This document shows, in pieces, positions 1-49,690 of a stretch of 49,690 nt of DNA (positions are counted from its first letter, which is position 1; each line of letters opens with the position of its first letter). Both the position numbers and the translations under genes were made by a program. This DNA is from a virus: positions 1 through 49,690 of IMG/VR virus record IMGVR_UViG_3300011113_000730. The stretch is one strand, 5' to 3'. Below the pieces are notes generated by a model. It worked only from the letters and a program-made list of their open reading frames with translations. It did not search any database and was not told where the DNA came from.

Positions 1-2
1 GT

Positions 3-2198
3 ACCGAACAATACTCAGGTGTTACCCAATCTCCATTTGAATCTTTCTTGATTTCAGGTGTAACTAAAGATAATGATAATTTCTCTTTCGAAACATCTAT
101 GTCTCCTTCTTCTCCGAAATTCATTACGAAGGTATTAGGAGTTGATAACTTCGGAAAATCAAGAAATGAGGTTCCTGTATTTGTGGAAGAAATTTATCCT
201 TCTACTTTGGTTTACGCATATAACCAAGGATACATTCGTGGATTAAGTTGTGATTTAATCGCACTTGAAGGTGCTAGAAGTGAAGACCCACAGTCAATAG
301 CATATAATGCAACTCAATATAAATCCCCAAGTACACCTTTCTTAGTATCTGAACTTAGAGGTAATAAGGTTTATAACTTGTTCAAGTTCATATCAATTTC
401 TGACGGAAATGCGGCAAACACAGAAGTAAAAATTTCTATAGCTAACTTATCATTCAATAACATGACATTTGATGTATTAGTTAGAAATTTCTTCGATACA
501 GATGCTAACCCGATAGTAATTGAGAAGTTTACAAACTGTAACATGGACCCTAATTCCAACAATTTCGTAGCTAAGAAAATTGGTTCTAGTGATGGGGAGT
601 ATGCATTGATTTCACGATATATCATGGTTGAGTTAGCTGATGAGGCACCAATCGACGCAATACCTTGTGGTTTCTACGGATATACTCAAAGAGAATACGC
701 TTCAGTAAGTAACCCTTCTCCAGTTCCAATTTTCAAAACTAAGTACTATTTCCCTGGTGAAGTAATTTATAACCCTCCATTCGGAGCACCAACCGACGTA
801 ACTGAATCTGCGGGCGATATTGTCAGAAGAAGTTATTTAGGTTTCTCAAGTCAGTTCGGAATAGATGATTCTTTATTACAATATAAAGGAACACAAAATC
901 CTTTGAATTGGGTAACATCTCCACTGCCAGTGGCGGGAGCGGCTTGGAATTACTTAAGTAAAGGTTTCCACATGGACTCAGGAGCTACAGTTGTTACAAT
1001 CTCCAACTCCTCATTAACAAGTGGACAAACAGCATTTGAATGTGGTGTCGCAGACTTTACAAGAGACCCTGAAACACAAGATAACCCTTATTACTTCATT
1101 TATTCAAGAAAATATACAGTGTGTTTTGCTGGTGGATTTGATGGATGGGACATCTACAGAGAGTTCAGAACCAACGAAGATAGATTCCAAGTTGGTGCCG
1201 CAGGATTCTTAGCAGGAGCATCTCCATCTCAAAGATATCCAAACGCAACAGGAGATGGATTGTTCAAGAGAATTGTAGTTCAAAACAATACTCAAGACTT
1301 TGCAAACACTGACTATTACGCTTACTTACTTGGTATATTGACATTCGCTAATCCTGAATCAACAAACATCAACGTGTTTGCAACATCAAGTATTGATTAT
1401 GTAAATAACTCTAACCTTGTTGAAGAAGCTATTGACATGGTACAGTTCTCAAGAGCGGATTCAGTTTACATCGCTACTACACCTGATTATCGAATGTATA
1501 CTCCTGATGCAACTAATCCACAGGATATTATTTATCCTCAGGAAGCGGTTGACAACTTGGATAACACTGGTATTGATTCTAACTACACTGCGACTTACTA
1601 TCCATGGATTCTAACAAGAGATACTGTTAATAACACACAAATTTATCTTCCACCAACAGGTGAAGTTTGTAGAAACTTGGCATTGACAGATAACATTGCA
1701 TTCCCTTGGTTCGCATCAGCGGGTTACACAAGAGGTCTTGTGAACTCAATCAAAGCGAGAGTTAAGTTGACCCAAGAAGACAGAGATACCTTGTATCAGG
1801 GAAGAATCAACCCGATTGCAACATTCTCTGATGTGGGAACTGTAATTTGGGGTAACAAAACCTTACAAGTAGCTGATACAGCACTTAACAGATTGAACGT
1901 GAGAAGATTGTTACTTCAAGCTCGAAAGTTGATTTCAGCAGTAGCAGTAAGATTGTTGTTCGAACAAAACGACCAAATAGTGAGACAACAGTTCTTAGAT
2001 AGTGTTAACCCTATCTTAGATTCAATTAGAAGAGACAGAGGTCTATACGACTTTAGGGTAACAGTTTCTTCTTCACCTGAAGACTTAGATAGAAATACAT
2101 TAACAGGAAAGATATACTTGAAACCTACGAAGGCATTAGAATTCATTGATATTGAATTCTTCATCACTCCAACAGGAGCTTCGTTCGAAAATATCTAA
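3..2198 (+). CDS. gp18: Tail sheath protein, T4 gp18-like (5' end outside window)
   Basis: This is the contractile sheath subunit that surrounds the tail tube and shortens at infection. The reading frame is open from base 3, so the gene starts upstream of the window; a TTG at 48 is internal and not a convincing start. The visible part is 731 codons, already longer than T4 gp18 (659 aa). Sheath-family features lie in the last third: a segment ending YYPWILTRD, then PPTGEVCRNLALTDN and PWFASAGYTRGLVN, then a C-terminal arm with RRLLLQARKLI and ILDSIRRDRGLYDFRV, which is the strand-exchange region typical of the family. The tail tube gene lies about 1 kb downstream, as expected for a contractile-tail module. 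A strong G6/C6 hairpin follows the stop codon. Family assignment is confident from these motifs; the N-terminus cannot be described. Confidence 0.93.
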   Translation, partial: TEQYSGVTQSPFESFLISGVTKDNDNFSFETSMSPSSPKFITKVLGVDNFGKSRNEVPVFVEEIYPSTLVYAYNQGYIRGLSCDLIALEGARSEDPQSIAYNATQYKSPSTPFLVSELRGNKVYNLFKFISISDGNAANTEVKISIANLSFNNMTFDVLVRNFFDTDANPIVIEKFTNCNMDPNSNNFVAKKIGSSDGEYALISRYIMVELADEAPIDAIPCGFYGYTQREYASVSNPSPVPIFKTKYYFPGEVIYNPPFGAPTDVTESAGDIVRRSYLGFSSQFGIDDSLLQYKGTQNPLNWVTSPLPVAGAAWNYLSKGFHMDSGATVVTISNSSLTSGQTAFECGVADFTRDPETQDNPYYFIYSRKYTVCFAGGFDGWDIYREFRTNEDRFQVGAAGFLAGASPSQRYPNATGDGLFKRIVVQNNTQDFANTDYYAYLLGILTFANPESTNINVFATSSIDYVNNSNLVEEAIDMVQFSRADSVYIATTPDYRMYTPDATNPQDIIYPQEAVDNLDNTGIDSNYTATYYPWILTRDTVNNTQIYLPPTGEVCRNLALTDNIAFPWFASAGYTRGLVNSIKARVKLTQEDRDTLYQGRINPIATFSDVGTVIWGNKTLQVADTALNRLNVRRLLLQARKLISAVAVRLLFEQNDQIVRQQFLDSVNPILDSIRRDRGLYDFRVTVSSSPEDLDRNTLTGKIYLKPTKALEFIDIEFFITPTGASFENI

Positions 2199-2206
2199 TA
2201 ATTAAT

Positions 2207-2228
2207 AGGGGGGTGAAATCCCCCCTTT
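2207..2228 (+). terminator. Hairpin terminator after the sheath gene
   Basis: Perfect stem of A plus six G (2207-2213) and six C plus T (2220-2226) with loop TGAAAT, followed by only TTT. It starts 9 nt after the sheath stop and ends 7 nt before the next ATG. The short T-run means it may be leaky, allowing low read-through into the HAD gene. Confidence 0.65.
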
Positions 2229-2234
2229 AGCCAA

Positions 2235-3065
2235 ATGAAAAAAGTTTTTACAGAAGGATTTAAAGTTGAAGGCACACCTGACTTGAAATATTATGCGTTC
2301 GATTGGGACGATAATATTGTTCACATGCCGACAAAAATTTTAGTTAAAGATGAGAGTGGGAACGAAGTTGGAATGTCTACTGATGATTTTGCGGAGTTTA
2401 GACATCAAATAGGGAAAGAACCGTTTAGTTACAAAGGTAACACGATAGTGGGATATAGTGATTCTCCATTTAGAAATTTCAGAACCGACGGGGACAAAGA
2501 TTTTTTGGTGGACGCTATGAGAGCAAAAACAGGTCCAGCTTTCGATGATTTTAGAGAGGCAATTAATAACGGTTCAATATTTGCGATAATTACTGCGAGA
2601 GGACATAATCCTAATACTATAAAAGAGGCAATTTATAACTATATTATAGAAGGCTTTAATGGTATCGACAAAGATGAATTAGTTAAAAACCTAAAAAAAT
2701 ACAGGTCTTTTATGGGTGAAGATGAAATGACTGACGAGGAATTAATCAAGTCATATTTGGAACTCAATAAATATCATCCTGTGTCGTTCGGTGATGAAGA
2801 AGGAGCGGTGAACCCTGAGGAAGCCAAAGTGGAGGCTATGGAAAGTTTTGTTAATTACATTAAAGCTATGGCAGCTGTACTTAATAAAAGAGCATTCTTA
2901 AAAAAGGATATTGCAAATAAATTCAATCCTAAAAACTTATCTATAGGATTTAGTGACGATGATCCAAAAAATATAGAAGTAATGAAAAAACACTTTAAAA
3001 ATAAACCAGATAATATAGTAAAAACTTATTCTACTGCTGGAGGAGTTAAGCAGGAAGTTAATTAA
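2235..3065 (+). CDS. HAD-superfamily phosphatase-like protein
   Basis: The 276-aa protein has the haloacid dehalogenase signatures in order. Motif I is FDWDDN with D23 as likely nucleophile and D25 as likely acid/base. Motif II is IITARG with T120. Motif IV is the acidic IGFSDDDPKN with D241-D243. A helical insertion at roughly residues 140-220 contains the basic stretch KNLKKYR and may be a cap. The HAD family usually hydrolyses phosphate esters with Mg2+. The substrate here cannot be told; a nucleic-acid end or nucleotide phosphatase is one option. The gene sits between sheath and tube, an unusual place for an enzyme, and lies just behind the sheath terminator, so expression is probably lower than that of its neighbours. 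No late-type octamer precedes it. The fold call is good, the function open. Confidence 0.72.
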   Translation: MKKVFTEGFKVEGTPDLKYYAFDWDDNIVHMPTKILVKDESGNEVGMSTDDFAEFRHQIGKEPFSYKGNTIVGYSDSPFRNFRTDGDKDFLVDAMRAKTGPAFDDFREAINNGSIFAIITARGHNPNTIKEAIYNYIIEGFNGIDKDELVKNLKKYRSFMGEDEMTDEELIKSYLELNKYHPVSFGDEEGAVNPEEAKVEAMESFVNYIKAMAAVLNKRAFLKKDIANKFNPKNLSIGFSDDDPKNIEVMKKHFKNKPDNIVKTYSTAGGVKQEVN

Positions 3066-3116
3066 GGATATATCTTTCAAAAAAAAAGTAAACAGAAAAA
3101 TTTTTGTGAAAGGATA

Positions 3117-3124
3117 TATTTATC
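3117..3124 (+). promoter_or_regulatory. Candidate late promoter octamer (TATTTATC) before tail tube
   Basis: TATTTATC lies 35 nt before the tail tube ATG in an A-rich leader. It differs by one base from the TATTTATA found ahead of other structural genes here. Confidence 0.4.
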
Positions 3125-3159
3125 AATAAAATAACAAAAACAAAAAAAATAAAAAACAC

Positions 3160-3648
3160 ATGGCTGATTTATTAATGAAAATGCCGATACCTTACGAACC
3201 GAAACGACAGAATCGTTTTATCTTAAGGTTTCCATCATCACTAGGTATAAATGAATGGTTTGTTGAATCATCAGCAAGACCACATATACAAATAGTATCC
3301 ACTCCAATCCCTTTTTTGAACACTGAAACTTATGTTGCGGGAAGGTTTACTTGGCAAACAATTCCAGCAGTATTCAGAGACCCGATTGGACCTTCTGCAG
3401 CACAAGCTCTAATGGAATGGGTTCGTTTACACGCAGAATCTGTAACAGGACGTATGGGTTATGCTGCAGGTTACAAAAAAGATGTTGACCTCGAAATGTT
3501 AGACCCAACCGGAGTTGTTGTGGAAAAATGGATTCTATATGGAACATTCCTAACAGATGTGAACTTCAACGCTTTAAGTTATGCTCAAGACGGATTAGCA
3601 ACGATAAGTACAACTTTGAGAATGGACCGTTGTGTACTTGTTTACTAA
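3160..3648 (+). CDS. gp19: Tail tube protein, T4 gp19-like
   Basis: The 162-aa protein matches T4 gp19 (163 aa) in size and pattern. An N-terminal RQNRFILRFPSSLG strand is followed by a middle region with IPAVFRDPIG and ALMEWVRLH, then DVDLEMLDPTGVVVEKWILYG, and a closing strand region SYAQDGLATISTTLRMD. These are recurring features of the gp19 / Hcp-like tube fold. The product polymerises as stacked hexameric rings that form the inner tube inside the sheath and conduct DNA. The leader from 3066 is extremely A-rich with no Shine-Dalgarno, as expected for a highly expressed gene in a Bacteroidota host. A strong terminator directly behind the gene insulates it from the chaperone gene. Confidence 0.93.
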   Translation: MADLLMKMPIPYEPKRQNRFILRFPSSLGINEWFVESSARPHIQIVSTPIPFLNTETYVAGRFTWQTIPAVFRDPIGPSAAQALMEWVRLHAESVTGRMGYAAGYKKDVDLEMLDPTGVVVEKWILYGTFLTDVNFNALSYAQDGLATISTTLRMDRCVLVY

Positions 3649-3689
3649 TTCATCAAGATACTATTGATTAAAATTCAAACACTTTTATA

Positions 3690-3727
3690 TTTAACCGTAA
3701 ATCACTAAACTTTACGGTTAAATTTTT
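3690..3727 (+). terminator. Rho-independent terminator after tail tube
   Basis: Perfect 12-bp stem, TTTAACCGTAAA (3690-3701) pairing with TTTACGGTTAAA (3711-3722), 9-nt loop, then TTTTT at 3723-3727. The next gene's ATG starts only 3 nt after the T-run, so the hairpin also occupies that gene's translation initiation region. Confidence 0.88.
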
Positions 3728-3729
3728 AT

Positions 3730-4473
3730 ATGGATAATCAAGCAAGAGAATATGGACAAACGAATTTTTCGTTACCTCACGACGTTGTGCCGTTACCGAC
3801 ACAAGGTATGTTTTACAAAAACAAGAAGAAAGCAATAAAAGTTGGATACCTTACTGCTAATGATGAGAATATCCTCATGGGAGGTGGAAATGACATGACC
3901 CAAGTTTTGTTGAGATCTAAAATCTACGAGCCGGATATTCGAATTGAAGATTTGATGGAAGGAGATGTTGAAGCAATATTAATTTTTTTAAGAAACACAT
4001 CATTCGGTCCTGAAATGGAATTAAATTTGGTCGACCCAATCACTAAAAAACCATTCAAAGGTACGGTCAGACTCGATGAATTGGATGTTATTAAGGGTCA
4101 ACAACCATTAGAGGATGGAACATTCGTAACAAAACTACCAAAGTCCGAAACTACCGTAAAAATAAAACCTTTAACTTATGGTGAGATTTTAGAAATCCAA
4201 AAAATGTCGGAATCATATCCTTTAGGTAGAACCGCACCAAAGGTTACTTGGAGGTTGAACAAACAAATTACAGAGGTAAATGGTATAACAGATAAGTCAG
4301 AAATTGCTAAGTTTATAGACCAAATGCCAATCGCCGATTCGAAGTATATAAGAAAGTTCATGGATGATAATGAACCAAAATTAGATTTAACGAGAACAGT
4401 AATAGCCCCATCAGGAGAGAAACTAACAGTCAATGTTGGATTTGGGGTTGACTTTTTTCGTCCTTTCTTCTGA
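3730..4473 (+). CDS. gp26: Tail assembly chaperone / baseplate protein, T4 gp26-gp51 type
   Basis: The 247-aa protein opens with NFSLPHDVVPLPTQGMFY, continues with VGYLTANDENILM and ends GFGVDFFRPFF. This is the recurring layout of the T4 gp26/gp51 baseplate family: the LPSxG-x-FY opening, an xLTAxDExIL segment and a terminal aromatic FFxP. Proteins at this position, between tube and tape measure, generally act as tail assembly chaperones that keep the tape measure protein soluble, and are often made in two forms by a frameshift. A 59-codon frame in +1 overlaps the 3' end, with a TTTTTT run at 4453-4458 in the overlap (next entry). The ATG begins 3 nt after the terminator T-run and has no Shine-Dalgarno. 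Family call is confident; the chaperone role is inferred from position. Confidence 0.8.
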   Translation: MDNQAREYGQTNFSLPHDVVPLPTQGMFYKNKKKAIKVGYLTANDENILMGGGNDMTQVLLRSKIYEPDIRIEDLMEGDVEAILIFLRNTSFGPEMELNLVDPITKKPFKGTVRLDELDVIKGQQPLEDGTFVTKLPKSETTVKIKPLTYGEILEIQKMSESYPLGRTAPKVTWRLNKQITEVNGITDKSEIAKFIDQMPIADSKYIRKFMDDNEPKLDLTRTVIAPSGEKLTVNVGFGVDFFRPFF

Positions 4474-4612
4474 TTATAGGAAGGGGCAAATTGATGAATT
4501 TTACTTTCTGAAGACACTTTTAAATGTATCTTATTCTGATTTTTTGATAATGCCAATATTCGTCAGAAAGTATCTTTTAGATAAATGGGTTGAATTAAAC
4601 AAAAAGGGCTGA
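4433..4612 (+). CDS. Small overlapping +1-frame ORF, probable second tail assembly chaperone product
   Basis: This frame is +1 relative to the gp26-like gene and overlaps its last 41 nt. If translated alone from ATG 4433 it gives 59 aa; if entered by +1 or -2 frameshifting at the T-run 4453-4458 it gives a fusion of about 293-294 aa. Past the upstream stop it reads DYRKGQIDEFYFLKTLLNVS, then YSDFLIMPIFVRKYLLDKW, a helical pattern (hydrophobic helix, YS-DF, MP, R-K) like the small C-terminal partner of tail assembly chaperones in other long-tailed phages. It fills otherwise non-coding space and stops exactly inside the left arm of the terminator. The tape measure gene follows, as in lambda G-GT-H order. 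Whether it is made alone or as a fusion cannot be decided here. Confidence 0.68.
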   Translation: MLDLGLTFFVLSSDYRKGQIDEFYFLKTLLNVSYSDFLIMPIFVRKYLLDKWVELNKKG

Positions 4613-4627
4613 AAAATCAGCCCTTTT
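4602..4627 (+). terminator. Rho-independent terminator after the chaperone pair
   Basis: AAAAGGGCTGA (4602-4612) pairs with TCAGCCCTTTT (4617-4627) around an AAAA loop; the right arm supplies the T-run. The stop codon of the small +1 ORF is inside the left arm. Confidence 0.85.
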
Positions 4628-4628
4628 A

Positions 4629-4636
4629 TATTTATA
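4629..4636 (+). promoter_or_regulatory. Candidate late promoter octamer TATTTATA before tape measure
   Basis: Exact TATTTATA directly behind the terminator and 16 nt before the tape measure ATG. The terminator-then-octamer arrangement supports a new transcription start here. Confidence 0.55.
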
Positions 4637-4652
4637 TATATAACACACAATT

Positions 4653-6491
4653 ATGTTTTTTGAAGGAACAGACGGAACAGCAACAGGACCACAGGATTTT
4701 GATTTTGATATTAACAAAGTCCGAAAAAATTTAGATTTATTATCAGGTCAAATTCTTTCTACCTTTACACAAGGAAGACAAAGAGTAACTGAGTTTCAAC
4801 AATCAATAGCTGACGTTTTACCTCAAGTAAGAGCTTTCGGTGTTGACTTACCTAACTTAGGAAAACAGATTGAAGGAATTGCAGTAGCGTCTAGAAGAAA
4901 TGTTATTGAGACTACAGAAAATACGAGAGAGTTAGTTGCGGCTTACAAACTTCTTAATATAAATGCTGGTGACCTAGCGAATGCATTTTTAAGTGTTGGT
5001 GTTGGAATCGGAGAAATGGGAGATAGTCTCAAAGATTCGATTAACTATGTAAGAAGTATTGGTGCGAATGCCAAACAAGTCATGAAAGATGTGACTGATA
5101 ATATGGCACAAATGAACCGATTTCAATTTGAGGGTGGAGTTCAAGGTTTAACGAAAATGGCAGCTCAGGCTTCACTGTTGAGGTTTGATATGAAACAAAC
5201 TTTTGAATTAGCTGAAAAAGTGATATCACCTGAGGGAGCAATTGACGTAGCATCAGCATTTCAAAGACTTGGAGTAGCCGCGGGAAACTTAGTTGATCCA
5301 TTCGCATTGATGAATGCGTCAATAAATGATCCAGGGGAATTACAAGATAGTTTGGTAGAAGTTGCAAAACAATTTACATACTTCGATGAAAAAACTCAAA
5401 CATTCAAAATCAACCCACAAGGTGTTCTAACTCTCAAAGAAATACAACAACAAACAGGAGTGAGTGCTGCTGAGATGAGTAAGTTGGGATTGGCGGCTGC
5501 CGAGTTGGATGAAAGAATATCTCAAATAAGCCCATCTATCACATTCAAAAATGAAGAAGACAGACAATATCTTGCAAACATTGGAAGGATGGGTGAGGGA
5601 GGAGAGTATGAAGTTGAAGTAAAAGGTCAAAAAGACGCGGTTAAATTATCGGAATTAACTCAAAAACAACTAGATGATTTGATTGACGAACAAAAAAAAG
5701 GGCCTAAAACACTTGAAGATTTAGCTAAGGCACAACTAACAATTGAAGAACTTAGTGCAGGTTATCTTGCATCAATAAATTACTCTTTATTAGGGGGGGT
5801 TTTGACTGATGAAAATATACGAGACCTTATTGAAGGTGCTAGAACAACAGTAGATGTTGTCGGAGAAGCAACTACTGGAGTTGTGACAACAGGAACAGTA
5901 AGGGAGAAGAGTGAGGCAAAAACTGAAAGAATCGCTGAGAATGAGGAAATCAAAGCAAGAATTGCATCAGGGGATATTATGGGGGCGATTGGCGAATTAG
6001 GTAAAGTAACCGCTGGAAATGTTTCAGAATTTGGTAGTGAAGCTCTCATAATGTTTGGAGAAATTGGAAATGATATTAGAACAAAATTGGAAGAGAAGGG
6101 TGGATTTGCTGCAGATATGGCGGGAAAAGTTGATGTTTTATTGGCCAGTTTGGCATCCAAGTTCGCTGATTTACCTGATGGTACCGGTGGTACCACATCT
6201 GAAGATAATTTTTGGACCAAAGTCACATCAGGAGGGATGTCAGGAGCAAACCGAAACTTGGGAGCAGTTGCTGACCAAGTAAGAGAACAAAAAAGTCTTA
6301 TCGAATTATTAGGAGAAATAAAAGTGAATGTTAATTTCCAAGACATGGCAACGGGTTTAAGCCCCGAACAGAAAGAGCAAATTACCAAAACGATATCGGA
6401 TAAATTAAATGAGCAGAGATTTAAGGATTACATTGTTAATGTTACCACTCCGAGTAGTGCCTTTAGAGGTGCAGGTGGAGTAACCTACTGA
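4653..6491 (+). CDS. Tail tape measure / baseplate hub protein (T4 gp29 position)
   Basis: The 612-aa, mostly helical protein lies directly after the tube and chaperone genes, where the tape measure is expected, and is close to T4 gp29 (590 aa). Residues 10-130 are predicted long helices (DINKVRKNLDLLSGQIL, RQRVTEFQQSIADVLPQVRA) followed by amphipathic and weakly hydrophobic stretches such as LANAFLSVGVGIGEMG. A middle section, about residues 170-370, has repeated Ala/Leu-rich helices, and the C-terminus contains an NEQRFKDYIVNVTTPSS tail. The tape measure sets tail length and threads the tube before DNA ejection. With the common rule of about 0.15 nm per residue, 612 aa would suggest a tail near 90 nm. 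There is no clear enzyme motif. The call rests on position, size and helical character. Confidence 0.72.
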   Translation: MFFEGTDGTATGPQDFDFDINKVRKNLDLLSGQILSTFTQGRQRVTEFQQSIADVLPQVRAFGVDLPNLGKQIEGIAVASRRNVIETTENTRELVAAYKLLNINAGDLANAFLSVGVGIGEMGDSLKDSINYVRSIGANAKQVMKDVTDNMAQMNRFQFEGGVQGLTKMAAQASLLRFDMKQTFELAEKVISPEGAIDVASAFQRLGVAAGNLVDPFALMNASINDPGELQDSLVEVAKQFTYFDEKTQTFKINPQGVLTLKEIQQQTGVSAAEMSKLGLAAAELDERISQISPSITFKNEEDRQYLANIGRMGEGGEYEVEVKGQKDAVKLSELTQKQLDDLIDEQKKGPKTLEDLAKAQLTIEELSAGYLASINYSLLGGVLTDENIRDLIEGARTTVDVVGEATTGVVTTGTVREKSEAKTERIAENEEIKARIASGDIMGAIGELGKVTAGNVSEFGSEALIMFGEIGNDIRTKLEEKGGFAADMAGKVDVLLASLASKFADLPDGTGGTTSEDNFWTKVTSGGMSGANRNLGAVADQVREQKSLIELLGEIKVNVNFQDMATGLSPEQKEQITKTISDKLNEQRFKDYIVNVTTPSSAFRGAGGVTY

Positions 6492-6520
6492 ATTTTTTAA
6501 ATAAAAAATCAATCATAACC

Positions 6521-6528
6521 TATTTATT
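6521..6528 (+). promoter_or_regulatory. Candidate late promoter octamer (TATTTATT) before the 1698-aa baseplate gene
   Basis: TATTTATT preceded by CC, 13 nt before the ATG at 6542. One base from the TATTTATA consensus of the window and at the usual 13-16 nt spacing. Confidence 0.5.
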
Positions 6529-6541
6529 AATAAAAATATAA

Positions 6542-9500
6542 ATGGCAAGTCCGTTATTAGATTTAACAAATTCAGAAGGGTTTAGAAAAAAACTTTTGAC
6601 TAGGAACTTAACACCCTACGCAAAAGCACCAAACAGACCAACACTACCAATCGACACGGAATACGTTCAATCGAATTCGTCAGTTCAAGACAGTCCTGAT
6701 AAATTGATTGATGAACCTTCTTTTGCCAACAAATTATATCCACTTAATCAATATGGTAATGAAGGTGGATACGAACAAGTTCCCGATCCAGGAGCTTTAC
6801 TGAATACCAAATCTAATGAAGGGGAATATGGATTTCAGGATGCTAACATCCTTGACCAATCTAGTACTGAATCACAAAAGTGGAAACCCCTTAATGTTTT
6901 TTCTAATGGGAATCAACTTCCGTTAGACAGTGCACCTTTTTTTTCATCGGTAGATAGACCCTTAACTTCCAACAAGTCAAACAATCAACCGTATCCAACT
7001 ACGTTTGTATCATCAACTTACACGCCAGTATCGATATTGCTATCTCCCGATCCGAGTGGTAGTAATGGATTGTTGAGTCAAGACTCATTCATTGCACGTT
7101 TAGGAGCCCAAACTCTCAGAAAAGAATTTGAAGATAGAATCGCTGCACAAATACGACAGGACACCTTAGGAAGGGCAAACGTTCTGAACGTATCAAGTGG
7201 TACAGACATAGTCAACATATTGTCGGGTGTTGTTCCAATTATTGAACCTGTTTATACAATAACAGTAACCGCTAACCCGATACTAGCTGCAACAAATTTT
7301 GCATTAAGACTTGGAGGAAGTATACTACCTGTATCACCAATTCCTGGTTCATATTTTGACCCAAATGTTACATTAGGACAACCAACAACAATACAACAAA
7401 TATCAAACGCTTTTAGAAGAAGTGGTGTTGGTAAGTTCTTCAACCGATTAATGGGTGGTGGAGAGACTGGTTCCCAAATCATGTTTAATAACATGGGTGC
7501 GGGACAAAGGTCTAGGTTGTTCAAAAATATAGATTTCAACAGATACAAACCTAATTTTCCGAGAAACTTTTTCCAAAGACTTGGGGGGACACTTTTAGGT
7601 ACAGTATCTGATAATAGTAATTTTTACGTTGGAAGTATAACTTCTAACCCTTCTCAAATATTTTCTCCTGTTGGAGATGTCCCTGTCAATCAATTTGGAG
7701 TAGAACAACAATCACCTGTCTATGGTCCGTCAGAGTTAGCACAACTATATGAAGGACCAAGCCAATCAATCAGACTTGGTGCAAATGGACCCACATACAG
7801 TAATGGTGGAGGTATTGAAGGTGGGTTTACTTGGGTTTCACCAAAGTATAAGGGAAACGCTGGAAAGAAAGTTGGTATTGGTGGTGAAGTCACAGAAGAA
7901 GATGAGGATTTTAGACCATCATCATATGTTAATACTGAATCGGTAAACAATGAGTTCAGAAGTGGGTCTATTCTTGATAAAACACAAAGAATAATTGACA
8001 GTCAGCCACAAGGGGGTAAACGTCTCCAACACGTTGGAAACGCTATCGACCAAGTAAGTAAAGTGTTCAATGATGGATATAAAGAACTCACAAAGGGTTC
8101 AAGAGTATACAGATATGTGGGGGCTATAGGTCAGGAGGTTGGTACGGAGTACTGTCGAGTATTTGCTAAAGATATACCATATCTACAATATAACGACTTA
8201 CAAAAACAAGATGGTATTACAACTGAAGGACGAAGGTTTGCGTATTCAGTGTTGGATAAGACTTACAACCTTAATATCGTACCCAATAAACAAGAAGGAG
8301 GACAGGATTCATCGAATATTGTTGGAACAATTAATAATGCGGTTGCTAAAAAATACATGTTCTCTTTGGAGAATTTGGCATGGAGAACTTCTAACACACC
8401 TGGATTTTCGACCGCAGATTTAGCGGTATGTGAAAGAGGTCCAAATGGTGGAAGGGTAATGTGGTTTCCACCGTATGGATTGACATTCAGTGAAAACGTA
8501 TCTTCGAATTGGAATCAATCCGATTTTTTGGGTCGTCCAGAACCAATTTATACTTACAAAAATACATCGAGAACAGGTACATTACAGTGGAAAATTGTAG
8601 TAGACCACCCATCAGTTCTTAACGTAATTGTTAATAAGGTCTTGGGTAACGAAACAAATAAGACTCGTGTTGATAGTATCTTAGAATCTTTTTTTGCTGG
8701 TTGTAGAAAATATGATATCTATGAGTTAGCAAAAAAATATGTGACGGTAAATCCAAATGATTTGTTCGAATTACAACAAGCAATTTCTTCAAAAGAAATG
8801 AGTCGAGAACAAATTGTCTATACTCGTGGAACAATCGAAACTGGTGCATTCTCACCAGGATCGGAAGCCCAACCACTTGCTCAAGAAGGTGGAGGAGGAA
8901 ACACAAACTTAAACTTCGACAAATATTTACAACTAGGTTTTTATTTCGGAAATGATTATCCCAAACCAAAAACAAGTATAAATTATACTACTGAATACCC
9001 AAGATATAGTGAGGAAGTAGCAACAGAGTATTCCAAAAAAACGAATGCTCAAGAAACAAAGACGTTTTTTGATACAACAGTAACTCCGAATTATGAGGCT
9101 ATGAATGAGTTTGCAATTGATTTAGGTAAACAATTGGGAACCAATGAAGGAACTGTAACTGTATATATTAGTTCTAGTTGTTCTGCACCTCAAACTGAAT
9201 CATATAATCTTGAATTATCAAAACGTAGAATAGAAGCAACTATTAGGTTTTTTCAAGAAAACGATGCAACGAAAACTTTCATCACTCAAAACCGATTGAT
9301 GGTTAAAGAGGACCCCGAAGCTGGTGCTCTTGGGGAAAGGGCAGTGTCAAATCCCAAGAAAAGTAATTTGACTAATGGTCCATATATTGATTCTCTTGAA
9401 CCTAACGGAAAAACATTCGATTGTAGCGATAGTAACCCTAGTGCGGATGGTGGAGATACTCCAGTGGGTGCTAAAGAAGTTTTTACAGTTGGTGCAATGG

Positions 9501-11638
9501 CTTGTAGAAGATCATTCATTTCGAAAATAGTCCCAAATCTGAAAGCCCCTCAGACTGGGCCCAATGGACAAGGGACACCAGCAACACAGACAAATCCAAC
9601 GACAAGTTCAAGTACAATTCCAATTCTGATTGGAAATGTTGTTACTCAGACTGTAACTGAACCAGTTATTGAACAACGATGGGAACCTAGAGATAACATC
9701 ACTAAAAAAGTGGTGAGAGTTTTATTATCTGAGTGTGACTATTTTGAAACTATAAAAGCCGAAACTCCGATGGTGTATGATAACCTAAAAGACAAGTTAA
9801 AGTTTTTTCAACCGTCTTTTCATTCAATGACTCCTGAGGGATTGAATTCAAGATTAACCTTTCTGCAACAATGCATGAGACCTGGGGATACCATACCAAC
9901 AGTTAAACAATCCACACAAGGAGGTAAACCCGAATTACAGTATAATAATGCAACTAACACATCCTTTGGAGCACCTCCAGTGTTAGTATTGAGAGTTGGA
10001 GATTTTTACAACACAAAAATTATTCCAACATCACTAGCAATAACCTATGAGGGATTGGACATAAATCCCGAAGGAATCGGTGTTCAACCGATGATTGCAA
10101 ACGTTTCGTTATCATTCAACTTTGTAGGAGGAAGTGGATTGAAAGAATCAGTTGACAAGTTACAGAATGCTCTGACCTTCAATTATTATGCTAACACTGA
10201 AATTTATGATGAAAGGGCGGATGCTACTGATATAGAGTCTTCAAAAATATTGGACCAAATATTTTTAGCAGGACAAGTTCCACCACCCATACCTGGTGTC
10301 AATAGTGCAGCACCAAATAATGGTCAAGATAACAACAATACTATTGGTACGATAGTCAGTTCTTTGATAGATGTTAATGGAACTACAACAGGTGTTATAA
10401 GTTATAGTGGATTCATGGATAAAGTTGTAAGTAACACTCAAACATACTTCACAAATGTTGTCAACAAAACCAAAGAAAGTGTCAATCAATACAACAATGC
10501 AGTAAGACAACAGTGGTTGTTAGAAAGAAATTATACTCAAGGAAATTTTAATGTATCTCCCGATCCAGTAGTGTTGTTTGGTAAACCTAATAATGTTGAG
10601 AAAAGATTTGATGAAATATTTGCGGAACTTGATAAAAATATTAAAGATGATGAAGAAGGATTCATTAAGTATGTTTCGGAACCATCCAAAAATTTATCAC
10701 CAAAATTAATTAGAACTCTTAAAGAAAATTATAGAAATTTTGTATCAAGGAAAAGAGGTTCATTTCAAAATGGTATTTCAACGATTACACAGAGTTTGGT
10801 AAATGAAGAACAGACATATCTACAAACTCTTGGTAGATTGAATACAATACTGTTCGACCCCACAGATTCCAATAAGGGTACAGACGGTCTCCAAGCTAAA
10901 AATGGGCCCGTCACAATATATGTGACATCAGGAACTTTAGACGTTCATCCGAATTCAGTAGGAGATACATATTCGGAATTAGTACAAGACACGAATAAAA
11001 TACGAGAAGATATTGCCGCGTTCAATACAATAATTCAGGGTAAAAAATCATTTGTTTATCCTGCGAATAATAACACATACGAAGGAAGATTAGTGTTCGA
11101 AACTGTTAATGGAAAATCAAATGCTGTGACAGTCGAACAAGTTTTCCTACCATTCAGTACAAATCCTCTTTTAGGAAATAATGTTGAAAGAAGAGTATAT
11201 ATGATTGTTTCCGATGATGTTGTTGATGAGAAAAAATATGAAACCTTTAAACAACAACTGATTGGAAATATCCTCGGAAATAAAGCGTTACTCGGAGACG
11301 GGTCTGTTGACATTGAAGACATATTTGATACATATTGGTTAAGAATCGCGAGACCTGTTTTCTTGGAAGAGAATAATATAACAAAATCATTTATAGAAAA
11401 TTTAGAAAAAAATGATTTGAAAGATTATTTAATTTATACACCATTTGATTTGAAAAAAGAAAGAAATCTAACCTTTACAACAGAAAATTCTGCGGATAGT
11501 GGACAATTGAAATCACAAGAAAATATGATAAAAGGGTTAGCAAATACTACAAATCAAAATACGAATGTACTAACTTGGAATGATGTAAACGGTAACGACG
11601 CTACGGGAGCATATATATCTAAAGCAAAACTTAACTAA
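6542..11638 (+). CDS. Giant baseplate protein with OmpA-like segment
   Basis: The 1698-aa structural protein has a low-complexity, Asn/Ser/Pro-rich first 250 residues. Residues about 608-735 contain GRVMWFPPYGLTF, FLGRPEPIYTYKNTSRTG and LQWKIVVDHPSVLN, which recall baseplate and tail-tube-initiator proteins. Residues about 841-935 read like an OmpA/Pal-type peptidoglycan-binding domain: a TVTVYISSSCS strand, then YNLELSKRRIEATIRFF (compare Y-N-x-x-LS-x-x-R-A), then RLMVKEDPEAGALGE. Residues about 1140-1230 contain GAPPVLVLRVGDFYNTKI and a Y-E-G-L strand pattern reminiscent of gp48/gp54-type proteins. It is translationally coupled to the next gene by a TAATG overlap at 11638. It probably forms part of the central baseplate and may touch peptidoglycan. 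The baseplate role is inferred from context; the OmpA-like call is moderate. Confidence 0.65.
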   Translation: MASPLLDLTNSEGFRKKLLTRNLTPYAKAPNRPTLPIDTEYVQSNSSVQDSPDKLIDEPSFANKLYPLNQYGNEGGYEQVPDPGALLNTKSNEGEYGFQDANILDQSSTESQKWKPLNVFSNGNQLPLDSAPFFSSVDRPLTSNKSNNQPYPTTFVSSTYTPVSILLSPDPSGSNGLLSQDSFIARLGAQTLRKEFEDRIAAQIRQDTLGRANVLNVSSGTDIVNILSGVVPIIEPVYTITVTANPILAATNFALRLGGSILPVSPIPGSYFDPNVTLGQPTTIQQISNAFRRSGVGKFFNRLMGGGETGSQIMFNNMGAGQRSRLFKNIDFNRYKPNFPRNFFQRLGGTLLGTVSDNSNFYVGSITSNPSQIFSPVGDVPVNQFGVEQQSPVYGPSELAQLYEGPSQSIRLGANGPTYSNGGGIEGGFTWVSPKYKGNAGKKVGIGGEVTEEDEDFRPSSYVNTESVNNEFRSGSILDKTQRIIDSQPQGGKRLQHVGNAIDQVSKVFNDGYKELTKGSRVYRYVGAIGQEVGTEYCRVFAKDIPYLQYNDLQKQDGITTEGRRFAYSVLDKTYNLNIVPNKQEGGQDSSNIVGTINNAVAKKYMFSLENLAWRTSNTPGFSTADLAVCERGPNGGRVMWFPPYGLTFSENVSSNWNQSDFLGRPEPIYTYKNTSRTGTLQWKIVVDHPSVLNVIVNKVLGNETNKTRVDSILESFFAGCRKYDIYELAKKYVTVNPNDLFELQQAISSKEMSREQIVYTRGTIETGAFSPGSEAQPLAQEGGGGNTNLNFDKYLQLGFYFGNDYPKPKTSINYTTEYPRYSEEVATEYSKKTNAQETKTFFDTTVTPNYEAMNEFAIDLGKQLGTNEGTVTVYISSSCSAPQTESYNLELSKRRIEATIRFFQENDATKTFITQNRLMVKEDPEAGALGERAVSNPKKSNLTNGPYIDSLEPNGKTFDCSDSNPSADGGDTPVGAKEVFTVGAMACRRSFISKIVPNLKAPQTGPNGQGTPATQTNPTTSSSTIPILIGNVVTQTVTEPVIEQRWEPRDNITKKVVRVLLSECDYFETIKAETPMVYDNLKDKLKFFQPSFHSMTPEGLNSRLTFLQQCMRPGDTIPTVKQSTQGGKPELQYNNATNTSFGAPPVLVLRVGDFYNTKIIPTSLAITYEGLDINPEGIGVQPMIANVSLSFNFVGGSGLKESVDKLQNALTFNYYANTEIYDERADATDIESSKILDQIFLAGQVPPPIPGVNSAAPNNGQDNNNTIGTIVSSLIDVNGTTTGVISYSGFMDKVVSNTQTYFTNVVNKTKESVNQYNNAVRQQWLLERNYTQGNFNVSPDPVVLFGKPNNVEKRFDEIFAELDKNIKDDEEGFIKYVSEPSKNLSPKLIRTLKENYRNFVSRKRGSFQNGISTITQSLVNEEQTYLQTLGRLNTILFDPTDSNKGTDGLQAKNGPVTIYVTSGTLDVHPNSVGDTYSELVQDTNKIREDIAAFNTIIQGKKSFVYPANNNTYEGRLVFETVNGKSNAVTVEQVFLPFSTNPLLGNNVERRVYMIVSDDVVDEKKYETFKQQLIGNILGNKALLGDGSVDIEDIFDTYWLRIARPVFLEENNITKSFIENLEKNDLKDYLIYTPFDLKKERNLTFTTENSADSGQLKSQENMIKGLANTTNQNTNVLTWNDVNGNDATGAYISKAKLN

Positions 11639-11961
11639 TGGCATATCAATATTGGAATAGATACAGTGATTTTCTTATTAATGGGGAACAAACAGTCGTT
11701 CCCTTTGTTTACCTGCCTCAAAAACCGACGGATAAAGCATTTATCTACAAAGTTGCTAAAAGTAGATTAGATAAAGTTTCCCAAGAATTTTATAATTCAC
11801 CTGTATTTAGCTGGTTGATACTCCAAGCAAATCCCCAATTCGGAGGTCTTGAAAATAATATTTATGATGGTGCGGTATTGATTATACCATTTCCGTTATT
11901 ACCATCTTTACAAGATTATAAGGCTGCAATAGAAAATCATTTTTATTATTATGGTAGGTAA
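11638..11961 (+). CDS. Small baseplate protein, gp53/LysM-like
   Basis: The 107-aa protein contains IYKVAKSRLDKVSQEFYNSP, then FSWLILQANPQFG, then NNIYDGAVLIIPFPL. This is the pattern of LysM-like tail proteins such as P2 gpX and T4 gp53: Y-x-V, rLD-x-x-a-x-x-fY, W-x-I-x-x-aNp, and G-x-x-L-x-IP. Such proteins link the hub to the wedge ring in baseplates. T4 gp53 is longer (196 aa), so only the core module is present. The start ATG overlaps the upstream stop (TAATG), and the 3' end overlaps the next gene by 11 nt, so the three genes are very likely translated as one coupled unit. Good family-level confidence; exact equivalence to gp53 is inferred. Confidence 0.72.
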   Translation: MAYQYWNRYSDFLINGEQTVVPFVYLPQKPTDKAFIYKVAKSRLDKVSQEFYNSPVFSWLILQANPQFGGLENNIYDGAVLIIPFPLLPSLQDYKAAIENHFYYYGR

Positions 11962-14900
11962 CACACAAGCGGACACAAGTGGAAATATTTTAGTTGAGTT
12001 GGACGAAAACAATATTATTGTAGTTGACCCAAACAAAACTACTGATAATTTCGGGAACATCAAGGAAAGGCTTGTTGACCACGAAAACCTTGTGATGTAT
12101 GCCAACTTGGAGGCTGATGTCTTACCACGAACAAAATTGTCGGTTGGTGGAAGCCCTAATGATAGAATCCAGACTATCTCTGTTGCAAAAATGAATTTTC
12201 TGAAACCCACTAAAAATTCATATCTCGGAACAGGTTATTATGATGAGATGACTGGTGAAAATACGACACAATTCAAAGGAGAGAATCAAAAAGCTGCAAT
12301 AGCTCAGCCTGCGACTGATAGTACTAACCCTTATGTACTCGAGACAGTTGTCAATCAAAAGGACGTAATTGATAACGGATTATTGGGTATTACATCGATT
12401 AATATCAAAACATCATCAAATTTCATTCCATCGGTGGACATATTATTGGAGGATGTTCAAGGGAAAGGATTGTTTCAGTTAGGTAATAATTCACCTTATT
12501 CTGCCTTCTTCAACTTACCGTACCCACAATTCTATCTTACACTCAAAGGATATTATGGACAAGCAATAAGATATCAACTCAACTTGAAAACTTTTCACGC
12601 TTCATTCAATGGATTTAGTGGAAATTATCAGGTTAGATTAAATTTTGTAGGATACAAATTCAATATCTTGAATGAAGTGGCAATGGGTCACCTATTGGCA
12701 ACTCCTCACATGTATAGTCAAAGGTTCGATGTCACCCAAACAGTGGATGGTCCTCAACAACCTAATAAAGCAGCTGAGTCTCAAGCAAGTACTCAAGCTG
12801 AAAGAGGGGCAAATAATTTAGGTTCTAATGAAGCAGTTGTCACCCAACTTGTAGCTGAAAAAGGATATCAGAAAATATTGGAAGTTTACAGTGAATACAA
12901 AGCTAAAGGATTAATAGCCCCTGATTTTCCAGAGTTAACATTAGTTCAACTAATGAATAAGTTGGAAACTTTTGAACAACTAATTGCGGATTCGTTTGAT
13001 AAAACTGAAGTAGAGTCATTGACGAATATTAGAAACTACAAGTCGGTTCTTACACAGTATTTTGCAGCAATTAGAGGATCGAACACATCCTGGTTTAATA
13101 GGAATTTAAATCCAAGACCAATAGTCCTCAAAAATGGTCAAAAATTATATGTATTTAAAGACTTGTCAAAAGAAGCTAAGGAAATTGAGATAAGTCAATT
13201 ACAAGGGGATATTATAAAATTCAACGATGTGTTGGCAAGCAATCCGACGTTGGGGTCCAAAGGGGCGGCACCAATTCCAAATCCTATAAAATATGATATG
13301 ATTGAGGCAACAGCACCAGTGTTTTCGGAAGTTAATTGGAGAGAAACAACTAGAATCCAAACAGGAATTGTTAACCCGAGTACTGTGGATGAAACTCAAA
13401 CAAAGATTAACTTAACAAAGTTTTTTGTTCCTACATCTATAGAATTACCCAAAAACCCATCTGGAATTATTGAAACATTGGAGCTTTTAGCTATAGGTAC
13501 TTTAGTTAAAGAAAAATGGTTTGTATTTGAAGACGAAGGACGATTCGACAAAGAAATTGCCTCACTTGAAACTCAAGCCAACAAAAAACTATCTGATTAC
13601 GAAAGTCAAATTACTACAGCACTATTAAGAAAAGTTGAGGATACTGCTACGGGTCTCGGGTTCAAACCCACTGTGAGAAATATGTTAGCGGTTATTATGG
13701 CATCTGCAGAAGGTTTCATTCGTCTTTTGGATGATGTTCATACGAATGCGTGGGACGTGAAGTATGACCCTGTTAGAAAACAAGCGATTTTGAACGACTT
13801 GGCTTCAGCACCAAGTTCTGATTCTCAAGATGATTTGAAATTAGGTGCAAACGCAATTGATGAAATTGGTGGATTAAAGTTAGCTGAAATACCAGTTTAT
13901 CCTTGGCCACAATTTTTTGTTGAAACTCAAGATGAAAAAAACAAATTTCAATTGAAATACATAGCGGACCCATCTGTTGTGGATTTGACACAAGGATATC
14001 TTTTTGACAAATGGCCGGAAGTTGAATTTGTCGAGGAATATATGAAGGGATTAACACAAAAGTTTCAGAATCCTACTGCTCCTCCACCATTAGATAATGA
14101 ACGGGATACTAATATTATTAACATCAATGCGATTGAATTTCCGTCGGCGGGATTGGCGTATTCGAACAAAGAAGAAATAAAGTTTTTTTATGAAATATGG
14201 GAAAGACAATTTTTAACTTCTCGTTATTCTGGATTTATAAGGGGAAACTCGAATCAGATTAATGAATTGATTACATTAAACACGGAGGCAGAAGCTAATA
14301 ATATTATTTCGAAACTTGGAATAAGTTCTCCATACTTAACATTGAAACTAAAAAACTTCAATTTAAATGCTTCTGACTACCCTGAATTCTTGAGAACAAT
14401 ATCAAACTCAGGGACAGGTAGAGCTTATCAAGATTTTATTAGAGATTTTTTCGTGACTCCATATATTAAAAGGATAACTGAAAAATCGTTCGAAATTGTC
14501 AGTACTTTGGATTTAGGTAAAATACCTCAAACCGCAACGAAATCAGAAGCACTAAGATCTTTAGTAGTCAATGCGCCAAATGACCCTTTAATTGTAGATA
14601 CTTTACCTTACACAGACCAAACTTGGTGTATTAACAATTTAAACCAGGGAAATAGTGCTTTGTCCAATCAAGTTTATAATACAAACAAGTCTTTGACTAT
14701 TTTTGAGCCAAGAAGAATTATTGCAAACTTTACCGACGTGTATAACTACACAACAAATAGACCTGTAACAAATTTCTCATATATATTAAATCAAAATCCG
14801 ACTGAGACTATTGACACGACTGGAATTTCTTCATACACAACATACGGACCTCTTGGACTCAGTGCATTTTATCTGAACAGAAACCCTCAGGATTTTGTTG

Positions 14901-17900
14901 CGACTGAAGGATATATCAATGGTACTACTCCTACGAGAGCTTTCAGTCCAAGAAGTACTACTTCAATGTTGAATACTCCTTACTTTATAAATGCAGTACA
15001 AAACGGAGTTTATAATTCTAGGTTGTCAGGAATATCTTATCCGTATGTTCAAGCGGCATATATGTTCCTGAATTCATTACCTTTAGCAACTTTAAGGGAA
15101 AAATACAAATCTGTTTCGAACAATATTACAACCGATTTGGATTACATATCCTCAACATTCAAAAAATTTGGTGCGATTCATAAGTTACCATATGCTTGGA
15201 TTTTAAAATATGGTTCGATTTGGCACAGGTACAAAAAATACAAAGAGTCAAATATTGATATATTGGAAAGTGCTTGGAAAAATTTCGATTATGCGGGGAA
15301 TTTCTATCCAGTCACAAGCGCTGTAACCGAAACATATGAATTCAAGTATTCGAATGTCGATACAAAAATAACACTTCAAAGTGAAGGGGTAACTCAAATC
15401 CAGATGCAAGTCGGATTTTATCCTAAAGTTATTAATGACTTCAACGTTTTTTTAAACGGATATGATTTGTATGAAAATTATACGAGTGAGGAAATTCAAC
15501 AGAGTGTCAACTCTGGAATGAAATTATATAATTTCGGTTCATCAAACATCGATAGCGCTAAACAAGGAGATAAAAATTTAAGATTAACAACATGGTCGAT
15601 TTTACTACCAAACATAACTCTTAGACCTCCAATTGATTGTAATCCGAAAGATAATACTGTTGGTGATGATTACTTTGTTATTCCATCATTTGGTACACCA
15701 TTTAATCAAACAGTGGATTCTTGTATCAGTGACCAAACAACATCTCCAACAACTGTTGTAAATTTAACTAACAATCCGAACATGTACAATGGGTCGGTCA
15801 GATGTTTATGGTCAGCCCCTAACTATGGTTATTTTGATAGTAATCAATTGGCCTTCCCTCAACCTGATTCATATCTAACTTCAATCACGAATGGTAATAG
15901 TCAAACACCATTATATTTTCTCACACAAGACAACTATACAAAAATAGAAGAAGTGTTTTCTGTTTTCGAAAAGAAAATTTTAGATTCGTTCGAAACTGAA
16001 TTTTTAAATTTTTGTAAACCAATTGGTAACGCTTCAACAGGTAGAAATATTGTAACTTTTGGACAGTCACCTGTGGACCCTAATGCTACTTTTAAAAACT
16101 TTCAATCATTATTCAGAAGTTTAATGGTGGTACCAGCTAAAACGAAAACGGAAACTGATGAGTTGTATTTTAACAATGTAATTAATAATCAATATTCACT
16201 ATTCCAAAATGGTATAAAATCATTTATGGAATATGATGTGATATTCAAATATGGTAATCCGTCCAACTACGAAAGGAGAATTTTCGATTCTTACTTATCT
16301 CACAACAATACTCAAGAAGTTGTCGACCCAATTACTTTCGAACCTTACGTACCTAATTCTCTCCCTAGTGCTGGTGGTAATTTATCATTAAGTCAATCTC
16401 AAATTAATAATAGACAAGCTTGGACCGCTTTGGAAACGGAAGTAGGGTTCTCGACAATTCCTAACGTTAGGTATAGTTCAATAGGGTCTTATATCACAGA
16501 TTTCTTTATTGATAACAATATAGCCTTCACTAGTGAAAATGTTACATTGTTAGCACCTATTATCAAAATGTACGCCACTCAAAAATTAAATAACCCAAAT
16601 CTGAACGCGGCACAATTTCAAAATCAACTTAGTCAATATCTTAACAGAGAAACATTGATTCAAAACAACTTTTTGAATGGAGTTCTTAGTAGATTAAGAA
16701 AAGATTTACCAGACCAAGTACAATTACCTGAACGTGTAATTAATAGTGTCATCACTGGAGACCAAAGTAAGGTCGAAAATTATGAGGTTTTCAAATCGTT
16801 GAATGACAAGTGGATTGCTGGTGGGGATTGGAAAACCAAAACTTTATTCGAAGATATGTTATTTTTGGATAGAGCATCAAGAAATATTGGTGATAGTATA
16901 TTACTCGATATTTTTGATTTGAAATATATGTTTGGTGTTGGAGGTAAAACTCCTGGTGATTTTTCTCTTAATCAAGCCATGAGTGTTTTCACTTTTATAA
17001 GTGGTATTTTGATTAAAAATAATTTTGTTGTGATGCCACTTCCAGCATATGTAAATTTCTACAATATTCAAGATGTTGATGTGAGTGCTACTCCAAGACT
17101 TGATAGACCAGAACAATTTGCAAATAATTTATGGGGGACATTTTTGGATGTAGATTATAGAAATTCGGGACCAAAGATGGTCTGTTTCTATGCTGGAAAA
17201 CCTTCACAATACTTGAAATTACCTAAAGGAGATTCTAAATATAGAGACGATGCTTTTGAAATGAGAAGAGCTTCTGGTAATCCATTGTTAGAAGACCAAC
17301 AAGGAAAAAAGGATTGGGCTCTTTCAAACAAGTGTGTCGGATTCAATGTCGATGTTGGAATTAGAAATCAGAACATTTTTTATTCCATGACAGTTTCTCA
17401 AGATAATGGGGTTGCAACATCTGAATCAATTAACGTTCAACTTAATATGGTAAATCAAGCTTCAGGAAGACAGATAGCCACACAAAATAATAGTTTATAT
17501 AACCTATATAAAAATAGGTCATATAAATGTTCGATAACAAGTTTGGGAAATGCTCTGATACAACCCACAATGTATTTCAATTTACGACATGTTCCTATGT
17601 TTGATGGACCATACTTAATTACTGAGGTAAATCATTCAATTCAACAAGGGTCATTCCAAACTACATTTGATGGAACTAGACAAGGTTATTTCGATTTACC
17701 TACTATAGATAGTTTCCTACAAAGTATCAATCAGAATTTGATTACAAAGTTGGAAGAAATACTTAAAATAAATAAGGATCAAATAAAAATTGAAGCTACA
17801 ACTGATAACGAAAAATCGAATGAAGTTGTACAAAAGGCGGATAACACAAAGGACACAACAAATTCTTGTGTTTCAAAAATAACCGCGCCAGTTTATGTAA

Positions 17901-19642
17901 ATGGTGGATATGAAGCGGTTGATGCAACCTTGACCGAAATGACTCCACAAGTTTTTGCAGAGGCATTAAAAAGGTTATTACCTAATAACGTTGATTTGCA
18001 AGTTGCGATATATGCTATTTCTTACATCAGAACTTATCAAGAAGCTTCTGATACAGGCGCTGGTATGTTTAACGGATGGAACAATAATTTTGCAACATTG
18101 TCCCTGACTCAAGATTGGTTTGGACAAGTTTCACTTTTGGAAAAAAGATATAGTTGCATCAACATACGAACTAATCCTGGGAACTCGTCTTCAGAACCAA
18201 TTGCTCATTTTAGTTCATTAGATAAATATATCCAATTTATGGCTGGCAGACTCCGAAGCAATCTCGATAGAATAATTCGCCTTGGATTAACGAAGTATTA
18301 TGTTTGCCATTGGCCTGTTGATAACATTTCTGAGGAATACTATGATAAAAATAAAGATGAATTTTTAGAGACTAAAGAAACAATCGATAAGGCTTTAGCT
18401 TCTGCTGCGGAATCTGGATTAAAGACAAAGAACGAAATACTTAAAGACATCGAAAATAACAATAAAGACGGAAACCAAGAGCAGTTACCAACTGAAAGTC
18501 AAATTTGTCCTCCACCAGTGATATCCACATTCTCACCTTCTGTTGGAAATACAGGTACAATTGTCCAAGTCAATGGACGAAATTTTGAATCTGTAAAATC
18601 AATCAGAGTTATAAACAAAGATGTTGAGTTAAAAGATATTACTGTGTTCAACCCTCAGACATTGAGATTCACTCTACCTGCAGTTCAAATTCCTGAAGGG
18701 CAAAGTGTTGCAACTGGAAGAATAAGTATTACTACAGAATATGGAACATTCGAAAGTTTGGTTGACTTTACATTCAATCCATCGTTATCAAATGAAACAT
18801 CATCACCGGGAGGATATGCGGATACTACAACCCAACAACAATTAAGTATTACACAGCAAGAAGTTATCGGTACAAATATAAATCCACAGAATACTGGTCC
18901 AATTCCTTTAATTCAATATAAACAAATTAAAGATGAGACAGGGAGCACTTCCCAATTAGAGGTTAAAGTGAATCCTGAAGTAACGGGATGGAAAATTAAT
19001 AATACTAATTTATACAGTTACACAATTAATGAAGTTGTAGAAGGTCCTAATAATTCCATCAAATTAAATCAAGTTAAAAAGTTAGATAACCAAAAACTTG
19101 AACAATTTGTTTCGGAAGACCAACAAGAATTTATTGTAAATGAACAACAAATGATTGAACTTCTGAATTTAAATGATTACAAAATCAGCACTACTAAGAC
19201 TATTGTGTTTATAACTTTGACCGCAATTCCTGATGATAGATCGGTGAATTCGGAAAATGTTATTCTTAATTTCACCTTCGAGTTAAATATTCCAAGTGTG
19301 GTCAAACGAGGAAAGGGTCGACTTAGTTTAGTTTCAGACACAAACTCTGGTGGGTTACCAAACTTTAATGGTAATAGTTATTACAATATCGAAAAACCAA
19401 ATGGAGGGTATTATACTTATCAACTTACACCAACTACAAACTTGACGGTGTTGAAGACTGAAATTGTAAGAGTACCTGAAATAGATACTATGACGATTAA
19501 TATTACAAATGGGCCTGACACAAAATACACCAATTTAATAAGAGTTTCTGCACTGGGAGAATTTCAGTTGGTGATTAGATATGTAGAGTCAGAATTACCG
19601 AACGAACCTTTCAATGTAACATCAGGAAAAATTATTTTATAA
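11951..19642 (+). CDS. Giant baseplate hub-like protein with probable peptidoglycan-hydrolase region and IPT/TIG domain
   Basis: At 2563 aa this is the largest gene in the window. The N-terminal 250 residues contain strand-rich segments such as GITSINIKTSSNFIPSVDIL and YFYPQFYLTLKG-like patches, consistent with hub proteins. Residues about 1800-1920 (SMTVSQDNGVATSESINVQL, FNLRHVPMFDGPYLITEVNH, IQQGSFQTTFDGTRQGYF) resemble the end of gpD/gp27-type hub proteins. Residues about 1973-2125 contain FNGWNNNFATLSLTQDWFG, EPIAHFSSLDKYIQFMAG and a helical pair, like tail-associated glucosaminidase or transglycosylase regions. Residues 2186-2277 are an IPT/TIG domain (PPVISTFSPSVGNTGTIVQV, then NGRNF). 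About 280 further residues follow, of unknown fold. It likely combines the T4 gp27 and gp5 roles: forming the central hub and locally opening the cell wall. The hydrolase call is inference; catalytic residues cannot be fixed. Confidence 0.65.
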   Translation: MVGNTQADTSGNILVELDENNIIVVDPNKTTDNFGNIKERLVDHENLVMYANLEADVLPRTKLSVGGSPNDRIQTISVAKMNFLKPTKNSYLGTGYYDEMTGENTTQFKGENQKAAIAQPATDSTNPYVLETVVNQKDVIDNGLLGITSINIKTSSNFIPSVDILLEDVQGKGLFQLGNNSPYSAFFNLPYPQFYLTLKGYYGQAIRYQLNLKTFHASFNGFSGNYQVRLNFVGYKFNILNEVAMGHLLATPHMYSQRFDVTQTVDGPQQPNKAAESQASTQAERGANNLGSNEAVVTQLVAEKGYQKILEVYSEYKAKGLIAPDFPELTLVQLMNKLETFEQLIADSFDKTEVESLTNIRNYKSVLTQYFAAIRGSNTSWFNRNLNPRPIVLKNGQKLYVFKDLSKEAKEIEISQLQGDIIKFNDVLASNPTLGSKGAAPIPNPIKYDMIEATAPVFSEVNWRETTRIQTGIVNPSTVDETQTKINLTKFFVPTSIELPKNPSGIIETLELLAIGTLVKEKWFVFEDEGRFDKEIASLETQANKKLSDYESQITTALLRKVEDTATGLGFKPTVRNMLAVIMASAEGFIRLLDDVHTNAWDVKYDPVRKQAILNDLASAPSSDSQDDLKLGANAIDEIGGLKLAEIPVYPWPQFFVETQDEKNKFQLKYIADPSVVDLTQGYLFDKWPEVEFVEEYMKGLTQKFQNPTAPPPLDNERDTNIININAIEFPSAGLAYSNKEEIKFFYEIWERQFLTSRYSGFIRGNSNQINELITLNTEAEANNIISKLGISSPYLTLKLKNFNLNASDYPEFLRTISNSGTGRAYQDFIRDFFVTPYIKRITEKSFEIVSTLDLGKIPQTATKSEALRSLVVNAPNDPLIVDTLPYTDQTWCINNLNQGNSALSNQVYNTNKSLTIFEPRRIIANFTDVYNYTTNRPVTNFSYILNQNPTETIDTTGISSYTTYGPLGLSAFYLNRNPQDFVATEGYINGTTPTRAFSPRSTTSMLNTPYFINAVQNGVYNSRLSGISYPYVQAAYMFLNSLPLATLREKYKSVSNNITTDLDYISSTFKKFGAIHKLPYAWILKYGSIWHRYKKYKESNIDILESAWKNFDYAGNFYPVTSAVTETYEFKYSNVDTKITLQSEGVTQIQMQVGFYPKVINDFNVFLNGYDLYENYTSEEIQQSVNSGMKLYNFGSSNIDSAKQGDKNLRLTTWSILLPNITLRPPIDCNPKDNTVGDDYFVIPSFGTPFNQTVDSCISDQTTSPTTVVNLTNNPNMYNGSVRCLWSAPNYGYFDSNQLAFPQPDSYLTSITNGNSQTPLYFLTQDNYTKIEEVFSVFEKKILDSFETEFLNFCKPIGNASTGRNIVTFGQSPVDPNATFKNFQSLFRSLMVVPAKTKTETDELYFNNVINNQYSLFQNGIKSFMEYDVIFKYGNPSNYERRIFDSYLSHNNTQEVVDPITFEPYVPNSLPSAGGNLSLSQSQINNRQAWTALETEVGFSTIPNVRYSSIGSYITDFFIDNNIAFTSENVTLLAPIIKMYATQKLNNPNLNAAQFQNQLSQYLNRETLIQNNFLNGVLSRLRKDLPDQVQLPERVINSVITGDQSKVENYEVFKSLNDKWIAGGDWKTKTLFEDMLFLDRASRNIGDSILLDIFDLKYMFGVGGKTPGDFSLNQAMSVFTFISGILIKNNFVVMPLPAYVNFYNIQDVDVSATPRLDRPEQFANNLWGTFLDVDYRNSGPKMVCFYAGKPSQYLKLPKGDSKYRDDAFEMRRASGNPLLEDQQGKKDWALSNKCVGFNVDVGIRNQNIFYSMTVSQDNGVATSESINVQLNMVNQASGRQIATQNNSLYNLYKNRSYKCSITSLGNALIQPTMYFNLRHVPMFDGPYLITEVNHSIQQGSFQTTFDGTRQGYFDLPTIDSFLQSINQNLITKLEEILKINKDQIKIEATTDNEKSNEVVQKADNTKDTTNSCVSKITAPVYVNGGYEAVDATLTEMTPQVFAEALKRLLPNNVDLQVAIYAISYIRTYQEASDTGAGMFNGWNNNFATLSLTQDWFGQVSLLEKRYSCINIRTNPGNSSSEPIAHFSSLDKYIQFMAGRLRSNLDRIIRLGLTKYYVCHWPVDNISEEYYDKNKDEFLETKETIDKALASAAESGLKTKNEILKDIENNNKDGNQEQLPTESQICPPPVISTFSPSVGNTGTIVQVNGRNFESVKSIRVINKDVELKDITVFNPQTLRFTLPAVQIPEGQSVATGRISITTEYGTFESLVDFTFNPSLSNETSSPGGYADTTTQQQLSITQQEVIGTNINPQNTGPIPLIQYKQIKDETGSTSQLEVKVNPEVTGWKINNTNLYSYTINEVVEGPNNSIKLNQVKKLDNQKLEQFVSEDQQEFIVNEQQMIELLNLNDYKISTTKTIVFITLTAIPDDRSVNSENVILNFTFELNIPSVVKRGKGRLSLVSDTNSGGLPNFNGNSYYNIEKPNGGYYTYQLTPTTNLTVLKTEIVRVPEIDTMTINITNGPDTKYTNLIRVSALGEFQLVIRYVESELPNEPFNVTSGKIIL

Positions 19643-19652
19643 CATAACAACA

Positions 19653-19660
19653 TATTTATA
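19653..19660 (+). promoter_or_regulatory. Candidate late promoter octamer TATTTATA before the 74-aa gene
   Basis: Exact TATTTATA in the 31-nt gap behind the giant hub gene, 13 nt before ATG 19674. Confidence 0.52.
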
Positions 19661-19673
19661 TAAAAAGATTCTT

Positions 19674-19898
19674 ATGAACATTAAATCAGCATTAGACAAT
19701 TATCTTGGTAAATCTGTAAGATTTTCGCAGGAAGACAATGGAGACGGAACCAAACAAGTTTGTGACTTGGATACAGGAGATTGTTACACAGTAAGAGAAA
19801 GAGACGGTCTCATCGAAAGAGCGGGTCATCAAACTACAGCCAACAGAAAGGTTAGAGTAGAAACCCCTAACGGAATAAAAACATTATTAAATGGTTAA
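19674..19898 (+). CDS. Small unknown protein, 74 aa
   Basis: The product is not recognised. It is 74 aa, hydrophilic, with two cysteines in the short turn-rich stretch QVCDLDTGDCYTVRERDG and a basic C-terminal half. No signal peptide or membrane segment is seen. It has its own candidate late octamer 13 nt upstream and is followed after 3 nt by the 225-aa gene, so the two form one small unit between the hub gene and the UUCG terminator. This suggests a late, structural or assembly-related role, but nothing in the sequence proves it. The absence of overlapping alternatives and a clean ATG behind the octamer support that it is real. Confidence 0.65.
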   Translation: MNIKSALDNYLGKSVRFSQEDNGDGTKQVCDLDTGDCYTVRERDGLIERAGHQTTANRKVRVETPNGIKTLLNG

Positions 19899-19901
19899 CC
19901 A

Positions 19902-20579
19902 ATGAGTTTAGATAGAAAAATTATCAAGGAGATTGAAAGACACAGAAAAATCAATCAGTATATTTTAGAACAAGTCGGTGCAACACCTGAAGAGGACGTA
20001 TTAGGGGCATTGGCACCAGCACCAGGAGCAGCACCAGCACCCGCACCTGCTGAGGCAACACCTCCACCAGCACCTTCAAATGAACCACAACCTATAGATG
20101 TTGAGTCAGACCCTGATGTCGAAAAAATCGATGATGAAGGTCAATCCGAAGAGGGTACAGAAGATAGTGGTACAGAAGAATTGGATATCACTGAATTGGT
20201 TGATTCCCAAAAAAATATAGAAACCAAACAAGAAGAGTATTTCAACAACTTGTTCAATCAATTAAATGATTTACAATCTAAGTTGAGTGAGATGGATAAC
20301 ATCATGAACAAACTTAACTCTTTGGAAAATAAGATTGAAAAATACAGAGAGAAAACTCCACAAGAGAAATTAGAATTGAGAACATATGATTCTTATCCTT
20401 TCAGTCAAAAACTTTCACAATTTTTCGATGATAAATCAGAAGAAATGGAAAAGACGGGAAAAAATGATTATGTTTTAACTTCAGACGAAGTTACGGATAT
20501 TAATGTAAACGACATTAAAAATTCCTTCCAACCTGGTGGAGGATTAGATAATGAAGTCTATAAAACATCTTTCAGATAA
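19902..20579 (+). CDS. Ala/Pro-linker and coiled-coil protein, unknown function
   Basis: The 225-aa protein has four visible parts: a basic N-terminal helix (IKEIERHRKINQYILEQVG), an Ala/Pro-rich linker at residues 36-66 (LAPAPGAAPAPAPAEATPPP), a strongly acidic segment at residues 66-105, and a coiled coil at about 110-150 (FNNLFNQLNDLQSKLSEMDN followed by IMNKLNSLENKIEKY). The C-terminal 70 residues are charged and end NEVYKTSFR. The architecture suggests an assembly or scaffold-like protein, but no family is recognised. It follows the 74-aa gene by 3 nt and closes the transcription unit, with a UUCG-loop terminator 18 nt behind the stop. The late octamer ahead of the 74-aa gene probably serves both. 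Confidence 0.7.
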   Translation: MSLDRKIIKEIERHRKINQYILEQVGATPEEDVLGALAPAPGAAPAPAPAEATPPPAPSNEPQPIDVESDPDVEKIDDEGQSEEGTEDSGTEELDITELVDSQKNIETKQEEYFNNLFNQLNDLQSKLSEMDNIMNKLNSLENKIEKYREKTPQEKLELRTYDSYPFSQKLSQFFDDKSEEMEKTGKNDYVLTSDEVTDINVNDIKNSFQPGGGLDNEVYKTSFR

Positions 20580-20597
20580 AATCTGACTGAACGTTTG

Positions 20598-20622
20598 AAA
20601 GGTACCTTCGGGTACCTTTTTT
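20598..20622 (+). terminator. UUCG-tetraloop terminator closing the hub module
   Basis: AAAGGTACC (20598-20606) pairs with GGTACCTTT (20611-20619) around TTCG. It has the extra-stable C(UUCG)G closing geometry and a T-run through 20622. It separates the late tail genes from the replication operon. Confidence 0.92.
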
Positions 20623-20623
20623 A

Positions 20624-20654
20624 TTTGACTTATTCTTACTTTTGGTTATCTTTG
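20624..20654 (+). promoter_or_regulatory. Bacteroidota-type promoter of the replication operon (TTTG-N19-TATCTTTG)
   Basis: TTTG at 20624-20627 is followed after 19 bp by TATCTTTG at 20647-20654. This fits the Bacteroidota primary-sigma consensus of a -33 TTTG and a -7 TAnnTTTG. It starts 2 bp after the terminator T-run and lies 37 nt before the gp32-like ATG. An E. coli-type reading (TTGACT with TATAAT at 20659) would need a 28-bp spacer and is unlikely. No TATTTATA octamer is present here, in contrast to the structural units. Confidence 0.75.
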
Positions 20655-20691
20655 TTTATATAATTTATCATTTTAATTCTTAAAAAAAACT

Positions 20692-21540
20692 ATGAGTTCA
20701 TTAGACGCCGTATTGGCACAGTACGAAAAAAATCAGCAAGGGGGCGGGGCCCAATCGAAAATGTCGCAAGACGAAAGAATGAAAAAGTATTTCGCTTTAA
20801 TCTTAGGAGATAAAGAGAAATCAGGACAGAGAAGAGTTAGAATTCTCCCTACACCAGATGGTTCATCACCATTCAAAGAAGCATGGTATCATGAAATTCA
20901 AGTTGGTGGACAGTGGCAGAAGTTCTACGATCCAGGAAAAAATGACAACGAACGTTCACCTTTGAATGAGGTTTACGAAGAGTTAATGTCAACTGGTAAA
21001 GAATCTGACAAAGAATTAGCGAAACAGTATAAGTCTCGTAAATTCTATATTGTTAAAGTAATTGATAGAGACCACGAAGAAGATGGTCCAAAGTTTTGGA
21101 GATTCAAACACAACTACAAGAATGATGGTATCCTTGACAAAATTATTCCTATTTGGAGAAACAAAGGTGATATCACCGACCCTACGAATGGTAGAGATTT
21201 AGTCATTGAACTCGCTAAAGCAAAAACTCCAAAGGGTAAAGAATACACAACAGTATCAACTATTATGTATGATGACCCAGCACCTGTACACACAGACAAA
21301 CAACAGGCAAAAGCTTGGATTGAAGATGAATTGACATGGATGGACGTTTACTCAAAAAAACCAGTTGATTACCTTGAAGCAATCGCAAGAGGAGAAACTC
21401 CTAAGTGGGATTCAGAAAAAGGTGGTTACGTTTATGGTGACAGCTCGGTTGAAGAAACATTTATCGGTGGAGGGTCAAAGAAATCCTCATACGTTGATCC
21501 ACAGATGGACGACGAACCATCATCAGATTTACCATTCTAA
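20692..21540 (+). CDS. gp32: Single-stranded DNA-binding protein, T4 gp32-like
   Basis: The 282-aa protein resembles gp32 of T4-like phages. It has a basic N-terminal arm and a core OB region with RRVRILPTPDGSSPFKEAWY, HEIQVGGQWQKFYDPGK, SRKFYIVKVIDRDHEEDGPK and FWRFKHNYKNDGILDKI, and an acidic C-terminal tail. It coats ssDNA during replication and recombination and organises polymerase, helicase and UvsX. Two differences from T4 stand out. The protein has no cysteine at all, so the gp32 zinc site cannot form. The tail ends DDEPSSDLPF, close to the DDDIPF tip that bacterial SSB uses to recruit partners. It is the first gene of the replication operon, behind a host-type promoter, and is followed by a hairpin that may hold back downstream transcription. 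Length is near that of T4 gp32 (301 aa). Confidence 0.88.
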   Translation: MSSLDAVLAQYEKNQQGGGAQSKMSQDERMKKYFALILGDKEKSGQRRVRILPTPDGSSPFKEAWYHEIQVGGQWQKFYDPGKNDNERSPLNEVYEELMSTGKESDKELAKQYKSRKFYIVKVIDRDHEEDGPKFWRFKHNYKNDGILDKIIPIWRNKGDITDPTNGRDLVIELAKAKTPKGKEYTTVSTIMYDDPAPVHTDKQQAKAWIEDELTWMDVYSKKPVDYLEAIARGETPKWDSEKGGYVYGDSSVEETFIGGGSKKSSYVDPQMDDEPSSDLPF

Positions 21541-21551
21541 TTAAACAACTC

Positions 21552-21582
21552 AACTCGGATACTAATTTAGTGTCCGAGTTTT
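21552..21582 (+). terminator. Hairpin between gp32 and uvsX, possible attenuator
   Basis: A 13-bp stem with one G-U pair, AACTCGGATACTA (21552-21564) and TAGTGTCCGAGTT (21568-21580), loop ATT, and a short run of four T (21579-21582). The T-run is weak and there is no new promoter of either type before uvsX. Partial termination would give more gp32 than the catalytic proteins downstream. Confidence 0.68.
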
Positions 21583-21595
21583 ACTCACAAACCTT

Positions 21596-22597
21596 ATGGC
21601 AATCAAGAAGAACGACTTCGAAAGTTTGAAGAAGAAATTTTCAACATCAGCAAAATATAAACCCCAAAGATTTTTCGACTTAGGTCCTGACTTTTTGGAC
21701 GCTGTTGGACTTCCTGGTCCGGCCATTGGACATCTCAATATGTTCTTGGGTCATTCGGATACAGGTAAGACTACTGCGTTGGTAAAGACTGCGGTTGATG
21801 CTCAAAAGAAAGGAATTCTTCCTGTGTTTATTATCACAGAACAAAAATGGAGTTTTGAACATGCTAAGTTAATGGGTTTCCAATGTGAGGAAGTCGTTGA
21901 TGAAGAAACAGGAGAATTAGATTGGGATGGATTTTACATCTTCAATAACAACTTCGATTACATCGAACAGATAACCGACTACATCAATACTTTATTAGAC
22001 GCTCAAGAGAAAGGTGAATTAGATTATAGTTTATTATTTCTTTGGGATTCTGTTGGTTCAGTACCATGTAAGATGACCTTTGAGGGTAAAGGTGGTAAGC
22101 AACACAACGCTTCTACTTTGGCGGACAAAATTGGTATGGGGATTAACCAACGTATTTCAGGTTCACGTAAAGCGGATTCAAAGTATGAAAACACTTTGGT
22201 TATTGTTAATCAGCCTTGGGTTGAACTTCCTGATAATCCTTTTGGTCAACCAAAAATTAAAGCAAAAGGTGGTGAAGCAATTTGGTTGAACTCGTCTTTG
22301 GTATTTTTATTTGGTAACCAAAAAGGAGCTGGAACTAACAAGATTACTGCGACAAAAGACAAGAGAAGTGTTAAGTTTGCCACAAGAACTAAAGTGTCTG
22401 TGTTAAAAAACCACATCAATGGTTTGGGATACGAAGATGGAAAAATTATCGTAACACCACACGGATTTTTAGCAGGTAAAGAAGCATCAGAAGAAAAGAC
22501 ATCTATTGAAGCGTACAAAAAAGAATATGCCGATTATTGGAAAGATATTATTGGTTCTGATGGTGACTTCACCCTGAAAGAAGAAAAAGAAGACTAG
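21596..22597 (+). CDS. uvsX: UvsX-like RecA-family recombinase
   Basis: The 333-aa ATPase has Walker A GHSDTGKTT at residues 52-60, a glutamate/polar strand segment FIITEQKWSFEHAKLMGF at 78-95, and Walker B SLLFLWDSVGS with D151. The later NTLVIVNQPWVELPDNPFG and KAKGGEAIWLNSSLVFLF correspond to the RecA loop 2 region. It forms filaments on ssDNA and drives strand exchange and recombination-dependent replication together with the gp32-like protein encoded just upstream. Its Walker A is the canonical GxxxxGKT, unlike the divergent T4 UvsX loop. Size is close to RecA and UvsX (353 and 391 aa). A UvsY mediator is not recognised in this window. The C-terminus is acidic (KEEKED). Confidence 0.9.
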   Translation: MAIKKNDFESLKKKFSTSAKYKPQRFFDLGPDFLDAVGLPGPAIGHLNMFLGHSDTGKTTALVKTAVDAQKKGILPVFIITEQKWSFEHAKLMGFQCEEVVDEETGELDWDGFYIFNNNFDYIEQITDYINTLLDAQEKGELDYSLLFLWDSVGSVPCKMTFEGKGGKQHNASTLADKIGMGINQRISGSRKADSKYENTLVIVNQPWVELPDNPFGQPKIKAKGGEAIWLNSSLVFLFGNQKGAGTNKITATKDKRSVKFATRTKVSVLKNHINGLGYEDGKIIVTPHGFLAGKEASEEKTSIEAYKKEYADYWKDIIGSDGDFTLKEEKED

Positions 22598-22626
22598 TTT
22601 ATTGTTTCACATTAAAATCACTAGTT

Positions 22627-23628
22627 GTGATTAAAACATTATTAGTGGACGGAGATAATCTGTTCAAAATAGGATTTCATGGAGTAAAAGAGTTGTACAA
22701 TGGTGGAGACCACTTAGGTGGGATCTACCATTTTATTAACATCTTAAGAAAGTTTTTGGAAGAACACAATCATGATAAGGTTGTGGTCTTTTGGGATGGA
22801 AACTCCAACTCATCAATACGAAAATCCCTCTATCCTCAATACAAAGCAAATCGTCGGCAAGATATGAACGAGTATAAGTACGAGTCATATCTACAACAAA
22901 AATCGAGAGTTAAACAATATCTCGAAGAAATCTTTGTGCGTCAGGTTGAAATAATAAACAATGAGGCGGATGACCTTATTGCTTACTATACCAAGATTTC
23001 TGTTGACGAGGAAATTATTATATTCTCTGCCGACAAAGACTTAACTCAACTTATATCAGAACGAGTTACAATCTATTCTCCGACCTCCAAACAATATTAT
23101 AGGTATGGAGACATGATTACTATTAATAAGGTCAACATACCCCACCAAAACGTCTTATTAACTAAGATTCTAACAGGGGATAAGTCTGATAATATAGATG
23201 GTATTGAAATGTTGGGTGAAAAAACTTTAGTCAAATTATTCCCTCAGATGTTGGAAAAACCATGCACTATCGAGGAAATATTAGATAATGCACGAAATAT
23301 AGAGCAAAAGAAAAAACCGAAGGCTTTAGAAAACATTTTGATTGGTAAAACTAAAAGCGGTACATTTGGAGAACAATTCTTTGAAACAAACAAAAAAATC
23401 GTCGATCTTCACAATCCTTTAATCACTGATGATGGAAAAGAACTTGTGGAACAGATACATACAGATACAATCGACCCCACCGACCGTGGGTACAAAAACT
23501 TGATGAGAATGATGATGGAGGATGGTCTCTTCAAGTACTTACCCAAGAATGACGAAGCTTGGGTAAATTTCCTCCGACCATTTATGAAACTTACACGAAA
23601 AGAAAAAAGAAACACAAACAAAAATTAA
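22627..23628 (+). CDS. rnh: FEN-family 5'-3' exonuclease / RNase H (T4 Rnh-like)
   Basis: The 333-aa protein carries the full set of FEN/PIN-type metal ligands: D8 and D10 in LLVDGDNLF, D57 in VVVFWDGN, the NEADD cluster at E113/D115/D116, D136 and D138 in FSADKDL, and D185/D188 in TGDKSDNI. The YKANRR arch motif is at about residues 72-77. Such nucleases remove RNA primers and 5' flaps from lagging-strand fragments, as T4 RNase H does. The start is GTG at 22627; it is the first start that keeps the VDGD strand intact, and no ATG is available upstream in frame. The GTG lies in a small AATCAC/GTGATT hairpin (22616-22632). It follows uvsX by 29 nt and belongs to the replication operon. The C-terminus is very basic (RKEKRNTNKN), suitable for DNA contact. 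Confidence 0.88.
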   Translation: MIKTLLVDGDNLFKIGFHGVKELYNGGDHLGGIYHFINILRKFLEEHNHDKVVVFWDGNSNSSIRKSLYPQYKANRRQDMNEYKYESYLQQKSRVKQYLEEIFVRQVEIINNEADDLIAYYTKISVDEEIIIFSADKDLTQLISERVTIYSPTSKQYYRYGDMITINKVNIPHQNVLLTKILTGDKSDNIDGIEMLGEKTLVKLFPQMLEKPCTIEEILDNARNIEQKKKPKALENILIGKTKSGTFGEQFFETNKKIVDLHNPLITDDGKELVEQIHTDTIDPTDRGYKNLMRMMMEDGLFKYLPKNDEAWVNFLRPFMKLTRKEKRNTNKN

Positions 23629-23637
23629 AAAAACTTT

Positions 23638-24090
23638 ATGAAAGAGCAAGACAGCACTAAAATGGAATTTCTTCTAACCCTTAACGACAACATTGTGGTC
23701 CAAAGGTTTTTCAATGTTAGAGGTTATAATCCAAAGGCAAAAAACTCAATTGAATTTTACAACCTCATTAATGAGATTAAAGATGACTTACAGTATCATC
23801 TAAAAATGAAAACTGTTATTTACATGACGGACAATAGTGAATCCATCATGCATGACCCATCAGTTATGGATACCTCTTATACAGATGGTCCAGAAATTTT
23901 CAACATCTTCGTAAAAAATGGAGATACGACAATTTGTCATAGAATTTTTGATGGAAAATATTTTCCACCTAAGGTTCGTTATACCGTCGACGTACGACCA
24001 TTTTTGAAAGACATTCTTCGAGAATTGACTGACATTTTTTCAGAACAAAGATTATCTTATCAATATTTGGATTTTGATTTGAGTAAGTGA
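23638..24090 (+). CDS. Unknown 150-aa protein between 5' nuclease and helicase
   Basis: No family is recognised. The protein is 150 aa and mixed alpha/beta. An N-terminal strand (MEFLLTLNDNIVVQRFFNV) is followed by a helix (NSIEFYNLINEIKDDLQYHL), a turn-rich middle with MTDNSESIMHDPSVMDTSY, a strand pair (PEIFNIFVKNGDTTICHRIF) and a C-terminal helix (VRPFLKDILRELTDIFSEQ). It starts 9 nt after the nuclease stop and ends 35 nt before the helicase gene. Placement directly ahead of a gp41-like helicase makes a helicase-loading or replication accessory role possible, but this is position-based inference only. No membrane segment or signal peptide is seen. A clean ATG and tight spacing on both sides support a real gene. 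Confidence 0.75.
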   Translation: MKEQDSTKMEFLLTLNDNIVVQRFFNVRGYNPKAKNSIEFYNLINEIKDDLQYHLKMKTVIYMTDNSESIMHDPSVMDTSYTDGPEIFNIFVKNGDTTICHRIFDGKYFPPKVRYTVDVRPFLKDILRELTDIFSEQRLSYQYLDFDLSK

Positions 24091-24125
24091 GTATTTAATA
24101 ATACACAGGGGAGCAATACAAATAT

Positions 24126-25502
24126 ATGAACAAAAATTTCGATTACTTAGGGAACACTTTCCAGATTCAACTATTGAATCAGATTGTGGTAGACAAAGAC
24201 TTTTCATCGTCTATTCTTGATGTCATCGAGTCAACATACTTTGATAACAAGTATTTCAAAATCCTCTTACAGATGATTAAGGAATACTATGTAAAGTATG
24301 AATCAACCCCTAACTTCGAAACTCTCGAACAAATTATCAAGTCTGAAGTTTCTCAGGAACTAGTCGCAAAAATTGTTTTAGATACACTCAAACAAGTCAA
24401 AGAGGCTCCGTTTGAGGGTACACAATTTGTTCAAGAAAAAGCCCTCAAGTTCTGTAAACAACAAGAACTTCAGAAGGCAATGGATAAGGCTCAAAAAATT
24501 ATCACTCAAGGTGATTTTGAATCTTATGACAAAGTGGAGGGGTTAGTTAGAGAGGCGTTACAGGTTGGTGAAATAGAGAAAGGTCAGACAGACATTTTCT
24601 CGGACTTAGAGACAGTATTAGATGAGGATTATAGACACCCGATACCTATGGGAATACCTGGTATTGACAAACTACTTAAGGGTGGTTTAGCTAAAGGTGA
24701 GATTGGAGTCATTCTTGCACCGACAGGTGTGGGTAAAACAACAATCTTAACGAAGATCGCAAATACTGCATTTAACTTGGGGTACAATGTTCTTCAAGTA
24801 TTCTTTGAGGACAATCCAAAGATTGTTCAGAGAAAACACTTTACCATTTGGACGGGTATTCCACCTGATGAGTTGGCTCTTCATCGAGAAGATGTAATGT
24901 CAAAAATTACTGAAATACAAGAAACAATGAAAAACAAACTTGTATTGAAGAAGTTAGCGTCAGACACTATGACTATGAATCAGATTAAAAATCAGGTTCG
25001 AAAGATGATAGCAGATGGAAACAAAATTGATATGATTATGTTAGATTATATTGATTGTGTGTTACCTGAGTCATCATCTAAAGATGAGTGGAAGGCTGAG
25101 GGTTCGGTAATGAGAGGATTTGAGGCGATGTGTCATGAATTAAACTTGGTCGGTTGGACCGCAACTCAAGGTAATAGAAGTTCTATTTCTTCTGAAGTTG
25201 TAACTACTGACCAAATGGGGGGGTCAATTAAAAAGGCTCAAGTTGGACACGTTATCATTACGGTGGCAAAAACACTTCAACAAAAGGAGATGAATTTGGC
25301 GACAATCGCGATAACGAAATCCCGTCTTGGAAAAGACGGAGTAGTGTTCGAGAATTGTAAATTCAACAATGAACTCCTCGAGATTGACACTGAAAGTTCT
25401 GTAACATTCTTAGGTTTCGAAGAACAACAAGAAGAGAGAAAGAGAGACAGAGTCAAAGAGTTGATGGAAAAAAGAAAACAAAAAGAACAACAACAATTAT
25501 AA
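24126..25502 (+). CDS. gp41: Replicative DnaB-family helicase (T4 gp41-like)
   Basis: The 458-aa protein has a DnaB-like N-terminal helical domain (residues 1-150) and a RecA-fold ATPase. Walker A is APTGVGKTT at residues 198-206, the H1a region reads QVFFEDNPKIVQRKHF, Walker B is DMIMLDYIDCVLP, and the later motif VGWTATQGNRSS is the DnaB H3 segment. The C-terminal part has ITKSRLGKDG, the usual arginine-finger region, and ends in a Lys/Glu/Gln-rich tail. It unwinds the fork 5'-3' as a hexamer on the lagging strand. Size agrees with gp41 (475 aa). The ATG is preceded by AGGGGAG 12 nt upstream, one of the few Shine-Dalgarno-like stretches in the window. The neighbouring 5' nuclease and ssDNA-binding protein fit a lagging-strand set. 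The primase is not in the window. Confidence 0.9.
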   Translation: MNKNFDYLGNTFQIQLLNQIVVDKDFSSSILDVIESTYFDNKYFKILLQMIKEYYVKYESTPNFETLEQIIKSEVSQELVAKIVLDTLKQVKEAPFEGTQFVQEKALKFCKQQELQKAMDKAQKIITQGDFESYDKVEGLVREALQVGEIEKGQTDIFSDLETVLDEDYRHPIPMGIPGIDKLLKGGLAKGEIGVILAPTGVGKTTILTKIANTAFNLGYNVLQVFFEDNPKIVQRKHFTIWTGIPPDELALHREDVMSKITEIQETMKNKLVLKKLASDTMTMNQIKNQVRKMIADGNKIDMIMLDYIDCVLPESSSKDEWKAEGSVMRGFEAMCHELNLVGWTATQGNRSSISSEVVTTDQMGGSIKKAQVGHVIITVAKTLQQKEMNLATIAITKSRLGKDGVVFENCKFNNELLEIDTESSVTFLGFEEQQEERKRDRVKELMEKRKQKEQQQL

Positions 25503-25517
25503 AACACACAATTAATT

Positions 25518-26465
25518 ATGGAAAAAATTTTAGTAGAAAATCCGAACAGGTTTGTGATATTCCCTATTGAACATAACGATATTTGGGAATTCTACAAACA
25601 ACACCAAGCGGCATTTTGGACTGCAGAAGAAGTAGATTTGACTAATGATATTAGAGATTGGAATAATCTTACTGAGAACGAACAATATTTCGTTAAGAAT
25701 ATTTTATCATTCTTTGCAGCATCCGATGGTATTGTAAATGAAAATCTTGCAGAAAACTTCGTTAAAGAAGTACAATATCCTGAAGCAAAATTTTTCTATG
25801 GATTTCAGTTGATGATGGAGAACATTCACAGTTTGATGTATTCATTGTTGATTGACACCTATATCTCAAATGAGAAAGAAAAACAATTATGTTTTACTGC
25901 ATTAGATAACTTACCTGCGGTACAGAAGAAGGCGAAGTGGGCACTTGATTGGATTAAGAACTCTACATTCCAAGAAAGACTTGTTGCTTTCGCAGCGGTT
26001 GAAGGTATCTTTTTCTCAGGGTCATTCTGTTCAATCTTCTGGTTGAAATCAAGAGGTATTATGCAAGGATTGTGTAATGCAAACAGTCTGATTTTCAAAG
26101 ATGAAAACCTCCACTGTGATTTTGCAATTCACTTGGTTAATAACCACTTGGAAAACAAACCATCTGAAAAGAGAATTAAAGAGATACTATTGTCCGCATT
26201 GGAGATTGAAAAAGAATTCATTACTGAATCATTACCAGTTTCACTTATTGGTATGAACTCTAACCTTATGAAACAATATTTGGAATTCATTACTGACCAA
26301 TTGTTGGTTAAGTTTGGATGTAAAAAAGAGTTCAATGTAGAACAACCATTTAAATTTATGGAGCAAATTGCCGTTGAAACAAAGGGTAATTTCTTTGAGT
26401 CTAGAACTATGGAATATCAGAAGGCTAAACTAAACGAAGAATTGTCATTTGACTCTGATTTTTAA
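25518..26465 (+). CDS. nrdB: Class I ribonucleotide reductase small subunit
   Basis: The 315-aa protein holds the R2 di-iron site: D70 in FFAASDG, E101 and H104 in [11 protein letters not shown]162 in AAVEGIFF, and E196 and H199 in FKDENLHCD, leaving one further helix ligand for the second E-x-x-H pair. Y108 is in the E-x-x-H-x-x-x-Y position of the radical tyrosine, so this looks like a tyrosyl-radical enzyme. It makes the radical that NrdA uses to reduce ribonucleotides to deoxyribonucleotides for phage DNA synthesis. It lies 15 nt after the helicase gene and 18 nt before nrdA, so the two subunits are co-transcribed. The order nrdB-nrdA is the reverse of the common nrdA-nrdB order. Length is a little short of E. 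coli NrdB (376 aa) but complete in motifs. Confidence 0.94.
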
Positions 26466-26483
26466 TTTAATACTTTTATACCT

Positions 26484-28910
26484 ATGATGTCATTAAAGAT
26501 AAAAAAGAGAGGAGGGGAAGATGTTGCATTCAATCCTCAAAAAATTTACAATAGAATTAAAAGAGCTGCAAAGGGTTTGACTGTAAACTCTGACGAAATA
26601 TTCATTAAGGTTATTACATCAGTACCAACTGAAGGTAACATAACAACAAAAGAGTTGGATAAACTTGTATACGAAATTGCTGCGGCATATACTGGTAGTC
26701 ACTATGATTATTCAAGACTTGCAGCATCAGTTGCGATTTCGTCTTATCATAAAGAGACTGACCCAAGTTTTTCTAATGTAATGCACACATTACACGTAGA
26801 TGGTGTAGTTCACGATGATTTGATTGCTACGATTGAAAAGTATGGTCCATCAAAAATCGACGAAGTTATCAATCATGAAAACGATTATAATTTCGATTAC
26901 TTCGGGTGGAGGTCATTACAAGAAATGTATTTGTTGAAAACCCCTCAAGGAAAAGTTATTGAAAGACCACAACACATGTATATGAGAGTTGCATTGTGGG
27001 TAACCAATACTTTCGAGGAGGCGGTTGAATACTATGAATCATTATCAAGTCAACGTATTTCCAAAGCTACACCAATCATGATTAACTCAGGAACAAAAGT
27101 CCCTCAGTTAGCGTCTTGTGTTCTCCATTACAACAACTCTGATTCTAGAGAAGGTCTGTTAAAAACTTTGAATGATATTTCAACATATTCATCAGATGCT
27201 GCCGGTATTGGATTATCAATGTCCAACATCCGAAGTAAGGAAAGTAGAATCAAATCTTCAGGTGGATTCGCTGGTGGATTGTTGAAGTATTTGAAGATTG
27301 TTAATGAGTCCTTAAGATTTTTTAATCAACAGGGAAGAAGACCAGGTAGTGCGGCAATCTATTTGGAACCGTGGCATAAAGATATTTTCGACTTGTTGGA
27401 TATCAAAAAGAATACAGGTGCTGAAGAATTGAGAGCAAGAGATTTATTCACAGCGTTATGGATTCCTGACAACTTTATGAGAGCGGTGAAGAACAATGAA
27501 GATTGGTACTTATTCTGTCCTAACGATATTCTTAAAGCGGGAATCAAACCTTTACAGGAATGTTATGGTGATGAGTATGAAAGAAATTATCAGAAGGCTG
27601 TTGATTTGGGTCTCGGTCGCAAGGTAAAGGCACAAGAAGTGTGGAGTAAGGTAATCGAATCTCAAATCGAAACAGGTGTTCCTTACTTGTGCGCTAAGGA
27701 TAGTGCTAACAAGAAAACTAATCATCAAAACATTGGTGTAATCAAACAGTCTAACCTATGTAATGAAATTTATCAGTATACTGATGAGAAGACTACTGCG
27801 ATTTGTACTCTATCTTCAATTGTGTTGAAAAACTTTATTGTTGATGGTAAGTTTGATTACAACTTATTAATTCAAGAAGTAAGAAAGGCTGTTAGAGCTT
27901 TGAATAATGTTATTGATAAAAATAATTATTCAACCGAAAAAGGACTTAAGGGTGGTCTTGAACAACGAGCAATTGGGATAGGAGTACAAGGATTGGCGGA
28001 TGTGTTTTGTCTTTTAGATTATGTTTTCACTTCTGATGAAGCTAAATCATTAAACAAGAATATCTTCGAAGCAATTTACTTCGCAGCAGTTACTGAGAGT
28101 AATGATTTGTGTAAGAAAGGTATTAGAAAACCTTATGAGTTCTTCAAAGGTTCTCCAATGTCAAAAGGTATTTTCCAATTTGATATGTGGGGTCTTAATG
28201 ATTCTGATTTGTTCTTAGATTGGGGAACATTGAAGAAAGATGTCCAAGAATATGGTGTTTGTAATTCATTGTTCACAGCTCAGATGCCGGTCGCTTCTTC
28301 CGCGAAGATTACAGGTTCATTCGAGATGACTGAACCAGCACACTCAGCTTTATTTAATAGACGAGTTGTTGGTGGTGAAATTATGATTGTAAACAAATAC
28401 TTGATTAATGATTTCGAAAAGATTGGTATTTGGTGTGAAGATTTGAAAAATGAAATTATCTTGAACGAAGGTTCAATTCAAAATATTAATTTTAATCAAT
28501 ACCTCGATTTCGAAGATAAAAACTATAACAAAAAAGTTAAAAGAATCGAACACTTAATTCCAAAATACAAAACTATTTGGGAGATTTCACAGAAGGAATT
28601 GATTAACATGGCGGCAGACAGAGCACCGTTTATTGACCAATCCCAGTCAATGAACATTTATATGTCGAACCCAACATTATCCAAGATTACATCATCACAT
28701 TTCCATTCATGGGAAAAAGGATTGAAAACTTTATGTTATTATTTGAGAACTAAGGCAATTTCAACTGGAGCGAAACACTTAGCATTGGATATGTCAAAGG
28801 TACAAAAACCAAAACCAAATGTTGAAGTACCCAAAGTAGATTATAGTAGTATGAATTTACCACCAAAACCTGAGGGAATTGAAATCGAATGTTTCGGTTG
28901 TTCTTCATAA
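26484..28910 (+). CDS. nrdA: Class I ribonucleotide reductase large subunit
   Basis: The 808-aa protein has an N-terminal ATP-cone region (residues 1-95, starting KIKKRGGEDVAFNPQKI), so allosteric activity control is likely. Catalytic cysteines are recognisable: C212 (QLASCVL) and C441 (AICTLSS) as the redox pair, C426 with E428 (SNLCNEI) as thiyl and general-base positions, the tyrosine pair Y752-Y753 in LCYYLRTKA for radical transfer, and a C-terminal C803/C806 pair (ECFGCSS) for re-reduction. The specificity-loop region reads QMPVASSAKITGSFEMTEP, more divergent than the usual ASTSQILGNNES form. It reduces nucleoside diphosphates with NrdB, encoded just upstream. ATGATG gives two adjacent starts; either works. 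The gene closes the replication operon and a strong terminator follows 10 nt behind the stop. Confidence 0.94.
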   Translation: MMSLKIKKRGGEDVAFNPQKIYNRIKRAAKGLTVNSDEIFIKVITSVPTEGNITTKELDKLVYEIAAAYTGSHYDYSRLAASVAISSYHKETDPSFSNVMHTLHVDGVVHDDLIATIEKYGPSKIDEVINHENDYNFDYFGWRSLQEMYLLKTPQGKVIERPQHMYMRVALWVTNTFEEAVEYYESLSSQRISKATPIMINSGTKVPQLASCVLHYNNSDSREGLLKTLNDISTYSSDAAGIGLSMSNIRSKESRIKSSGGFAGGLLKYLKIVNESLRFFNQQGRRPGSAAIYLEPWHKDIFDLLDIKKNTGAEELRARDLFTALWIPDNFMRAVKNNEDWYLFCPNDILKAGIKPLQECYGDEYERNYQKAVDLGLGRKVKAQEVWSKVIESQIETGVPYLCAKDSANKKTNHQNIGVIKQSNLCNEIYQYTDEKTTAICTLSSIVLKNFIVDGKFDYNLLIQEVRKAVRALNNVIDKNNYSTEKGLKGGLEQRAIGIGVQGLADVFCLLDYVFTSDEAKSLNKNIFEAIYFAAVTESNDLCKKGIRKPYEFFKGSPMSKGIFQFDMWGLNDSDLFLDWGTLKKDVQEYGVCNSLFTAQMPVASSAKITGSFEMTEPAHSALFNRRVVGGEIMIVNKYLINDFEKIGIWCEDLKNEIILNEGSIQNINFNQYLDFEDKNYNKKVKRIEHLIPKYKTIWEISQKELINMAADRAPFIDQSQSMNIYMSNPTLSKITSSHFHSWEKGLKTLCYYLRTKAISTGAKHLALDMSKVQKPKPNVEVPKVDYSSMNLPPKPEGIEIECFGCSS

Positions 28911-28920
28911 TTAAATAATT

Positions 28921-28946
28921 AATCCCGATATATATCGGGATTTTTT
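28921..28946 (+). terminator. Rho-independent terminator of the replication operon
   Basis: AATCCCGATA (28921-28930) pairs with TATCGGGATT (28933-28942), with six T at 28941-28946. It closes nrdA and is followed by a TATTTATA octamer 10 nt later. Confidence 0.92.
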
Positions 28947-28955
28947 ATTTTGGGC

Positions 28956-28963
28956 TATTTATA
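28956..28963 (+). promoter_or_regulatory. Candidate late promoter octamer TATTTATA before gp25
   Basis: Exact TATTTATA preceded by C and followed by A, 30 nt before ATG 28994 and just behind the nrdA terminator. It marks the switch from the replication operon to the baseplate wedge genes. Confidence 0.58.
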
Positions 28964-28982
28964 AGGAAAAACAAGGGACTTA

Positions 28983-28990
28983 TATTTATC
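28983..28990 (+). promoter_or_regulatory. Second octamer-like site (TATTTATC) at the gp25 start
   Basis: TATTTATC ends only 3 nt before ATG 28994. That is too close for a normal -10 element unless the message is nearly leaderless, so the upstream site at 28956 is the better promoter candidate. Confidence 0.25.
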
Positions 28991-28993
28991 TTT

Positions 28994-29464
28994 ATGGCAA
29001 ACGGAGTAACATACGGTTTAAATTTTCCATTCAGAGATTCAAGACGTGGGGATTTTTTAGAACTTACCCAATTGGAGGCTCAACAGGTGAAGTCTGATTT
29101 GATTCACTTACTTTTGACTAGAAAAGGAAGTAGATATTATTTACCTGATTTTGGAACAAGATTATACGAATTCTTATTCGAACCATTTGATGGACTAACA
29201 TTTGACGCAATTCAATCTGATATTAGAGATGCGGTTCAACAATTTATGCCAAATCTTTTATTGAATCAAATCACAATTACACCAGCAGACCCTGAGGAAG
29301 AGGTTGACACTATGATAGGCGAGAATATCATCGGAACGAGTGAATCTCCAGTCTATAGATTACCTGGTAAAGGTACTTCGGAATACACTGCAAAAATTAG
29401 AATAGATTATTCGAACAACAGATCGACTTTTGCTCAAAGTGATTTTGTTATTATTAATATTTAA
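28994..29464 (+). CDS. gp25: Baseplate wedge protein, T4 gp25-like
   Basis: The 156-aa protein has the gp25 signature at residues 39-64: LLLTRKGSRYYLPDFGTRLY followed by EFLFEP, with the conserved P-x-FG and E-P positions. In contractile tails gp25 joins the inner wedge ring and starts sheath polymerisation. It is slightly longer than T4 gp25 (132 aa) because of an acidic insertion around residues 98-112 (ADPEEEVDTMIGE). It opens the second structural block and is followed after 5 nt by the gp6-like gene, the same gp25-gp6 adjacency found in many contractile-tail clusters. The ATG lies behind one or two late-type octamers and a terminator. Assignment is confident. Confidence 0.9.
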   Translation: MANGVTYGLNFPFRDSRRGDFLELTQLEAQQVKSDLIHLLLTRKGSRYYLPDFGTRLYEFLFEPFDGLTFDAIQSDIRDAVQQFMPNLLLNQITITPADPEEEVDTMIGENIIGTSESPVYRLPGKGTSEYTAKIRIDYSNNRSTFAQSDFVIINI

Positions 29465-29469
29465 TATAG

Positions 29470-31308
29470 ATGGCAAACCGTAAAATTTCATATACAACTA
29501 GAGATTATCAGGGAATCAGAACCGAGTTACTGAATTATGTAAGAACATATTACCCTGAACTGATACAAGATTTTAATGATGCATCTGTATTCTCAGTATT
29601 TTTAGACTTGAATGCTGCTGTTGCGGATAACTTACATTATCACATTGATAGAAGTATTCAAGAAACAGTACTTCAATACGCACAACAGAGGTCTTCAATA
29701 TATAATATCGCCAGAACTTATGGTTTGAAATTACCAGGCCAAAGACCATCGGTTTCTTTAGTAGATTTTTCTATTACGGTACCAGCCTTCGGAGATAAAG
29801 AAGATGAGAGATATCTTGGGATTTTATCTCGTGGGTCTCAAGTTTCAGGTGCGGGTATTGTTTTTGAAAACATATATGATGTTGATTTTACTTCACCATA
29901 CAATGCTCAAGGGTTTCCTAATAGACTTAAGATACCAAATTTCAATGCGAACAATGTACTTGTAAATTATACAATTACAAAAAGGGAGTTAGTTGTTAAT
30001 GGTATCACTAAAGTTTTTAAAAGAGTTATAACACCAAATGATGTTAAGCCATTTTTCGAACTATTTTTACCTGAAAAAAATGTTTTAGGTATTACGAGTG
30101 TTTTATTAAAAAGTGGGACTGAATACACCAATATACCAACAAGTGCAGAATTTTTAGGGCCAGCTAATAAGTGGTATGAAGTGGATGCTTTAGCGGAAGA
30201 CAGGGTTTTTATTGAGGACCCAACGAAAGTATCTGACCAACCAGGAATAAAAGTTGGTAGATATATTCAAACACCAAATAGATTTATTAGTGAATATACA
30301 CCTGAAGGTTTTAAAAAATTAACTTTTGGGGGTGGTACAAATACGGCACAGGATGCTCTTGACCAATTCACAACATTGGGGGCTACAATAGATTTACAGA
30401 GGTATTCGAACAATATTTCTTTGGGTTCTGCTTTGACACCAAATTCAACTTTATTTGTACAGTATAGAATCGGTGGTGGTTTGGGAACTAACTTAGGTAC
30501 AAACGTTATTACTCAGATTGGTAACGTATCTTTCTTTGTTAATGGACCGTCTGAACTCACTAACTCCTCAGTTGTAAACTCTTTGAGATGTAATAACGTT
30601 ACTGCAGCAATTGGAGGAGCGGGTCTTCCTTCACTCGAAGAAATTAGAAATTATGTTTCATTTAATTTCTCGGCACAAAAAAGAGCGGTTACAGTTCAAG
30701 ATTATGAGTCTATAATCAGAAACATGCCATCAGAATTTGGAGCACCTGCTAAAGTATCGGTCACTGAAAACAATAACAAAATTTTAATTCAATTATTATC
30801 CTACGATACTTCAGGGAAGTTAACGAATATTGTTTCTAATACCTTGAGACAAAACGTCGCAACATATCTGTCTAATTATAGAATGATGAACGATTACATA
30901 TCTATCCTCACCGCTGAGGTTATTGATTTGAGTGTTGAGGTTTCTATAGTTTTGACATCAGCACAGAACTCAGGTCAAGTTATTGCAGATGTTGTAGATA
31001 GGATTGCCGCTTATTTTAATCCACAAGTAAGGGAACTTGGACAAAATGTTTATTTATCTGAGATTCAAAGTATTGTTCAAAATCAAAATGGAGTTTTAAC
31101 TGTTTCAGGAATTAAAGTTTTTAACAATGTTGGAGGCCAATATTCTTCAGCAGAAACTTCTATGCAATATTCAAACCCTGAAACAAGAGAGATTCAACCA
31201 GTCAACTCAACAATTTTTGCACAACCATCTCAAGTATATCAAATCAGATACCCTAATAAAGATATTAAGGTATCGGTTCAGAATTTCCAATCTACTACTT
31301 TTTCATAA
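29470..31308 (+). CDS. gp6: Baseplate wedge protein, T4 gp6 / baseplate J-like
   Basis: The 612-aa protein matches the gp6 family. An N-terminal module reads YTTRDYQGIRTELLNYV, LIQDFNDASVFSVFLDLNA, AVADNLHYHIDRSIQE and RSSIYNIARTYGLKLP. A middle beta-rich region holds the F-E-N-I-Y strand of the J-like fold, and a C-terminal module includes KRAVTVQDYESIIRNMPSEF and then a VEVSIVLTSAQNSGQV dimerisation-type segment. T4 gp6 is 660 aa, and the modules occur in the same order. gp6 dimers build the continuous inner ring of the baseplate and transmit the trigger for contraction. It follows gp25 by 5 nt and probably shares its promoter. About 97 nt then separate it from a new unit with its own octamer. 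Confidence 0.9.
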   Translation: MANRKISYTTRDYQGIRTELLNYVRTYYPELIQDFNDASVFSVFLDLNAAVADNLHYHIDRSIQETVLQYAQQRSSIYNIARTYGLKLPGQRPSVSLVDFSITVPAFGDKEDERYLGILSRGSQVSGAGIVFENIYDVDFTSPYNAQGFPNRLKIPNFNANNVLVNYTITKRELVVNGITKVFKRVITPNDVKPFFELFLPEKNVLGITSVLLKSGTEYTNIPTSAEFLGPANKWYEVDALAEDRVFIEDPTKVSDQPGIKVGRYIQTPNRFISEYTPEGFKKLTFGGGTNTAQDALDQFTTLGATIDLQRYSNNISLGSALTPNSTLFVQYRIGGGLGTNLGTNVITQIGNVSFFVNGPSELTNSSVVNSLRCNNVTAAIGGAGLPSLEEIRNYVSFNFSAQKRAVTVQDYESIIRNMPSEFGAPAKVSVTENNNKILIQLLSYDTSGKLTNIVSNTLRQNVATYLSNYRMMNDYISILTAEVIDLSVEVSIVLTSAQNSGQVIADVVDRIAAYFNPQVRELGQNVYLSEIQSIVQNQNGVLTVSGIKVFNNVGGQYSSAETSMQYSNPETREIQPVNSTIFAQPSQVYQIRYPNKDIKVSVQNFQSTTFS

Positions 31309-31382
31309 TCGGTTTATTATCCAAATCTTTGGTTTATAATTTAAATGTGTGTGCTTTCAATTTTTAAAAATTACGCATAAAC

Positions 31383-31390
31383 TATTTATA
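31383..31390 (+). promoter_or_regulatory. Candidate late promoter octamer TATTTATA before the 1613-aa gene
   Basis: Exact TATTTATA in context C-octamer-A, 15 nt before ATG 31406. The 97-nt gap 31309-31405 also holds a short CCAAATCTTTGG inverted repeat (31321-31332) but no clear terminator. Confidence 0.58.
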
Positions 31391-31405
31391 AACTAAAGAT
31401 ATTAC

Positions 31406-34400
31406 ATGGGTGATTCATATAGAATTAAGACCGAACTTGGTATTAACAAATCAATTAATGTACAGTTAGACCAAGAGTTTGAGTTCTTAGAAATATTATC
31501 TCTTAAAATACAACAAACTGATATCTACACAAGAAGTTGTGCGGACTATGGTGTTTTGGTAGGTAGAGTCACTGCAAACAATGGATTTGGTGTTCCAAAT
31601 GCTAGAGTTTCAATTTTCATTCCTATCGAACAGGTTGATGAATCAAACCCATTAATCACAAGTGTATATCCATACAAATCCCCTAATGATAAAAATGAGG
31701 ATGGATATCGATATAACTTATTACCTTATACTCCTTCATATTCAAAACACTCTGCGACAGGAACACTGCCTACAAAATCAGATGTTTTGACTGGTAATAC
31801 TACCGTTGAGATTTACGACAAATACTACAGGTTTACTTCAAGAACAAATGATAGTGGAGACTACATGATTATGGGGGCTCCACTCGGAGCACAGACTATA
31901 GTGATGGACGTTGATCTTTCGGATATTGGGGAATTCTCTTTGACACCACAAGATTTGATTAGAATGGGTTTAGCGACTGAGGCACAAGTTGCTGGAAATA
32001 AATTCAGATCATCTACTGACTTGAATTCTTTACCTCAAATTATTAGTTTAACCAAAAATATTGAAATTTCTCCTTTATGGGGAGACCCTGAAATATGTGA
32101 CATATCAATCAATAGATTAGATTTTGATTTACGAGACGACGCTAATGTCGACATTCAACCAACTTCAGTTTTCATGGGTTCAATGTTTTCTTCTCCCGAC
32201 AAATTCAGAATAAGACGAAATTGTAAACCCAAAGATAATATGGGTAATTTGTGTGGGCTTACTTCAGGACCTGGTCAAATATTGGCGATAAGACAAACAA
32301 CGCAACAAGACGAAGACGGTAATCCTGTATTAGAAGTGTATGAGTTAGAACAAGCTGGTAATGTAATTGATGGTGATGGAACTTGGTTAACAGAACTACC
32401 AATGAATTTGGATTATGTTGTAACAAATGAATTTGGAGAACGAGTTTTGTCTAACGATTCTACTCTCGGTATACCAACTAAAGGTAAGTATAGATTCAAA
32501 ATAAAATGGTCACAAGCAAACGATTTGACCATACAGACAAGGAGGCCAAGTTATTTAGTTCCTAACGTAAAAGAGTACGGATGGATAAATTCTACAACAG
32601 ATCCAACCAATTCAGGAAGTCAAACAACAAAAGATATTCAAGAAAGTTCTTACTACTTTGGTTTGGCTTGGAGTGGATATACAAATGGGTTTACCGGATC
32701 TGAGGAGATAGATAGATTAAATGAAATCATTGGATGTGAAGACACTTTTTATGAATTTCAATTCAATCGAGTTTATACAGTATCATCATTAATTGACCAA
32801 TACAAAAAAGGAGATGGACGAGGAAGATTTATTGGAATAAAAGAAATTGATGATGATAGTTGTGATAGTACTATTAACAAGTTTCCAGTAAATGATGGTT
32901 TCAAAAACTTTGATTTGTTATACTTTTTATTTTCCATATTATTTACGGTAATTCAGTTTGTTGGGTTAGTATTATTGATAGTCGCTCACTTACTTTTGGG
33001 AATTTATACTATTGTAATTCAAGCCTTATGTTTCTTGTGTGGAGTGGAAATTCCTGTAATCAAGGTAAGACCGTTTGGATTTATTTGTAATTTATTAAAT
33101 ATAAAATGTGAAACAAAAAATTTCACAATACGCCTACCCATGATTACATATCCTGATTGTCAATCATGTTCATGTAAAGAATCTGAATTGGATTCACAGG
33201 CATTGTTAGGAGGTACGTCGGGTGTTTTATCTTATGTCTCATATCCCCCGAGTTATGTTCAAGGTTTAGAATCAATCTTTGGCACGGATGGTACTCCATC
33301 TGAAGATGTACAAGTAAAGTCTAGTATTTTTGCACAAGCAATTGCTGGAAACAATGATTCAGTAACTGATTTGAATGTTTTTAAAACACCAAAATCATCT
33401 GTGGTGAGATTTCTATCTGATGAATCTGATGAAGACAAACACTTTGCTTTTTCTGAAAGTCTAACTGTTGGAGAACGTATTAATATATTCAATACAAGAC
33501 CTTCATATTTTGACAATCTGAATAAAATAAAAGTTACTTTTGCAAAAGATTCAAACCTAGGTAAATTTCACTTTGACAACACAATAACAGTTCTATCTAA
33601 TCAGACATATGAATCGGGACAATTATTAACTTCGGTAAATCCTGGAACTACAACAGATAGGAACTTTTTATATACTGCTCAAACTGTAAATGGAATTGTC
33701 AATGGAATTACTGGTACAACAATTCAACAAGCGACATCTATTAATGTCAATTATGCTGTAACTCAAACTACTGACCAAAGTGTTTTATATGCATTACCCA
33801 CTGGAAGTACAGTGTCTAGACAAGTTTATCCTCAAGATAGAGAATACTTTCAAGTTGTAACAGCAATCACTGTATCGGAGGCAATTAAAATATGGAATTT
33901 AGAGACGGTGGAGGCGTTCCCAAATGTTTTAGCCGCACCATCACGTTTAATTTTGGCTAAAAAAAGATTAAGAGGGTATCGTAGAAATGATAAGGATTTT
34001 CTTATTAGTCCTTTAGATGCGTTTAGTGATATTGAAAACCAATTTATTCTTATTTTACAAAGGGGAGTTGACCCATATTCTCCAAAATATACAAATGAAT
34101 ATCGACTTGGAAGACTTTTTGGAAAAAATATTGATGACGAGGATTTGACTATAACCGCACAAACTAGGTTGAATATTCCAATACAAAAATTAACTCAAAC
34201 TAGTATATCAGTTCAACCATTCACTCAGAATGGAATGTTTTATCCTTCATATTTTTTCACACCTGGTAATGATTTTTCAGGCTTTACAACATCTACTGTT
34301 GGTTACTACGGAAGTATTGATGCAAACTCTAACATAAACAGACTACAATCCGAAAATATGGGAGGGGTAACCGCTATGGTTAGCAGAACCAACAATGATT

Positions 34401-36247
34401 TTTATTCTCCAAACCAAAATTCTGCAAAATATGATTCGTCGGAAGATGTTTCTGGTGCGTCTTATATTTTCTCAAATATAACGGCATTTTCCTTGAATCC
34501 TCTCTCAGCGGTAATTTTAGGGGCATCGGTATCTATACTACTATTACCAATTCCAATCTTTGCTCCTTTGCTTTTAGCCGCAGCTATATTTGGAGGATTA
34601 ATTTCAGCATTACTCGCGGTCAATTTCAATTATAAGGATGTACAGTATCAATATTTTACACCAAATGCGTATCCTTCGTTGTCGGCTAATCCGATGTCTA
34701 TTTCATCAAAAGTTATTAATGTGATGAGAACTGATAGATTACCATCATCGGACGCTCTTAATGGAAGTTCGTGGGAAACCAATCCTGCTTTATTACAACA
34801 GAATAATAACTTTATATTCTATGATATACCTGAATTAGACCCATCAATAGGCTTGCCACCATATAGTCTTGGTGCTGAGATTCCTACCGCAGACTTGGAA
34901 GGTTTACCGAACTATACAACTGTACTATCGTCGTTTAGTTGTGAAAATATGGTCGGGTTGGATTGTTATCAAGGATTTGGAAATACTTTTGAGGTTAATC
35001 AAGAGTGTACTACAAAAGATGCGGTTGAAAAAGGGTGTTATATGTTTTTACGAAGACCGTTAGCGGATTTAGGTAAAGACATTAATAACTTCAATGAGTG
35101 GGGATATAGGTTCAGGTTTTTCTATGGTCTTTGTAGAGGAGTGCTTTCCCAATCATTCATGAACAATTGGATTAACGGTTCATTATATTTCTTTCCAATA
35201 CAAGTTGATACTTTTTATAACAGACAAAATAAAGTCGGTCAGGTTCGGTTCTGTGAAGATGTGGTATATTATAATCGGGATAGTAATAACTTCTATTATA
35301 GAAGTAGTCCATACAATTTTACAACAAACAAATTTGTTGGAAAAATAGTGAACAAACAAGATGGAGGTATTAATGATTTGAACTTATTATATCCTACAAC
35401 AATCATTAATTTGGGAATGAAAGATTATTTCTATTCTGAGATAACTTTTGACCCTACCACTCGAGGATTTATATTACCCAACATAAATCCAACAAGTTAT
35501 GGAGATACTTCTGATTTGATTAATTTATTTGTAATATCAAGAATTACTGATGAAAATTTCCTACAACAATTAATACCTGCAGGAGATAACTCCATTAATC
35601 AATTATTTTCGAGACCTGAAAGAAGAATAGATGGGGACCTCGCCCAACTCTTGTCAATCAACAGTGAAATCGGAAATATTAATTTTTCACCTGAATATTA
35701 TGATGTTTTTTCAGGAGATACAAATCCACCTACACAAATTTTAGGAACTGCGGAGAACCCAACAATTGGGGTATGGTTTTCATCCACTACGGAGGATTTA
35801 CAAACTAAAGATTATTTGACCCCTGGAAGAATAAATTTCAGAGGAACTGATGATATAGGTTATTATCCGTACCCATATAGTATAAAATCTCAGGTGGTTC
35901 CTTTCTATCAGTGGAGATTAGATAATACTAATCTCATCTTCGGAAATCAATATAATAGTTGGGCAACTTCATCTTCCGATATTGTACAAAATGTAAGATA
36001 TCAGTCTTTAGATAGATATGCATCTGATACCCAGTATTTTTGGAGCAACAACTCAGAATCTAATGATTTGAACGCACGTGGATACATATTCAATGTCAAT
36101 GGAACAGTTGGTAATGGTCAATATATTGTAACGGGGGCATTGAAACAAAAATTTGTGGTTGGAGCCCCATTCCAATTTTATTTTGGAACCATTGTTGGAC
36201 AAACCGCCTTGGATAAATTCAAAACTAAGTATTCTGTAGATGAATAA
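31406..36247 (+). CDS. Giant baseplate-associated protein with two long hydrophobic segments
   Basis: The 1613-aa protein has no certain family. The N-terminal 180 residues include a carboxypeptidase-regulatory-like beta sandwich (LVGRVTANNGFGVPNARVSI at 51-70, then SGDYMIMGAPLGAQTIVMDV near 160). Residues 504-552 form a 49-residue, almost uncharged stretch able to span a membrane twice, followed by a Cys-rich patch (CQSCSCKES). A second 42-residue hydrophobic stretch lies at 1033-1074 (VILGASVSILLLPIPIFAPL, then LLAAAIFGGL). The rest is strand-rich and Tyr/Asn-rich. It sits after gp25 and gp6, where T4 has gp7 and gp8, so a wedge or peripheral baseplate role is likely. Membrane-inserting segments are very unusual in a baseplate protein and suggest contact with, or insertion into, the host envelope. 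It overlaps the next gene by 8 nt. Confidence 0.6.
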   Translation: MGDSYRIKTELGINKSINVQLDQEFEFLEILSLKIQQTDIYTRSCADYGVLVGRVTANNGFGVPNARVSIFIPIEQVDESNPLITSVYPYKSPNDKNEDGYRYNLLPYTPSYSKHSATGTLPTKSDVLTGNTTVEIYDKYYRFTSRTNDSGDYMIMGAPLGAQTIVMDVDLSDIGEFSLTPQDLIRMGLATEAQVAGNKFRSSTDLNSLPQIISLTKNIEISPLWGDPEICDISINRLDFDLRDDANVDIQPTSVFMGSMFSSPDKFRIRRNCKPKDNMGNLCGLTSGPGQILAIRQTTQQDEDGNPVLEVYELEQAGNVIDGDGTWLTELPMNLDYVVTNEFGERVLSNDSTLGIPTKGKYRFKIKWSQANDLTIQTRRPSYLVPNVKEYGWINSTTDPTNSGSQTTKDIQESSYYFGLAWSGYTNGFTGSEEIDRLNEIIGCEDTFYEFQFNRVYTVSSLIDQYKKGDGRGRFIGIKEIDDDSCDSTINKFPVNDGFKNFDLLYFLFSILFTVIQFVGLVLLIVAHLLLGIYTIVIQALCFLCGVEIPVIKVRPFGFICNLLNIKCETKNFTIRLPMITYPDCQSCSCKESELDSQALLGGTSGVLSYVSYPPSYVQGLESIFGTDGTPSEDVQVKSSIFAQAIAGNNDSVTDLNVFKTPKSSVVRFLSDESDEDKHFAFSESLTVGERINIFNTRPSYFDNLNKIKVTFAKDSNLGKFHFDNTITVLSNQTYESGQLLTSVNPGTTTDRNFLYTAQTVNGIVNGITGTTIQQATSINVNYAVTQTTDQSVLYALPTGSTVSRQVYPQDREYFQVVTAITVSEAIKIWNLETVEAFPNVLAAPSRLILAKKRLRGYRRNDKDFLISPLDAFSDIENQFILILQRGVDPYSPKYTNEYRLGRLFGKNIDDEDLTITAQTRLNIPIQKLTQTSISVQPFTQNGMFYPSYFFTPGNDFSGFTTSTVGYYGSIDANSNINRLQSENMGGVTAMVSRTNNDFYSPNQNSAKYDSSEDVSGASYIFSNITAFSLNPLSAVILGASVSILLLPIPIFAPLLLAAAIFGGLISALLAVNFNYKDVQYQYFTPNAYPSLSANPMSISSKVINVMRTDRLPSSDALNGSSWETNPALLQQNNNFIFYDIPELDPSIGLPPYSLGAEIPTADLEGLPNYTTVLSSFSCENMVGLDCYQGFGNTFEVNQECTTKDAVEKGCYMFLRRPLADLGKDINNFNEWGYRFRFFYGLCRGVLSQSFMNNWINGSLYFFPIQVDTFYNRQNKVGQVRFCEDVVYYNRDSNNFYYRSSPYNFTTNKFVGKIVNKQDGGINDLNLLYPTTIINLGMKDYFYSEITFDPTTRGFILPNINPTSYGDTSDLINLFVISRITDENFLQQLIPAGDNSINQLFSRPERRIDGDLAQLLSINSEIGNINFSPEYYDVFSGDTNPPTQILGTAENPTIGVWFSSTTEDLQTKDYLTPGRINFRGTDDIGYYPYPYSIKSQVVPFYQWRLDNTNLIFGNQYNSWATSSSDIVQNVRYQSLDRYASDTQYFWSNNSESNDLNARGYIFNVNGTVGNGQYIVTGALKQKFVVGAPFQFYFGTIVGQTALDKFKTKYSVDE

Positions 36248-37937
36248 GTATACAATAATACCGAGTGGACTTAGATATAAGGGAGCCCCATCAATAGATG
36301 AGGAACTTTCTATAACGCTCCAAGAACAAAGTCAAGAACTTACTGAGTATGATAGGACTTCGACCTTGAATTTGGCACAGATTTATGACGATGAACGACA
36401 GACCTGTACGATATTCAGACCAACATTCAAGGTTACGTATTTGTATGATAATACTTATACTGGATCTACGACCTATTTGCCCTTTCAATACAACCTTTAC
36501 TATACTGACCCAACGTCTTCAAAACAAAGTGGTATATGGAGAGGGTTCCCCCAATACTATGAGTTTGATTTTTATAGACCTAATGTAAATGACAATCATT
36601 TTCAATACAAAGCAAAAAGTGCTTACACTTACAATTGGATGTATTATTTAACATACCCATATGAAAATGATAGTAATCGACAATTGACATACTACTCTAC
36701 GAAAAATAATGATGTGAATTGGATTGCATCAAGTGGAATCCCATTCTCAATCGTGAATACCACTCAAAATGGTAATGGGTTAGTGTCATTTGTTTGTGTT
36801 GCTCCTCATGGATTAACTACAGGAGAATATGTAGAGTTGTCTTTGACTTATAGGGGGTCTAACATATTTCAGGTATATTCTATTGGTAATGGATTGTTTG
36901 GAAGTAGAACACATGTTTTCAATTTATTCAACATTGGATTTACAGGTGCGACATTTAGTAATGGCACGATTGGAACGTTTAAAAGGGTAATTAACCCTGA
37001 CAACTTAACGGAAACTAGATCGAAATACTATGTAAAGAAATATAAAGTTTTAACTAACTTGAACGACCTTGCAGTTACAAAGGCGGGGTTTGAAAAAAAT
37101 GTCTTCGGTGAAGAAAAGAAACTTGAGTATAGTTCTATAACTCCAAACAACGTTACAAGAATATCTCAAAAATCAAGTAGTAATGCATATGATGTAACAT
37201 CCAACTATGACTTGGACTTTGCGGGTTTCTTGGATAATCAAAAGAGACCACTGAATGAAATAAGTCTTACGATTGTCAACAAAGGTTACTCAGGATACTT
37301 CAATCAGCCATTCAATGGAGTTGGTTTGAAACAGGGTTGGGAATTTAATTTATCTAAAACTCCAAATCCTTGGTGGGATTTGAACAACCAAAGGTCGAAC
37401 ACAAGTATACCAGTTTCAGCATACACTCTCACCAATGGTGCGACAAAGACGTTTTTCTATAACACGGATTTGAAACCTGGTGATGTCATGGATGGTGATT
37501 TTTGTGAGTGGAATGACTATGAACAAGTAGAACGTGTAGTATCACCATATTATCACAAGATAAAGTATAATCAACAAGTTTTTCAAACTACGAATAATTT
37601 TTCAACAAACTCTCCGGGTTATTATTATAAACCACATAACACCATGGTCTTGAGGGTTTTTTCGGACTACATCGAGACCGCCGAATTAGGTCAGATTGAT
37701 AACGTCCCAAGTTGGGCATTTTACTCTACCTCCGACCAAGAGTTTAGATGGAGGGATATTTATACCTATGGGTTTATTGACAATTTGGGTCGTGGAGTCG
37801 ATTATCCATATTTGAATTCGGCACAATATCCATATACTCAAGTGATTTTCAGATTGATACCTGAAGGAATAAATTATAATGATAATCTCGATGGAGAGGA
37901 TTTTGCAATTAAACCACTAATTGATGAGTGTGAATAA
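36240..37937 (+). CDS. Virion structural protein, baseplate/fibre region
   Basis: The 565-aa protein is rich in Tyr, Asn and aromatic residues and has no signal peptide or membrane segment. Recognisable only as a recurring type of phage baseplate-region protein, it has blocks such as NYDLDFAGFLDNQKRPLNEI and LKQGWEFNLSKTPNPWWDLN and a well-ordered C-terminal part, QEFRWRDIYTYGFIDNLGRG followed by TQVIFRLIPEG. The ATG overlaps the end of the 1613-aa gene by 8 nt and its stop overlaps the next start by 14 nt, so it is translated as part of a coupled chain. By position it could play the role of T4 gp8 or of a fibre-anchor protein, but no motif proves this. Confidence 0.6.
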   Translation: MNKYTIIPSGLRYKGAPSIDEELSITLQEQSQELTEYDRTSTLNLAQIYDDERQTCTIFRPTFKVTYLYDNTYTGSTTYLPFQYNLYYTDPTSSKQSGIWRGFPQYYEFDFYRPNVNDNHFQYKAKSAYTYNWMYYLTYPYENDSNRQLTYYSTKNNDVNWIASSGIPFSIVNTTQNGNGLVSFVCVAPHGLTTGEYVELSLTYRGSNIFQVYSIGNGLFGSRTHVFNLFNIGFTGATFSNGTIGTFKRVINPDNLTETRSKYYVKKYKVLTNLNDLAVTKAGFEKNVFGEEKKLEYSSITPNNVTRISQKSSSNAYDVTSNYDLDFAGFLDNQKRPLNEISLTIVNKGYSGYFNQPFNGVGLKQGWEFNLSKTPNPWWDLNNQRSNTSIPVSAYTLTNGATKTFFYNTDLKPGDVMDGDFCEWNDYEQVERVVSPYYHKIKYNQQVFQTTNNFSTNSPGYYYKPHNTMVLRVFSDYIETAELGQIDNVPSWAFYSTSDQEFRWRDIYTYGFIDNLGRGVDYPYLNSAQYPYTQVIFRLIPEGINYNDNLDGEDFAIKPLIDECE

Positions 37938-38757
37938 ATTTGTAATTAAACAAACTGGTCTTGTTGAAAAACAAATCAACATTCCTGTCGAACTCAAGTG
38001 GGATTATTTGGGCTTAGATTTGGCTATTGATGAATTTGAACAAAAGGCTATCAGAGATGTAATAGGTAAAGGAAGAGATTTTGAAGTTTCGAGGTTTGCT
38101 CACGCACCTGCAACTGGTACTACAGATAATACCTCAATTAATTATGAATTTTATTTTTATTCAGGAGGTTCCCTTAATGACTTAAGTAATTGGAGAGTCA
38201 ATTATTTGAGTGAGGGATTTACCCCACAAGAAGTGTTTTATTACGAAAATGTGTTTGCCAATTCATTTTTCAAACTGGATTTCTATGATACCCCTGATGA
38301 AAAACAACAAACAAATTATTTGACTATTATATTACCAACACAACAAGGTTTGGTGATGGAGACACAAATGCAACGTACATTAGTCAATATCAGAAAACCT
38401 CAATTTGTTTTGGATTATGTTGGTGATAAGGAAGGGTTTTTTGTGTATTGGTTGAAGAAACGAAATTTTCTTAACATAAATACATTTTATATGACGGCTA
38501 AATTCTTTAACGCAAAGACGGGCCAATTCACAAAAATGATGACAGGTCGTGGAACAACTCCAATTGATAGAACAAATGGACCTCAATTTAATTTACCTGA
38601 GAACAATAAGTTTTATTTTGATAATACACAGTTTTTCTATTATACGGTGAAACTTGATTATGAAACACAAACGTATCAAGTTTTTAATACAAATGGACAG
38701 AGGGTGGGTACGAATATCCCGATAAAATGGTATGAGTATGTAAATCCAACACAATAA
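37924..38757 (+). CDS. Virion structural protein, 277 aa
   Basis: The gene starts at ATG 37924 rather than the in-frame TTG at 37921. The ATG gives 277 aa and overlaps the preceding gene by 14 nt. The protein is beta-strand rich with many aromatic residues (NYEFYFYSGGSLNDLSNWRV, then a YYENVFANSFFKLDFYDTP strand, then IKWYEYVNPTQ at the end). No family is recognised with certainty; a basic stretch YWLKKRNFLN lies mid-protein. It is joined to the next gene by a TAATG overlap, and its neighbours are all tail structural genes, which supports a baseplate or fibre-connector role. This is context-based. Confidence 0.6.
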   Translation: MSVNKFVIKQTGLVEKQINIPVELKWDYLGLDLAIDEFEQKAIRDVIGKGRDFEVSRFAHAPATGTTDNTSINYEFYFYSGGSLNDLSNWRVNYLSEGFTPQEVFYYENVFANSFFKLDFYDTPDEKQQTNYLTIILPTQQGLVMETQMQRTLVNIRKPQFVLDYVGDKEGFFVYWLKKRNFLNINTFYMTAKFFNAKTGQFTKMMTGRGTTPIDRTNGPQFNLPENNKFYFDNTQFFYYTVKLDYETQTYQVFNTNGQRVGTNIPIKWYEYVNPTQ

Positions 38758-39851
38758 TGTCACAGGATAGTTATAGATTTATAGTTTCACCTGAGAATAT
38801 CAAAGGGGATTTGTCTGTTGTAAATTACAGAGGAACTCCTGTTGGGGTTTACTCTGCGATGACCCAAGTTGTAAGTTCGGGCCCAAGTGGGACTTCGATA
38901 TTAACTGGTTTATCTGTAAATGTTTTGTTAAGACAAACCGCGGTTGATGCTGGATACTATAGCCCATTTGATGGTGCGGTGTTACAAAAGGATGTGGTAA
39001 CAAATTTTTTATTTTCATCAACAACAAGTAATCCGTATGTTTGGAATGTTTATAATACATCGGATGAATTCCAAAAGTTTTTAGAACTGTCAGTGTATCG
39101 AGTGGATTGGGGAGATGGAAGTCCAAAACAAACCATAACAACTTATGCTCCCAACTCAATAAGTCATACTTATCCAACCGCAACCAAACAGTATACTATT
39201 ACTTTGGAGCAAACTAATCCTTGGGGTATTACTAAGGTATCAAAAACAATCAATGTACCATTTACGAATGTCGTACCTTTTAATCCACAAGGCGAGGCGT
39301 TTTTTGCACCCTCCACAGGAAATTGGATTGGGACACCAGTATCTTATGATTACATTTTTTCGGGAGATGCAGTAAATGTTGTTTCGGCTCAGACATCAAA
39401 TAACTATGTTACAATTCCATTCATGATTTCGGGAAATACAAAATCGAGAGTCAATGAATTGGCATTATATGGTAGCCCAAAATTTCAAGTTGGAGTACCA
39501 GTAATTAGTAATGGTCAAATATGGGGAGCGATATCAGATATTAATCCTGTGTATACTGCCTATACAATTACTGGTGTTCATTATTATGATTACAATGATG
39601 GAACAACGATATTCTTCCAAGAATCATCTGGTTTAACATCAAACAATTTGACAGCACAACCTATTACAAAAGATGAGGTTCTACTTAAAGTTATGGACCA
39701 AGCTCAGATACAAACTAACGTATTCGTTGAGAGAGGAAAGAATAGCGCTTACGAAAGGGTTATGAGGTTAGGTGAGGTAGATAACTTGGGAGATATGATT
39801 AACTACGGATATGGATTCTTTAATGTAGTTAATAAAGAAAGAATTAATTGA
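38757..39851 (+). CDS. Structural protein with PKD domain
   Basis: The 364-aa protein contains a PKD domain at about residues 112-170, with the hallmark WGDGS at 118-122, SHTYP at 136-140, and the closing strand YTITLEQTNPWG. PKD domains are Ig-like sandwiches common in surface-exposed adhesins, notably in Bacteroidota, and in phage fibres, where they act as spacers or weak binders. The regions before and after are strand-rich and unassigned; the C-terminus ends in a helix (QTNVFVERGKNSAYERVMRL). The start overlaps the upstream stop (TAATG). A 39-nt gap with a TATTTATA octamer follows, so this gene ends the transcript that began before 31406. Confidence 0.7.
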   Translation: MSQDSYRFIVSPENIKGDLSVVNYRGTPVGVYSAMTQVVSSGPSGTSILTGLSVNVLLRQTAVDAGYYSPFDGAVLQKDVVTNFLFSSTTSNPYVWNVYNTSDEFQKFLELSVYRVDWGDGSPKQTITTYAPNSISHTYPTATKQYTITLEQTNPWGITKVSKTINVPFTNVVPFNPQGEAFFAPSTGNWIGTPVSYDYIFSGDAVNVVSAQTSNNYVTIPFMISGNTKSRVNELALYGSPKFQVGVPVISNGQIWGAISDINPVYTAYTITGVHYYDYNDGTTIFFQESSGLTSNNLTAQPITKDEVLLKVMDQAQIQTNVFVERGKNSAYERVMRLGEVDNLGDMINYGYGFFNVVNKERIN

Positions 39852-39866
39852 AAAAAGGAAATAAAG

Positions 39867-39874
39867 TATTTATA
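39867..39874 (+). promoter_or_regulatory. Candidate late promoter octamer TATTTATA before the 302-aa gene
   Basis: Exact TATTTATA followed by A, 16 nt before ATG 39891, in the 39-nt gap behind the PKD gene. Confidence 0.57.
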
Positions 39875-39890
39875 AATTAAATAAGAGAAT

Positions 39891-40799
39891 ATGGCAATCG
39901 GCTCATACGGTACAATAAGACCTTCAGATGTTTCACCCGCAGATGTTGAAATTATCATGAATTATACACCTACAAGGGATGTGACAGACCAATTTGTTCT
40001 TACAAAGTTGGATGCACAAACAATTTTAAGACCTTACTTTGCAAACTCCGAGACAGGAGGGAATGCTGGTGTTGAAGTTTTGGGAGGTCTTTATAACTTA
40101 ACACTACCCGCAAATCAGTTCAACGCGTTGGGAATTTACACTTTATATATTAGACCCGCAGAAATCAGAACGGTAATTAGTGATTGTGGTGTTTTAAGCG
40201 CATTACCGAATGTCAAAGGTATTATAATTGATATTTCTGATGTTCCTGGACAATACCAAAACAAATTTGTTCCACAAGGATTAGTTGGGTTTAGGGTTGA
40301 ATATCTTAATCCTGATGGGTCAAAAATCCCTAATTTTTTTAGAGTTGTAACCTCGAGTTTTTTTTGTGAGCCCGTTGTGACAAACGAAGTTAATACAAGT
40401 CAAAAGGCGATAAGATATAGATATGTTGAAGGTAATTCAAATTTGATATTTTTGACTCTATCTCCGTCTTCATCACCAACAAACAAACCAAACGCAACTC
40501 CGTACATCGGACAGCCCGACCAAGATATTATTATTACAAACACTTTCTTCAATCCAGTATCTATTGAAATTGAAATGGTTGAGTACGATATTTCTTCTCT
40601 TGCGATTGCTCTATATGGTAATCAAACTAAGTCTATCGATGATGGTATCTACACTATCTACGACTCTAACGATAACATATACAGACAATACAACCTATAC
40701 GAAATTAGAGACCAATTTAATGCTCTTCTTTATGAGGTTAGACAGAGTAGAGGTAATAATATCGATTTCAGTAAAAACTTTACAAATATAACTAGTTAA
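39891..40799 (+). CDS. Virion structural protein, 302 aa
   Basis: The 302-aa protein opens with AIGSYGTIRPSDVSPADVEI and continues as a beta-rich body (LYIRPAEIRTVISDCGVLSA, then GLVGFRVEYLNPDGSKIPNF). The C-terminal 70 residues, ALYGNQTKSIDDGIYTIYDS followed by YNLYEIRDQFNALLYEVRQS, look like an ordered helical end. No enzyme motif or membrane segment is seen and no family is named with certainty. It starts its own unit behind a late-type octamer and is coupled to the 995-aa gene by TAATG at 40799. By context it is a baseplate or fibre-proximal protein delivered together with the gpI-like protein. Confidence 0.62.
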   Translation: MAIGSYGTIRPSDVSPADVEIIMNYTPTRDVTDQFVLTKLDAQTILRPYFANSETGGNAGVEVLGGLYNLTLPANQFNALGIYTLYIRPAEIRTVISDCGVLSALPNVKGIIIDISDVPGQYQNKFVPQGLVGFRVEYLNPDGSKIPNFFRVVTSSFFCEPVVTNEVNTSQKAIRYRYVEGNSNLIFLTLSPSSSPTNKPNATPYIGQPDQDIIITNTFFNPVSIEIEMVEYDISSLAIALYGNQTKSIDDGIYTIYDSNDNIYRQYNLYEIRDQFNALLYEVRQSRGNNIDFSKNFTNITS

Positions 40800-43786
40800 T
40801 GGCTACGACTCAAAGGACTACCAAATTTTTTTACCCACCACGTCCCGGTAGTGGTGCTGCAACCTTCTCTGACAATATTGTAGGATTACAAACAGTCGAA
40901 GGGGGAGGACTTACGCAAGGTAACTTTGAGTTCACAACTTCTATTACGGAGAGAGTAACTCGAGATTTTAATGTTGGAGCGTTCTCTCAACCGATAAGCT
41001 TGGAAGGGTTAGATATTAATGATTTAACTGAGAGTAGAAGAATAATGGCAACACAGTTCAGGGTTTATCCGAACTATGATGTGTCACAAGTTCTAAACTT
41101 CTCAATGTATGGGTCGTTAAGTAAAAGGTTTCAAGTTTCAATTACGGAAATTATACATCGATTTCCAGCATCTTTGGATATACAGTTTAACAATGAGGAT
41201 TTTGTAACTGGAGCAACGGCAACTAATATCTCTTATGATTCAACATTGAATGAGACTACATTCAGAATAGATACTAGTAGAATCAATAACCCATTTGATA
41301 TTGATTATTCATTAAGTGCGACAACAAACTTATCTGTAAGAGAAATTACAGTTTCTCCATACAGAAATTTATATAATACATACTTAGACTATTGTATTGC
41401 AATTAATGACAATATATACAATGTAATTTCATTCACACCGTCTCAAACATTATCGTCAGGATTTATTGAATTTATCGTGTCAGGTGCACCATTCGGTACA
41501 ACTGCAACTACAACTAATGAGGAATTCCAAATAAGACCGAATGATTTTGTTGTTGATAGAATATTCGCGGAAGATTTTGATGAAGTACAAAAATTTTTAT
41601 TGAATAGACTTATCAGACCTGAATATACTGCAATATTTCAAGTTCCACAACAAAACGAGGCGGGACAGTTTTATACAGATTATCAACAAGTTACATGGCC
41701 CAAAGAAGGCCCTTGGAATTTGGATATCAAATCATTTTTGTTTGAAGGTTATTTAAGTCAGCTCGAAGCGATTGCAATTAATTTGGATTCATTTAAAACA
41801 AATTTGATATCAAGATTTTTAGTGACTGATTCTTTAAAAGAATTTGATACATTAGGACAAAAAGTCGAAAAGATATTTCAAATTTATGGTAGAAGTTTTG
41901 ACCAAATCAAGCAGTTCATAGATGCGTTAGCGTATATGAATTCAGTTAGTTACAATCCTTCGAATGATATTCCATCACAACTGTTGGTTAATTTAGCACA
42001 AACACTCGGATGGAGTTCAAATTTTTCTCCGATTACAAACGAAGACTTCCTCAGTTCTGTATTTGGAAATACTTCGACACCTACTTATCCAGGTTATGCA
42101 AGAGCACTCACACCAACAGAATTAAATTACGCGTTTTACCGTAATTTAATTTTGAACGCTTCTTATTTGTTCAAATCAAAAGGAACAAGAAGGTCAGTTG
42201 AATTTATGTTAAGGTTGATCGGAGCTCCTGATTCGCTAATAGAGTTCAATGAACATATCTATTTAGCCGACCAAAAAATAAATATGGACCAATTTGGTGT
42301 TCAGTGGGCGGCTATTTCAGGAGGTACATATGTTGAGAGTACACCAGGGTTTATTCCTGGATCTACTTATAAAATAAAGGGGCAAACATTTAGTTCTTTC
42401 ACTTCCACAAATACATATCAAGATGTGACAACTAGGTTGGATGATTATCCTGTAGATTTGGAAGGGTTTCCAAAGGCTCCTGTCAATACTGAAAGTTATT
42501 TCTTCCAATTGGGGGCTGGATGGTATGAATCAACTCCGTCACATAGAAGTCCTGATGAAATAACTGTCACAGGTCAGGTATTCACTGGGCAAAATTTCAA
42601 TATTCAAACACAATTAACACCGTTCAGTTATGGACAACTTTACCTAAATAGATTTAGAGACTTTCCATATATGACGGAAGGATTCAAACTTAGAAAGGTT
42701 GTGGATAATAATAAGTCGTGGTTAGAATCAGATGACAGGATTAGAGTATCAACGAGTGCGGATTACAATGCTTATTATTTTGTTGATAATGAAAAGTTAG
42801 TTTTGAATGTCAAAAATGTGGACCTATTCTTGAACCCAGCACAAGGTTTAGTTTACGATGTTTGGACTCAATCAAGAAGATATGACTATCCAATACCTGA
42901 ATCAGGATTAACAGTCGGATATCCCGTGCCAGGTGGGGTGGATTCAACTTTTGTTAACCCACAGCCAAAAAAGAAAACCTTTTTTGAATTCTCTCAAACT
43001 TTTTGGGAGAACATGATTAATGTTAGAAACCGTCAATACATCACCGATGGAAAAACAGGCGGATACCCAACATTACAATCGATATTTTGGAAGTACATTG
43101 AGTCCGAAAGCACCGTTGGTTTACCTAACAACAAATACACTTATCAAAAATTAATTGATTATGTAAACGGTATTGGTCCTTATTGGATGAAGTTAGTGGA
43201 ACAAATGATTCCAGCTACAACGATATGGAATACAGGAGTCAGAATGGAAAACTCCATTTTTCAAAGACAGAAATTTGTTTATCGAAGACAGAGAGGATGC
43301 CAATTTATCCCCGTTCCTGTTGAACCTTGTTTCATCATATCCAATATTTTTGATTATACCTGTACAACTGAATATACTGACTTCAACATATTTCCGTGGT
43401 TAAATGGAGACGTGGATGTAAGTAACTTCAGTAGTATTTTGTCGAATAGAGTTAACAATATGTTGGCACAGAGTGGACTTACATTGAATGACTGTATACA
43501 GAATTCAGTTGAAAGTAATTGGTATGTCGATTTAAGAATTGGAGGGGATGTTATAATCAAAGAATTATACTATGTAGGATATGGTTTGACTGATGTTCCA
43601 ACTAATACAATGTGGAGGAATGCTTTAATACAATATCTTCCACAACTATATGACTATGGTTTTACATATTTCTTGAATGGTAATCTGTTAACAATCACAA
43701 GTCTTACTTGTACGGAAAGAAATATTAATGAGACACTTTCCTTGAATTCAGGAATAAATATAAGTATTAATTGTACTATTAACTAA
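40799..43786 (+). CDS. Large tail protein with P2 gpI-like region
   Basis: The 995-aa protein has, at about residues 330-485, the helical pattern of P2 gpI-type tail proteins: LKEFDTLGQKVEKIFQIYGR, then QLLVNLAQTLGW, then YAFYRNLILNASYLFKSKGT and RRSVEFMLRLIGAP. The K-S-K-G-T turn and following helix are characteristic. In P2-like tails gpI is a wedge component that connects the gp6/J ring to the tail fibre. The N-terminal 330 residues (starting TTKFFYPPRPGSG) are strand-rich, and the C-terminal 500 residues form a Tyr-rich body ending in a Cys-containing module (IFDYTCTTEYTDFNIFP and later LTCTERN). Thus a short wedge module is embedded in a much longer protein, possibly covering the T4 gp7 role. 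TAATG overlaps join it to both neighbours. Confidence 0.68.
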   Translation: MATTQRTTKFFYPPRPGSGAATFSDNIVGLQTVEGGGLTQGNFEFTTSITERVTRDFNVGAFSQPISLEGLDINDLTESRRIMATQFRVYPNYDVSQVLNFSMYGSLSKRFQVSITEIIHRFPASLDIQFNNEDFVTGATATNISYDSTLNETTFRIDTSRINNPFDIDYSLSATTNLSVREITVSPYRNLYNTYLDYCIAINDNIYNVISFTPSQTLSSGFIEFIVSGAPFGTTATTTNEEFQIRPNDFVVDRIFAEDFDEVQKFLLNRLIRPEYTAIFQVPQQNEAGQFYTDYQQVTWPKEGPWNLDIKSFLFEGYLSQLEAIAINLDSFKTNLISRFLVTDSLKEFDTLGQKVEKIFQIYGRSFDQIKQFIDALAYMNSVSYNPSNDIPSQLLVNLAQTLGWSSNFSPITNEDFLSSVFGNTSTPTYPGYARALTPTELNYAFYRNLILNASYLFKSKGTRRSVEFMLRLIGAPDSLIEFNEHIYLADQKINMDQFGVQWAAISGGTYVESTPGFIPGSTYKIKGQTFSSFTSTNTYQDVTTRLDDYPVDLEGFPKAPVNTESYFFQLGAGWYESTPSHRSPDEITVTGQVFTGQNFNIQTQLTPFSYGQLYLNRFRDFPYMTEGFKLRKVVDNNKSWLESDDRIRVSTSADYNAYYFVDNEKLVLNVKNVDLFLNPAQGLVYDVWTQSRRYDYPIPESGLTVGYPVPGGVDSTFVNPQPKKKTFFEFSQTFWENMINVRNRQYITDGKTGGYPTLQSIFWKYIESESTVGLPNNKYTYQKLIDYVNGIGPYWMKLVEQMIPATTIWNTGVRMENSIFQRQKFVYRRQRGCQFIPVPVEPCFIISNIFDYTCTTEYTDFNIFPWLNGDVDVSNFSSILSNRVNNMLAQSGLTLNDCIQNSVESNWYVDLRIGGDVIIKELYYVGYGLTDVPTNTMWRNALIQYLPQLYDYGFTYFLNGNLLTITSLTCTERNINETLSLNSGINISINCTIN

Positions 43787-45921
43787 TGGCAGTATTAAAT
43801 TATAACATAGCGGTAACAGGTGATTGCTCCAGTAATAACTCAGGTGCTTTCAATCTATATGTTAGTGGAGGTACTCCCCCATACACAGTACAATTTGTCA
43901 ATCCTGTTTACACCCCCCAAACAATTGTAGCCCAACCGGCATCTTTAGTTGGTTTGGCAAGTAATGTATATCAATTAAGAGTCAACGATAGTACTTTACC
44001 CGTCAATAGTGAATTTCTTCTGAACATACCCATATCAAGTGGTGTATGTGGGTCTATAGTTGCGGTACAAAATACTACATGTGGTAACAACAATGGGTCG
44101 GTTACAGGTACATCAACTTCATTATATTCATCGACCAATTATTCGTTATATGATGTAAATGACAACTATCTCACCTCGGCGACAACGAACACGAGTTCAG
44201 TAGTTTTTGGTGGATTGAGTGCGGGGACCTATTATTTGGGGGTTACAGATTTGGGGGGTTGTACCGCGTTTACTCAAACATTCTTAGTTCAAGAATCGGA
44301 ACCTTTGGAATTCGGTTTGTATGCAGTACCAAATTCAAGTTGTGGAGGTACACCAATAGGTAAAATTTTTGTTACAGGTCAAACAGGGTTAGCGCCATAT
44401 TCTTATTTATGGAGTAATGGGCAGACTGGTAGTACAATTACGGGGTTAACTTCAGGTGTTTATTCTGTTGCTGTCACAGATTCATATGGATGTACGTTAT
44501 CCAAATCCGCTACAATAACTAATGTGAGCCCTGTTGGGTTAGGATTATTTACTTCAACCGCACCAACTTGTCTTCGATCCAACGGAGTCATTAATATGAC
44601 AATAACGGGTGGTACTGAGCCATTTTATTATTCGGCATCTACAGGTGATGTTTTAGTATCTTACTCAAGAACGTTTTCAATTTCAGGACTTTCAGCGGGA
44701 CAATATAATTTCTTGGTAACAGATGCGGGTTTGTGTCAAATGACTGCTGGAACAACACTTGAAACCCCTGGTGGGATTACAAGTGTGAATGTACAAGGAC
44801 AAAATTCAACTTGTTCAAGCACAAACGGTTCTATAACGGTTAATTTAGTTGGGGGGACTGCACCATATACTTATACGTTGATTTATCCTACGGGAAATCA
44901 ACTTAACGTGAGTAATTCCCAAACTACTCAAATATTCAATAATTTGAGTGGAGGAACTTATACTGTAAGCGTTTCCGATAATAGTGGGTGTTCTTATTTG
45001 CAAGAAGTAACATTAGTCGCTCAAAACAAGTTTACAATTTCAACACAAGTGGTTGGTACAAGTTGTAATCAGAATAATGGTTCGGTCACAGTTCTCACAA
45101 CAACGGGAGGGACTCTACCTTTGGACTATTCCGTTGATGGAATACAAAATGTAATCGACACTAATTTAAGTGCTGTCACCTTTAATAATTTATCATCAGG
45201 AACTCATATTGTAACAGTCACTGATGCGGATGGATGTGTCCAAACAACTAATATATTAGTTCCGAGTAGTCAGTCGTTGAACTATTCTTTATACAGTACT
45301 TCTTGTGGTAGTGGGTCAAGTGGAAAAATTACGGCATTTATTTCTTCGGGAGAGCCACCATTTAGTTTCAATTGGTCAGATAATGTACCAAATGAGCCAC
45401 AACAAATCCAAGTTAGCGGATTGACTGCGGGGACCTATTCTTTGACCGTAGTAGACGCAAATGGTTGTTCATTGACAAGAAATACAACTATAACTTGTGA
45501 CACAAATTCCACGTCCTACCAGACTTATGTTATGGGGGCTGAAGTGTTCAATATTCAATCTCCGACTAAGTTTGGTTTACTTCAAATGTTGAACGAAGGG
45601 TATTTCGACTTGACCTCAGGAAATACAGGTTGTGATTTGATCAGCGCAACCTTTACTGCCAAAGTTTCGGTGAATCCATCAGGTATAGTTGCATCCCAAA
45701 ACTTCTTTACATCAACTTCTTTGGTTCAAGTACCTTCAGATAACCAATGGTATGATACAATTCGTACTTTATTATTAGGTATACCTGGGGTGGGAAATGT
45801 AATAATTGACCAACTCAATAATCAAATAACTATCGAGACAAGTAGAAATAATAATTCTTTAGAAGGAGAGGAAATTGTTGTTGACTTGATAATTGGGTAC
45901 GACATAATTTGTTTATCATGA
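43786..45921 (+). CDS. Tail adhesin with seven SprB-type repeats
   Basis: The 711-aa protein is built of about seven repeats of 60-80 residues: 14-80, 99-165, 186-246, 262-325, 343-410, 427-492 and 507-571. Each has a core like C-x-x-x-NGS-hydrophobic strand, GG-x-x-PY-x-Y-x-W, then GL-SAGTY-x-x-x-VTD-x-x-GC. This is the SprB repeat, known from the Flavobacterium gliding adhesin SprB and other Bacteroidota surface proteins. Six repeats have one Cys near the start and one in the closing GC; the first lacks the closing Cys. Residues 575-711 form a separate C-terminal domain. It follows the gpI-like wedge protein (TAATG overlap), so it is likely a receptor-binding or fibre-shaft protein. The next gene overlaps through ATGA. 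Repeat call is strong; the receptor is unknown. Confidence 0.82.
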   Translation: MAVLNYNIAVTGDCSSNNSGAFNLYVSGGTPPYTVQFVNPVYTPQTIVAQPASLVGLASNVYQLRVNDSTLPVNSEFLLNIPISSGVCGSIVAVQNTTCGNNNGSVTGTSTSLYSSTNYSLYDVNDNYLTSATTNTSSVVFGGLSAGTYYLGVTDLGGCTAFTQTFLVQESEPLEFGLYAVPNSSCGGTPIGKIFVTGQTGLAPYSYLWSNGQTGSTITGLTSGVYSVAVTDSYGCTLSKSATITNVSPVGLGLFTSTAPTCLRSNGVINMTITGGTEPFYYSASTGDVLVSYSRTFSISGLSAGQYNFLVTDAGLCQMTAGTTLETPGGITSVNVQGQNSTCSSTNGSITVNLVGGTAPYTYTLIYPTGNQLNVSNSQTTQIFNNLSGGTYTVSVSDNSGCSYLQEVTLVAQNKFTISTQVVGTSCNQNNGSVTVLTTTGGTLPLDYSVDGIQNVIDTNLSAVTFNNLSSGTHIVTVTDADGCVQTTNILVPSSQSLNYSLYSTSCGSGSSGKITAFISSGEPPFSFNWSDNVPNEPQQIQVSGLTAGTYSLTVVDANGCSLTRNTTITCDTNSTSYQTYVMGAEVFNIQSPTKFGLLQMLNEGYFDLTSGNTGCDLISATFTAKVSVNPSGIVASQNFFTSTSLVQVPSDNQWYDTIRTLLLGIPGVGNVIIDQLNNQITIETSRNNNSLEGEEIVVDLIIGYDIICLS

Positions 45922-46277
45922 CACAGATAAGAATTACAGACATTTCGGGAGGTACTTTTCCAGTTAACGTATATATTTCAGATGTATATGGGAACAATCA
46001 AACATTAATTGGTACAATTTCTTCAGGGCCAGTACCCCCAGTTGTAGAATACAATACAGTAATCCCTGCTATATTTTCAACTGCACCTGAAATTATGCTT
46101 CGATTAGTCGATGCAAACAATTGTGAGGTAATTAAATTACTGACTTGTACCTTTGGTTGCTCATTCCAAATCACAATTGAATTAGCGTCTTGTGTTGTGA
46201 ATATTGATATTCAAGAATCAGACTGTAATTTTTCAATTTATAGTTCATTACCAAGTTGTAGTATCAATTTGGTTTGA
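45918..46277 (+). CDS. Small cysteine-rich virion-associated protein
   Basis: The start is ATG 45918, which overlaps the adhesin stop as ATGA; an in-frame TTG at 45909 is not needed. The 119-aa product has a strand-rich first half (ITDISGGTFPVNVYISDVYG, then a PPVVEYNTVIP turn) and a second half with six cysteines (NNC, LTC, FGC, ASC, SDC, PSC) in a repeated strand pattern. No membrane segment is seen. The F-x-V-N-V-Y-I-x-D opening resembles the N-terminal part of the next gene ([11 protein letters not shown]), so both may share an attachment domain. Translational coupling to the adhesin suggests a partner, adaptor or fibre-assembly role; this is inference. Confidence 0.66.
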   Translation: MTQIRITDISGGTFPVNVYISDVYGNNQTLIGTISSGPVPPVVEYNTVIPAIFSTAPEIMLRLVDANNCEVIKLLTCTFGCSFQITIELASCVVNIDIQESDCNFSIYSSLPSCSINLV

Positions 46278-46335
46278 TGAAAAAATAATAATTCCATATT
46301 TTTCAAATATAATAATTCAAATAGATCAGTCGTGG

Positions 46336-46343
46336 TATTTATT
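46336..46343 (+). promoter_or_regulatory. Candidate late promoter octamer (TATTTATT) before the Thr/Pro fibre gene
   Basis: TATTTATT lies 15 nt before ATG 46359 in an 81-nt gap (46278-46358) that shows no terminator. It is one base from the consensus octamer and at the standard spacing. Confidence 0.5.
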
Positions 46344-46358
46344 TAATAAAAACCTCGA

Positions 46359-48401
46359 ATGTCTATATATTCTATTTTAGTAACAAACAATGCGCCTGGT
46401 TGCTCCACAGAGATTGAACAGCAACTAACTGTCACTGGTTGTACTTCATACATCGTAAGACTTGCATCCAATTCCAACGCATTAGGACCATTCAACATTT
46501 ACGTTGATGATGTAATTTATTATTCTGCTGCTACTAGAAATGAGATGTTCAATGGTATCGTGGTTACTTTGGAATGTGTCACTCCAACTCCAACTCAAAC
46601 TCCTACCCCAACTTTAACTCCAAGTATAAGTGCAACTCCAACGACTACCCCAACTACAACAGAAACACCAACTCAGACACCAACAAATACTGCGACTCCT
46701 ACAAATACGACATCAGAGACACCGACTAATACACCAACAGCAACTACAACACCAAGTCAAACTCCAAGTGAAACTCCAACTCAAACTCCGACATTGAGTC
46801 CTGGTGCAACACCATCTAATACTCCAAGTGTTACACCAACGCTCACACCAACTGCATCCGAAACACCTACTCAAACACCTACAATTACTCCAACTCAAAC
46901 CGCGAGTCAAACACCAACTCAGACTCCGACTGAAACCGAAACACCAACACCAACTCCTTCAGTAACACCTACATTGACACCAACTCAAACGATAACTCAG
47001 ACACCGACTCAAACTGAAACTCCAACCGAAACTCCAACAAATACTCCAACGGAAACTTCAACACCAACACCTTCAGTAACTACGACAGAGACTCCAACAA
47101 ATACACCTACACCGAGTGTTACGGCTAGCGCTGGGTCTACACCTACACCTACAGAAACATCTACACCAACACCTTCCATTACTGCAAGTCAAACACCAAC
47201 TGAAACGCCAACTGAAACACCAACACCAACTGTTACTCCATCGCAGACACCTTCAGAGACACCTACATTAACTCCGTCGAATACTGCGTCTCAAACACCT
47301 ACTCAAACACCAACAAATACAGAAACTCCAACTGTAACTCCAACTAACACGCCTTCACTGACACCATCGAACACTGCTTCGCAAACACCTACTCCGACTC
47401 TAACTCCGACGGTTACACCGTCGAATACGGCTTCACAGACACCAACACCATCTATCACCGCATCGGAGACATCAACTCCAACTCAGACACCGACTATGAC
47501 ACCGTCAAATACTGCGTCACAAACACCAACTACTACTCCAACACCAACTGTAACTCCTTCAAATACTGCTACGCAGACACCAACCAATACTATCACTCCG
47601 ACTGTGACGCCATCGAATACGGCTTCACAGACACCAACACCAACCGAAACTCCAACTCAAACACCTTCAAATACTGAGACACAGACCCCAACCCCGTCTG
47701 AAACTCCAACTCAAACACCTTCGAATACCGCTTCGTTGACTCCGACTCCTACTGAAACTCCAACCCAAACACCAACAACTACGGCTACGTTGACACCAAC
47801 TCCAACTTTAACACCAACACCAACTAACCAACCGTTGTTTGCATATGCGTTGATTGACCAAGCGTCTGCGGCACCAAGAAATGACTTGAGTGCTTGGATG
47901 ACAGCACAAGGAAGTGCCTTTAGAGGATTTAACGTAATCGGATTTAATAATCCAAGTACGAACCAATCAACGTTCGATTCTCAGATGAATGCTTATATCA
48001 GTTATAGTGGATGGGGTATTTATAATCCAGCAATTGTTGTGACGGGTGTGACAACTACATCAGTAGGAACTGACTTACAAGGACAACCAATTCAGGCGTA
48101 CAAATTCCAAACTGCGATTATACCTGCAGGATCGTTCTCAGGAACATCGGCTTGGATTACGTGGTTCGTATCAACAGGTGCAACGAATGGACAGACATAT
48201 TCAACGATAAGTTACGGTCCGACGGCTGCGGCATCAACAACAGCCACTTTACCGGCAACATATCTCGGATTAGTCATTAATTATTCGGGCAGCACGATTC
48301 CACCAGGTACTTATAAAATGTATACCACTTATGCGGATACGGCATTTAGACCATTGGTTGGAAACTTACCTCAATTCTATAGAGGTGGTACATTAACCTA
48401 A
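46359..48401 (+). CDS. Fibre protein with Thr/Pro-rich stalk
   Basis: The 680-aa protein has three parts. Residues 1-74 form a small domain with cysteines ([20 protein letters not shown]) and [20 protein letters not shown], likely for attachment. Residues 75-489 are almost only Thr, Pro, Ser, Gln, Asn, Glu and Ala in a T-P-T-x rhythm with a higher-order unit [11 protein letters not shown], of which about eight versions are seen. This resembles mucin-like or glycosylated stalks. Residues 490-680 are a globular C-terminal domain with [20 protein letters not shown], then [15 protein letters not shown] and a [11 protein letters not shown] end, probably the distal receptor-binding part. It follows the small Cys-rich protein and precedes another fibre gene. 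Stalk length likely varies between related phages because of its repeats. Confidence 0.72.
46581..47825 (+). repeat. Thr/Pro-encoding repeat tract
   Basis: About 1.25 kb of ACN-CCN-rich sequence encodes the stalk. Most copies are degenerate in DNA, but a 30-nt block is identical at 47421-47450 and 47613-47642, which shows recent duplication or gene conversion. Opposite-strand ORFs here (for example 46713-46910) are composition artefacts. Confidence 0.9.
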
Positions 48402-48409
48402 TATTTATA
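48402..48409 (+). promoter_or_regulatory. Candidate late promoter octamer TATTTATA before the last fibre gene
   Basis: Exact TATTTATA directly after the stop codon of the 680-aa gene, 31 nt before ATG 48441, in an A-rich leader. Confidence 0.5.
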
Positions 48410-48440
48410 AATTAAATAAAACAAACAAAAATAAAGAAAA

Positions 48441-49690
48441 ATGAGTTTCTCCTACAAAAACCCAACATCAAGTTCAATAGTGACGGGACCAATATCGGTT
48501 CTTAGAGATGCTGATACTGGCACAAATTTCAGTGTAGATAGTATTGGTGGATATATGGAGGTTTGGAGCCTTTCAGACTTAGTATGGACAATTGATGCGC
48601 AAACTAAAATTGATGGCGGACCCGTATTATATTCAGGCAACACTATTCCAATTTCCTTCTCTTATGGTGGAGACGGACCTGCCCCAATTATAAGTCAACT
48701 TAACTTAAATAATGACGGTATATCTTCAGGTAGAAGGAGACTTGGTATGTTGGTTTATGTGCAAGAAACTCAACTGACCTATCAATATACTATACCTAAC
48801 TATGAGTCTTTATGGAACATTGCTTTAGCGGATGGAGATATTTTTGAGTTCGAATCAGTTTACCAAGTATTAAATATTGGTGCTGGAGGTCAAGCTCTTC
48901 AAAACGCATGGACAGGTTCTACAATTGAAGGTGTTAGTGGAGTGACTCATGAGAACGCTAGATGGAGAATAGCTAACTTGAATGATACTCACATTACAGG
49001 AGGAACGTATTATTCGGCAACAACGACTTTAGATTTATTTGACAGTAGTGGGAACACTATTGTTATTACAGGTTTTACGGGAACCGTTACAGGAGGAACA
49101 TATAATAGTGGTACTTCAACGTTGACTCTTAATAATAGTGACGGCACTAATGTCCAAATTACAGGAATAACCTCTGGAGGTTCTTTGAGTGTTGGAGACG
49201 GAGGGACTCCAGTCACTTCAGTAACGGGAATTACTTTTAGTGGTGCTAGTGTTATTGATGATGGTGGAGGAAATATTACTGTAGTTGTTAGTGGTGGAAC
49301 ATCAGGAACTAGCGGTACTTCAGGAACTAGCGGAACAGATGGAACATCAGGAACTAGCGGAACAGATGGGACATCAGGAACTAGTGGTACTTCAGGAATT
49401 TCAGGAACGAGCGGTACAGATGGAACAAGTGGAACAGATGGTACTTCAGGAACAGATGGTACCTCAGGAACAGATGGTACTTCAGGAACAAGTGGAACAG
49501 ATGGTACCTCAGGAACAGATGGCACTTCAGGTACAAGTGGAACAGACGGCACTTCAGGAACAAGTGGTACTTCAGGAACAAGTGGAACAGATGGTACCTC
49601 AGGAACAAGTGGAACAGACGGTACTTCAGGAACAAGTGGAACAGATGGCACTTCAGGAACAAGTGGTACAGACGGCACTTCAGGTACAAG
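48441..49690 (+). CDS. Tail fibre protein with collagen-like triplets (3' end outside window)
   Basis: The frame is open from ATG 48441 to the right edge: 416 codons plus 2 nt, no stop. Residues 1-190 form a domain with SFSYKNPTSSSIVTGPISVL, GRRRLGMLVYVQETQLTYQY and YESLWNIALADGDIFEFES, of a type that recurs in phage tail fibres. Residues 190-280 hold two copies of a beta unit, TGGTYYSATTTLDLFDSSG and TGGTYNSGTSTLTLNNSDG, each followed by an x-I-T-G-hydrophobic strand. From about residue 285 the sequence is Gly-X-Y triplets, nearly all G-T-S or G-T-D with one G-I-S. Such triplets may form a trimeric collagen-like rod without proline. It most likely encodes a fibre or adhesin; the tip lies beyond the window. 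Confidence 0.8.
   Translation, partial: MSFSYKNPTSSSIVTGPISVLRDADTGTNFSVDSIGGYMEVWSLSDLVWTIDAQTKIDGGPVLYSGNTIPISFSYGGDGPAPIISQLNLNNDGISSGRRRLGMLVYVQETQLTYQYTIPNYESLWNIALADGDIFEFESVYQVLNIGAGGQALQNAWTGSTIEGVSGVTHENARWRIANLNDTHITGGTYYSATTTLDLFDSSGNTIVITGFTGTVTGGTYNSGTSTLTLNNSDGTNVQITGITSGGSLSVGDGGTPVTSVTGITFSGASVIDDGGGNITVVVSGGTSGTSGTSGTSGTDGTSGTSGTDGTSGTSGTSGISGTSGTDGTSGTDGTSGTDGTSGTDGTSGTSGTDGTSGTDGTSGTSGTDGTSGTSGTSGTSGTDGTSGTSGTDGTSGTSGTDGTSGTSGTDGTSGT
49291..49690 (+). repeat. Gly-Thr-Ser/Asp triplet repeat tract
   Basis: About 400 nt to the window edge are 9-nt-periodic and encode GTS and GTD triplets. Codon choice varies (GGA/GGT/GGC, TCA/AGT/AGC, ACT/ACA/ACC), so the protein pattern seems to be kept by selection more than by recent DNA duplication alone. 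The long minus-strand ORF 49010-49678 (VPEVPSVPLVP repeats) is its mirror and not a gene. Confidence 0.9.

Follow-up and report, generated by a model that had tools for sequence, protein, structure and literature searches.

The gp26-like gene of the virus studied here very probably forms a T4-type tail assembly chaperone locus in which a minority of ribosomes slip by +1 to give a 293-aa long form, with an upstream RNA structure as the probable stimulator. We analyzed IMGVR_UViG_3300011113_000730, positions 1 to 49,690 (49,690 nucleotides, one strand), hereafter termed the window. In the proposed mechanism, most ribosomes would stop at 4471–4473 and yield the short gp26-like form, and a minority would slip +1 at TTT TTT while awaiting the scarce tRNA for a CGN codon. 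The P-site tRNA-Phe would move from TTT to TTC, and the +1 frame would then be read to 4612, producing the long form, whose C-terminal module is gp51-like. The slip rate would probably be increased by an RNA stem and hairpin ending 4 bases before the T-run. If the roles are analogous to those of lambda G/GT, the tape measure protein encoded downstream may be coated by the short form and the tail tube recruited by the long form. The features of the locus are collected in Table 1.

Table 1. Features of the chaperone locus and its neighbors in the window.
Feature	Position	Strand	Evidence or remark
Tail tube gene (gp19-like), upstream neighbor	3160..3648	+	phrog_4542 tail tube 4.2e-21
gp26-like short chaperone form (TAC-N-like, 247 aa)	3730..4473	+	PF12322 1.5e-8; phrog_150 3e-13
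Outer stem, 5' arm GCCCCA	4405..4410	+	97.7% of cells paired (64 non-redundant sequences); RNAalifold
Inner hairpin, 5' arm CTAACA	4423..4428	+	68.8% of cells paired; 4/6 pairs with double changes
+1 frame ORF, mechanical listing, 59 codons	4433..4612	+	listed ATG is not the real start
Inner hairpin, 3' arm TGTTGG	4434..4439	+	same 64-sequence pairing test as 5' arm
Outer stem, 3' arm TGGGGT	4443..4448	+	pairing test and RNAalifold
Putative slip site TTT TTT CGT	4453..4461	+	P-site TTT re-pairs as TTC; slow A-site CGN codon
+1-frame extension, 50 aa plus stop, gp51-C-like three-helix module	4460..4612	+	dN/dS, hhalign links, AF2 helices
Terminator-like hairpin overlapping the +1 stop	4602..4627	+	consensus scan only
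Tape measure protein gene, 612 aa	4653..6491	+	Foldseek match by fold

Based on direct observation, the elements named in the original prediction are in place. The 59-codon ORF exists and lies +1 relative to the 247-codon gene, the TTTTTT run occupies 4453–4458 in codon phase TTT TTT CGT, and reading with one base skipped gives a fusion of 293 aa, as had been estimated. The +1 stop codon (TGA, 4610–4612) falls in the 5' arm of the terminator-like hairpin, and the T-run after this hairpin is weak. Along the genome, the order is tube, gp26-like gene, +1 frame, and tape measure; the gp26-like gene and its +1 frame sit where lambda has G/GT, between the tube and tape-measure genes. The top Foldseek matches of the 612-aa protein are named tape measure protein (E 1.1e-24, 25% identity), and its model is mostly helical with low confidence. 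No link between this protein and T4 gp29 was detected by hhalign (Prob 0.3). A DNA search of phage records with this region gave no match, and a host search via GTDB genomes found no relative. Elsewhere in the window, a 276-aa protein encoded between the sheath and tube genes (2235–3065) carries a HAD-phosphatase-like motif, YYAFDWDDNIV, recognized by eye, and a family search with this protein gave no significant match. Additionally, a 2563-aa protein (11951–19642) contains one IPT/TIG domain at residues 2189–2275. SD-like motifs occur at only two of the 24 gene starts in the window; this rarity and the A/T-rich sequence upstream of the genes resemble the pattern in Bacteroidota phages.

Relatives of the locus were collected in three ways. 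A protein search gave 80 close viral loci with 77–93% identity, and 48 distant loci were obtained with a made-up bait, diverged from the window protein, the matches being confirmed by tblastn and frame analysis. A DNA-pattern scan for GTNGANTTTTTTCGNCCTTTCT contributed at least 119 further stretches, in which the pattern columns are conserved by construction and the columns outside the pattern are free. The pooled protein-search and pattern-scan relatives comprise 129 distinct T6-CGN sites among the matches listed. All close loci that reach the site retain TTT TTT CGY CCT TTC TTC TRA, and, unless the contig ends first, their +1 frame runs uninterrupted to a stop at essentially the same place; the same arrangement is retained in the distant loci. 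Among the matches listed, the +1 frame is interrupted at 0/129 distinct T6-CGN sites, the module length ranges from 49 to 67 codons, ATG is absent from the +1 frame at 78/129 sites, and any ATG, GTG, or TTG is absent at 13/129. In some of these 13, a stop in the +1 frame also lies one codon upstream of T6. No relative found here combines an interrupted +1 frame with an intact upstream gene, one of the two observations that the original prediction had named as counting against it. Similarly, the T-run is altered only in lineages that retain a slip-competent site and the +1 module.

The substitution pattern past the 0-frame stop points in the same direction. Variable sites number 41/46 at the +1 wobble position, as opposed to 22/45 and 15/45 at the other two positions. 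Across 35 distinct close relatives, the +1 frame has a dN/dS of 0.107, compared with 2.15 and 1.08 for the other two frames, and these two control frames contain stops in 35/35 sequences. For the upstream gp26-like gene, the value is 0.075. By length alone, a 59-codon ORF is unremarkable; its conservation, which the original prediction had surmised from its content, is far beyond chance. Collectively, these comparisons indicate that the +1 frame evolves as protein.

The gp26-like gene matches PF12322 with 35.1 bits (cut-off 24.5). T4 gp26 and gp51 both match this family as well, and gp51 consists of a gp26-like part plus a C-terminal module. In 51/51 distinct cyanophage-type loci, gp26 is followed directly, at T TTT TTC, by a homologous module in the −1 frame. 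By hhalign, this −1 module matches the gp51 C-terminus with Prob 97.6 and the +1 module with Prob 88.8, whereas the +1 module compared directly with the gp51 C-terminus is weak (Prob 6.5), so that the link is transitive via the cyanophage module; reversed controls were under 1. These alignments suggest that the +1 extension resembles the T4 gp51 C-terminal module, linked through cyanophages. In the AF2 model of the fusion (mean pLDDT 85.9), the extension forms three helices, at 247–264, 268–273, and 276–289. Among solved structures, only 2OB9, the tail assembly chaperone of HK97, is matched with Z ≥5 (Z 5.0, rmsd 4.3 over 89 residues), a middling match; the viral structures matched belong to gp26-like proteins and baseplate hub assembly proteins. 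A search by sequence for solved relatives gave none that was credible. The earlier analogy with G/GT in a T4-type tail is thus backed by gene order, the gp26/gp51 relationship, and a weak HK97 chaperone fold match, from which we infer the chaperone role.

Several other arrangements of the module were observed. The −1 cyanophage-type loci (L133, L135, L136, and L148–L227) include several public genomes or named phages without an annotated gene there. In the Straboviridae examined, a long gp51 is present as its own gene, in several adjoining a separate gp26 gene. In some Vibrio and Stenotrophomonas phages (L143, L147, L141, and L142), a gp51-like ATG lies in TAATG or TGATG over the gp26 stop, and restart may replace or add to frameshifting in these phages. 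The Ackermannviridae PhiSH19 and Kevin (L145, L146) have a gp51-like −1 frame behind gp26; their sites, ATT TTC ATT TAA and GTT TTC ATC TAA, contain a non-canonical heptamer and have no ATG near. Among jumbo phages, LR756511 (L134) carries the module in the −1 frame near GGT TTT TTC TTC, and LR756508 (L081) carries it in the +1 frame.

At the slip site itself, TTTTTTCG is invariant in all protein-search relatives except three lineages with other slip-competent sites: L101–L105 (TTT CTT TGG), Mel-JY01 (TTT TTT TGG), and the jumbo phage LR756508 (TTT CTA TTC). The +1 module is retained in all three despite the altered site. Throughout the T6-CGN group, the A-site codon is always CGN, and the rarest sense codons among the 15,176 codons of the window genes are CGC (3) and CGG (4). 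A slow A-site codon favors +1 slippage, as established for Ty1 and prfB. The codon in the A site fits +1 slippage of tRNA-Phe from TTT to TTC, and the site pairs a P-site codon able to re-pair (TTT to TTC) with an adjacent rare CGN codon. A canonical −1 shift (X XXY YYZ plus an open −1 frame) does not fit, because neither the window nor its relatives have an open −1 frame near the site. A prfB-type SD-stimulated +1 shift does not fit either, as the A site holds CGN and the GGGG lies 8 nt from the P-site codon. The most likely event, judged from these sequences, is a +1 slip on TTT TTT before a rare CGN codon.

Alternative routes to the downstream frame were weighed against this reading. A −2 slip, as in phage Mu, would enter the same frame and add one extra Phe to the fusion; on T6 it also restores full P-site pairing (TTT to TTT), it has a precedent in Mu (PMC5009743), and the L101 site still permits it. 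We nevertheless consider it unlikely, since the jumbo-phage site TTT CTA TTC re-pairs well only for +1 (TTT to TTC), and the Mel-JY01 and L101–L105 sites also fit +1, the latter as a prfB-like CTT to TTT. The slow A-site codon favors +1 as well. Transcriptional slippage would use the same homopolymer to give mRNAs with altered T counts, but six T is short for such slippage, and the L101–L105 sites (TTTCTTT) keep the frame with a longest run of three; on this ground we rejected it as having almost no likelihood. It is also very improbable that the extension is a separate small gp51-like gene with its own start, at ATG 4433 or by restart at the upstream stop. The equivalent ORF is annotated as gp51 in S-PM2 and as baseplate hub assembly catalyst in S-T4, MA10, and phiM7, the TAATG/TGATG restarts occur in some −1 relatives, and an ATG stands at the equivalent position in the window and many relatives. 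Against this, start codons are missing in the +1 clade at the sites counted above, the T-run and the codons upstream of it are constrained, and the FF encoded at the slip site belongs to the conserved +1 peptide. An internal start at ATG 4433, the one given by the mechanical ORF list, is ruled out by the relatives without start codons: in the 13 that lack one, the frame must be reached by frameshifting. Moreover, the +1 stop one codon before T6 at some sites confines the shift to the T-run and a few codons after it. Collectively, these comparisons support the interpretation originally offered, a programmed frameshift in a T4-type chaperone gene, and we infer +1 rather than −2 as its direction.

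The 0 frame carries an additional constraint. Its synonymous variation drops from ~0.6 to 0.16–0.28 across the last ~30 codons, reaching further upstream than the overlap, and this extra constraint corresponds to the element GCCCCNTCAGGAGA ... TTYGGGGTNGAN before T6. Pairing of GCCCCN (4405–4410) with NGGGGT (4443–4448), together with the inner hairpin, was tested on 30 and then on 64 less redundant sequences. In the 64 sequences, 83.2% of cells are paired, versus 75.1% when shuffled and 39–52% when slid, and the covariation of 0.264, versus 0.171 shuffled, is reached by 0/500 shuffles. Compensatory CG to AU changes occur in the outer stem of two relatives (L248 and L339). RNAalifold on the 64 sequences recovered the outer stem and missed the inner hairpin. 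The fold is more stable than the synonymous-codon null in 98% of 63 sequences (mean z −2.16); synonymous codon choice fails to explain the 5' RNA structure. The covariance model matches the window, but 0/48 other sources, including −1 cyanophages, L101/L105, and T4. The stem and hairpin end 4 bases before the T-run, and the distance to T6 is fixed in all T6-CGN carriers. These observations point to a covarying RNA structure that directly precedes the slip site and is confined to the +1 clade.

Other explanations of the same nucleotides were also considered. GGGGT lies at −9 to −5 in 125/129 sites among the matches listed, where it might pair with 16S rRNA as an SD; because only 2/24 window genes have SD-like sites, the stem accounts for GGGGT more simply. 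Downstream RNA structure was sought in the +1 and −1 clades, and none was found. A pseudoknot between TCAGGAGA and the downstream TCTTCTGA, seen by eye in the window, was rejected, being broken in L086, L097, and L106 while TCAGGAGA stays. The conserved upstream element could instead serve a role outside frameshifting, such as mRNA stability or control of the next gene, a possibility that we rate as real though rather doubtful. In its favor, the 3' arm would lie within the ribosome as the slip occurs, and L101–L105 and Mel-JY01 have the +1 module without the CCCC/GGGG element. However, the fixed distance to T6 in all T6-CGN carriers and the absence of the element from all −1 users tested argue for a link to the slip, and 5' mRNA structure is recognized as stimulating bypassing and may also stimulate +1 shifting (PMC5009743). 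The 5' RNA structure probably raises the slip rate. The opinion is evenly divided on a further step, namely, that a +1 shift stimulated by 5' structure stands here in place of the cyanophage −1 shift at a homologous T6C tract, with the direction switched and the fusion product kept.

According to the review of Atkins et al. (2016, PMC5009743), long-tailed phages other than T4 share a conserved G-T frameshift, with −1, −2, or +1 shifts depending on the phage, and 5' mRNA structure is a possible stimulator of +1 shifting. Passages of PMC10885494 and PMC12846349 credit Vladimirov, Gautam, and Davidson (2022) with T4-type chaperone genes, some of them two-gene, with T4 itself as a two-gene case and with poly-T −1 signals for TAC genes in T4-like phages. 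Assignment to this family is therefore already known, and the +1 direction at this locus and the 5' RNA structure are new; no report of a +1 site with 5' structure was found in the open-licence literature. The +1 clade and the cyanophages show G-T-type frameshifting in T4-type tails, the exception named in 2016 (PMC5009743). Given opposite shift directions at a homologous T-run in such tails, T4 genes 26 and 51 become readable as a single frameshifted gene in split form, the two-gene arrangement of T4-like phages itself being published already. The cyanophage gp51 is short, without the first ~200 aa (Sullivan et al., 2010, PMC3037559), and this apparent truncation is explained by the absent part being gp26. 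Moreover, the covarying 5' structure provides a naturally occurring example, open to experiment, of mRNA structure upstream of a +1 site. Together with the switch of shift direction, it is what most deserves testing.

Compared with known systems, the locus resembles lambda G/GT in its proposed short protein and low-level frameshift extension, placed between the tube and tape-measure genes. Lambda shifts by −1, whereas the shift here would be +1 (or −2), with a rare A-site codon and a 5' RNA structure; the likeness is one of arrangement, and no sequence link is claimed. The T4 proteins gp26 and gp51 share with it the PF12322 family and the plan of a gp26-like part plus a C-terminal module, but T4 uses two genes for the two forms where this virus would use one gene and a frameshift. 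Cyanophages, with gp26 and a short gp51, have the same module directly behind gp26; they differ in their −1 shift at T TTT TTC, and no 5' structure was found there. Chaperone shifts outside the −1 direction are also found in Mu (−2) and, very likely, in haloarchaeal HSTV-2 (+1) (PMC5009743), in other phage groups and at other sites. Finally, P-site re-pairing beside a slow A-site codon would be shared with prfB and Ty1, the rare Arg codon being as in Ty1; unlike in prfB, the A site here holds no stop, and the spacing from GGGG to the P site exceeds that of the prfB SD.
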